Source: Holosporaceae bacterium (GTDB taxonomy: Bacteria; Pseudomonadota; Alphaproteobacteria; UBA3830). From it: DNA of 36,612 nucleotides. Position 1 is the stretch's first letter; every line of letters begins with the position of its first letter. The notes under the pieces are model-generated. The model saw only the letters and a list, made by a program, of their open reading frames with translations. It did no database searches and was not told where the DNA came from. A program made the position numbers and the translations under genes. Of this stretch, positions 1 to 36,612 are shown piece after piece. The stretch covers positions 1 to 36,612 of the forward strand of contig JAISQI010000043.1 of assembly GCA_031274295.1 (NCBI GenBank), written 5' to 3'.

Positions 1-1
1 T

Positions 2-175
2 CAAATCACGGAAGCAAAAGTGTACTTCGAATCCGACGACCTGCGAGCTCTAATCGCCAGATTTTCTGGAAATATATCAAAAACCGCTGAATTTATAGGT
101 ATGGAACGCTCGGCTTTGCATAGGAAGTTAAAATCATTGGGAATAGTATCAGCCAAAAGGACTTCTAAAAAATGA
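2..175 (+). CDS. ntrX: NtrX-type response regulator, C-terminal end (partial)
   Basis: Only the last 57 codons are in the window; the gene enters from the left edge in the frame that starts at base 2. The visible part is a Fis-type helix-turn-helix with the run GNISKTAEFIGMERSALHRK, which is typical of the DNA-binding C-terminus of alphaproteobacterial NtrX, the response regulator partner of the sensor kinase NtrY. Its TGA overlaps the ATG of the next gene (ATGA), so the two are translationally coupled. The ntrX-trkA order is common in alphaproteobacteria and supports the call. The receiver and AAA+ parts lie outside, so whether the protein is complete cannot be judged. Confidence 0.85.
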   Translation, partial: QITEAKVYFESDDLRALIARFSGNISKTAEFIGMERSALHRKLKSLGIVSAKRTSKK

Positions 176-1545
176 ATGTTTTGATTCTAGGCGCCGGCCA
201 GGTTGGACGTGGAATTGCCCATTATCTGACCAGCCGAAAGATAGATGTTACAGTTATTGAAAAATCTCAGGAACTTGTTTTTGAAATTAGAAATTCTGCC
301 AACATAAACATAATACAGGGAAACGCTCTGGACGCAGAAGTCTTGAAAAATGCGAATGCTGAAAATGCCAGTCATTTAATCGCGACCATGTCCAACGATG
401 AACAAAATATCGTGGCCTGCAAGCTAGCGGAATCTTTGTTCAAAATAAAAACAAAAATTGCGCGCACAAGGTCGAGTTCCTTTTTGGGAAACAGCATCTT
501 CGAGTTGTTTCTAAAAGATAATTTCGGAATTGATGTGTTAATTCATCCGGAATTGGAAATTGCCAAGCATATATCCGATGTTGTCCTCATAAGAGGAGCT
601 TTCGACGTAATTAGGTTGGGACGAGTAATAATCATAGGATTAAAATGCCTGGATAACACGGAAGTTCTCAATACAACGTTTAAACATTTTCAAGGCATCA
701 CTAATCTAAATTTGTTTGTGCTCACCATAGTTCGTGACGGCGTAACTTTTTTCCCAACTAGTAAAGACGTCCTGTTACCGAACGATGAGGTCTATATAGC
801 AGCCGGCGCAGAGCATATTAACGAGGTTATGGAATTGTTCGGATACCCACAGAGAAAACAAAAAATTCTTATTATCGGCGGGGGTAATATTGGTACTTTT
901 ATTATGAAAATAATATCCGCCCAAACCCCTGATTCCAACATTACTATGCTTGAAAAATCAAAAGATAGGGCGGAAAAAATTTCGCAGGATTATCCGAATA
1001 TAACGACAATTTTAGGAGATGCTCTCAACCATGATACGTTACAGGAAATAAGCTCCGATGTGGACACGGCGATTGTTGCTACAGATCACGATGAAACTAA
1101 TGTATTGTCCTCTTTATTTTTGAAAAAATTTAAGGTGAACCGTATTCTAGCTTTAGCAAAAAACAAAAACTACGATTCTTTGCTTACAATAAATTCCGGA
1201 TGTTCCATAGTTGATCCCAGCGCAATTACGATCGCAACAATAATCAAACAGTCTGGAAATGGGAAGATATTGTCGGCGTCCTATCTGAAAAATCAGCAGG
1301 TATACATTGTCGAAGCCGAAGTTACCGAATCCTGCATATATTTAAACCAAATTGCCAGGCCCCTTTATGAAAAAGATCGAATTATTCCTATCTTTATCGA
1401 GAGAAACGATAAAATCATTCCGGCGGGAAAAAATGTCGCAATAGAATTAAACGATCGCATAATAATGCTAGTGTCTAAAGACTGTATGAATTCCATGGAG
1501 AAAATGTTTTCAAGTTACTTCTTTTCCAGGGAAGATGATCTGTAA
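172..1545 (+). CDS. trkA: Trk system potassium uptake protein TrkA
   Basis: This 457-residue protein has the length and double architecture of TrkA, the cytoplasmic NAD(H)-binding regulatory subunit of the TrkH/TrkG potassium channel. The first Rossmann domain opens with LILGAGQVGRG near residue 4 and is followed by an RCK_C-like region. A second Rossmann domain opens with ILIIGGGNIGTF near residue 232 and is followed by a second RCK_C-like region to the C-terminus. The ATG overlaps the stop of ntrX. No trkH or trkG gene is next to it; a terminator hairpin follows directly, so ntrX-trkA is probably the end of a transcription unit. Confidence 0.93.
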   Translation: MNVLILGAGQVGRGIAHYLTSRKIDVTVIEKSQELVFEIRNSANINIIQGNALDAEVLKNANAENASHLIATMSNDEQNIVACKLAESLFKIKTKIARTRSSSFLGNSIFELFLKDNFGIDVLIHPELEIAKHISDVVLIRGAFDVIRLGRVIIIGLKCLDNTEVLNTTFKHFQGITNLNLFVLTIVRDGVTFFPTSKDVLLPNDEVYIAAGAEHINEVMELFGYPQRKQKILIIGGGNIGTFIMKIISAQTPDSNITMLEKSKDRAEKISQDYPNITTILGDALNHDTLQEISSDVDTAIVATDHDETNVLSSLFLKKFKVNRILALAKNKNYDSLLTINSGCSIVDPSAITIATIIKQSGNGKILSASYLKNQQVYIVEAEVTESCIYLNQIARPLYEKDRIIPIFIERNDKIIPAGKNVAIELNDRIIMLVSKDCMNSMEKMFSSYFFSREDDL

Positions 1546-1548
1546 AAT

Positions 1549-1577
1549 CCCCTAAAGATTTAGGGAATTTTTTATTT
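1549..1577 (+). terminator. Intrinsic terminator after trkA, overlapping the 3' end of the convergent gene
   Basis: CCCTAAA (1550-1556) and TTTAGGG (1559-1565) form a short stem just after the trkA stop and are followed by a T-rich run. The stem also lies over the stop codon of the minus-strand gene that ends at 1552. In the other direction it is followed by ATTTTA, so it may work weakly both ways. Confidence 0.65.
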
Positions 1578-2805
1578 TTTTCAGGCGATCATTCAGGTCG
1601 TTTGTTTCGTCTTCCGATTGACACCCGATTTTAATAATCTTTCCGCTGCGCAGTTGTTCCACCGTTTTTTTAAGAGTCTGTACGAATTGGATTAATTCTT
1701 TTGGTTTTGTTTCATCTGAAAAGCTGATTCTTATGGTACAGGAGGGCAATTTACCCTTAGGATCAATGGCTTGCATGACATTCGATTGCTCCTGCCCCAA
1801 ACAGGAACATCCGGCTGAAAATGAATAACGTTTCATATGTTTTAAAAGATCTTTCAACAAAACTCCTCCGATGGAAACGGACACCACATGAGACGGAGTG
1901 GAAGAGTTAACGTACACGTCATTAATTTTTGAGAGTTCAGAAACCATCGTGTGAAAATTTCTAGTTACATTTGTTTTATCAAAATGAAAATTTTTAACGG
2001 CGGAAGCAAACGAGGCTATCAATGAAGTTGCTTTGGTTCCTGGAAAAAATGGATCTCCCGTTCCAAAAATTATCGGTTGAAGTTTGCTTTTGTCCCTTAT
2101 GTATAGCGCGGCTATGCCTTTGGGAGCTCCAATTTTGTAGCCGGAAATAGTCAGCAGATCTACGTTTATGTCGTCCACGTCCAGGTCATATTTGCAAAAC
2201 GACTGGGCAGCGTCCGAATGAAATAATATTCCATGCTTACGAGAAATATCTCCAATGGCCTTCATGTTTTGAATGGCGCCGATCTCGCTATTAAATGTCT
2301 GAATAGATATTAATTTCGTGTCGCTTCTAATACTTTGGGTCAGCTGTTCCAGGTCAACGTTACCGAAACGATCCACGTCCAAATAGGTAACCCTATATCC
2401 CGAATTTTCCAGATGCTTAAATATATTCAACACGCCCTTGTGCTCTATTTTGGACGTTATAAGATGGCAACCGGGATAATTGCGAGCAACGCCAAGAATG
2501 GAAATATTATTGGACATGGTAGCGTTGTTCGTAAATACAATCTGATCCGGCGTAGCATTGATTTTTTTGGCAATTATCTCGGCAGATTTGTTCTCGATAT
2601 CCAGTAAAATTTTAGCATGGAAGTTGAACCCCGACGAATTTCCATTTATGCGGCTGACGAAGTTAAATTCCTCAAGAGCTTTTTTGTTTATCGGAGCTGA
2701 TGCCGCATAATCCAAAAATACGATATCGTCGTTCGACGAGCATGATATTAAAAACAAACAAACTAGAAAATATACTATTTTTTCCGCATGACTACGCACA
2801 TTCAT
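1552..2805 (-). CDS. Cysteine desulfurase-like PLP enzyme with a lipoprotein signal peptide
   Basis: The body is a class V aminotransferase of the NifS/IscS type. It has LDYAASAP near residue 31, the EHKGVL histidine (His122), SDAAQ (Asp198), SGYKIGAPKG with the PLP lysine (Lys224), and a cysteine-bearing SAGCSC loop (Cys333/335) where the sulfur-accepting cysteine is expected. What is odd is the N-terminus: a basic start, a hydrophobic stretch, then the lipobox LISC (Cys22), predicting export and lipid anchoring. Known cysteine desulfurases are cytoplasmic. The usual His before the PLP Lys is Tyr, and the arginine-bearing motif before the GT pair has become DPFFPGT, so substrate or activity may differ. 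An AGGTGG ribosome site lies close upstream of the ATG. The C-terminal tail is charged and probably coiled. The family is clear; the location and activity are inferred. Confidence 0.8.
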   Translation of the reverse strand: MNVRSHAEKIVYFLVCLFLISCSSNDDIVFLDYAASAPINKKALEEFNFVSRINGNSSGFNFHAKILLDIENKSAEIIAKKINATPDQIVFTNNATMSNNISILGVARNYPGCHLITSKIEHKGVLNIFKHLENSGYRVTYLDVDRFGNVDLEQLTQSIRSDTKLISIQTFNSEIGAIQNMKAIGDISRKHGILFHSDAAQSFCKYDLDVDDINVDLLTISGYKIGAPKGIAALYIRDKSKLQPIIFGTGDPFFPGTKATSLIASFASAVKNFHFDKTNVTRNFHTMVSELSKINDVYVNSSTPSHVVSVSIGGVLLKDLLKHMKRYSFSAGCSCLGQEQSNVMQAIDPKGKLPSCTIRISFSDETKPKELIQFVQTLKKTVEQLRSGKIIKIGCQSEDETNDLNDRLKKIKNSLNL

Positions 2806-2885
2806 TTACTTCACCACCTAATCCTAGATAGCTAGTATACAATGTTTTTATCGGCAATCATACATTCCATAGGGAAGGATACCTA

Positions 2886-4613
2886 TTAGCTTAATTTTTC
2901 CGGTGTGTGATTGTTCACATATATTCCAGGAGCGTCTCGTATGAAATCGACGATCCGGAATGGATCCATCATACGTCCGGTCATTGGTTTTATCCATTCG
3001 AACCAATCATTCCACCAGGAACCCGCAATTTCAGTTGCCGTATTAAGCCATTCCTGCGCCGTTTCAACATGTTCTTTGTTGATCCAATAGCAATACTTAT
3101 TTTTCACTGGCGAATTTATTATTCCAGCCACATGTCCGGAACCGCCAAGCACAAATCTGACATTTTTGCCGAACAATTTCGTGCCGTCAAAGGTCGCTTC
3201 CCACGGTACAAGATGATCCTTTTTGGTGGAAATCATATAAATTGGAGTTTTTATAAGTTTTAAATTTATGGGTACTCCGAACGTTTTTAATGTTCCGGTT
3301 TTTAGAAGATTGTTCTTATACAAATCTCGGGCGAGAAATGTCTGCATTGCTCGAGTTAAATTGGTCGGGTCTGAATTCCAAAATAAAATTTCATGGGGGC
3401 CGGGTTTTTTACCAAGCATATAGTTGTTAATAAAATATCTCCAGATCATATCCTTAGCTCTAAGAGCGCTAAAAGTGTTGTACAATATGCTTCCGTCCAG
3501 AAAGCCTTTTTCCTCCATTTGAGCGTTGATCGCATCCAAATAATTTTCCGCCATAAATATGGACATGTCGCCGGCATGCTCAAAATCCAGTAAGGTTGCC
3601 AGTAACGTCGCGGAGGCAATCTTCATTTTAGGATGTCTTTTACAGAGCGGATGAGCTAAATATGCCAAAAAACTGGAAATCAATGTCCCTCCCACACAGT
3701 AGCCAATGGTGTGAATGGACGCTGACTTTGTTACCTCATAGATTTTTTCAAGAGAATCTAACAATCCTTCGTTGATGTAATCTTCAAATCCTTTGTCTTT
3801 ATATCTTTTGTCTGGATTTACCCAAGAAATCATGAATACGGTAAATCCCTTATCAACCATCCATTTTACAAATGAAGACTCCGGACTCAAATCCAGGATA
3901 TAAAATTTATTTATCCAGGGGGGAATAAAAAGGATAGGTCTGGCGAAAACCTGCGGAGTAGACGGTAAATACTGAATGAGCTCAATGATATCATTTTGAA
4001 AAATAACCTTCCCCGGAGTAGCTGCAATGTTTTTTCCGATTTGAAAATGATTGCGATCGTTGGTTGTTATGGTACCCTTTTTTATATCGTTCATTAGTAT
4101 TTCCATACCTTTTTTGAAATTCTCTCCTTTGGTGTGAAAGGTCTCCTTAAGAACGACTGGATTTAAAAATGGGAAATTGTCGGGGGACATCAAGTTTATG
4201 TAATGTTTCATGAAGAAACGAGCGCTATTCATTAAAAATGGATCCACCCCTTCTAAACTGTTGAGAGTGTCAATCATCCACTGGGATAAGGTCTCATGAA
4301 ATTTATGGGAAAAGATCATCATGGGGTTATTGGCGAAAACATCATCTTCGAATTTTTGCTCTTTTTCATTGTATTTGAGATCTATGCTGTCTTTTTCCGA
4401 ATCGCAAATGCTTTTGACAAATGATTTTTGCAATTCAAGAAGCCTATTCAGTAAATCCTGCTGAGACTCTTTTATTTTTTTAGGTTGAGATACCATTTGC
4501 TGGCTTACTTTCAGATATGAAAGCATTGCGATTTGAGGGCTAATCACTGCAAATTGAAATAAGTCCCAGCCTTTTATTTCCAGGCCTGATATGTCGTCGG
4601 AAGAATTTATCAT
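2886..4613 (-). CDS. phaC: Class I poly(3-hydroxyalkanoate) synthase
   Basis: PHA synthases polymerise (R)-3-hydroxyacyl-CoA at the surface of storage granules. The protein shows the lipase-like box GYCVGG with the catalytic cysteine (Cys306 from the start chosen here), an aspartate in KKDHLVPW (about 466) and a histidine in GGSGHVAGI (about 494), which form the expected triad. The PhaC N-terminal domain is also present. At about 575 residues the length fits class I, which works without PhaE or PhaR. I chose the ATG ending at 4613 because GGGGGT lies seven bases upstream; another in-frame ATG five codons earlier has no ribosome site. No phaA, phaB or phasin gene is adjacent. Confidence 0.92.
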   Translation of the reverse strand: MINSSDDISGLEIKGWDLFQFAVISPQIAMLSYLKVSQQMVSQPKKIKESQQDLLNRLLELQKSFVKSICDSEKDSIDLKYNEKEQKFEDDVFANNPMMIFSHKFHETLSQWMIDTLNSLEGVDPFLMNSARFFMKHYINLMSPDNFPFLNPVVLKETFHTKGENFKKGMEILMNDIKKGTITTNDRNHFQIGKNIAATPGKVIFQNDIIELIQYLPSTPQVFARPILFIPPWINKFYILDLSPESSFVKWMVDKGFTVFMISWVNPDKRYKDKGFEDYINEGLLDSLEKIYEVTKSASIHTIGYCVGGTLISSFLAYLAHPLCKRHPKMKIASATLLATLLDFEHAGDMSIFMAENYLDAINAQMEEKGFLDGSILYNTFSALRAKDMIWRYFINNYMLGKKPGPHEILFWNSDPTNLTRAMQTFLARDLYKNNLLKTGTLKTFGVPINLKLIKTPIYMISTKKDHLVPWEATFDGTKLFGKNVRFVLGGSGHVAGIINSPVKNKYCYWINKEHVETAQEWLNTATEIAGSWWNDWFEWIKPMTGRMMDPFRIVDFIRDAPGIYVNNHTPEKLS

Positions 4614-4749
4614 TGCGTACACCCCCATATCAAAATACTAGAAAAGAAAAATATACACAAATTAAGATTACAAAAATGTTAATTTTTACAAATAATATTA
4701 TTTATTTTAGGGGGAACTGCGACCGATCTAAAAATTAGGAGAAAAATAA

Positions 4750-4797
4750 ATGGATTTTCTGAAGTATTTTGCGTTTAGTCTCCGGGACGCTTCCTGA
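4750..4797 (+). CDS. Possible 15-residue mini-ORF with a strong ribosome site
   Basis: An AGGAG at 4737-4741 lies eight bases upstream of an ATG that opens a 15-codon frame, MDFLKYFAFSLRDAS, whose TGA falls within the left arm of the hairpin at 4793-4842. A good ribosome site, a short frame and a terminator-like hairpin resemble a leader peptide or tiny protein gene. However, no plus-strand gene follows, so there is nothing for it to attenuate. It shares a 12-base identity with the start of the portal gene, which may be chance or a decayed copy. Confidence 0.25.
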   Translation: MDFLKYFAFSLRDAS

Positions 4798-4842
4798 AAA
4801 ACGAAGTAATTAAGAAATATTTTAATTACTTCGTTTTTCAGG
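4793..4842. terminator. Perfect 21-bp inverted repeat, probable bidirectional terminator
   Basis: The arms 4793-4813 and 4822-4842 are perfect reverse complements around an 8-base loop. The outer arms carry AAAAA on one side and TTTTT on the other, so on either strand a CGAAG..CTTCG stem is followed by a T run. It lies between the 5' side of phaC and the 3' end of the secreted-protein gene. Confidence 0.7.
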
Positions 4843-4867
4843 GCTATCTTTACATGGCTTTCGACGC

Positions 4868-4904
4868 AAAACTGCATTGACATTTAAATTTTATCCCAAT
4901 GCAG
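4868..4904 (-). terminator. Intrinsic terminator of the secreted-protein gene
   Basis: CTGCATTG (4872-4879) and CAATGCAG (4897-4904) are perfect 8-base arms. Read on the minus strand the stem is followed by TTTTGCG, about 40 bases past the stop at 4944. The 17-base loop is large, which lowers certainty. Confidence 0.5.
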
Positions 4905-4943
4905 TAGGGCGGCTACTTTCCGAGATGCGTCAGAAACTTAATA

Positions 4944-5450
4944 TTATTCAGACTCATCCACAGATATAGACTCCTGGGCAACGGTATCTGCCGAGCAACA
5001 CCATTTTTTAAACTTTTCCATAATCCCCAATCTTTCAGCCAATGTTTCAACTAGACCGGCAATATATTGCCCGGTTTGAGCTGCATGCTCGGCCACTTGA
5101 ACCCATTCCTCAGCTTTTTCTCCAAATTGGTTGATTTTTCCCATGGCCCCTCCGGGAGAGAGGTCACGTTCTTTAACAACGGAGGAGCCACGTATTGTTC
5201 TTTGCAAATCTTCTACTGCTCTCCGCGCACCTATTATCTTTTCTTTCGCCAATGGAACTTTAACCTCTCCGATTCGCCCCCAACGTTGCCATTTTTGAGC
5301 CTTTAATTCAAGTTTTGTAATTGTTTCATTTATCTGCGCGGGCGACATTCTTATTTCAGTATTTGAAGCCTGCGACTGCCCCGGAATCTGCATAGCAACT
5401 ACACTATTTAACATAAAAACTCCCAACGCTAAAAATGATACTTTTTTCAT
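4944..5450 (-). CDS. Small secreted protein of unknown function
   Basis: I do not recognise the family. From the chosen ATG (5448-5450), which has GGAG seven bases upstream, the 168-residue product begins MKKVSFLALG and continues with a hydrophobic stretch ending SVVAMQ, a good Sec signal peptide with cleavage after the Ala. The open frame extends 25 codons further upstream, but that start has no ribosome site and would bury the signal. The mature part is charged and probably helical, with a KKWCCSA pair of cysteines and an acidic end. A periplasmic or host-exported role is possible but cannot be shown from sequence. Two hairpins follow the gene. Confidence 0.65.
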   Translation of the reverse strand: MKKVSFLALGVFMLNSVVAMQIPGQSQASNTEIRMSPAQINETITKLELKAQKWQRWGRIGEVKVPLAKEKIIGARRAVEDLQRTIRGSSVVKERDLSPGGAMGKINQFGEKAEEWVQVAEHAAQTGQYIAGLVETLAERLGIMEKFKKWCCSADTVAQESISVDESE

Positions 5451-5572
5451 AATGAACTCCATGTTTTGTTTTCCGTTAACACCCTCATTATGACAAATAA
5501 AGATTAATATATGGTTAATATTCAAAAAATACGATTTACTGAATTGAAATCATCTTCCATAAAACTCCACTA

Positions 5573-5601
5573 TTGTTTTGCTAATCGAAAAGTATTATCC
5601 T
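5573..5601 (+). promoter_or_regulatory. Putative sigma-70 promoter of dnaN
   Basis: TTGTTT (5573-5578) is followed by 17 bases and TATCCT (5596-5601), about 25 bases before the dnaN start. The -35 element is the same TTGTTT as in the promoter at 36255. Confidence 0.5.
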
Positions 5602-5625
5602 AGAGAGGGATTTTGGAGATGAGTA

Positions 5626-6729
5626 ATGAGAGCGAAGGTTGCTAAAAAAGACCTCCTGCAGGCGGTAATGCATACAGTTGGCGTAGCCGATAAGAAATCC
5701 GTTGTTCCAATGTTATCACATGTTTTGTTGGACTTTAGCGAATCAGGTCTCAGACTAAAAGCGACTGATTTGGATCATTCGATAATGGAAGATGTTCCTG
5801 CGGAAGTTGATACTTCCGGAACTGTGGCGGTTCCGGCTGCCATCCTCGGCGATATCGTGAGGAAATTGTCCGACACTGCCGTATTGGAATTCTCATTGGC
5901 GGAAAAAGGAAACAAACTAGTTGTCGTCGCCGGAAAGTCTAAATTCGAAATATCAACACTGGATTGTACCGACTTTCCAGAGATCGTTCCATTGGGGGAA
6001 TCATACAGCTTTACGGTGAAATCCGCAGATCTTAACAAGTTGATCAACAGAACAAAATTCTCTATTTCGCCGGAAGAAAATCGGCATAATTTAAATGGTA
6101 TCTATTTTCACAAGGAAGATGAAAAACTAAAAGCGGCTTCCACCGATGGTCATAGATTGTCTGTTTCAGAGATAAATATAAATATGGAAAACGATATCCA
6201 CGGAATGATAATTTCCAAAAAAACCGTTTTTGAAATAAAGAAAATGTTGGACACTTATTCGGACGATGTGGCTGTGGCCTTCAATGCTAATCAGATCCAA
6301 TTTACTCTTGGAAATGTCATATTTATTTCGAAACTAGTCGATGGAAATTTCCCGGATTACAAAAGAGTCATTCCGGAAACGACTTGCGAGTTTTTCGTTG
6401 TAAAAAGACTGGATTTTCTCGAAATCATCGATCGCATGGCTGTAATATCTGATGATAAAGTTAGATCCGTAAAATTAGAATTGGAAAAGAACAATCTCGC
6501 CTGCTACGTAGCCAACAGTAAAGTCGGAAACGGTAGAGATGAAGTGGAAGTCATCTACTCTGGTCAAGGATGGAATGCTGGATTTAACGCTAATTATCTG
6601 CTGGACGTTGCTCAGATTTTACAGGGAGAATCACTTAAAATTCACATAAAAGAGTCGTTATCTCCCATATTGATTACGGATGAATCCGAGCCTGAATCTT
6701 TATTCGTCGTTATGCCGATGAGAATCTGA
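5626..6729 (+). CDS. dnaN: DNA polymerase III beta subunit (sliding clamp)
   Basis: The clamp encircles DNA and tethers the replicative polymerase. The 367-residue length matches the family. TLDCTDFPEI near residue 108, TDGHRLS near 176 and the C-terminal VMPMRI are DnaN landmarks, the last being part of the binding pocket for clamp-binding peptides. TTTGGAG lies just upstream of the ATG. recF follows after four bases, so the two are cotranscribed. dnaA, often the upstream neighbour, is not here. Confidence 0.96.
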   Translation: MRAKVAKKDLLQAVMHTVGVADKKSVVPMLSHVLLDFSESGLRLKATDLDHSIMEDVPAEVDTSGTVAVPAAILGDIVRKLSDTAVLEFSLAEKGNKLVVVAGKSKFEISTLDCTDFPEIVPLGESYSFTVKSADLNKLINRTKFSISPEENRHNLNGIYFHKEDEKLKAASTDGHRLSVSEININMENDIHGMIISKKTVFEIKKMLDTYSDDVAVAFNANQIQFTLGNVIFISKLVDGNFPDYKRVIPETTCEFFVVKRLDFLEIIDRMAVISDDKVRSVKLELEKNNLACYVANSKVGNGRDEVEVIYSGQGWNAGFNANYLLDVAQILQGESLKIHIKESLSPILITDESEPESLFVVMPMRI

Positions 6730-6733
6730 AATC

Positions 6734-7849
6734 TTGTCTGCGGATATTCTGAAACTAAGCTGCAAAAACTTTCGCTCGTATGGAACGTTGGTATTGAGTT
6801 TTTCTTCTAGATTTGTTGTTTTTTATGGAGAAAATGGCGCCGGAAAGACCAATATATTGGAGGCGATTTCTCTGTTTTCTTCCGATAGAGGTCTGAGAAA
6901 AGCGACAATTGTTGATTTAAACTCCCTAAAAGCAACTCCCTTTTCGTGGCATTTAGAATTGGCTTTGGAAAAAGATAAATACAAGACTTTTTTATCCACC
7001 GGCGCGCAAAATGGCCGGAGGCTAGCAAAAATAGATAATGTTTCCGTCGATTCCCTTTCGAAATTCGAAGAAATTATATGGATTTTATGGGCAATCCCAA
7101 GTATGAACAACGTTTTCATGGGGCAATCTGATCGCAGAGGTTTTTTCGATCACCTGGTTAATGGATACGACGCGGGACATAAACAGGCGTTGAAAACTCT
7201 TTCTAAACTGCAAAAAGAAAGACTGCACGTAATTTTCTACAGAAAAGACGAAAGATGGCTGGATGTTCTGGAAAAGAAAATCTCCGAAGAAAGCATAAAA
7301 GTTACCCGATACCGTTTGAACTTTCTAGAAGTACTTGAAAATATATTTAAAAATCATCCATCTGATTTTTTAAGACCGAAAATTAGTATTTCCGGAGCCA
7401 TCGAGAGAATTTATACAGCCCAAACCGAGGAAGATGCTATTTTAGAAATAGCGTCTGTTTTGAAACACAATCGTTTTACAGATGCGGACAAACAAACCAC
7501 TTCCGTTAGTTGTCATAGAACTTTTTGGCAGGTGGAACATCCCAAAACATTTTTGGAATCAGAACAGTGCTCCACCGGAGAACAAAAGGCTTTTCTCATA
7601 TCTTTAATTTTGGCCACTCTAAGGATTTATCAGCAATCTCGCTCTGGAATTCCGGTTTTGCTGCTGGATGATCTTATGGTTCACCTCGATAATATCAGTA
7701 GAAAAAAATTAGTTCACGAACTTTTAGCGATAAACGTTCAAACGTTTTTTACGGGAACGGATAAAAATCTCTTTGATGATCTTCTGGGAATTGCCCAAAT
7801 GTATCAGGTAAAAAAATCAATTTGCACCGATATGACGAACTCTAGCTAA
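6734..7849 (+). CDS. recF: DNA replication and repair protein RecF
   Basis: RecF is the SMC-like ATPase that, with RecO and RecR, loads RecA at single-strand gaps. The Walker A motif GENGAGKT lies at residues 32-39, after the typical LSCKNFRSY opening. The ABC-type signature region STGEQKAFLISLI and Walker B LLLDDLMVHLD lie near the C-terminus. The 371 residues are within the normal range. The only start that keeps the conserved N-terminus is a TTG four bases after dnaN, so expression is probably coupled to dnaN and modest. The gene ends one base from the convergent HemY-like gene, with no terminator visible between them. Confidence 0.92.
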   Translation: MSADILKLSCKNFRSYGTLVLSFSSRFVVFYGENGAGKTNILEAISLFSSDRGLRKATIVDLNSLKATPFSWHLELALEKDKYKTFLSTGAQNGRRLAKIDNVSVDSLSKFEEIIWILWAIPSMNNVFMGQSDRRGFFDHLVNGYDAGHKQALKTLSKLQKERLHVIFYRKDERWLDVLEKKISEESIKVTRYRLNFLEVLENIFKNHPSDFLRPKISISGAIERIYTAQTEEDAILEIASVLKHNRFTDADKQTTSVSCHRTFWQVEHPKTFLESEQCSTGEQKAFLISLILATLRIYQQSRSGIPVLLLDDLMVHLDNISRKKLVHELLAINVQTFFTGTDKNLFDDLLGIAQMYQVKKSICTDMTNSS

Positions 7850-7850
7850 T

Positions 7851-9098
7851 TTAATTAATGAGTAGCGGAACTTCCTTCTGGATGCGTTCGTATTCAGCAA
7901 TTCTATTGCAGAATTTGCAGACGGATTCCCAATGAGGTTCTTCTGATCCGCAGTGTGCGCATTTCCAGATAAAATTTACTCGTTTTAATTTTAATGGTTG
8001 AGACAAAATTTCTATAGCTTGAGCAGGTTTTGGATCTTCCAAGTTTTCGGCGACTTTCGTTAATTCATTGCCGATAAAATCAAATGGTTCTTTTTCATAT
8101 GCCACTAGTAAATTTTGGAATGCAGACTGTATCATTCCTTCTTGAAGGAAAAGTTTGGCCAACTCATAGTATCCTATCCAAGACCACGGTACGTCGCTTA
8201 TCAAATTACTAGCTAGTTTTATCTGATCCAAATGTGATAAATCCTTGCCGACGGAAATATATTTGTTGAATACTTCTCTGTTGGGAGCCGCGACAAATGA
8301 CTTTCTTAAAACATCACGAGCGCTTCGATATTCGCTTTTATTAATCAAATGCTCGGCGTAGACAATGGCGTTATCAGATAACTCCGGAGCTAATTTAAAA
8401 GCTCTTTTTGTTAAATCGGGATTTTGGTTTTGTATTCCTTCTTCCGAATAGATTATCGCTTCTATAAGACGAGATTTATCTGACTTTTTCAGCGCACCCA
8501 AGTGCTTTTTCGCTTCGATAAAATTTTTATTTTTTACGGCGATTGCTACGGCTTGAAGCGTTAGATCCTGATTGTGTGGCGATATTTTAAGTATCGAATT
8601 TATTGCCGCTAGAGCGTCGTCGTCCGCTTTAGCTTTAGTCGCCAATTGACATAAACTGTAGGCCCCGAGTACTGTATCTTTCTCCCGTTCGCATAAACTA
8701 TAAAAAGTCGCCTTGGCGCGATGTTCGTCGCCGTCAATTAGACTTTGCTGCCCCTTGAGCCATAAAATTATAGGCATATCTCCCAGATACTTTTCCGATT
8801 TCTTTAGAAATTTTTCTATCATAAATTTGTCTCGCAGCAGCATTGCGGAAAATGCCAACTGCAAATTATCAAGTCCCTTTTGATAATTGGATCTGGGAGG
8901 AAATACTTTCAAAATGGCGGTTTTTATTAACCTATAAAAATAAAAACATCCCCCCAGAATGAGTATAATTACAACGGAATGAACGCTAACTGCATCGCCA
9001 TCAACATCGAAGGAAACCATTCCACTGTAGCGGACAGCGAAAAATAGCAACGAAAAAAACAAACCCATCTTAAAAAATAAAGAAAGTCTTTTTATCAT
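7851..9098 (-). CDS. HemY-like inner-membrane TPR protein with C-terminal zinc ribbon
   Basis: Two hydrophobic segments (about residues 8-26 and 42-62) followed by a basic stretch and a long helical repeat region match the HemY/LapB group of inner-membrane TPR proteins. The repeats include KGLDNLQLAFSAMLL and several TPR-like pairs. The C-terminus carries CAHC-x10-CKFC (Cys380, 383, 394, 397), a rubredoxin-like zinc ribbon as in LapB-like proteins. HemY-family proteins are named from linkage to haem genes, but their activity is not a haem-enzyme one. The gene is the last in the minus-strand run that begins with the M48 protease, 37 bases after a small membrane protein gene. Confidence 0.75.
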   Translation of the reverse strand: MIKRLSLFFKMGLFFSLLFFAVRYSGMVSFDVDGDAVSVHSVVIILILGGCFYFYRLIKTAILKVFPPRSNYQKGLDNLQLAFSAMLLRDKFMIEKFLKKSEKYLGDMPIILWLKGQQSLIDGDEHRAKATFYSLCEREKDTVLGAYSLCQLATKAKADDDALAAINSILKISPHNQDLTLQAVAIAVKNKNFIEAKKHLGALKKSDKSRLIEAIIYSEEGIQNQNPDLTKRAFKLAPELSDNAIVYAEHLINKSEYRSARDVLRKSFVAAPNREVFNKYISVGKDLSHLDQIKLASNLISDVPWSWIGYYELAKLFLQEGMIQSAFQNLLVAYEKEPFDFIGNELTKVAENLEDPKPAQAIEILSQPLKLKRVNFIWKCAHCGSEEPHWESVCKFCNRIAEYERIQKEVPLLIN

Positions 9099-9135
9099 TT
9101 TTTTATCAACTGCTGAGTTTGGAATAACGTTTTGG

Positions 9136-9294
9136 TTATATATGTTCTTTTACCAAATTAATACATAATTTTATATGGTCCAAAGCATCTTGAAACATTT
9201 GCCTGAAGCTCTGATGATTTCCAAAAAAATAAACGCCGACTGCTATCACTCCGACAACTACAGTGACCCTAAATAAGCCTATTAAAAACTTCAT
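9136..9294 (-). CDS. 52-residue single-pass membrane protein
   Basis: A short frame with a good ribosome site (GGAG, overlapping the TAG of the upstream gene) encodes MKFLIGLFRVTVVVGVIAVG followed by VYFFGN and a polar helical tail. It is one membrane span with the tail probably in the periplasm or cytoplasm depending on charge. It sits between the coiled-coil gene and the HemY-like gene with small gaps, so it is likely cotranscribed. I do not recognise a family. Confidence 0.6.
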   Translation of the reverse strand: MKFLIGLFRVTVVVGVIAVGVYFFGNHQSFRQMFQDALDHIKLCINLVKEHI

Positions 9295-9305
9295 TCTTTA
9301 TTCTC

Positions 9306-9770
9306 CTAGTTACAATTGTCGATCGATGATAGCACATAACCAGAAATTTCTGCTAATCTTCTCTGGTTGATTTTTTTTAGTTTTATTATTTTTCTCAATA
9401 TGGTTTTGCAAGCTCCCATAATTTTGCCTTCGTTTCCATTTGTGATAACTTCAATTCCTTTGGCTAAATTGCCGACCAAATCAATCAATTCCTTATCACA
9501 CGCAAACAACTCATTGAAAGCTTTTAATTCTTCTTCGAAAACTTCGTTGGCTTCCATTTTGCAACGAAGCGCCATCCAGGTCTTCCATTTTTTCCTTAGT
9601 TGGCTGCGATTATCTGAAAGTATTTCCGTATTTTTATTCGCAGGAGCGGATTCTATTTGTCTGTCTAAACGTAGAACATCATTTTTTAGAGAATCTACTT
9701 GTCCTTCGATTTTACCGATGGTTTTATTGATTTTGCAGCTGGATAAATCAATAGCTTTTTCCAACGTCAT
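9306..9770 (-). CDS. Coiled-coil protein, probably the soluble part of a split membrane protein
   Basis: The product from the ATG at 9768-9770 (about 154 residues) is highly charged and helical. It begins MTLEKAIDLSS, and residues 15-45 have a heptad-like pattern typical of mitofilin/HemX-type coiled coils. That ATG overlaps the TGA of the upstream 39-residue membrane ORF (ATGA) and has no ribosome site of its own. The frame stays open upstream through FMYMFYRYNK, which reads like the end of a membrane span. The two ORFs would fuse if the A8/T8 tract at 9804-9811 were one base longer. A TM plus coiled-coil protein next to a HemY-like gene matches the usual mitofilin/HemX-hemY neighbourhood. 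It may be a true frameshift, a slippage-expressed gene or two coupled genes. Confidence 0.55.
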   Translation of the reverse strand: MTLEKAIDLSSCKINKTIGKIEGQVDSLKNDVLRLDRQIESAPANKNTEILSDNRSQLRKKWKTWMALRCKMEANEVFEEELKAFNELFACDKELIDLVGNLAKGIEVITNGNEGKIMGACKTILRKIIKLKKINQRRLAEISGYVLSSIDNCN

Positions 9771-9886
9771 TTTATTGTAGCGATAAAACATATACATGAA
9801 AGCAAAAAAAACACTGCAACAGCAATTCCCACATACGGGAAAGCTTTAGCCTTTTTATTTTCTTCTACTTTTTTACTCAAAACCAT
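9767..9886 (-). CDS. 39-residue membrane-anchor ORF
   Basis: This encodes MVLSKKVEENKKAKAFPYVG, then a hydrophobic span ending in CICFIATIK: a positively charged N-terminus followed by one membrane segment. Its frame contains an A8 tract on the plus strand (T8 in the coding strand) in the middle of the span. A one-base gain there continues into the coiled-coil ORF and would give a single protein of about 193 residues. The ATG is preceded by a poor AAGAG site; a TTG two codons later is an alternative start. Confidence 0.5.
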   Translation of the reverse strand: MVLSKKVEENKKAKAFPYVGIAVAVFFLLSCICFIATIK

Positions 9887-9918
9887 CTCTTGATAACTAC
9901 AAAAATAACAAAAACAAA

Positions 9919-10653
9919 TTAGTGAGAGGCAATCCGCTTTGCCAGGCGAGAACTAAGGCTCGGATGACTTGAAATGATCTCCGCAAACCAAGTCCAAAAA
10001 TCTTTTTCCTTCTTGCTCTCACTCAAAAATTCATTCGTATCTACTTTATTATATAATTTTTGTCCAGCTAAGAGTAATAAAAGACCCTTGGTCGGTTCAA
10101 CCGAAGCTAGACGGGCGGCGATATTGTCGCAGGTAAACTCGCAGGACCTGGAATAGGCGCTACTCAAAAATGGAATAAGCATTCCCGGTAAAACAAATAC
10201 CCTTTTGGATAGGTGTTTCCTTTTTATATGAGCTAATTCGTGAGCTACTATGAATTTTACAGCTTCTTCGCCTTGCTCGTAAGCCAATTCCAACACGTTG
10301 GAGAAGATAATCATGAAATTTCTATAACGAAATCGACAAACCATGGCATTCAAAACACCGCCCGACTGAAGTACGTAAATTTCTGGAATTTTCTTCAGCT
10401 GAAGTTGTTTGGAGTAGTTTTCCACTATGGCGTAGATGTCTCCAAATTGATTCTTGGAGACCTTTACCGCATTTTGCTTTAGATATCCAATATACAGTCC
10501 ATTGGAGCAGTATATCGCAAGAGCGCCCGCCAATAAATAACCTATGCCAACAATTGAAATGAATAAAGCAGTGTACAGTAAGATAGAAATAATTAACATT
10601 ATACCAAAGTAAATTTTTTCCTTTGTTTCTACCAATTGATCAAAATCGTACAT
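9919..10653 (-). CDS. M48-family membrane metalloprotease
   Basis: The zinc-protease motif HELAH is at residues 138-142 and the third ligand is probably Glu172 in CEFTCD, both typical of family M48 (HtpX/Ste24/Oma1-like). Two membrane segments lie at about residues 15-50, and the catalytic domain follows. At 244 residues it is short, without the TPR extension of BepA and with fewer spans than HtpX. It likely removes damaged membrane or envelope proteins. GAGGAA lies just upstream of the ATG. It heads the minus-strand run that ends with the HemY-like gene, and a promoter is visible at 10683-10711. Confidence 0.82.
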   Translation of the reverse strand: MYDFDQLVETKEKIYFGIMLIISILLYTALFISIVGIGYLLAGALAIYCSNGLYIGYLKQNAVKVSKNQFGDIYAIVENYSKQLQLKKIPEIYVLQSGGVLNAMVCRFRYRNFMIIFSNVLELAYEQGEEAVKFIVAHELAHIKRKHLSKRVFVLPGMLIPFLSSAYSRSCEFTCDNIAARLASVEPTKGLLLLLAGQKLYNKVDTNEFLSESKKEKDFWTWFAEIISSHPSLSSRLAKRIASH

Positions 10654-10682
10654 TTATTTTTCCTCTATTTTTAAATATATAA

Positions 10683-10711
10683 AATATAGCATTTGGCACA
10701 TTGTATGTAAA
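10683..10711 (-). promoter_or_regulatory. Putative sigma-70 promoter of the M48 protease operon
   Basis: Read on the minus strand, TTTACA (10706-10711) is followed by 17 bases and TATATT (10683-10688), about 30 bases before the protease ATG. Confidence 0.5.
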
Positions 10712-10726
10712 TCTTTCTTGTAAAAA

Positions 10727-12196
10727 TCAACTAATTGGAAGATTTTTTTTCAAAACTTCGTTTAATATCTGCGGATTAGCCTTTCCATTAGTTTTTTTCA
10801 TTACTTCCCCCACAAAAAAGCCAAAAAGCTTTTCTTTTCCGTTTTGATATTCGACAACTTTGTCAGGGTAATTGGCAAGCACTTCTTTGACAGAATCTTT
10901 AATTGCGTCAAAGGAAGTAATTTGTTTCCATCCGTTGGCTTCAACTATATTATCCGGAGATTCTTGTGTTTTCCACATAAGATCAAGCACATCTTTTGCT
11001 ATTTTTCCTGAAATTACATTGGTTTTTATCAATAGGATCAATTCTCCCATATGCTCCGGAGACACGGAACTTTCTTCGATGGTTTTATTGTGTTTGTTGA
11101 GTAAAGCAAACAGTTCTCCGATGATCCAATTGGAAAGCAATTTTGCCGCGTTCTCATCCTTCTTAATACTATCCAGAGCTCTTTCATAAAAATCAGCGAC
11201 TTCTTTTTCCGAAGCAATCAGATGGGCGTCATAGCTAGGTAAATTGTAGTCGCGTTGTAACCTAATTGCCTTGGCGTCCGGCAATTCGGGAATTGTATTG
11301 CGAATTGCATCGATTCTAGATTGCGTAAGTATCAGCGGAGGAAGATCCGGCTCCGGAAAATACCTGTAATCCTGAGCGTCTTCTTTTGATCTCATTGTTT
11401 TGGTTTTTCCGGTAGAACTATCGAACAGCCTCGTTTCCTGCTCCACTTTTCTGTCGGATTCAATAATTTTAATTTGCCTTTCTACCTCGAAATCAACTGC
11501 GGTCATGAGAAATTTTATGGAATTGATATTTTTTATTTCCACGCGTGTTCCGTATTCAGTTTCCGGACGATGCACGGAGACGTTTACGTCCGCCCTCATG
11601 CTTCCTTCGTCCATATTTCCATCGCAGGTTTTTAAATATCTTAAAATAGACCTCAATTTACGTAAAAAAGTTGCGGCTTCCTCTGCGCTTTTCATGTCAG
11701 GTTTAGTCACAATCTCCATCAGAGCGACTCCGGAACGATTTAGATCTATGAACGACTTTGTTGGACTTTGATCATGAATGCTTTTTCCCGCATCCTGCTC
11801 CATATGAATATGATCTAGATTTATTCTCTTGGTTTCTCCGGCTGCGTCTTCTATTTGTACATACCCGCCGCTAACAATCGGATGATAAAACTGAGTTATC
11901 TGATATCCCTGAGGCAAATCCGCATAGAAATAGTTTTTTCTATCGAAAAATGATACTAAATTGACTTTTCCGTTCAATCCGAGACCCGTCTTTAGAGCCT
12001 GATCTATGCAAAACGAATTGATCACCGGAAGAGTGCCCGGAAAAGCCGCATCGATCAGCGATGCATTTTCATTCGGAGAAACACCAAATTTAGTTGAAGC
12101 ACTGGAAAATAACTTCGAGTTGGATATTACCTGCGCGTGCACTTCTAATCCAATAACAATTTCCCACTTACCAGTGGATGTTTCAATGTAATTCAT
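10727..12196 (-). CDS. gatB: Aspartyl/glutamyl-tRNA amidotransferase subunit B
   Basis: GatB binds the mischarged Glu-tRNAGln or Asp-tRNAAsn and carries the ATP-dependent activation step of the GatCAB transamidation reaction. The sequence shows [12 protein letters not shown] at the start, [39 protein letters not shown] and KNINSIKF, all GatB hallmarks, plus a C-terminal YqeY-like tail region. The 489 residues are of normal length. The ATG overlaps the gatA stop (ATGA), so the subunits are coupled. Presence of GatAB predicts at least one indirect tRNA charging route. Confidence 0.96.
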
Positions 12197-13647
12197 TGGG
12201 CGATCTCCATTAAAGTTGGGAAATTGGCGGATTTTTCTAGTGCGCTCCCAACTTGTATCAATAAATCCTCTTTGAAATGCGGAGCTATCAGTTGTAAGCC
12301 CAGAGGACGTTCTTGTTTGTCAAGACCGATTGGAACGGAAATTCCTGGTAACCCAGCGATATTAGCCGTCACAGTGAATACGTCATTCAGATACATGGTA
12401 ACCGGATCTTTAGGTTCCTCTCCAAATGCAAAGGCGCTGTTAGGAGTGGTTGGGGTCAGCAAAAGATCCACTTTTTCAAACGCGTGCGAAAAATCCTGAC
12501 GAATTAGCTTTTGAATCTTTAGAGCCCGCATGTAATAGGCGTCATAATATCCAGCCGACAGCACATATGTTCCCACAAGAATACGGCGTTTTACTTCGTC
12601 GCCAAAGCCTTCGGCTCTGGTGTTTTCATAGACTTCATTCAGAGAAACACCATTGGCTCTAAAGCCATATTTAATTCCATCATAGCGCGATAAATTAGAA
12701 GAAGCTTCCGCAGGAGCAATAATATAATAGGTGGGTAATGCATATTTTGAATAGGGAAGAGAAATGTCTACAATTTCAGCTCCTGCTTCCTTTAGCAGCT
12801 CAGCTCCTTTCTTCCAGAATTCTATAATTTCTTCGGACATTCCGGCCATGTGATATTCTTTTGGAATACCAACTCTAATCCCTTTTACGGATTTTCCGAC
12901 GAATGATTCAAAATCCGGAACTGATTCTCTTGATGACGTGGAGTCGTTTTCATCGTATCCGGAGATTATTTTTAATAAAATAGCAGCATCCCGAACCGTT
13001 TTTGTAAGGGGACCTGCTTGATCCAAAGATGATGCAAAAGCTACCATTCCGTAACGGGAGCATCTTCCATAGGTTGGTTTTAGTCCAACAATTCCACAAA
13101 ATGACGCCGGCTGTCGGATCGATCCTCCGGTGTCGGACCCCGTGGCGGCAACACATAAATGTCCGGCAACAGCGGAAGCAGACCCGCCCGATGATCCGCC
13201 CGGAACTAGTTTTTTGTCTTTACTCCATGGGTTAACAACGTTTCCGTAATAACTCGTTATGTTCGCCGAGCCCATGGCGAATTCATCCATATTAGTTTTT
13301 CCAAGAAAAACAGCTCCGGCGTCTAACAATTTTTTAGTTACGGTGGACTCATAGGGTGGAATAAAATTATAAAGCATTTTTGAACCGGCCGTTGTTTTTA
13401 TTCCCTTGGTAAGAAATAAATCCTTTATGGCCAGAGGAATGCCTTCCAATTCCATAGCCTTTCCCTCGGCAATTCTCTGATCCGATTTTTTTGCGGATCC
13501 CAGAGCTCGATCTGCGCATACGGTGATAAACGCATTTAAATCATTAAATTGTTCTATCCTATCGAGGAAACATTCGGTTAGTTCAACGGAAGAAAATTTC
13601 TTGTTCGAAAGTCCTTCCCTAACGTCATAAAGCGACAAGTTATACAT
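12193..13647 (-). CDS. gatA: Aspartyl/glutamyl-tRNA amidotransferase subunit A
   Basis: GatA is the glutaminase subunit that supplies ammonia to GatB. The amidase-signature triad is intact: Lys75 in AIKDLF, the cis-serine Ser152 in [10 protein letters not shown] and the nucleophile Ser176 in [19 protein letters not shown] is also typical. The 484 residues fit the family. gatC, usually just upstream, is not between this gene and carD; the 95-base gap is too short, so it must be elsewhere or absent. Confidence 0.96.
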
Positions 13648-13742
13648 TCATACATTCCCCGACAGATAGTTGCACGAAACATATTAGACAACTTATTGTT
13701 AAAATAAAAGATTTTTTGAAATATTCCCTAAAGTTATTGTCT

Positions 13743-14237
13743 TTAGGCGGCCGTCAGAACTTTTTCCAGAAAGGCCATCGCTTCTTTCTCGCCTATCTGG
13801 GTAACGGCGGCGTACTCCTTTATCAATCGATCTAGAGCCTCCTGATAAATTTGACGTTCGCTGTAAGAATGTTCAGGTTGAGTGGCTGTTCTGTGGAGAT
13901 CCCTTACTACTTGGGCAATTGACATCGGAATTCCAGAGTTTATTTTAGTCTCATATTCTTGCGCCCTACGACTCCACATCATTTTCTTTACACGAGTCGG
14001 GCTTCTGAGGCAATCTATGGCTTCCTGCATTTCCTTCTTTGAACACAATTTGCGAAGTTTTGACGTAGTTGATCCGTTCAGTGGTAATTTTATGGTCATT
14101 TTATCTTTATCAAATGAAACAACCAGCATTTTTAATACACTACCGGCAATATTTTGTTGCTCAAACCCTTTTACGATCCCAATTCCGTGAGCGGGGTAAA
14201 CGACATACTCTCCCTCTTCGAAAGTTTTTTCATTCAT
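13743..14237 (-). CDS. CarD/CdnL-family transcriptional regulator
   Basis: The N-terminal domain begins FEEGEYVVYPAHGIGIVKGF, the CarD/TRCF RNA-polymerase interaction module, followed by the all-helical DNA-binding C-terminal domain (WSRRAQEYETKINSG and LHRTA). At 164 residues it matches alphaproteobacterial CdnL/CarD proteins, which bind the RNA polymerase beta subunit and stabilise open promoter complexes, notably at ribosomal and growth genes. GGAG lies six to seven bases before the ATG. It is separated from gatA by a short gap and from the rplL gene by an unusual spacer. Confidence 0.9.
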   Translation of the reverse strand: MNEKTFEEGEYVVYPAHGIGIVKGFEQQNIAGSVLKMLVVSFDKDKMTIKLPLNGSTTSKLRKLCSKKEMQEAIDCLRSPTRVKKMMWSRRAQEYETKINSGIPMSIAQVVRDLHRTATQPEHSYSERQIYQEALDRLIKEYAAVTQIGEKEAMAFLEKVLTAA

Positions 14238-14279
14238 AAATTGCTCCGACTATAAGCGAACATAATCATAACATTTTTT

Positions 14280-14361
14280 TGTCCCCTAGAAAAGAGGGGG
14301 TCTTGAATATAATTGCTAATATAGAGATTGTCCCCTAAATGGGACCAGTTTTGGAGGGGAG
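14280..14361. repeat. Two related C/G-tract repeats, possible mobile-element terminus or MITE remnant
   Basis: TGTCCCCTA occurs twice as a direct repeat (14280-14288 and 14329-14337), each followed by a G-rich tract (AGAGGGGG at 14293-14300 and GGAGGGGAGC near 14353-14362). Each copy can fold, and GTCCC/GGGAC at 14330-14345 is a small perfect hairpin. Neither is followed by a T run in a sense that would make it a terminator. A further AAAATCAT/ATGATTTT hairpin lies at 14420-14445. Confidence 0.4.
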
Positions 14362-14507
14362 CTTTTTAGTACAATAATACGGCGTGCGTTATTCGTGCCT
14401 GAAGGTCGGTGGTATCGGTAAAATCATGCGGTTAAAGATGATTTTTAAGTAAAATTAATATTTTCCTGTCATACGTGGTCAGATTTTGACAAAAAAGGGA
14501 TATTAGA

Positions 14508-14755
14508 ATGCCGAAAAGATTTATTACGGCGCTTCTGACGGTCGACGATTCGGATGAGGACGTATTTTTCTGGAATGCGCCGTCGCGAAAAATTACTTCT
14601 ATTCGCTGAAAGTATGCGCAGAAGAAAGTTGGAGGACGGAGCAGAAAATCTCAAGCGCCGCCAAAACCTGCATCACAATACCATCGGGAAAGAAGATTAA
14701 CCTGACGTTTGCGCGTAATTCTGTTCGAAAGGACGTTTATCAACTACTGCGGTAA
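14508..14755 (+). pseudogene. Broken reading frame of unknown origin
   Basis: A frame from 14558 to 14755 is open for 65 codons and ends TIPSGKKINLTFARNSVRKD-VYQLLR, with a protein-like composition. It has no start codon of its own in good position and is preceded in frame by TGA (14555-14557) and TAG (14504-14506). A second frame from the ATG at 14508 (MPKRFITALLTVDDSDEDVF) ends after 33 codons inside it. Joined by a frameshift they would give about 83 residues. I do not recognise a family. With the repeats just upstream it may be a decayed insertion-element or orphan gene. Confidence 0.3.
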
Positions 14756-14762
14756 TTTAATA

Positions 14763-15140
14763 TTACTTCAGTTCGACTTTTGCGCCAGCAGCTTCTAGCT
14801 TTTCCTTCAAGCTATTGGCTTCGTCTTTGGATACAGCTTCTTTGATTGCTTTAGGAGCTGATTCAACGATCGTTTTTGCTTCCGTCAATCCAAGTCCGGT
14901 AATTTCTCTTACGACTTTAATGACTCCGATTTTGCCCGCACCGGCATCTGTCAAAATGACATCAAATTCCGTCTTTTCCTCTTCTACGGCGGCAGCAGCG
15001 GCGGCTACGGGAGCAGCGGCGGCTACGGGAGCAGCGGCGGAGACTCCCCAAACCTCTTCCAACTTTTTACTGAGCTCGGCGGCTTCCAAAACCGTCAACT
15101 TTGACAACTCTTCAACTATTTTATCTAAATTTGCAGCCAT
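14763..15140 (-). CDS. rplL: 50S ribosomal protein L7/L12
   Basis: The stalk protein that recruits translation factors. The N-terminal dimerisation helix ([19 protein letters not shown]), an Ala-rich hinge with a repeated VAAAAP unit, and the C-terminal domain ([16 protein letters not shown]) are all present at a normal length of 125 residues. It follows rplJ by 20 bases. Unusually, rpoB is not the next gene: a spacer of about 525 bases and carD follow. Confidence 0.97.
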
Positions 15141-15160
15141 TTTCTTTTTCCTCCATTTAA

Positions 15161-15682
15161 TTATTTTTTAGAATAGCCTTTTAGCACGCGGGCAATCTGA
15201 CATGCCGGCGCCTGTAGTAGCGTAGCCATACGCTGTGCCGGCGTTTGAACAACGGCAATAATTTTGGCCCGCAACTCGTTCATGGACGGCAGTCGAGATA
15301 GCGTCTTAACTTCCGACGCGCTCAACAACCTTCCACCATATCCTCCACAAACAATGACGACTTTGTCCTCGCTTTTGGAAGCGTACTCGCATATGACTTT
15401 CGCAGAACTAGTTATGTCTTTGGAAAATACCAACGCTGTCTGTCCGCTTAAATGCGGAAGTATACAGCGGAAATCCGTATCTTCTATCGCCAATCTTGCC
15501 AATGTGTTTTTGGAAACTAAATAGGTGGAAGAAACGTCTCTCAGTTGTTTTCTAAGGTTCTCAGTTTCTGTGACGGTCATTTTATCTTGATGAACGACGA
15601 AAACAGCTTCGCTTCCCTTGAAGCGCGTTTGCATTTTCGCAATTACATCTGATTTTTCACTTTTTTTCACTGTTCTCTCCAC
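15161..15682 (-). CDS. rplJ: 50S ribosomal protein L10
   Basis: L10 anchors L7/L12 dimers to the ribosome. The sequence has the family's [16 protein letters not shown] and NLRKQLR regions, [12 protein letters not shown], and a C-terminal helical tail that binds L7/L12, at 173 residues. The 117-base gap to rplA is where the autoregulatory L10 leader normally lies; I see no convincing named motif in it. rplL follows closely. Confidence 0.96.
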
Positions 15683-15799
15683 AATAAAAAATTAAGGGAG
15701 AATATCGAAAACTAGAGAATAACAAGAATAAATCTAGTCAATCTGCAACGGTATTTTTAAGCTATGCGCACCGATGGTCTTCGATAGACTTCTCAAATA

Positions 15800-16498
15800 C
15801 TAAAAACTAAACACCTCGGCGGTATCCAATTTCAAGCCGAGGCCCATGGTACTGGAAATCGTTACGGATTTCAAGTAGGACCCCTTTAGGCCGGCTGGTT
15901 TGGCTTTTACCACCGCTCCCACAAAGGCTTTTATGTTTTCTTCGATTTTTTCTTTGGCAAAACTCAGCTTGCATAGTCCGGCGTGGACAATTCCCGTCTT
16001 GTCCAGGCGATATTCCACCTGTCCTGCCTTGGCGTTTTTCACAGCTGCCGCAACATTTGGAGTAACTGTGCCTAATTTTGGGTTTGGCATGAGCCCTTTA
16101 GGACCCAATATCTTACCAAGACGACCAACGACTCCCATCATGTCCGGACTGGCGATGCAAACTTCGAACTCTATGTCTCCGGAGGTGATTTTTTCCGCTA
16201 AATCTTCCGCTCCGACGAAATCTGCGCCGACAGCTTTTGCATCGTCGGCGGCATTTCCTTTAGCAAATACAGCGACGCGCAGCGTTTTTCCAGTGCCGGA
16301 AGGCATGGCCACCATTCCCCGAATATTCTGATCAGCGGCGCGGGGATCAACGTTTAAATTGATAGCAACCTCCACCGTTTCGTCAAATTTACAGGAGGTG
16401 TTTTCCTTCAGAAAGGAAACAGCTTCCGCAAGACTGAAGATTTTACTCACTTCCATTTTTGCGGCCATCTTTTTATATCTTTTCCCTGAGCGAGCCAT
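15800..16498 (-). CDS. rplA: 50S ribosomal protein L1
   Basis: L1 forms the mobile stalk near the E site and represses its own operon by binding its leader. GKRYKKMAAK, the MPSGTGKTLRVAVF segment, LGPKGLMPNPKLGTVT and the C-terminal SSTMGLGLKLD identify it, with 232 residues. The ATG overlaps the rplK stop by one base (TAATG), so rplK and rplA are coupled. Confidence 0.97.
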   Translation of the reverse strand: MARSGKRYKKMAAKMEVSKIFSLAEAVSFLKENTSCKFDETVEVAINLNVDPRAADQNIRGMVAMPSGTGKTLRVAVFAKGNAADDAKAVGADFVGAEDLAEKITSGDIEFEVCIASPDMMGVVGRLGKILGPKGLMPNPKLGTVTPNVAAAVKNAKAGQVEYRLDKTGIVHAGLCKLSFAKEKIEENIKAFVGAVVKAKPAGLKGSYLKSVTISSTMGLGLKLDTAEVFSF

Positions 16499-16929
16499 TA
16501 CTGTATAACCTCCAATCCCATTGAACGAGCCGATCCAATGACCATCATACTGGCGGCGTCGACGTCGTTTGCGTTTAAGTCCTTCATTTTTTTCTCGGCG
16601 ATCTCTCTTACTTGAGCCATGGTTACGCTGCCGACATTGGCGCTTCTCCCGGTGGTCGCCGCTCCTTTGGCAACGCCGGCGGCCTGCTTCAGGAAGTACG
16701 AAACCGGAGGTAACTTAATGACAAAGGAAAAAGTTCTATCTCCATAGGCCGTTATGACGACCGGAAGCGGAGTTCCTGCTTCATAGGATTGCGTCTGCGC
16801 ATTAAACGCTTTGCAAAATTCCATAATATTTAAGCCCCTTTGTCCTAGCGCCGGTCCAATCGGAGGCGATGGATTCGCTTTTCCAGCGGGCACCTGCAAT
16901 TTTATATACCCTACAATTTTTTTAGCCAT
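16498..16929 (-). CDS. rplK: 50S ribosomal protein L11
   Basis: L11 forms the GTPase-associated centre with r[23 protein letters not shown] near residue 10 and the C-terminal [10 protein letters not shown] are diagnostic; the length is 143 residues. A GAGGG ribosome site lies directly in front. In many bacteria secE-nusG precede rplK; here the upstream gene is an unrelated secreted protein, and a 10-bp tandem repeat fills the leader. Confidence 0.97.
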
Positions 16930-16930
16930 A

Positions 16931-16990
16931 AACCCTCAATAACATTCAGTAACGTTTAATAACGTTTAATAACGTTTAATAACGTTCAGA
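16931..16990 (-). repeat. 10-bp tandem repeat in the rplK leader
   Basis: Six consecutive 10-base units occupy this stretch. Three are identical (AACGTTTAAT), and the units on either side are diverged (AACATTCAGT, AACGTTCAGA). Each perfect unit contains the palindrome AACGTT. The block ends one base from the rplK start codon, so in the mRNA it is the leader and includes the ribosome-site edge. A possible -10 (TATGAT on the minus strand, 17003-17008) lies just beyond it, which would put the repeat downstream of the transcription start. Confidence 0.9.
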
Positions 16991-17052
16991 TTATTGCCTT
17001 TTATCATATCGTCACTGATTCTGCAATATTAAACAATGATATTTTCGCGGCG

Positions 17053-17493
17053 TTATTCCTTAGTCTCTACTTGATAGTAATATCCAGCACAATCAAAGCA
17101 CTTAAATAGATCGATGATTTGCAATTTGCTGCCATCCTCATTTATCCGTTTGATGAGGCAATGTCCCTTCGTCGTGCCCGCAAGCCAAGCCAGAGTATCC
17201 CAATTCATGGCAACGCATTCAAGATCGGGACAATCGGGAAGTTTAGAATCATAGATGGATAGATTAAATCCATGTGATTGTGCCTGGGGAATATTTTTCT
17301 TTATATATCGCCTCGGAGCGTACATAAAAATTTGTTCTATCTGGTTATTTGTTACACGTTCTTTGATAATGGGTAACGCTTCTGCTAAAGTGATACCCTC
17401 CTTGAAGGGCGCCCATTTTTCGTCCAATGTATAAACTGAAGAGAAAAACACGCTCGATATTAGTGAAATTATTCTAGAAAATTTTAACTTCAT
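17053..17493 (-). CDS. Secreted protein of unknown function, paralogue A
   Basis: A 146-residue protein with a Sec signal peptide (MKLKFSRIISLISSVFFSSV) followed by about 125 residues with no family I recognise. It contains ALPIIKERVT near residue 38, a tryptophan-rich NWDTLAWLAG region and CFDCAGYYY at the end. It appears related to the neighbouring gene at 17527-17961: similar signal peptides, then a [AM]LPI/LL helix, then TLA.L...T.G and a C-terminal LQI segment. The mature cysteines could form disulfides in the periplasm. Confidence 0.65.
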   Translation of the reverse strand: MKLKFSRIISLISSVFFSSVYTLDEKWAPFKEGITLAEALPIIKERVTNNQIEQIFMYAPRRYIKKNIPQAQSHGFNLSIYDSKLPDCPDLECVAMNWDTLAWLAGTTKGHCLIKRINEDGSKLQIIDLFKCFDCAGYYYQVETKE

Positions 17494-17526
17494 CTTTAAT
17501 TATACAACCAAAAGCATGTCTTCTGC

Positions 17527-17961
17527 TTATTGATCGTTGATTTGCAATATCCTAACATTTGAATTTATCCATTGAACGTTGAATTCTTTTAAATCCCCCG
17601 TCGCTAGCTCTCTTAACTTAGCTAATGTCACTAGTATCAGCGAATAATTTTTTATCGTTCTGTCCAGGAGTATAGCGGAAAATGCTATGATTCTGCTCTC
17701 AGCCAATTTATTGGCGGTATCGAGGTCAGTTTGTATAAAAAATCGTTGATTTTCTTTTATTCCACGAGATGCTAAAATGTCTTCAAGAAGAGGCATCGTC
17801 TTTTTCAAAGTGGCATTTTCGCCTAAAACCACATGGTTATGATTATGTTCATTATGGGTGGAGATAGCATCTGCTTCTCCGTAACAACTAATAGTTTTGT
17901 GCATTGCATGGACTGAAGAGAAAAGTATACTCGATGTTAATAAAATTATTCTAAAAAACAT
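17527..17961 (-). CDS. Secreted protein of unknown function, paralogue B
   Basis: A 144-residue protein with the signal peptide MFFRIILLTSSILFSSVHAM, cleavage likely after SVHA, and GGAG before the ATG. The mature start carries a His-rich patch (NEHNHNHVV) that could bind metal. The rest is helical and looks distantly similar to the gene at 17053-17493, which lies 33 bases downstream, so a duplication and cotranscription are likely. No known family is recognised. Confidence 0.65.
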   Translation of the reverse strand: MFFRIILLTSSILFSSVHAMHKTISCYGEADAISTHNEHNHNHVVLGENATLKKTMPLLEDILASRGIKENQRFFIQTDLDTANKLAESRIIAFSAILLDRTIKNYSLILVTLAKLRELATGDLKEFNVQWINSNVRILQINDQ

Positions 17962-18058
17962 TTCAACTCCATCTCAATTATAAAAAACAGATGATACATT
18001 CTATCGTGTAATTGTGTCAATGAAATTTAATGTTTCGGGATGGAGCGAGGTATTCTAT

Positions 18059-19163
18059 CTACGATTTTTTAGCATCGACATTGAAACTTATTGAAGACTT
18101 GAGAAATTCATCTATGTCTCCGTCAAGAACTGCCGAAACGTTTCCTTTTTCAAATCCAGTTCGAAGATCCTTCACCATCTGATATGGTTGCATCACGTAG
18201 GAGCGAATTTGATGTCCCCAGCCAATTTCGTCCTTACTAATTGAATTCGTTTGCTCTTCTTTTTTACGCAGTTCTAACTCATATAGTCTAGATCTGAGCA
18301 TTTCAAAGGCTATTGCCTTATTGCGATGTTGCGAGCGATCTGTTTGACATTGAACGACAACTCCCGTTGGAATATGAGTTATGCGTATAGCGCTTTCGGT
18401 TTTATTTACATGTTGTCCCCCTGCTCCCGACGCGCGGTAGGTGTCTATTCTTAGATCGTTGTCGTTTATTTCAATTTTGATGCAATCGTCGATTACCGGA
18501 TAAACGCCAACGGAGGCAAAACTGGTGTGTCTGCGAGCATTGGAATCGAACGGAGAAATGCGAACAAGTCGATGCACGCCGGATTCTCCTTTAAGCCATC
18601 CGTAGGCTTTGGTTCCGTTGATTTTTATAGTGGCTGATTTGATTCCGGCTTTTTCACCAATGCTTTCATCAATGAGTTCTATAGAATACTTGTGATTCTC
18701 AGACCATCGCGCGTACATTCGCAACAGCATTTGCGCCCAGTCCTGGGCTTCTGTTCCTCCAGCTCCGGCGTTAATTTCCAAATAACAGCTGTTTTGATCG
18801 GCTTCACCGGAAAAAAAACTCTCCAGCTGGTATATTTCCATATAATCTGATAATTTTTCAACGCTATTCTCAATTTCCGCGATGAGATTTTCATCGTTTT
18901 CTTCTTCGGCGAGCTCCAGCATTAATTTTAGATCAGAAAACTCTAATTCAGCTTTTGAAAATCTTTCAATCTCATATTCCAATTGAGATTTTTTTTGCAT
19001 AACTTCTTTTGCTTTTTGCTGATCTAGCCACAAATCGCTGGACTCGCTTAATTCCGACAGTTCGATCGCCTGTTTTTTTAGGAAATCGAGGTCAAAGAAA
19101 CCTCCGCATGAGATTTAGCGAGTTTTCGATACTTAAAACAAAACGTTTGGTTTCTTCTCGCAT
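18059..19163 (-). CDS. prfB: Peptide chain release factor 2, expressed by programmed +1 frameshift
   Basis: RF2 releases peptides at UGA and UAA. The tripeptide anticodon SPF (ISPFDSNARR) and the hydrolysis motif GGQ (SGAGGQHVNKTE) are present. The gene is in two frames: 23 codons from the ATG at 19161-19163 end in CTT TGA (19092-19097), and reading resumes one base on with GAC (19091-19093), giving DLDFLKKQAIELSELSESSD and the rest. The joined product is about 367 residues, as in E. coli RF2. Taken alone, the second frame would have to start at a TTG, lose its N-terminal domain and have no ribosome site. GGAGG lies just before the true ATG. Confidence 0.93.
19092..19105 (-). promoter_or_regulatory. 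prfB autoregulatory +1 frameshift site
   Basis: On the minus strand the order is GGAGG (19101-19105), TTT, CTT, TGA, C. A Shine-Dalgarno-like stimulator three bases before CTT and an in-frame UGA followed by C is the arrangement in E. coli prfB: low RF2 leaves the UGA unread and favours the shift. Only the spacer sequence differs (TTT for TAT). Confidence 0.93.
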
Positions 19164-19171
19164 TGAGCCTC

Positions 19172-20410
19172 CTATTTTGTTTTTTTCTTCCGTATAAACA
19201 TTACTCCGACTACGGCAACGAACGTGATCGCTGAATTTATGAGAAAGGCCGTTTCGGCTCCGTAATTTTTGCATAGTTCGCCCGTAATAACGTTTGAAAT
19301 GCACATCCCAACGCAGCAGACTAGGTTGAAAATTCCAATGGAAGTTCCTTTTATATGAGGAGGAGAATAATCTGACACCATTGCGTAAAAAGTACCCTGG
19401 GTTGCTCCATAGTGAATACCGTAGATTGCGGCTCCGAGCATTACGTGCCAAATTTCAGTTGCCAAAGCCATAACTATGCAGGAAACCAACATCATACAAA
19501 ATCCAAAAGCCAGAAAGAGCTTCCTTTCATGTTTATCGGACCAATCTCCCACAATTCTTGATACCGGCGAATTGAAAAGATACATGAGCGCTAAAACCAA
19601 AGGAGCATACTGTACTTTCATTTCCAATAGTTGAGCTCTGCGTATCAGAAAAGATTCGCTGTAGCGGGAGCACATAAATATAAAACATATGAAAATGTAG
19701 TACCAAAAGTCGTTTCCCAACTGTTTCACGTCTGCCTTTTTTATGGGAAAACCTTTGCGATCTTTCAGCCGAGTGATGTTTTTTGGCTCTTTTATGCCGA
19801 AGTATATGAGGAGAACGGCAATAAGAATGGGAATCATGGCAAATATGTAAATGATTCGAACGATAAATTCAGATCCGCCGAAATGCTGGAGTATCAAGAA
19901 TCCTGCTATTGCTCCGACCATGGAGCCCAAAAATGCGCAACTTTGACGAACTCCATAACTGGCTCCCTTTAATTCCCGGGGAGCGCAATCTGCAATTAGT
20001 GCGTCTCGGGGGGTATCTCTTAGTCCGTTGGTGACTCTTTCTAAAACCTGCGCGGAAATATACATTCCTAATCCTCTGCAAAGTGCAAACATAGGCTTGG
20101 CAAATACTGCGCAGGAATAGCCGATCAGCATGAGTATTTTTCTTTTTCCTAGCCAATCGCTAAATACGCCAGAAAACATTTTTACCAAGTAGGAGAGTCC
20201 TTCGGACAGCCCCCTTATGTAACCGATATCCGCGTCGGATCCTTTAAGAATGTTGATAATAAACTCCGGAGAGAACGCGGTAATGACGACCGAAGATGAG
20301 TTTGAAAAGAAACTTACGATGCTGACGATCCAGATTGTCTTCGGCAGTCCAAATACTCCGCCTTTTTTTTCCTCCAGGATAGATAACTGCGCGTTGTTTT
20401 TGTTATTCAT
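19172..20410 (-). CDS. Major facilitator superfamily transporter
   Basis: The 412-residue product has about twelve hydrophobic segments. The loop after the second has SGVFSDWLGKRKILM, the MFS signature G-x-x-x-D-R/K-x-G-R/K type, and a matching GDWSDKHERK follows in the second half. RDTPRDALIAD is a motif seen in a subgroup of endosymbiont MFS transporters. The substrate cannot be told. The stop is eight bases from the prfB start, and the prfB ribosome site touches the TAG, so the two genes are cotranscribed. The ATG lacks a good ribosome site. Confidence 0.8.
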   Translation of the reverse strand: MNNKNNAQLSILEEKKGGVFGLPKTIWIVSIVSFFSNSSSVVITAFSPEFIINILKGSDADIGYIRGLSEGLSYLVKMFSGVFSDWLGKRKILMLIGYSCAVFAKPMFALCRGLGMYISAQVLERVTNGLRDTPRDALIADCAPRELKGASYGVRQSCAFLGSMVGAIAGFLILQHFGGSEFIVRIIYIFAMIPILIAVLLIYFGIKEPKNITRLKDRKGFPIKKADVKQLGNDFWYYIFICFIFMCSRYSESFLIRRAQLLEMKVQYAPLVLALMYLFNSPVSRIVGDWSDKHERKLFLAFGFCMMLVSCIVMALATEIWHVMLGAAIYGIHYGATQGTFYAMVSDYSPPHIKGTSIGIFNLVCCVGMCISNVITGELCKNYGAETAFLINSAITFVAVVGVMFIRKKKTK

Positions 20411-20530
20411 TAGGGGGGATCCATCAGCTACGCCATACTTTGCGCATCTAAATCATTTTTTTAATAGAATTTATTGACCATAAAATATTTTTTTGAAAAT
20501 CAACAAATTAGGGTAAAAATCAGAGAAAAT

Positions 20531-20556
20531 AGCCTCCTCTTGGGTAAATGGAGACT
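20531..20556 (-). terminator. Possible terminator of the tRNA-Thr transcript
   Basis: On the minus strand AGTCTCC and GGAGGCT form a seven-pair stem with one G-U, followed by ATTTTCTC. It lies about 25 bases past the tRNA 3' end. Confidence 0.4.
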
Positions 20557-20581
20557 CACTGTCGAGGATATGGAAAACTTC

Positions 20582-20656
<75 letters not shown>

Positions 20657-20674
20657 GAAAAACTACAGTAAACT

Positions 20675-20702
20675 ATCATATCACTTTCCTATTTAAAAGT
20701 AA
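20675..20702 (-). promoter_or_regulatory. Putative promoter of tRNA-Thr
   Basis: On the minus strand TTACTT (20697-20702) is followed by 16 bases and TATGAT (20675-20680), about 20 bases before the tRNA 5' end. Confidence 0.45.
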
Positions 20703-20857
20703 TAATGGCTAACGGTCTCTAAAATGCCTCTAAAAAATCAAGTTAGTGCATTGTAATATTGATATTTTTTTCGGATACCTTGTTTCGTTAGAAGAAATGT
20801 AGGAACATAATATTGTTCAGAACAAAAACAATCGAAAAATTACCATGGAGGGCAAGT

Positions 20858-21976
20858 ATGCTTAATCTGCTGAAGTATTTTAGCGCCAAAAAAGAGGACA
20901 TATTTTTTACGTATCAAGGAATCAACAGTCCGCAATGGACGCCATGTAGATACGACGCTCTTTCAGCAGAGGGATTTCAGAAAAATGTATTTGCTTTTCG
21001 CGCCATTAATCTAATATCCAGAGGAATTTCATCGATTCCCGTCTCCATAAGGAGTTGTCATGACCGAAAAGAAGACGAATTTCTAACCAATGTTTTCAAT
21101 AGACCAAACGAATCGCAAACTAAAAGTTCTTTTTTGGAAAATCTGGTGAATTATCTTCTGATATCCGGAAACGCTTTTGTAAATTGTGACAACGAAAACA
21201 AATTGCGTTGCTTACGTACGGATCGCGTAGATATAGTGCCCAACAAATCCAAAACAGCGGTGGAGTCGTATGTGTACTCTGTGGATCTATCCAAATTTCC
21301 CGTGGAAAAAAAGGATATGTTGCATTTGAAGTTTTTTAATCCATTAAATGATTGGTACGGGTTTAGTCCGCTACATGCGGCGTTGCGTGCCATCGATCAG
21401 CATAATGAAATGTCGAAGCATAATCTATCGATTTTGCAAAATGGCGGTCGGCCCTCCGGATGTTTGGTGGTTAAAAATTCAGAAAATCTAACAGAGGAAC
21501 AGCGGCAGCAGCTGCGGTCTGATATTCGCGACGCCTACGAAGGAACGGCAAATTCAGGCCGAGTCATGGTTCTCGAGGGCGGACTCGAATGGAAGGAAAT
21601 GGGGCTATCGCCTCGGGATCTAGATTTTAATACCGGAAAAAATCTCGCCGCTCGCGAAATCGCTCTAGCGTTTGGAGTTCCTCCGCTGCTTATGGGAATC
21701 CATGGAGATTCCGCTTTTGCGAATTACAAAGAGGCCAGGCTTCATTTTTGGGAAGATACAATAGTTCCTCTGGCGGAGTTCATTCGCCTCGAATTTAGCA
21801 GTTGGTTGTCGGTCAGGTTTGGTCGGCAGGTTGAAATGGTTTTTGATTTGGACGCCGTTCACGCACTCATATCTAGGCGTGAGAATTTATGGAACAAGAT
21901 ATCAAGCGCGGATTTCCTAACTATAAACGAAAAAAGAGAAATTTTAGGATATCCGCCAATGAAGGAACAAAAATGA
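20858..21976 (+). CDS. Phage/GTA portal protein (HK97 family)
   Basis: The portal is the ring through which DNA enters the capsid and to which the head-tail connector binds. The sequence has LLISGNAFVN, LRTDRVDIV, YGFSPLHAALRAID, GGRPSGCLVV, LEGGLEWKEMGLSPRDLDF and EIALAFGVPPLLMGI, all as in portals of the RcGTA g3 type. The start is the ATG at 20858 with GGAGGG six bases upstream; the frame is open to a TTG 15 codons earlier that has no ribosome site. The product has 372 residues, normal for the family. Its stop overlaps the protease start (ATGA). No terminase gene precedes it; the 200 bases upstream hold only the tRNA promoter and spacer. Confidence 0.92.
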   Translation: MLNLLKYFSAKKEDIFFTYQGINSPQWTPCRYDALSAEGFQKNVFAFRAINLISRGISSIPVSIRSCHDRKEDEFLTNVFNRPNESQTKSSFLENLVNYLLISGNAFVNCDNENKLRCLRTDRVDIVPNKSKTAVESYVYSVDLSKFPVEKKDMLHLKFFNPLNDWYGFSPLHAALRAIDQHNEMSKHNLSILQNGGRPSGCLVVKNSENLTEEQRQQLRSDIRDAYEGTANSGRVMVLEGGLEWKEMGLSPRDLDFNTGKNLAAREIALAFGVPPLLMGIHGDSAFANYKEARLHFWEDTIVPLAEFIRLEFSSWLSVRFGRQVEMVFDLDAVHALISRRENLWNKISSADFLTINEKREILGYPPMKEQK

Positions 21977-22491
21977 AGTATTTAACGCAACATCTGCATT
22001 TAAAATCGATAAGCGAAGATGGAGAAATATCCGGATATGCCAGCGTATTTAACGTGGTGGACGGATATGGAGATATCGTAATGAAAGGCGCCTTCACCAA
22101 TGCAGTTGAAATTTTTGCCGCGGGAGGAAAAAAACCAAAACTGCTCTGGCAGCACGATGTGAATTATCCGATCGGAGTAATAAATGAAATTTTCGAGGAT
22201 AACTACGGCCTTTTCGTGAAAGCGAGATTGCTTTTGGAAATTCCAAAAGCGCAAGAGGTATATTTTCTGCTGAAAAACAAAGCAATAGACGGATTTTCCA
22301 TCGGATATAAGGTTAAAAATAATTATTTCAAAAATAACAAGCAATATCTGACGGATATTAATTTGTTGGAAGTGTCGATTGTAACTTTTCCAGCTTGCGA
22401 ATCCGCAACGGTTGAAGACGTAAAGTACTGCGACAATATTCTTGGAAAAATTAAAGCGATATCACAAAAAATAAAGGAAAAAATTAAATGA
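21973..22491 (+). CDS. HK97-family prohead protease
   Basis: Prohead proteases cleave the capsid delta domain during maturation. The family triad is in place: His61 in LLWQHD, Ser109 in IDGFSIGYK and Glu133 in LLEVSIVTFPA. GYASVFNVVDGYGDIV at the start is also typical. The product has 172 residues. I chose the ATG overlapping the portal stop; the open frame extends 28 codons further upstream inside the portal gene, which is unlikely to be translated. The stop overlaps the capsid start by ATGA. Confidence 0.92.
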   Translation: MKYLTQHLHLKSISEDGEISGYASVFNVVDGYGDIVMKGAFTNAVEIFAAGGKKPKLLWQHDVNYPIGVINEIFEDNYGLFVKARLLLEIPKAQEVYFLLKNKAIDGFSIGYKVKNNYFKNNKQYLTDINLLEVSIVTFPACESATVEDVKYCDNILGKIKAISQKIKEKIK

Positions 22492-23621
22492 ATAAGGAAA
22501 TAGAAGAAGCCATTTCTGAATTAAACGCCAACATAGGAGAGTTTATTCAAAATAGCGAAGAAAAGATGAAAAAAATGGAAGTTAATATGACGAAAAATGA
22601 GGGCAATCAAACAATGCCGCTGTCGGGAAATCTAAGTGGAGATGTGTATAAGAAATCTGATTTCAGCGAATACATTCGCAAAGGAAACGACGATTTTTTA
22701 ACAAAATCTCTCAGCGATAAAGACGGATCGTGCGGCGAATGCTTCATTCCCCGGGAAGTTACTCTGCGAATCAATGATAGATTGAAATTATTGTCTCCGA
22801 TGAGAGCGATTTCTCGAGTTATTACGATTTCTTCAAATTCTGTGGACCTGTTGATGGATACCCAGATGCCGGACGCAGGATGGGTGGCAAGAAGTGATGA
22901 GGAAAGAGAAGAAACTGATTCTCCAGAGGTTCAGAAAATAAAAATACCCGTCCACGAAATATATGCAAAGCCGAAGGTCAGCCAAAAACTTTTGGATGAT
23001 TCTCAGATTGACATAGAAGAATGGCTAACGACCAAAATCGCAGAGAAAATCGCCGCTCTAGAAAATGACGCATTCATAAACGGCAGCGGCAGCGAAAGGC
23101 CGCTTGGCTTTTTGAAAGTGGATTCCGAGGATAAAGAAAAGAGGAGCTTCGGCAAGCTTCAGCATTTCTACAGCGGAGCCGCGGGTAAGTTTACGGATAT
23201 TGATGCGGCCGTCGATCTATTGGTCGATATGGTTTGTTCTCTAAAGCCGATTTATATAAAAAATGCAAAATGGATTATGTCTAGATCTGCACTTGCTGAA
23301 ATTAGAAAATTGAAAAATAAAGATGGAGTTTGTTTATGGCAGCCGTCTTTGTCAGAAGCGACTCCGTCAACTTTGCTGGGATATCCGGTGATTATTGATG
23401 ACGACATGCCGATCCTTGCAGAAGGAACAGAATCTACCGCCATGGCTTTTGGCGATTTCCATTCCGGATATCAAATTGTGGACAGGCAAGGTCTAAAGAT
23501 TTTACGCGATCCATATACGTCGAAACCGTTTGTGGAATTCTATGCAACTAAACGTACGGGGGGTGCGGTTGTGGATTTTGACGCGATTAAGCTGTTGAAA
23601 TTTAACGAAAAAACAGAGTAG
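22488..23621 (+). CDS. Major capsid protein (HK97 fold)
   Basis: The first 40 residues or so are a charged coiled coil (KEIEEAISELNANIGEFIQN), the scaffolding delta domain that the neighbouring protease would remove. The body has SPMRAISRVITISSNSVDLL, a SERPLGFL loop, WIMSRSALAEIRKLK, LLGYPVIIDDDMP and AFGDFHSGYQIVDR, all capsid hallmarks shared with RcGTA g5. The 377-residue length is normal. It starts at the ATGA overlap with the protease. Nothing suggests loss of function. Confidence 0.93.
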   Translation: MNKEIEEAISELNANIGEFIQNSEEKMKKMEVNMTKNEGNQTMPLSGNLSGDVYKKSDFSEYIRKGNDDFLTKSLSDKDGSCGECFIPREVTLRINDRLKLLSPMRAISRVITISSNSVDLLMDTQMPDAGWVARSDEEREETDSPEVQKIKIPVHEIYAKPKVSQKLLDDSQIDIEEWLTTKIAEKIAALENDAFINGSGSERPLGFLKVDSEDKEKRSFGKLQHFYSGAAGKFTDIDAAVDLLVDMVCSLKPIYIKNAKWIMSRSALAEIRKLKNKDGVCLWQPSLSEATPSTLLGYPVIIDDDMPILAEGTESTAMAFGDFHSGYQIVDRQGLKILRDPYTSKPFVEFYATKRTGGAVVDFDAIKLLKFNEKTE

Positions 23622-23638
23622 CGGGGAGTGGAAAATTG

Positions 23639-24241
23639 ATGGAGCTAAATCTAATAGAAAAACCGTCGTCCGAGATTATTACGCTCGAAGAGGCGAAAAA
23701 TTATCTCCGCATAGATCACGATTTTGATGACAATCTTATTTTAAGTTTTATAAGATCCACTCGGGAAGCGATGGAATCCATCATTCAAAAATCAATAATG
23801 AAGCAAACATGGGAATATAAATTGCACGATAGCTCGATTTGCGATTTTGATTTTCATGAAAGCGATTACCCAAGTATCTTTAGCGGCACCATGAGAATTA
23901 CGCTGCCGAAACCTCCTATTATCAAGATTATCAGCGTCGCCGTCGATGAGGCAGAAATTAATCCCGGTAAATACTCCTTGGAAAAAGTGAGTAATAAATT
24001 TTATTTGTGCGTTAATAGTGAAAAGTTTTTCAGCGTCAGTCGGCGAAAAATTTCCGTGAACGTAGTATACGAGGCCGGGATCGCCGATTGCGTTGAAAAT
24101 ATTCCCTATCAATTGAAATTAGCCAATCTGATGCTGGTGGCCAACGCATTCCAGGAAAGATATTCCTATAAGCAAAATAGCGTGATTTCTCAAGGAGTTA
24201 AACAGCTGCTGGGCCCATTTTTAAATCTGAGGGTTTTTTGA
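23639..24241 (+). CDS. Head-tail connector (phiE125 gp8 / gp6-like)
   Basis: The N-terminal helical part, ITLEEAKNYLRIDHDFDDNL, with a run of helices following, is typical of gp6/phiE125 gp8-type adaptors (RcGTA g6) that close the portal. The product is 200 residues. GGGAG lies ten bases before the ATG chosen; a TTG one codon earlier has better spacing and may be used. It follows the capsid gene closely, as in RcGTA. Confidence 0.8.
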   Translation: MELNLIEKPSSEIITLEEAKNYLRIDHDFDDNLILSFIRSTREAMESIIQKSIMKQTWEYKLHDSSICDFDFHESDYPSIFSGTMRITLPKPPIIKIISVAVDEAEINPGKYSLEKVSNKFYLCVNSEKFFSVSRRKISVNVVYEAGIADCVENIPYQLKLANLMLVANAFQERYSYKQNSVISQGVKQLLGPFLNLRVF

Positions 24242-24245
24242 AGTT

Positions 24246-24530
24246 ATGAGATTATTTAACACGAAGATAAAAATAGAAACCCTCGAGAAAAAATTGTCCC
24301 AAGATAACCTCTGGGTTTCGGAATATAAATTTTGGAACGAAGTTTGGGCTTCCATTTCAATCAAAGATATTTCATCCAGGCGAGTGTTGTACCTTTTTAC
24401 CATAAAGTGGAAACATGATTTTCCTTGCGAATTTCGCGTGAGCATCAAGGATAAAATTTTCACGCCAACTCAATTGCCAATAGTAGAACCGTCTCAGGAT
24501 TTGATTTTATTCCACGCAACTGTCAACTGA
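24246..24530 (+). CDS. Head-tail adaptor (phage head-tail joining family)
   Basis: A small protein of 94 residues with KIKIETLEKKLSQDNLWVSE and the WNEVWASISI segment, which resembles the WATVWASIEP core of SPP1 gp16-like/RcGTA g7 adaptors, followed by beta strands including FRVSIKDKIF. It begins five bases after the connector. The order supports the call more than the sequence alone does. Confidence 0.7.
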   Translation: MRLFNTKIKIETLEKKLSQDNLWVSEYKFWNEVWASISIKDISSRRVLYLFTIKWKHDFPCEFRVSIKDKIFTPTQLPIVEPSQDLILFHATVN

Positions 24531-24567
24531 TTTCAATTTTTTAGAAAAATACAAAGGAAAAAATAAT

Positions 24568-24948
24568 ATGATACCCTGGGATCTCGGCATCATAAATGCC
24601 ATAAGAAAAGAACTGGAGCTTGCAATTTTTCCATCAAATCCGCCGGAAGAATTGCGAAAGACTCCCTATCTGATTTTTGAATTAAAAAATATTTTGCCGG
24701 GAAAGAATCTAATGTCTCGGGTGGAATTCTCCATTACGATTGTAGATGATAAAGAGGTCACCGGTGCTAGCTTCGAAGTTCTAAAGGCAATTAATAAAAT
24801 TATCAGTCGGGAACTGACATTGTCTCAGGAGGAGGCCACAATCGGAAGCGCAAAAGCCAAAATAAATTCCATCGAAAGTAAAAAGAACAATCTTGTGCTG
24901 AATTTAATAGCAATATTGAAATTGGAAGCTATTTACGAGGACGAATAG
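24568..24948 (+). CDS. DUF3168-like tail-terminator/completion protein
   Basis: A protein of 126 residues with a short alpha/beta fold and the sequence PYLIFELKNI near residue 32 and VEFSITIVDD. Its position after the head-tail adaptor and its size match DUF3168 (RcGTA g8), which closes the tail at the head side. AGGA lies about ten bases before the ATG. Similarity in motif is weak, so the call rests mainly on order. If right, a tail-tube partner would be expected downstream, and none is seen. Confidence 0.55.
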   Translation: MIPWDLGIINAIRKELELAIFPSNPPEELRKTPYLIFELKNILPGKNLMSRVEFSITIVDDKEVTGASFEVLKAINKIISRELTLSQEEATIGSAKAKINSIESKKNNLVLNLIAILKLEAIYEDE

Positions 24949-24951
24949 AAT

Positions 24952-25050
24952 ATGAACGAAAAAGAATCAGAAGAAATAGACGATCTGGCCGAGTATCTGG
25001 AATGCTTGGCCAGAATGACTCCAACAACTATGCCAGAATGGATGGATTAG
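24952..25050 (+). CDS. 32-residue acidic ORF in the phage cluster
   Basis: The frame MNEKESEEIDDLAEYLECLA plus twelve residues ends in TAG directly followed by the ATG of the next gene. It is acidic and probably one helix. In siphophages a short tail-assembly chaperone occurs at this place, but this is too short and too weak to assign. It could be a remnant of a lost tail segment. Confidence 0.4.
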   Translation: MNEKESEEIDDLAEYLECLARMTPTTMPEWMD

Positions 25051-25560
25051 ATGAATGAAACAAATCTTATACTAGGTTTTTCTGGATTACCTCCGGAAAG
25101 CGCTAGAAATTGTACGCAAGAATTATCCCCCATTCCCAATGGAGAATTCAGAAAATCAATTAACGGAGATTTATTGTTTCTGGAAACCACAGAACGCAGA
25201 CGCTACAGGAGCATAATCTCCTGTAAAGACACTAATTCTCCAATTATTAGTGGCATTTGGGTCGGATCACAGATTTCGGTCGGATGCATACAAAATTTGT
25301 GGCAGGTTATAAATCCAGGAGAACTAAAAGTCGGACTTGTTCGTCCTGCGGTGGAGGACTCCATCTGCGTTATTAATAATTTGGGAGATGCCATAAAGTT
25401 TAGAGCGACTAATGATGAAGTGGAGTTGCGCAAAACCTATGAAGAAAAGGTCTTTGTGGGTTTTCGTCCGTGGTTAATAATGAAAGTCATCAATTTTTCA
25501 TTGGAAACGGACGAGTGGGGCGTATCAAACGGCTGGAAGTTGATACTCGAAGAGATTTAA
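25051..25560 (+). CDS. Unrecognised phage tail-type protein
   Basis: This 169-residue protein has FRKSINGDLLFLETTERRRY followed by SIISCKD, then SGIWVGSQISVGC, and ends NGWKLILEEI, a beta-rich pattern that resembles small tail proteins of alphaproteobacterial siphophages. I can name no family with certainty. It starts right after the preceding stop (TAGATG), so it is coupled. The antisense transporter gene ends seven bases past its stop, so the phage operon is interrupted here. Confidence 0.5.
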   Translation: MNETNLILGFSGLPPESARNCTQELSPIPNGEFRKSINGDLLFLETTERRRYRSIISCKDTNSPIISGIWVGSQISVGCIQNLWQVINPGELKVGLVRPAVEDSICVINNLGDAIKFRATNDEVELRKTYEEKVFVGFRPWLIMKVINFSLETDEWGVSNGWKLILEEI

Positions 25561-25567
25561 TGCCGGA

Positions 25568-26449
25568 TTAGGTGACACAGGGGCGCCGCGTTTCACTGTA
25601 AGCCAGATAAAATGTGCTCGGAATTAGAATCAACGCTCCAATTAGGACGTTTACTCCCGGCACTTCTCCAAAGAAGACGAAGGCAAAATAGGCGCTGAAC
25701 AGGAACTCCATATATCTAAATGGAGACAGGGCAGACAGATCAGTTGCACTGTAGGATTTGAAAATGAAATATTGTATGAGATTGCCTCCGGCTCCGAGCA
25801 AAAACAGCATGGAGAACTCGTACAACGTCGGCGTTTTCCATACGAGAAGCGCTGGAATAAACGAAATGATACTTGTAACGAGCGCGAAATATAAAAGCAT
25901 GGTGACTCTATTTTCCACATCTACAATTTTTTTGATCATTACATCCTGCGCTGCAAACAAAAATGACGCTGCAATCGGAACTATATATAGCCATTGCAGG
26001 GAGACGGATACGTTACTGTTGTACAATGTGATGAAAGATAATCCTAGAAATCCGACTATCGTAGCGGTCCACCTCATAATGGAAACATGCTCCTTCAGAA
26101 AAAATATGGAGAGAATAATAACGAAAAGAGGAATGGTCCATAGAATTGTTATAACTTCCACAAGCGGAAGATATATGACGGAATACGTATACAGGAAAAT
26201 ACTTATCGCTCCAAGTATCCCTCTTATTAGATTAAATCCAAGTTGCTGGGTTTTAAAAATCTGTTTTCCTTGCAAAATGGCAAATGGAAATAAGGTTATT
26301 AACCCAAAGAAGAATCTGAAAAAGATCACCTGGAGGGAGTCCAATCTCTGTCCAACAAATTTTACGATGATGTCGTTAGTGCAACTTACGATCATCGTCA
26401 TCATGAGGAAAAATAGGCCTTGATAATAACCTTTTCCACTTAAAGTCAT
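25568..26449 (-). CDS. EamA/DMT-family transporter inside the phage cluster
   Basis: The 293-residue protein has about ten hydrophobic segments in two related halves, each with an EamA-type core (FFRFFFGLITLFPFAI; SPFRYMEFLFSAYFAFVFFGE). Rickettsial members include an S-adenosylmethionine importer; the substrate here cannot be told. GGAG five to six bases before the ATG at 26447-26449 decides the start; the frame is open 14 codons further upstream. It is on the opposite strand to all phage genes, seven bases from one and 63 from the next, as a moron-type cargo gene would be. It has no visible terminator. Confidence 0.82.
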   Translation of the reverse strand: MTLSGKGYYQGLFFLMMTMIVSCTNDIIVKFVGQRLDSLQVIFFRFFFGLITLFPFAILQGKQIFKTQQLGFNLIRGILGAISIFLYTYSVIYLPLVEVITILWTIPLFVIILSIFFLKEHVSIMRWTATIVGFLGLSFITLYNSNVSVSLQWLYIVPIAASFLFAAQDVMIKKIVDVENRVTMLLYFALVTSIISFIPALLVWKTPTLYEFSMLFLLGAGGNLIQYFIFKSYSATDLSALSPFRYMEFLFSAYFAFVFFGEVPGVNVLIGALILIPSTFYLAYSETRRPCVT

Positions 26450-26512
26450 GAATTCTCCACGAAATTGCAAGATAGTAGATGTATACAACATTTATAGAAA
26501 AAAGGAAAGAAG

Positions 26513-28324
26513 ATGAAAATAATATTTGACTGGAGCGCTGTATTCCATGAAGAAAAAAACAATTGGCGCGGCGATGAAGAAATAATAGCTCTAGAGATTT
26601 TTCAAAAAGAATGCGGATTTGCAATGGCAAAAGTATCAATTGGTGCTAAAAATTCGAATGATTTGTTAAATAAAAAGTACGCCAAAATAGGTATCCAAAG
26701 ACAAGGAAAGGTGGATTTACTCTTTTCTGGACGATTGGTGGCTTTTCCAGTTGGATTTAGCAATTCGACAATGGAAATTGAACTTATCGCAGAACCCGAC
26801 GACTATCAAATGAAATTACGCGAGTTTTCCGGCAGAAATTTCAATCTGTATCGTTCCGTCAATAAACACGAGAAGGAGAGAGGACATATTCTCTTCGATG
26901 ATCTGTTTTTTTCATCGAATGATTTAAAAAATCCAACTATTTTTTTGGAAGGAGATAATAAAATTTTCTACTGGAATATGAAAAATGGAGAATTATCGCT
27001 ATCCGACATAAATTGTGGACGAAAAAACTTTGATGTTAGTGGAAATGAAATCCTGCAAAATTCCATTAGGATTAGAATAGCCAGAGAGCCATACGGAGTC
27101 GTTAATTTAAAGCTGTCCGCCAGTTGGATTCAGCAAGAATATGGAATTATCGATCTTATGCCAATTATGGCTCGAGAATTCGATCGACACCTAATAAATT
27201 CATTTACAAATATCAAATCTGGAATCGAAAATATTTTTTCCGAAAAAAAGGGATACAAATTAGCTCATTGTGATATACGGGAAATGAATTCGACCGACGT
27301 TGGCGAAACGCATCCGGTTTTATCTCCCAATTTTTATGTCCAGGAGAACGAGTCGGCGGACAGAAAAAAAGTGCTGTTCAAGCGGTTTTATTTCGACGGA
27401 AAACTAATTCTTCACTGGGCTTATAAACAGAAAAGAGTCGAGGTTGTGAACATAAAAATTATTAACTCGTCGTCTCCTGGCGGGCGGGAGAAAAATGTTT
27501 ATCTCCGGTTGAACGCAATTCAATCGCCAAAAAAATACCAAGTCTGGAATCATTTCACTTACTACGGGTACGGCGATAAGATTCAGCGCGGAGAAGATGT
27601 TTGGAAGTGTAAATCTCCACACGTTTCTGATGAAAATTTCGAGATGGACAAATGGGATTTTGAACAGAAGATTCCGGACGCCATGACGGACGAAACGAGT
27701 TCGTCGTTTTTCGTAAAGACTCGGGGAAAAAATGCCATAAAATATGCAATGCAAAAAGCAATTGCGTTGATCAATTACTCGTCCCGCTACATCGAAATAG
27801 ATTTTTGTGTCGAGGCGAAAAAATTCATGGCGGCTACCGTCGATGATCAAATTACGATCCGAGATAGAAGATTTAAAAATGGATTTATAGCTGGAAAAAT
27901 TATCAGAACGACGTTTAGCGGAAACGCCGACCACAGAATTATGAAATTCACCATCGGGTGTTGCGACTCTGATCAATTGAGAAATTTCGAAAAGCTCAAT
28001 TCCTACGAAATTGAAATAGCGGACGACGATAGCAAGATAAATCCGGCGGACATTGTGAAAAATATCGAAATAAAAAATAAGCCGGAGGAGCAGATTTCTA
28101 TTCTTTCTTCGAAGGCGGCGCGCAATGTTTCGGAATTGCAAAACGAATTGAAAAAACATCCGACAAAAATCAAGGTTTCTCTTCATCCGCTGAATACAAG
28201 CAGGGTGATTACGCGCGAAATAACTCTTCCGAGTTTGGCGCTAAATGTTGGGTCAGATCGGGGGCCGGGTGAAATAGCAAAATCATGTTTGCTCGATGTT
28301 TTGGAATCCGTCCACGACGAATGA
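26513..28324 (+). CDS. Large tail or adhesion protein, 603 residues
   Basis: I do not recognise the whole protein. It is rich in beta-type sequence. Residues about 344-378 read YGYGDKIQRGEDVWKCKSPH and on to W, the Y..GD.V...G..W.C...H.S pattern of carbohydrate-binding modules found in phage tail fibres and chitinases. The following part (NAIKYAMQKAIALINYSS) is helical, and the C-terminal 100 residues look charged and partly coiled. AGGA lies seven bases before the ATG. A hub, baseplate or host-binding role is an inference from size, module and position. Confidence 0.55.
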   Translation: MKIIFDWSAVFHEEKNNWRGDEEIIALEIFQKECGFAMAKVSIGAKNSNDLLNKKYAKIGIQRQGKVDLLFSGRLVAFPVGFSNSTMEIELIAEPDDYQMKLREFSGRNFNLYRSVNKHEKERGHILFDDLFFSSNDLKNPTIFLEGDNKIFYWNMKNGELSLSDINCGRKNFDVSGNEILQNSIRIRIAREPYGVVNLKLSASWIQQEYGIIDLMPIMAREFDRHLINSFTNIKSGIENIFSEKKGYKLAHCDIREMNSTDVGETHPVLSPNFYVQENESADRKKVLFKRFYFDGKLILHWAYKQKRVEVVNIKIINSSSPGGREKNVYLRLNAIQSPKKYQVWNHFTYYGYGDKIQRGEDVWKCKSPHVSDENFEMDKWDFEQKIPDAMTDETSSSFFVKTRGKNAIKYAMQKAIALINYSSRYIEIDFCVEAKKFMAATVDDQITIRDRRFKNGFIAGKIIRTTFSGNADHRIMKFTIGCCDSDQLRNFEKLNSYEIEIADDDSKINPADIVKNIEIKNKPEEQISILSSKAARNVSELQNELKKHPTKIKVSLHPLNTSRVITREITLPSLALNVGSDRGPGEIAKSCLLDVLESVHDE

Positions 28325-28339
28325 ATATGAAAGGGAAAA

Positions 28340-29227
28340 ATGACGCTTACTAGAGGAATAAGAGCTTTGTCTACGGGATATTACCGCGATTTTCTAGACG
28401 TGCCGGATACGGACGAAAATTTATCAACTTATATTATGATGGAATCGAAGCAGGATAATTGTGAGGTCTCGGTGGCGAACGCTTGGCCCGATTCTATTAT
28501 GCTTAATGCCAGCATGACGTCGGTTGAAATATCAAGCGATATATATATGGAACGAAGGGAAAATGCGAAATTAATAGCGGAAACAAAAATATATAATAAT
28601 CCGAAAATTGATTCTCAATCGAATATATCCAACCCGGCGTCCTGCTGTTCGAAAGTGGTGGTAAATTTCGAGAATATCGGCGGATACGTCCTGGGAAAAG
28701 ACGTTCAGAATTTTGTTGGAAAGGATTTCGGAGATTATCGGATAAATTTACGTTCGAACTGCCTGTTTGAAAAGGAATTTCTCGTTAGTTCGCATTCAAT
28801 TTCAGAAATCGTAGATCAAGAAGGAGCAGTTCTGCATGAACATACATTTGCGAAATGCAAGATTTATCCCTACGGCGGGTTTTTCGAATATGGAATGCAT
28901 CCGCAGCTGGTAGAGTCATGTATTTTTCGGGCAGTGCACGACGGGAATTCGCTAAGCCTGCGAATATCCCCCCTGAGCGCATTGCGAAGTCTTGGAATTG
29001 ATCCCTGTGAAGATCAAAGAGAAGAATCCGGGTATCAATTTGTTGGGGTAAAGAATTTTTCCGAGCCGCAGAAGATAACTCTCTATGACGAATTGAAAAA
29101 CGGAGCCTGCGCAATAGAAATAACAAATAGAAATACCAAAGAAAAATCCATCTATAGAAGTAATGCAATTCTGCACGTACCAAAAACCAATTTAATCACA
29201 ATTAACTTTATCGGAGAGGAATTATGA
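28340..29227 (+). CDS. Unrecognised phage-cluster protein, 295 residues
   Basis: A soluble, beta-rich protein with no signal peptide or clear motif. A CC pair (PASCCSKVVV) and several other cysteines occur in the middle. It begins 15 bases after the 603-residue gene and overlaps the hydrolase gene by ATGA. Position between the large tail protein and the lysis genes suggests a distal tail component. At about this size and position RcGTA g13 (DUF2163) would be found, but I cannot see its motifs. Confidence 0.5.
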   Translation: MTLTRGIRALSTGYYRDFLDVPDTDENLSTYIMMESKQDNCEVSVANAWPDSIMLNASMTSVEISSDIYMERRENAKLIAETKIYNNPKIDSQSNISNPASCCSKVVVNFENIGGYVLGKDVQNFVGKDFGDYRINLRSNCLFEKEFLVSSHSISEIVDQEGAVLHEHTFAKCKIYPYGGFFEYGMHPQLVESCIFRAVHDGNSLSLRISPLSALRSLGIDPCEDQREESGYQFVGVKNFSEPQKITLYDELKNGACAIEITNRNTKEKSIYRSNAILHVPKTNLITINFIGEEL

Positions 29228-29643
29228 AATTCTCAAAAAATGATCTTGATATTCTCGCCAGAACGTTGTACGGAGAAGGCAGGGGAGAATTATATAAATT
29301 CGGAATAGCTTCTCTAATGGCAATCGCGAGTGTCGTCGTAAATAGAAAAAATAAAAATTTTGCCGAAACCATCAGCGACGTCTGCTTGGCTCCATACCAA
29401 TTTTCCTGCTGGAATTCAAAAGATGTAAATTATGAAAAAATAAAAAATGTTACTCGAGAATGTTCAATTTTTAAAACTTGTCTCGAAGTGGCGGAAAATG
29501 TTCTGCTGGAAAAATGGCCGGACATAACGGATGGATGCGACCATTATCACGAAAAAACCATAAAGCCGTTCTGGGCGGCTTACCTCGAGCCAAAACGAAT
29601 TTTTGGCGCTCACCATTTTTATGAATTAAGGAGAAAAAAATGA
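29224..29643 (+). CDS. SleB/CwlJ-type cell-wall hydrolase (endolysin)
   Basis: LARTLYGEGRGE near residue 11 with the catalytic Glu (about 18), the ASVVVNRKN stretch and APYQFSCWN are hallmarks of the Hydrolase_2 family, lytic enzymes that cut peptidoglycan. At 139 residues it is a lone catalytic domain without signal peptide, as in phage endolysins that depend on a holin. It overlaps the preceding and following genes by ATGA. RcGTA uses an NlpC/P60-type enzyme at a comparable place, so this module is different. Confidence 0.85.
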   Translation: MKFSKNDLDILARTLYGEGRGELYKFGIASLMAIASVVVNRKNKNFAETISDVCLAPYQFSCWNSKDVNYEKIKNVTRECSIFKTCLEVAENVLLEKWPDITDGCDHYHEKTIKPFWAAYLEPKRIFGAHHFYELRRKK

Positions 29644-30065
29644 CGATAGAAAAAATAATTTTGGATTCTATAAAATCCGCGAAAAATGAAATAATAGATG
29701 GAGTATTAAATACGGTGAAACCGGAGACTCCTAAAACCGAAATCAGACGAACGGAAATGTCCGGTTCCAAATCTGCGGACGGTCAGAACAACAGCAATGT
29801 AAGCATAATAAACGCCTACAGTCGCAACAAAAGATTAAATATTATGGTCATCGGCGCGGCTTTGGGATTAATTTTCTGTTTGTTGATGCTCACTTCTTAT
29901 AAAAGGGATTTGCCCGGAGAAGTTGTGGGCATAATATCGACCATATCAGGAATTTTCGGCGCTTGTCTCAAGGATGCCTATAGCTTTGAATTCGGATCAT
30001 CCCGCGGCAGTAAGGATAAGGACGATAAAATATCCTCAACAATTCTAGAGAGAATGAAACATTGA
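29640..30065 (+). CDS. Holin-like two-span membrane protein
   Basis: The 141-residue product has a charged N-terminal domain, two membrane spans (about residues 67-86 and 93-110) and a polar, charged C-terminus FGSSRGSKDKDD. Many phage holins of the class with two or three spans end in such a GSS..GS..K tail. It overlaps the hydrolase gene by ATGA, and a terminator follows the stop directly. Lysis function is inferred from topology and context. Confidence 0.65.
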   Translation: MTIEKIILDSIKSAKNEIIDGVLNTVKPETPKTEIRRTEMSGSKSADGQNNSNVSIINAYSRNKRLNIMVIGAALGLIFCLLMLTSYKRDLPGEVVGIISTISGIFGACLKDAYSFEFGSSRGSKDKDDKISSTILERMKH

Positions 30066-30089
30066 GAAATGTATTCTCATTTTCTTTTT
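30063..30089 (+). terminator. Intrinsic terminator of the phage cluster
   Basis: TGAGAA (30063-30068) and TTCTCA (30074-30079) form a six-pair stem with loop ATGTA, followed by TTTTCTTTTT. It begins at the stop of the holin-like gene and overlaps the end of tmk on the other strand. Confidence 0.8.
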
Positions 30090-30723
30090 AATCGCCGTCA
30101 ATTATCGTATTTTCCAATGCTTTCCATACCTTTGCAAACACTGTTTTTTCAGATTTTTCAGCGTTTATCACTGCGTAGCGAAAAGAGAAAATTTCGGCTA
30201 TTTTTTGGTAACCTTTTCTAATTAGCTCGTGCTTTTGTCGATCCATCTTATCGTATTCGTCGTCGTTGGTTATTTTACGAGCGAACATACGTTGCATGGA
30301 AACGTCGATGCTTGCGTCGAGCAATATTGTAAAATCGGGCTCGAAATCCCCAACGGCTATTTGCTTTAGCTTCATAATGTCATTGATGGGAACTTCCTTT
30401 AGTATTCCTTGATACACAAGGGAAGAGTCGTAAAATCTATCGCAGATAACAAAGTACCCCTGGTTTATCCAGGGGGATATTAATTTTATGAAATGATCTC
30501 GACGACCGGCAAAAAGCAGCAGAGTTTCGCACACGGGATCTATATTTTGAGAATTTTTGAGAATTTGTCGTATTTCTTCTCCAATTTTTTCTCCTCCGGG
30601 TTCCCTTGTGAATTTAACTTTTTTCCCCAGGTCGGATAATTTTTGAACGAGAAGTTTAGCTTGAGTTGATTTCCCAACTCCATCTCCGCCTTCAAAAGTA
30701 ATGAGTTTCCCGATGGAATTCAT
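30088..30723 (-). CDS. tmk: Thymidylate kinase
   Basis: Phosphorylates dTMP to dTDP. The P-loop EGGDGVGKST is at residues 11-20, FTREPGGE follows (the DR/TRE-PGG motif) and DRFYDSSLVYQG is the DR[FY]-x-x-S-x-x-Y-Q signature. The 211-residue length is normal. Its ATG overlaps the stop of the upstream D,D-carboxypeptidase (ATGA), the dac-tmk order common in alphaproteobacteria. There, holB usually follows tmk; here the convergent phage cluster takes that place, with 22 bases between stops. Confidence 0.96.
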   Translation of the reverse strand: MNSIGKLITFEGGDGVGKSTQAKLLVQKLSDLGKKVKFTREPGGEKIGEEIRQILKNSQNIDPVCETLLLFAGRRDHFIKLISPWINQGYFVICDRFYDSSLVYQGILKEVPINDIMKLKQIAVGDFEPDFTILLDASIDVSMQRMFARKITNDDEYDKMDRQKHELIRKGYQKIAEIFSFRYAVINAEKSEKTVFAKVWKALENTIIDGD

Positions 30724-31925
30724 GGAGCCTCGGAGGCGGATTTGGTAACACCGATAGTGGATTTTACGGCTTGTTTTATGTCTCCATCGCCAAAAATCAG
30801 GTGTTTCAGCGACAACTTTGCTCTCTGGAAAAAATCTGCTCTGCCGACGGATTCCTGCGCAAATAAATCATATTTTTGAGACGTAACAGTTCCGTACTTA
30901 TAAACCAATTCGCCCAGTTTAGTTCCCAGTGCAATGGGAGCTTCTATGGGTTCCTTAAATTTCACTTCAACCTTTAATAATTTTCTATATTTTTTAGGCA
31001 TTAGGACGGTAACGTCTTCATGGGGACAGAGACCTATCTTGTCTTTTACGCCCAACCAAACGGAAATTTCTGCGATCTGTTTTCCCGCCTCGGCTATTTT
31101 AAAGGGAGTAAATTCTCTAAATCCCAAGGCCAGCAGTTTATTTGCGTCCTTCGCTCTTGCTTTGGACGTTTTACATCCATTAATCACGGCGATGAGGCGT
31201 TTTCCCTCACTTGCTGCGGATGCGGCAATGCCATATCCGCCGGAATTTGTTTTTCCAGTTTTAAGCCCGTCCACTTTTAGTGAATTTCCAAGAAGGTTAT
31301 TGCGATTCTGCTGCGTTATTGAATTAATGGTGAAGGTTTTTTCTGAAAAGTAATGATAAAACTGCGGGAAATCAGAAATTATCCTTCGGGATATTGTCGC
31401 CAGGTCTCGCACGCTGGAAAAATGCTCCTCGTCGGGCATTCCAGTTGGATTTACAAAATTTGTATTTCGCAACCCGAATTCTTTCCCCTTTTCATTCATT
31501 TCTTCAGCAAAGGTTTCTATATCTCCGGACAGTCCTTCCGCCACTATGACGCAAGCGTCATTTCCGGAATGAACAACGATGCTTCTGATCAGATCTTCAA
31601 CCTTGGCCAGTGTTCCGGCCTGGAAAAAACTACGGGATCCTTTCATTTTCTGGGCTATTTCGCTCACGGGAAATTCATCATCCAATTTGATGCGATTGGA
31701 CGAAATCGCCGAGAACAACAGATATAAGGTCATTAATTTTGTCATGGAAGACGGAACGCATTCCTCGTCGGCGCATTTTTCGAAGAGACACTCTCCCGTT
31801 TCATGGTCAATTAAAATCGCCTGTTTCGCGCTTATGAGTTGATTGGTCTTGGTTTTTTTGTCCGGCGAAACGGCTTCAACGGCCGAAAGTAGGACGACGG
31901 CAAGGAAAATAATTATCCTTTTCAT
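30720..31925 (-). CDS. D-alanyl-D-alanine carboxypeptidase (PBP5/DacF type)
   Basis: A periplasmic penicillin-binding protein that trims the terminal D-Ala of peptidoglycan stem peptides. The active-site motifs are SMTK (Ser60), SGN (120-122) and KTG (222-224). The signal peptide MKRIIIFLAVVLLSAVEA precedes. I chose the ATG with GGAG upstream; an earlier ATG 15 codons before lacks one. The C-terminal PBP5_C-like beta domain ends in a stretch that may act as a membrane anchor. Length is 401 residues. Confidence 0.92.
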   Translation of the reverse strand: MKRIIIFLAVVLLSAVEAVSPDKKTKTNQLISAKQAILIDHETGECLFEKCADEECVPSSMTKLMTLYLLFSAISSNRIKLDDEFPVSEIAQKMKGSRSFFQAGTLAKVEDLIRSIVVHSGNDACVIVAEGLSGDIETFAEEMNEKGKEFGLRNTNFVNPTGMPDEEHFSSVRDLATISRRIISDFPQFYHYFSEKTFTINSITQQNRNNLLGNSLKVDGLKTGKTNSGGYGIAASAASEGKRLIAVINGCKTSKARAKDANKLLALGFREFTPFKIAEAGKQIAEISVWLGVKDKIGLCPHEDVTVLMPKKYRKLLKVEVKFKEPIEAPIALGTKLGELVYKYGTVTSQKYDLFAQESVGRADFFQRAKLSLKHLIFGDGDIKQAVKSTIGVTKSASEAP

Positions 31926-32000
31926 TTTTAGTTCTCCACAAATGTTGAATAATATCAATATCGCGACCATAAAAGAAGAAGTAAGTTTACGGAAAATCCA

Positions 32001-32750
32001 TTACCGCTGTTTATTGGATATGGCGTTTGACGCGCGATGAAAATTCTCCACAAATTCGTTTCCACAGGTTTCCATGTCCTGGGTGTGGCCAGTCCAGACG
32101 ATATTGCCCTTGTTCAAAACAGATACGCGATCGGACAAAAACTCCGCCACTTTTATGTCGTGCGTTATAGTTAGAGCCGTGACTTTTAAAGATTTAAGTG
32201 TATCCTTTAGTAGATTGCAGATTACTCCCCCGGTGATTGGATCCAGTCCGGAAGTCGGTTCGTCAAACAATAATATTTCCGGCTCGATGGCGATTGCGCG
32301 CGCAAGGGCCGCACGCTTCTGCATACCGCCGGATATTTCCGCTGGATAGGAATCGAAAACCCTCCGCTCCAATCCCACGGCCAATAGTTTTTCCTCTGCG
32401 ATTTTCCGGCATTCTGATTTGTTTTTGTTAATCTGATTGGCGCCAAAAATCACATTTTCTATGATGGTCATGGAATCAAACAACGCGTTTCCTTGAAATA
32501 ATATACTGAATTTTTTCAGATATTCCTTGGAATGTTTTTCATCATTTATGCTGATTTTATCTACCAGGATTTCTCCGGAATCGATTTTTATTATTCCAAG
32601 CAGACATTTCAGCAAAACCGATTTTCCGCATCCGGATTGCCCGAGTATTATGTGAGATTCTTCCTCGTTTATGCTTAGGGAAACTCCGTTTAAAACCTGA
32701 AGACCGCCGTCGAACGATTTATGAACGTCATTGAAAATTATTTTACTCAT
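32001..32750 (-). CDS. mlaF: Phospholipid ABC transporter ATP-binding protein MlaF
   Basis: The ATPase of the Mla system, which moves phospholipids between inner and outer membrane to maintain outer-membrane asymmetry. GQSGCGKS (residues 37-44, Walker A), ISGGMQKRAALARAIA (signature) and LLFDEPTSGLDP (Walker B) are present. The short 249-residue form and SGGMQKR are typical of MlaF/Ttg2A. Its ATG overlaps the mlaE stop (ATGA). mlaD, the MCE partner, is not adjacent. Confidence 0.9.
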   Translation of the reverse strand: MSKIIFNDVHKSFDGGLQVLNGVSLSINEEESHIILGQSGCGKSVLLKCLLGIIKIDSGEILVDKISINDEKHSKEYLKKFSILFQGNALFDSMTIIENVIFGANQINKNKSECRKIAEEKLLAVGLERRVFDSYPAEISGGMQKRAALARAIAIEPEILLFDEPTSGLDPITGGVICNLLKDTLKSLKVTALTITHDIKVAEFLSDRVSVLNKGNIVWTGHTQDMETCGNEFVENFHRASNAISNKQR

Positions 32751-33523
32751 GTCCCAAAAAACAACGCTGTTAATAGATAATTTAAAACCAGTATGCCAAT
32801 GCAGGAAGAAACAACGGCGCTGGTGGTGGCATTTCCCACTCCCCTTGCGCCGAGATCACTATAAAAACCGTGAAAACATCCGAATATTGAAACGGCCAAA
32901 CCAAAAGTCGCGGCTTTTACAAGTCCTGAAATTACGTCTATCGCCATCATATTTTGGATCGTTTGCGAAATATAGGAACCCGTAGAAAAATCCAGCAGCG
33001 TTGTGGAAACTAAAAAACCACCCATTACTCCGATGATATCCGCTATGAGCACCAGGAAGGGAACCATCAGAACTCCCGCTATAATCCTGGGAGCGACGAG
33101 AAATTTGAACGGATCGACCCGGAGTGTCAAAAGAGCGTCGATTTGCTCACTGACCCGCATGGATCCTATTTCTGCGGCTATGGATGAACTTACTCGTCCG
33201 GCGACCATCAATCCTGCAAAAACAGGGCCCAGCTCCCGGGTGATTGATATTACAACGACGGATGCAACGGCTCCTTCGGCGTTAAATCTGGTAAATCCTA
33301 CGTAGGTTTGGAGAGCGAGAACCATGCCCGCAAAAACGGCGGTTAATCCGACTATGGGAAGCGAATAAAATCCAACCACCATTATTTGATGCAAAATCTC
33401 TTTAAAATAAAAAGGAGGAATAAAACAATTTTTAATTCCATGTACCGCGAACACTGAAACTTTTCCTATCTCGTTTAGCGTCGCGAGAGTATATTTTCCC
33501 AAAGTCGCCAATGGTCTAAACAT
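32747..33523 (-). CDS. mlaE: Phospholipid ABC transporter permease MlaE
   Basis: The membrane subunit of the Mla ABC transporter. ITRELGPVFAGLMVAGRVSS and SMRVSEQIDAL are the highly conserved permease motif, with five or six hydrophobic segments in 258 residues. It lies seven bases after alr and is coupled to mlaF, so it forms a two-gene Mla core within the dnaB-alr run. Confidence 0.92.
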   Translation of the reverse strand: MFRPLATLGKYTLATLNEIGKVSVFAVHGIKNCFIPPFYFKEILHQIMVVGFYSLPIVGLTAVFAGMVLALQTYVGFTRFNAEGAVASVVVISITRELGPVFAGLMVAGRVSSSIAAEIGSMRVSEQIDALLTLRVDPFKFLVAPRIIAGVLMVPFLVLIADIIGVMGGFLVSTTLLDFSTGSYISQTIQNMMAIDVISGLVKAATFGLAVSIFGCFHGFYSDLGARGVGNATTSAVVSSCIGILVLNYLLTALFFGT

Positions 33524-33530
33524 TTCTGCT

Positions 33531-34670
33531 CTATACCTCTCCTATGTATATCTTTTTAACTCTTGGGCCGAACCTACACGCAATTTCATGCGGGAGGGTG
33601 TTTAGTTCAAGGGCCCATCTTTCAAGTGTATAATCCGTAGCGTTGGTTAAAGCAACCCAATTTCCGATTTTTAGATGAGATTCTTCAACTTCCGTGGCGT
33701 CGAAAACCATGTAATCCATTGATAATCTTCCGACCGACGGCATTTTTTTCCCTCCTAAAAATCCATGGCCGAATCCAGAAAATTTTCGCATAAATCCGTC
33801 CGCATATCCTATACCAACCGTTATGACGGTCATGTCACGGTCGGCCGTGAACGTCGCCCCATAACCTACGGTATCGCCGGGTTTCAAATGATTTATTTGC
33901 ACGATTCTTGAAAAAATATCCATCACTGGAATCATAGAACCGACTTTATCTTCACGAATGGAAAATCCATAAAGGGATTTCCCGGGTCTGACGGCGTCAA
34001 AAAAATAATCCTCTCCCAGAAATATGCCGTTGGTGGCGGAAAGACAGCCCTTTATATTGCCAAAAAACTGCATGATCGTTTTAAATCGCTCCAGCTGAAG
34101 ATTGTTTAATGGATGGTTCGGGGTATCAGCGCACGCCAGGTGACTCATAACGAAAATTATGTTTAGATTGTCTCTTATATCGAGGAGATCTTTTCCCATA
34201 TCTTTATAGGAATAGCCGTTTCTGTAGATGCCCGTGTCGATGTGTAGGACCGCATCTAATTTTTTATTTAATTTTTTCGCATAACTGGTCCACAAATCAG
34301 ATTGATAGGAATTATTTAAAACGGGAATAAGTCCGTATTGCAGTAGTATGTCTTCGGTGCCACTCAGTAGACCGGTGAGAACGAAGACCTGCGCGTCTGG
34401 CGGCAAAGCTTGTTTTATTTTTATACCTTCATTAACTGTGATGACGAAAAATCCTCGGCATCCTTCCCCATAAAGCTTTTTGCCCACCGGAACAGCGCCG
34501 AATCCGTAGGAATCCGCCTTTAGGACGGCTATTATCTGAGTTTTTTCTGGCAATTCTTCTTTTATTTTTGCGTAGTTTTTCGCGACGTTATTCAGATTAA
34601 CGACGGCGACGGCCAATACGTGAGGCTCGACTTTTTCCAATACGCTTTCCAGGGAGTTATTCGTGGCCAC
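33531..34670 (-). CDS. alr: Alanine racemase
   Basis: PLP enzyme that makes D-Ala for peptidoglycan. The PLP lysine is in AVLKADSYGFGA, and the catalytic tyrosine is in VGYGATFTA; VGRLSMDYMVF and the ending are typical. I chose the GTG at 34668-34670 because GGAGA lies nine bases upstream; ATG (34692-34694) and TTG (34697) starts further up lack one. All overlap the end of dnaB. The dnaB-alr order is common in alphaproteobacteria. With the D,D-carboxypeptidase and MlaE/F nearby, this run serves envelope building. Confidence 0.93.
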   Translation of the reverse strand: MATNNSLESVLEKVEPHVLAVAVVNLNNVAKNYAKIKEELPEKTQIIAVLKADSYGFGAVPVGKKLYGEGCRGFFVITVNEGIKIKQALPPDAQVFVLTGLLSGTEDILLQYGLIPVLNNSYQSDLWTSYAKKLNKKLDAVLHIDTGIYRNGYSYKDMGKDLLDIRDNLNIIFVMSHLACADTPNHPLNNLQLERFKTIMQFFGNIKGCLSATNGIFLGEDYFFDAVRPGKSLYGFSIREDKVGSMIPVMDIFSRIVQINHLKPGDTVGYGATFTADRDMTVITVGIGYADGFMRKFSGFGHGFLGGKKMPSVGRLSMDYMVFDATEVEESHLKIGNWVALTNATDYTLERWALELNTLPHEIACRFGPRVKKIYIGEV

Positions 34671-36069
34671 TTTTTCTACTCTCCGATAAATCATCAAATT
34701 TTGTGTAACGACCGTCGAAAAACAATCGAATTGTACCTATGGGGCCATGTCTTTGCTTGGCGATGACCACTTCGGCCAGGTTATGAATCTTTTCCATTTT
34801 TTGAGTCCATTCTTTATGTTTATCAGTATCAGGAGGAGGTTGGCGGCGCTCTTCGTAGTATTCTTCCCGGTAGATAAATATAACTACGTCGGCGTCCTGT
34901 TCAATGGATCCTGATTCTCTGAGATCCGCCAGTTGCGGACGCTTATCGTCTCGCGATTCTACGGCTCTCGATAATTGCGACAGAGCCAATACGGGGACGT
35001 TCAGCTCTTTGGCTAGGGCCTTCAGTAATCTCGTAACTTCAGAAATTTCTTGTACTCGATTTTCACGCTGCCTATCAGTGCTTCCCTGAAGCAGTTGCAG
35101 ATAATCGATGACTATTAGGTCGATTCCATGTTGGCGTTTCAATTTCCGAGCTCTTGTTCTCAGCGAAGAGATGGTAAGAGCGGGAGTATCATCAATGAAC
35201 AATGGGAGTTCGACCAATTGCTTTTCAGCCATAATGATTTTTGAAAAATCTTCTTCTCGTATTTCCCCCCGTCGTATTTTTTCGGATGGAATGGCGCATT
35301 CCTGGGCCAAAATTCTGGTAACCAACTGTTCGGATGACATTTCAAGAGAAAAAAACGCAACTTTCCCTCCACCTTCAGTATTTTTTAAATGAGCAAGGGC
35401 GGCGTTAAACGCAATATTGGTTGCAAGGGCGGTTTTACCCATCGACGGACGTCCGGCGAGTACAATTAAATCGGATCTATTTAGTCCTCCGAGCCATTTG
35501 TCTATATCAATGAATCCGCTAGTAATTCCCGTAATACGATTGTCACTTCTATAGGCCTTTTCGATTATCTTTACCGTATTTACCAAAGTCCCGGAAAATG
35601 GAATGAACTCTCCCCGTCTGTTAGAGGTGGACAATTCGTATAATTTCACTTCGGCATTTTCTATTTGATCTACCGTTGGGACATTTAAATCGAATGTCGA
35701 AGCGCTGTAGGACATGTTTTCGCCGATCGAGATTAATTGTCTCCGCAGGTACATGTCATATATCAGCTTGGCATAGTCCTCTACTCCGCCGATGGAAATG
35801 ACGGAATTTACCAATTGAATTAGATAATCTCCTCCGCCAACGTCTTTCAATTCGTCTTTTTTTTCAAAATAGGCCTTGAGCGTTATGGGATCAGCTACAA
35901 ATCCTTGAGATATCAATTTGCCAAGGGCGTCATAAATTTTTCCATTGATCGAAGTCGCAAAATGTACGGGCAGAAGAACTTCCGATACGCTTTCAAAGCA
36001 TTCGTTGCTCAACATGATCGCCCCAAGAAGTGATTGCTCCGCCTCGATGTTATGCGGCAAAACTCTCAT
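34657..36069 (-). CDS. dnaB: Replicative DNA helicase DnaB
   Basis: The ring helicase of the replication fork. LPHNIEAEQSLLGAI opens the N-terminal domain; Walker A GRPSMGKT is at residues 206-213, LIVIDYLQLL is Walker B, and LRESGSIEQDADVV is conserved. From the ATG at 36067-36069 the product is 470 residues, one fewer than E. coli DnaB. The frame is open to a TTG at 36150, but that lies upstream of a TATAAT -10 (36141-36146) and so before the likely transcription start; AGGA lies seven bases before the chosen ATG. Confidence 0.94.
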   Translation of the reverse strand: MRVLPHNIEAEQSLLGAIMLSNECFESVSEVLLPVHFATSINGKIYDALGKLISQGFVADPITLKAYFEKKDELKDVGGGDYLIQLVNSVISIGGVEDYAKLIYDMYLRRQLISIGENMSYSASTFDLNVPTVDQIENAEVKLYELSTSNRRGEFIPFSGTLVNTVKIIEKAYRSDNRITGITSGFIDIDKWLGGLNRSDLIVLAGRPSMGKTALATNIAFNAALAHLKNTEGGGKVAFFSLEMSSEQLVTRILAQECAIPSEKIRRGEIREEDFSKIIMAEKQLVELPLFIDDTPALTISSLRTRARKLKRQHGIDLIVIDYLQLLQGSTDRQRENRVQEISEVTRLLKALAKELNVPVLALSQLSRAVESRDDKRPQLADLRESGSIEQDADVVIFIYREEYYEERRQPPPDTDKHKEWTQKMEKIHNLAEVVIAKQRHGPIGTIRLFFDGRYTKFDDLSESRKSGHE

Positions 36070-36140
36070 TTCTCGTTCCTGATATAAATTTACCAATTTT
36101 GACTGATTCAATACTTGTGTCTCTTTCGCGAAAGTTCCGA

Positions 36141-36146
36141 CATTAT
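36141..36146 (-). promoter_or_regulatory. Putative -10 element of the dnaB promoter
   Basis: On the minus strand the sequence is a consensus TATAAT preceded by TTG. A start about seven bases on gives a leader of some 65 bases before the dnaB ATG. No strong -35 is seen at 17 bases. Confidence 0.4.
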
Positions 36147-36254
36147 ACAATGGTCGCGTCGCCGTGGCTAGGGTGCAATCGTTTTTTTTAGATGAGGGAG
36201 AAAAAGACGATAAAAAGAACGGAAAATGCTTCTCTCACCCATACAATATTTTAA

Positions 36255-36283
36255 TTGTTTTTTAAATGCAATTGAGATATACT
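36255..36283 (+). promoter_or_regulatory. Sigma-70 promoter of the secreted-protein gene
   Basis: TTGTTT (36255-36260), 17 bases, TATACT (36278-36283): a near-consensus promoter with optimal spacing, about 30 bases before the GTG start. It is divergent from the dnaB promoter. Confidence 0.7.
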
Positions 36284-36312
36284 ACCCTGCAATGGTGTTA
36301 TGTGAGGTTAAA

Positions 36313-36612
36313 GTGAGAACTCCAGGTTGGTTTTGTTTAGCTTTATGTGCATTTGCGAGTGCTGTTTCCGGAGAATCAAGCGATGAGCCAAAGGTTTTAG
36401 GTGGCGAATCGGCTCAAGAGAGCGCCGACGGTGGGCCAAGTGTTTATGCTGACATTAGCCAGTCTGCTCGGGAAGATGCAGTTTCATTCGATGGAATTCG
36501 AGGGTTGTTAGGTCTGCTTTTGGCCATGCAAAAGTTTGAAGCTTCCGTTGGAAGTAGTAAAAACTTTACAAACAATAGCATAGATAAGTTTGGATTGTAT
36601 TTTGGTATGGAA
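36313..36612 (+). CDS. Secreted protein of unknown function (partial)
   Basis: A frame starting at GTG (36313) runs open for 100 codons to the right edge. GAGGT lies five to six bases upstream, and the promoter above fits. The product begins MRTPGWFCLALCAFASAVSG, a clear Sec signal peptide with cleavage at about AVSG, followed by an acidic, Ser/Gly-rich segment (ESSDEPKVLGGESAQESADG). I see no family. The C-terminus is outside, so nothing more can be said. Confidence 0.65.
   Translation, partial: MRTPGWFCLALCAFASAVSGESSDEPKVLGGESAQESADGGPSVYADISQSAREDAVSFDGIRGLLGLLLAMQKFEASVGSSKNFTNNSIDKFGLYFGME

Follow-up and report, generated by a model that had tools for sequence, protein, structure and literature searches.

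Among the closest described counterparts of the locus considered here are the GTA clusters of George et al. 2022, who reportedly found head-only GTAs in Holosporaceae and in Rickettsiales endosymbionts. In these reduced-genome symbionts the head genes are said to have been kept under purifying selection, with tail components reported missing, and we take these GTA head clusters to be very probably of the same lineage as the present one. Relative to them, a Dit and hub tip is identified here, tube and tape measure were looked for and not found, and co-inheritance of the large terminase (TerL) is shown. Likewise, the reduced-genome symbiont Orientia tsutsugamushi carries conserved, dispersed GTA genes (terminase, portal, capsid and protease) together with a DUF2163 and a TIM-barrel protein of the g13/g15 type (PMC10732058), whereas g15 (PF13550) is absent from the present genome. 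With RcGTA and RcGTA-like elements the cluster shares the order portal, protease, capsid, Ad1, Hc, Tt, a TerL of the same family, vertical inheritance, purifying selection and a multi-locus organisation. Unlike RcGTA, however, it is without a g9 tube or a g12-g15 baseplate, no g11 tape measure was found, its Dit and hub are different, TerL is unlinked, an antisense EamA gene lies inside, and portal and TerL form a clade separate from the RcGTA-like one.

The window (the whole stretch of DNA analysed, 36,612 nucleotides) is a contig of a Holosporaceae bacterium, with the head genes at 20858-24948 on the + strand. The portal gene (g3 equivalent; 20858..21976; PF04860 3.6e-76, TIGR01537 6e-68) starts with an ATG at 20858 preceded by GGAGG, and is followed by genes for a prohead serine protease (g4; 21973..22491; PF04586 3.6e-30, TIGR01543 7.8e-33), an HK97-type major capsid protein (g5; 22488..23621; PF05065 2.5e-79, TIGR01554 6.6e-99) and the head-tail connector/adaptor Ad1 (g6; 23636..24241; PF05135 2.9e-8, TIGR02215 7e-20, phrog_442). 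By sequence the order corresponds to RcGTA g3-g8, the last two equivalents being tentative. Hc, predicted to be head-closure/stopper-like (g7; 24246..24530), is assigned from profile alignment with RcGTA-like g7 (E 3.7e-4, probability 36%) and from remote homologues in the same slot that match the g7 model. Tt, possibly tail-terminator-like (g8; 24568..24948), matches phrog_957 at E 0.008, and homologues in its slot from other families match the RcGTA-like g8 model. The first-pass annotation had described an intact head module in g3-g8 order, coupled by ATGA overlaps and unmarked by frameshifts or stops. The module holds, with Pfam- and TIGRFAM-type matches for portal, protease, capsid and Ad1 and then small connector-like genes, and no frame disruption occurs within the window. 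Coupling by ATGA overlap applies to four junctions (portal/protease, protease/capsid, orf295/hydrolase and hydrolase/holin) but not to capsid/Ad1, Ad1/Hc, Hc/Tt and Tt/orf169, which are separated by 14, 4, 37 and 102 bp, respectively.

Beyond the neck lies orf169 (25051..25560, + strand), which predicted fold and homologue position suggest is a Dit-like distal tail ring protein. Its AF2 model (pLDDT 82.8) found its best match by structure comparison (VIA) in the R4C Dit at Z 8.6, a middling value that leaves Dit and tail tubes (Z 7.7-8.0) tied within a probable tail-tube/distal-tail fold. An EamA-family transporter gene (25568..26491, - strand; PF00892 3.1e-26) then runs antisense between orf169 and orf603, a position that it holds in most relatives. 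The product of orf603 (26513..28324, + strand; AF2 pLDDT 86.2) matches phage, eCIS and T6SS hubs at Z 14-16 over ~210-295 residues (VIA) and is accordingly modelled as a baseplate hub of the gp27/Mu gp44/VgrG fold, with a CBM5/12-like (chitin-binding-type) insert found by profile match at ~profile positions 346-381. In two long-tailed phage-like loci, L126 and L140, the tape-measure gene is followed directly by a Dit-hub pair that aligns from end to end with orf169 and orf603 and shares their order; this position, together with the fold, supports the reading of orf169 as a siphophage-type Dit. There the pair comes after a tape measure (and in L126 also after a major tail protein), both of which are gone here, and in the present cluster EamA separates Dit from hub. 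On these grounds the cluster is best read as comprising head, neck and tail tip but neither tube nor tape measure.

The remaining three genes, also on the + strand, complete the cluster. By position only, orf295 (28340..29227) encodes a putative tail-tip/receptor-binding protein; it has no database match, yet is kept across the family with a dN/dS of 0.15. As a counterpart of the 933-aa protein that follows the L126 hub it was rejected, the two showing no match. A SleB/Hydrolase_2 cell-wall hydrolase (29224..29643; PF07486 1.4e-14, phrog_938 endolysin 5e-18), a candidate endolysin or tail-borne lysin, is followed by a holin-like membrane protein (29640..30065; phrog_1544 6e-5, with a conserved hydrophobic segment). 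A PDB sequence search with the orf169 and orf295 profiles returned nothing meaningful, and a known-phage search with the L126 Dit and with the hub, taken from both the window and L126, gave no match. When the profiles of orf169, orf603 and orf295 were compared directly with RcGTA-like g9-g15, there was again no match, which together with the absence of PF13550 bears out the first-pass view that the downstream genes are not the RcGTA g9-g15 set. Its description of them as a non-standard tail and lysis set is apt for the SleB-type hydrolase and holin-like protein but not for the tail genes, which form a recognisable Dit and hub tip.

Given the same annotation's claim that tail tube and tape measure are missing, it is pertinent that PF06199, PF10145 and phrog_13338 were all not found in this genome. 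Across the order the tube model PF06199 was found in 0/46 genomes and the g15 model PF13550 likewise in 0/46, with each present in 5/5 control genomes carrying full RcGTA-like clusters; phrog_807 was uninformative as a tube probe, matching nothing even in the controls. The g12-g15 baseplate set was similarly not found, g15 being sought genome-wide and g12-g14 within the cluster. Within the reach of the models used, this genome has neither tube nor tape measure; its assembly is fragmented and 92.5% complete, such that a fast-evolving tape measure could be missed elsewhere. Further, in each of the 33 loci measured Tt and Dit lie 32-440 bp apart, which leaves no room for genes of a tube and a tape measure. 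A 4.4 kb gap between Ad1 and Dit in L108 was considered as a tube-bearing intermediate and rejected, as it holds no tube or tape measure; it contains two connector-sized genes, then antisense secreted-protein-like genes. A normal long-tailed GTA whose tube and tape measure sit overlooked at another locus is nevertheless conceivable, as TerL itself lies apart on another contig, tail genes can become too divergent to be recognised, and PF10145 tape measures do occur on other contigs of 10 family genomes. We regard it as unlikely in view of the 0/46 result for the tube and of the PF10145 matches themselves, which have a patchy distribution, are often present in several copies and do not occur in this genome. 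The one examined, in L193, is preceded by ORFs resembling a P2-type tail tube and gpE and in our reading belongs to a separate prophage.

The terminase, which had been listed as missing, is indeed missing from the cluster but not from the genome. A single predicted TerL, its ATPase and nuclease motifs both intact, stands alone on another contig (C28); no small terminase was identified. Most genomes of the order carry one copy of TerL, and its motifs are conserved among relatives. Although unlinked, it forms a clade of its own that parallels that of the head genes, and it follows the host in its divergence, which supports both earlier suggestions, a GTA variant and one part of a split GTA. With a portal in the cluster and TerL in the genome, an encapsulin or other capsid-only compartment is excluded, and the presence of capsid and portal, with no sheath among the cluster genes, does not fit a contractile injection system or tailocin. 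Retention of a terminase whose motifs are intact makes the first-pass alternative, a purely capsid-like secretion device, less likely. In its wider form, a domesticated capsid-like or injection device through which protein or other non-DNA cargo would reach the eukaryotic host or competitors, this alternative draws on the likeness of the orf603 fold to eCIS and VgrG spikes, on the chitin-binding-type insert in the hub and on the probable life of these bacteria as symbionts within eukaryotes. Phage hubs have the same fold, however, the cluster holds no sheath or contractile parts, and portal and TerL are kept under selection, making such a device quite improbable.

Conservation is extensive. 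Among 50 genomes of the order (Holosporales) orf169 is present in 44, including 24/25 of the most complete, and both it and, among relatives, the capsid gene are nearly always single-copy; orf169 and the module also recur in many other small-genome alphaproteobacterial families. Median dN/dS values of 0.05-0.27 place all genes under purifying selection, and within the family distances correlate with those of the host dnaN for capsid (r 0.70), Dit (0.74), hub (0.67) and TerL (0.81), with 0/999 permutations each. The cluster is thus vertically inherited under purifying selection, as RcGTA-type GTAs are, and has apparently persisted over a very long period in these reduced-genome bacteria; the selection and cross-species conservation proposed as a check on domestication are both seen. 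Split genes occur in a few relatives (portal in L071, hub in L094, capsid in L106 and L109), and two family genomes, G018 and G034, lack capsid and orf169. Some genomes carry gene insertions inside the cluster. The split genes, the insertions and the adjacency of phage head genes to a tRNA-Thr could be taken as signs of a prophage in decay, or a cryptic one, in which the head genes have survived by chance. We consider this very improbable, since it is already contradicted by conservation and selection: orf169 is widespread in single copy, every gene is constrained, and the cluster co-diverges with its host. The flanks consist of housekeeping genes and, as first noted, no integrase lies nearby; no left/right direct repeats of at least 11 bp flank the cluster. 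The tRNA-Thr was rejected as an attachment site, there being no repeat and no conservation of the tRNA as a neighbour. The features of a temperate prophage, integrase and att sites, are therefore wanting.

Read from sequence, the gene content and order, the conservation of the cluster under purifying selection, its inheritance along with the host and a separately encoded TerL whose motifs are intact lead us to propose, at a probability of roughly 70%, that the cluster specifies the particle of a GTA that is vertically inherited, split between loci and stub-tailed, having lost its long-tail parts, and that is best placed as a lineage sister to RcGTA-like elements. The first-pass observations are in this way confirmed in part, and their interpretation is partly supported. 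Capsid, portal and protease would build an HK97-type head, which TerL from its separate locus would fill with DNA, probably that of the host; Ad1, Hc and Tt would close the neck. With tube and tape measure gone, the orf169 ring and the orf603 hub, the latter with its sugar-binding-type insert, would attach straight to the neck to give a stub tail, whose tip orf295 probably completes. Hydrolase and holin may serve particle release by lysis of the producer, opening of the recipient wall, or both, and transfer would be between neighbouring symbionts. Whether this extends to a GTA lineage across many reduced-genome alphaproteobacterial symbiont families, in which tube and tape measure were lost, the tip docked on the neck and the particle was kept functional for DNA exchange inside eukaryotic cells, we judge to be evenly balanced.

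Compared with the reported head-only GTAs, what appears to be new here is the conserved tail tip. The GTA genes of obligate symbionts have so far looked like tailless leftovers of doubtful function; a conserved tip under selection and a co-inherited terminase make a working particle plausible and name the proteins to look for. If the proposal is true, it would document the loss of the tube, in nature, from a particle that once had a long tail, and strongly reduced symbionts, usually thought to be cut off from gene exchange, would have a dedicated machine for sharing DNA.

The genome that carries the window, which is its contig C64, is a 1.05 Mb assembly in 71 contigs with a completeness of 92.5%, and its nearest relatives by sequence are metagenome-assembled genomes (MAGs) of Holosporaceae and Holosporales. 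Rumen animals are the source of several close-relative MAGs among those with a stated source, many other close relatives bear isolate codes resembling termite-gut samples and may come from that habitat, and freshwater-like names appear among the more distant ones; the comparison draws on draft MAGs. The cluster is flanked by housekeeping genes (ribosomal proteins, prfB, an MFS transporter, tmk, a D,D-carboxypeptidase, mlaE and alanine racemase). A tRNA-Thr(GGT) (20582-20656) lies just upstream of the portal gene, and in genome G010 a tRNA-Thr(GGT) sits within the cluster, in the interval between Dit and EamA genes (L045 11318-11392). Portal, prohead protease, HK97 capsid and the connector Ad1 all have strong matches in Pfam, PHROGs and NCBIfam. 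The first small gene after Ad1 is g7-like (E 3.7e-4 in profile comparison) and the second matches a g8-like connector weakly, both identities being firmer because same-slot homologues in other families match RcGTA-like g7 and g8 models. Beyond these follow orf169 (25051-25560), an EamA transporter gene on the minus strand (25568-26491), orf603 (26513-28324), orf295 (28340-29227), a SleB-type hydrolase and a holin-like protein. No reading frame is disrupted, as the first-pass annotation held, and the ATGA coupling that it described is seen at four junctions only; at the others the genes do not overlap. Elsewhere, protease and capsid apparently form one fused ORF (L086, L092, L095, L097-L099, mostly rumen MAGs), and in some draft loci a single gene spans two frames (L071 portal, L094 hub, L106 and L109 capsid), through either real disruption or assembly error.

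In the window genome the reported lack of a tail tube is borne out and that of a tape measure is probable: it has no match to PF06199, PF10145 or phrog_13338. A fast-evolving tape measure could escape such searches. Across the order, tail tube PF06199 was found in 0 of 46 genomes searched, whereas the five full RcGTA-like clusters that served as internal controls all have it; g15 (PF13550) shows the same split. In each of the 33 loci measured, the terminator-like gene and orf169 are separated by just 32-440 bp. Matches to PF10145 do occur in ten genomes of the family (G022, G030 and G032 among them), patchily, often in multiple copies and on other contigs. At the one such locus examined, L193, the gene comes after ORFs interpreted as encoding P2-like tube and gpE proteins and is therefore assigned to a separate prophage, which suggests that these Holosporaceae harbour P2-like prophages distinct from the cluster.

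The genes that follow the connectors resemble a tail tip. The AlphaFold model of orf169 is good (pLDDT 82.8), and its best VIA match is chain G of the siphophage R4C entry, which we take to be Dit (Z 8.6 over 159 residues), followed by tail tubes, RcGTA's own included (Z 7.7-8.0). These values are middling by VIA's own guide, and the evidence from gene position therefore matters. In two long-tailed phage-like loci, L126 (an IMG/VR contig, with a major tail protein also encoded upstream) and L140 (in the 5 Mb genome G318), the tape-measure gene is followed immediately by homologues of orf169 and then orf603, and profile alignments run near full length with probabilities of 99.6% (Dit) and 100% (hub) for L126 and 98.9% and 99.9% for L140. 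The orf603 model (pLDDT 86) has the gp27/Mu gp44/VgrG hub fold (VIA Z 14-16) and an insert similar to the chitin-binding domain of chitinase A1, which is absent in several more distant Holosporales hubs. Small separate genes match this carbohydrate-binding-like region of the hub model (L058 126-527, PF02839; L141 14510-15061), which suggests that the sugar-binding module shifts from hub to fibre-like gene or back. No database match was found for orf295, a putative tip or receptor-binding protein by its position.

The absence of a terminase, correct for the window, does not hold at genome scale. A genome search located a single TerL, encoded on contig C28 by an isolated 400-aa ORF amid non-phage genes. 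Its Walker A, Walker B and acidic nuclease residues are kept among relatives, and most of the order's genomes have the gene, nearly always in one copy. No small terminase was identified. In the TerL tree, 14 of 15 sequences from genomes with such a tubeless cluster group in a supported clade (100/98) distinct from the TerLs of RcGTA-like elements and phages, and the portal tree repeats the pattern (29 of 30; 100/99), the exception being G068, which groups with an RcGTA-like cluster. The capsid tree is less clean, since a phage sequence (Cd) adjoins the group and long branches leave the placement unsure. On these trees, the unlinked TerL and the cluster's head genes most likely belong together. 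The G068 locus (L156) is a mosaic, its TerL-portal-protease-capsid-Ad1 run akin to that of RcGTA-like G055, while the hub (and Dit) behind that run is of the tubeless type. In G039, of the same order, TerL, protease, portal and capsid lie together in a different arrangement (L057) and Dit lies on another contig (G039:C22:181522-182040), scattering the element further.

Within the order, 44 of 50 genomes encode orf169, as do 24 of the 25 that are at least 90% complete, nearly always as a single copy with an open frame. The antisense EamA gene holds a fixed place between Dit and hub in most Holosporales loci, and the module with antisense EamA recurs in numerous small-genome families elsewhere in the class; loci with this arrangement include L071, L080, L103, L112, L141-L144 and L151. 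The f21 genomes, the smallest at 0.6-0.8 Mb, have the module and lack EamA. The proposed per-gene comparison across relatives gave dN/dS medians of 0.05-0.27 for all genes, by Nei-Gojobori on moderately diverged pairs, with usable pairs few for some genes (5-12) and dS often high: portal 0.05, protease 0.16, capsid 0.07, Ad1 0.10, Hc (head closure) 0.26, Tt (terminator-like) 0.27, Dit 0.06, hub 0.09, orf295 0.15, hydrolase 0.11, holin 0.19, TerL 0.07 and EamA 0.08. Protein distances of the head, Dit, hub and TerL track those of host dnaN: within the family, capsid, Dit, hub and TerL give r 0.67-0.81, a level that 0 of 999 permutations attained. The module is thus inherited vertically rather than acquired by repeated infection.

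George et al. (2022) reportedly described, for Rickettsiales and Holosporaceae, head genes that evolve under purifying selection and are not accompanied by tail genes. Dispersed GTA genes have been described as a conserved set in Orientia (PMC10732058), and Kogay et al. (2019) found Rickettsiales and Paracaedibacterales to be without RcGTA-like clusters under their criteria (PMC6821227). As far as can be told, the new elements are a conserved tip of Dit and hub, the finding, tested across an order, that tube and g15 are absent, the co-inheritance of TerL and the fixed antisense EamA. The simplest particle that these genes would build is a stub-tailed GTA, in which an HK97-type head with a closed neck carries a tail tip and lacks a tube. 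The unlinked TerL would package its DNA, the hydrolase and holin, judging from their protein families, would release it by lysing the producer, and, with no tape measure, delivery would need to resemble that of short-tailed phages.
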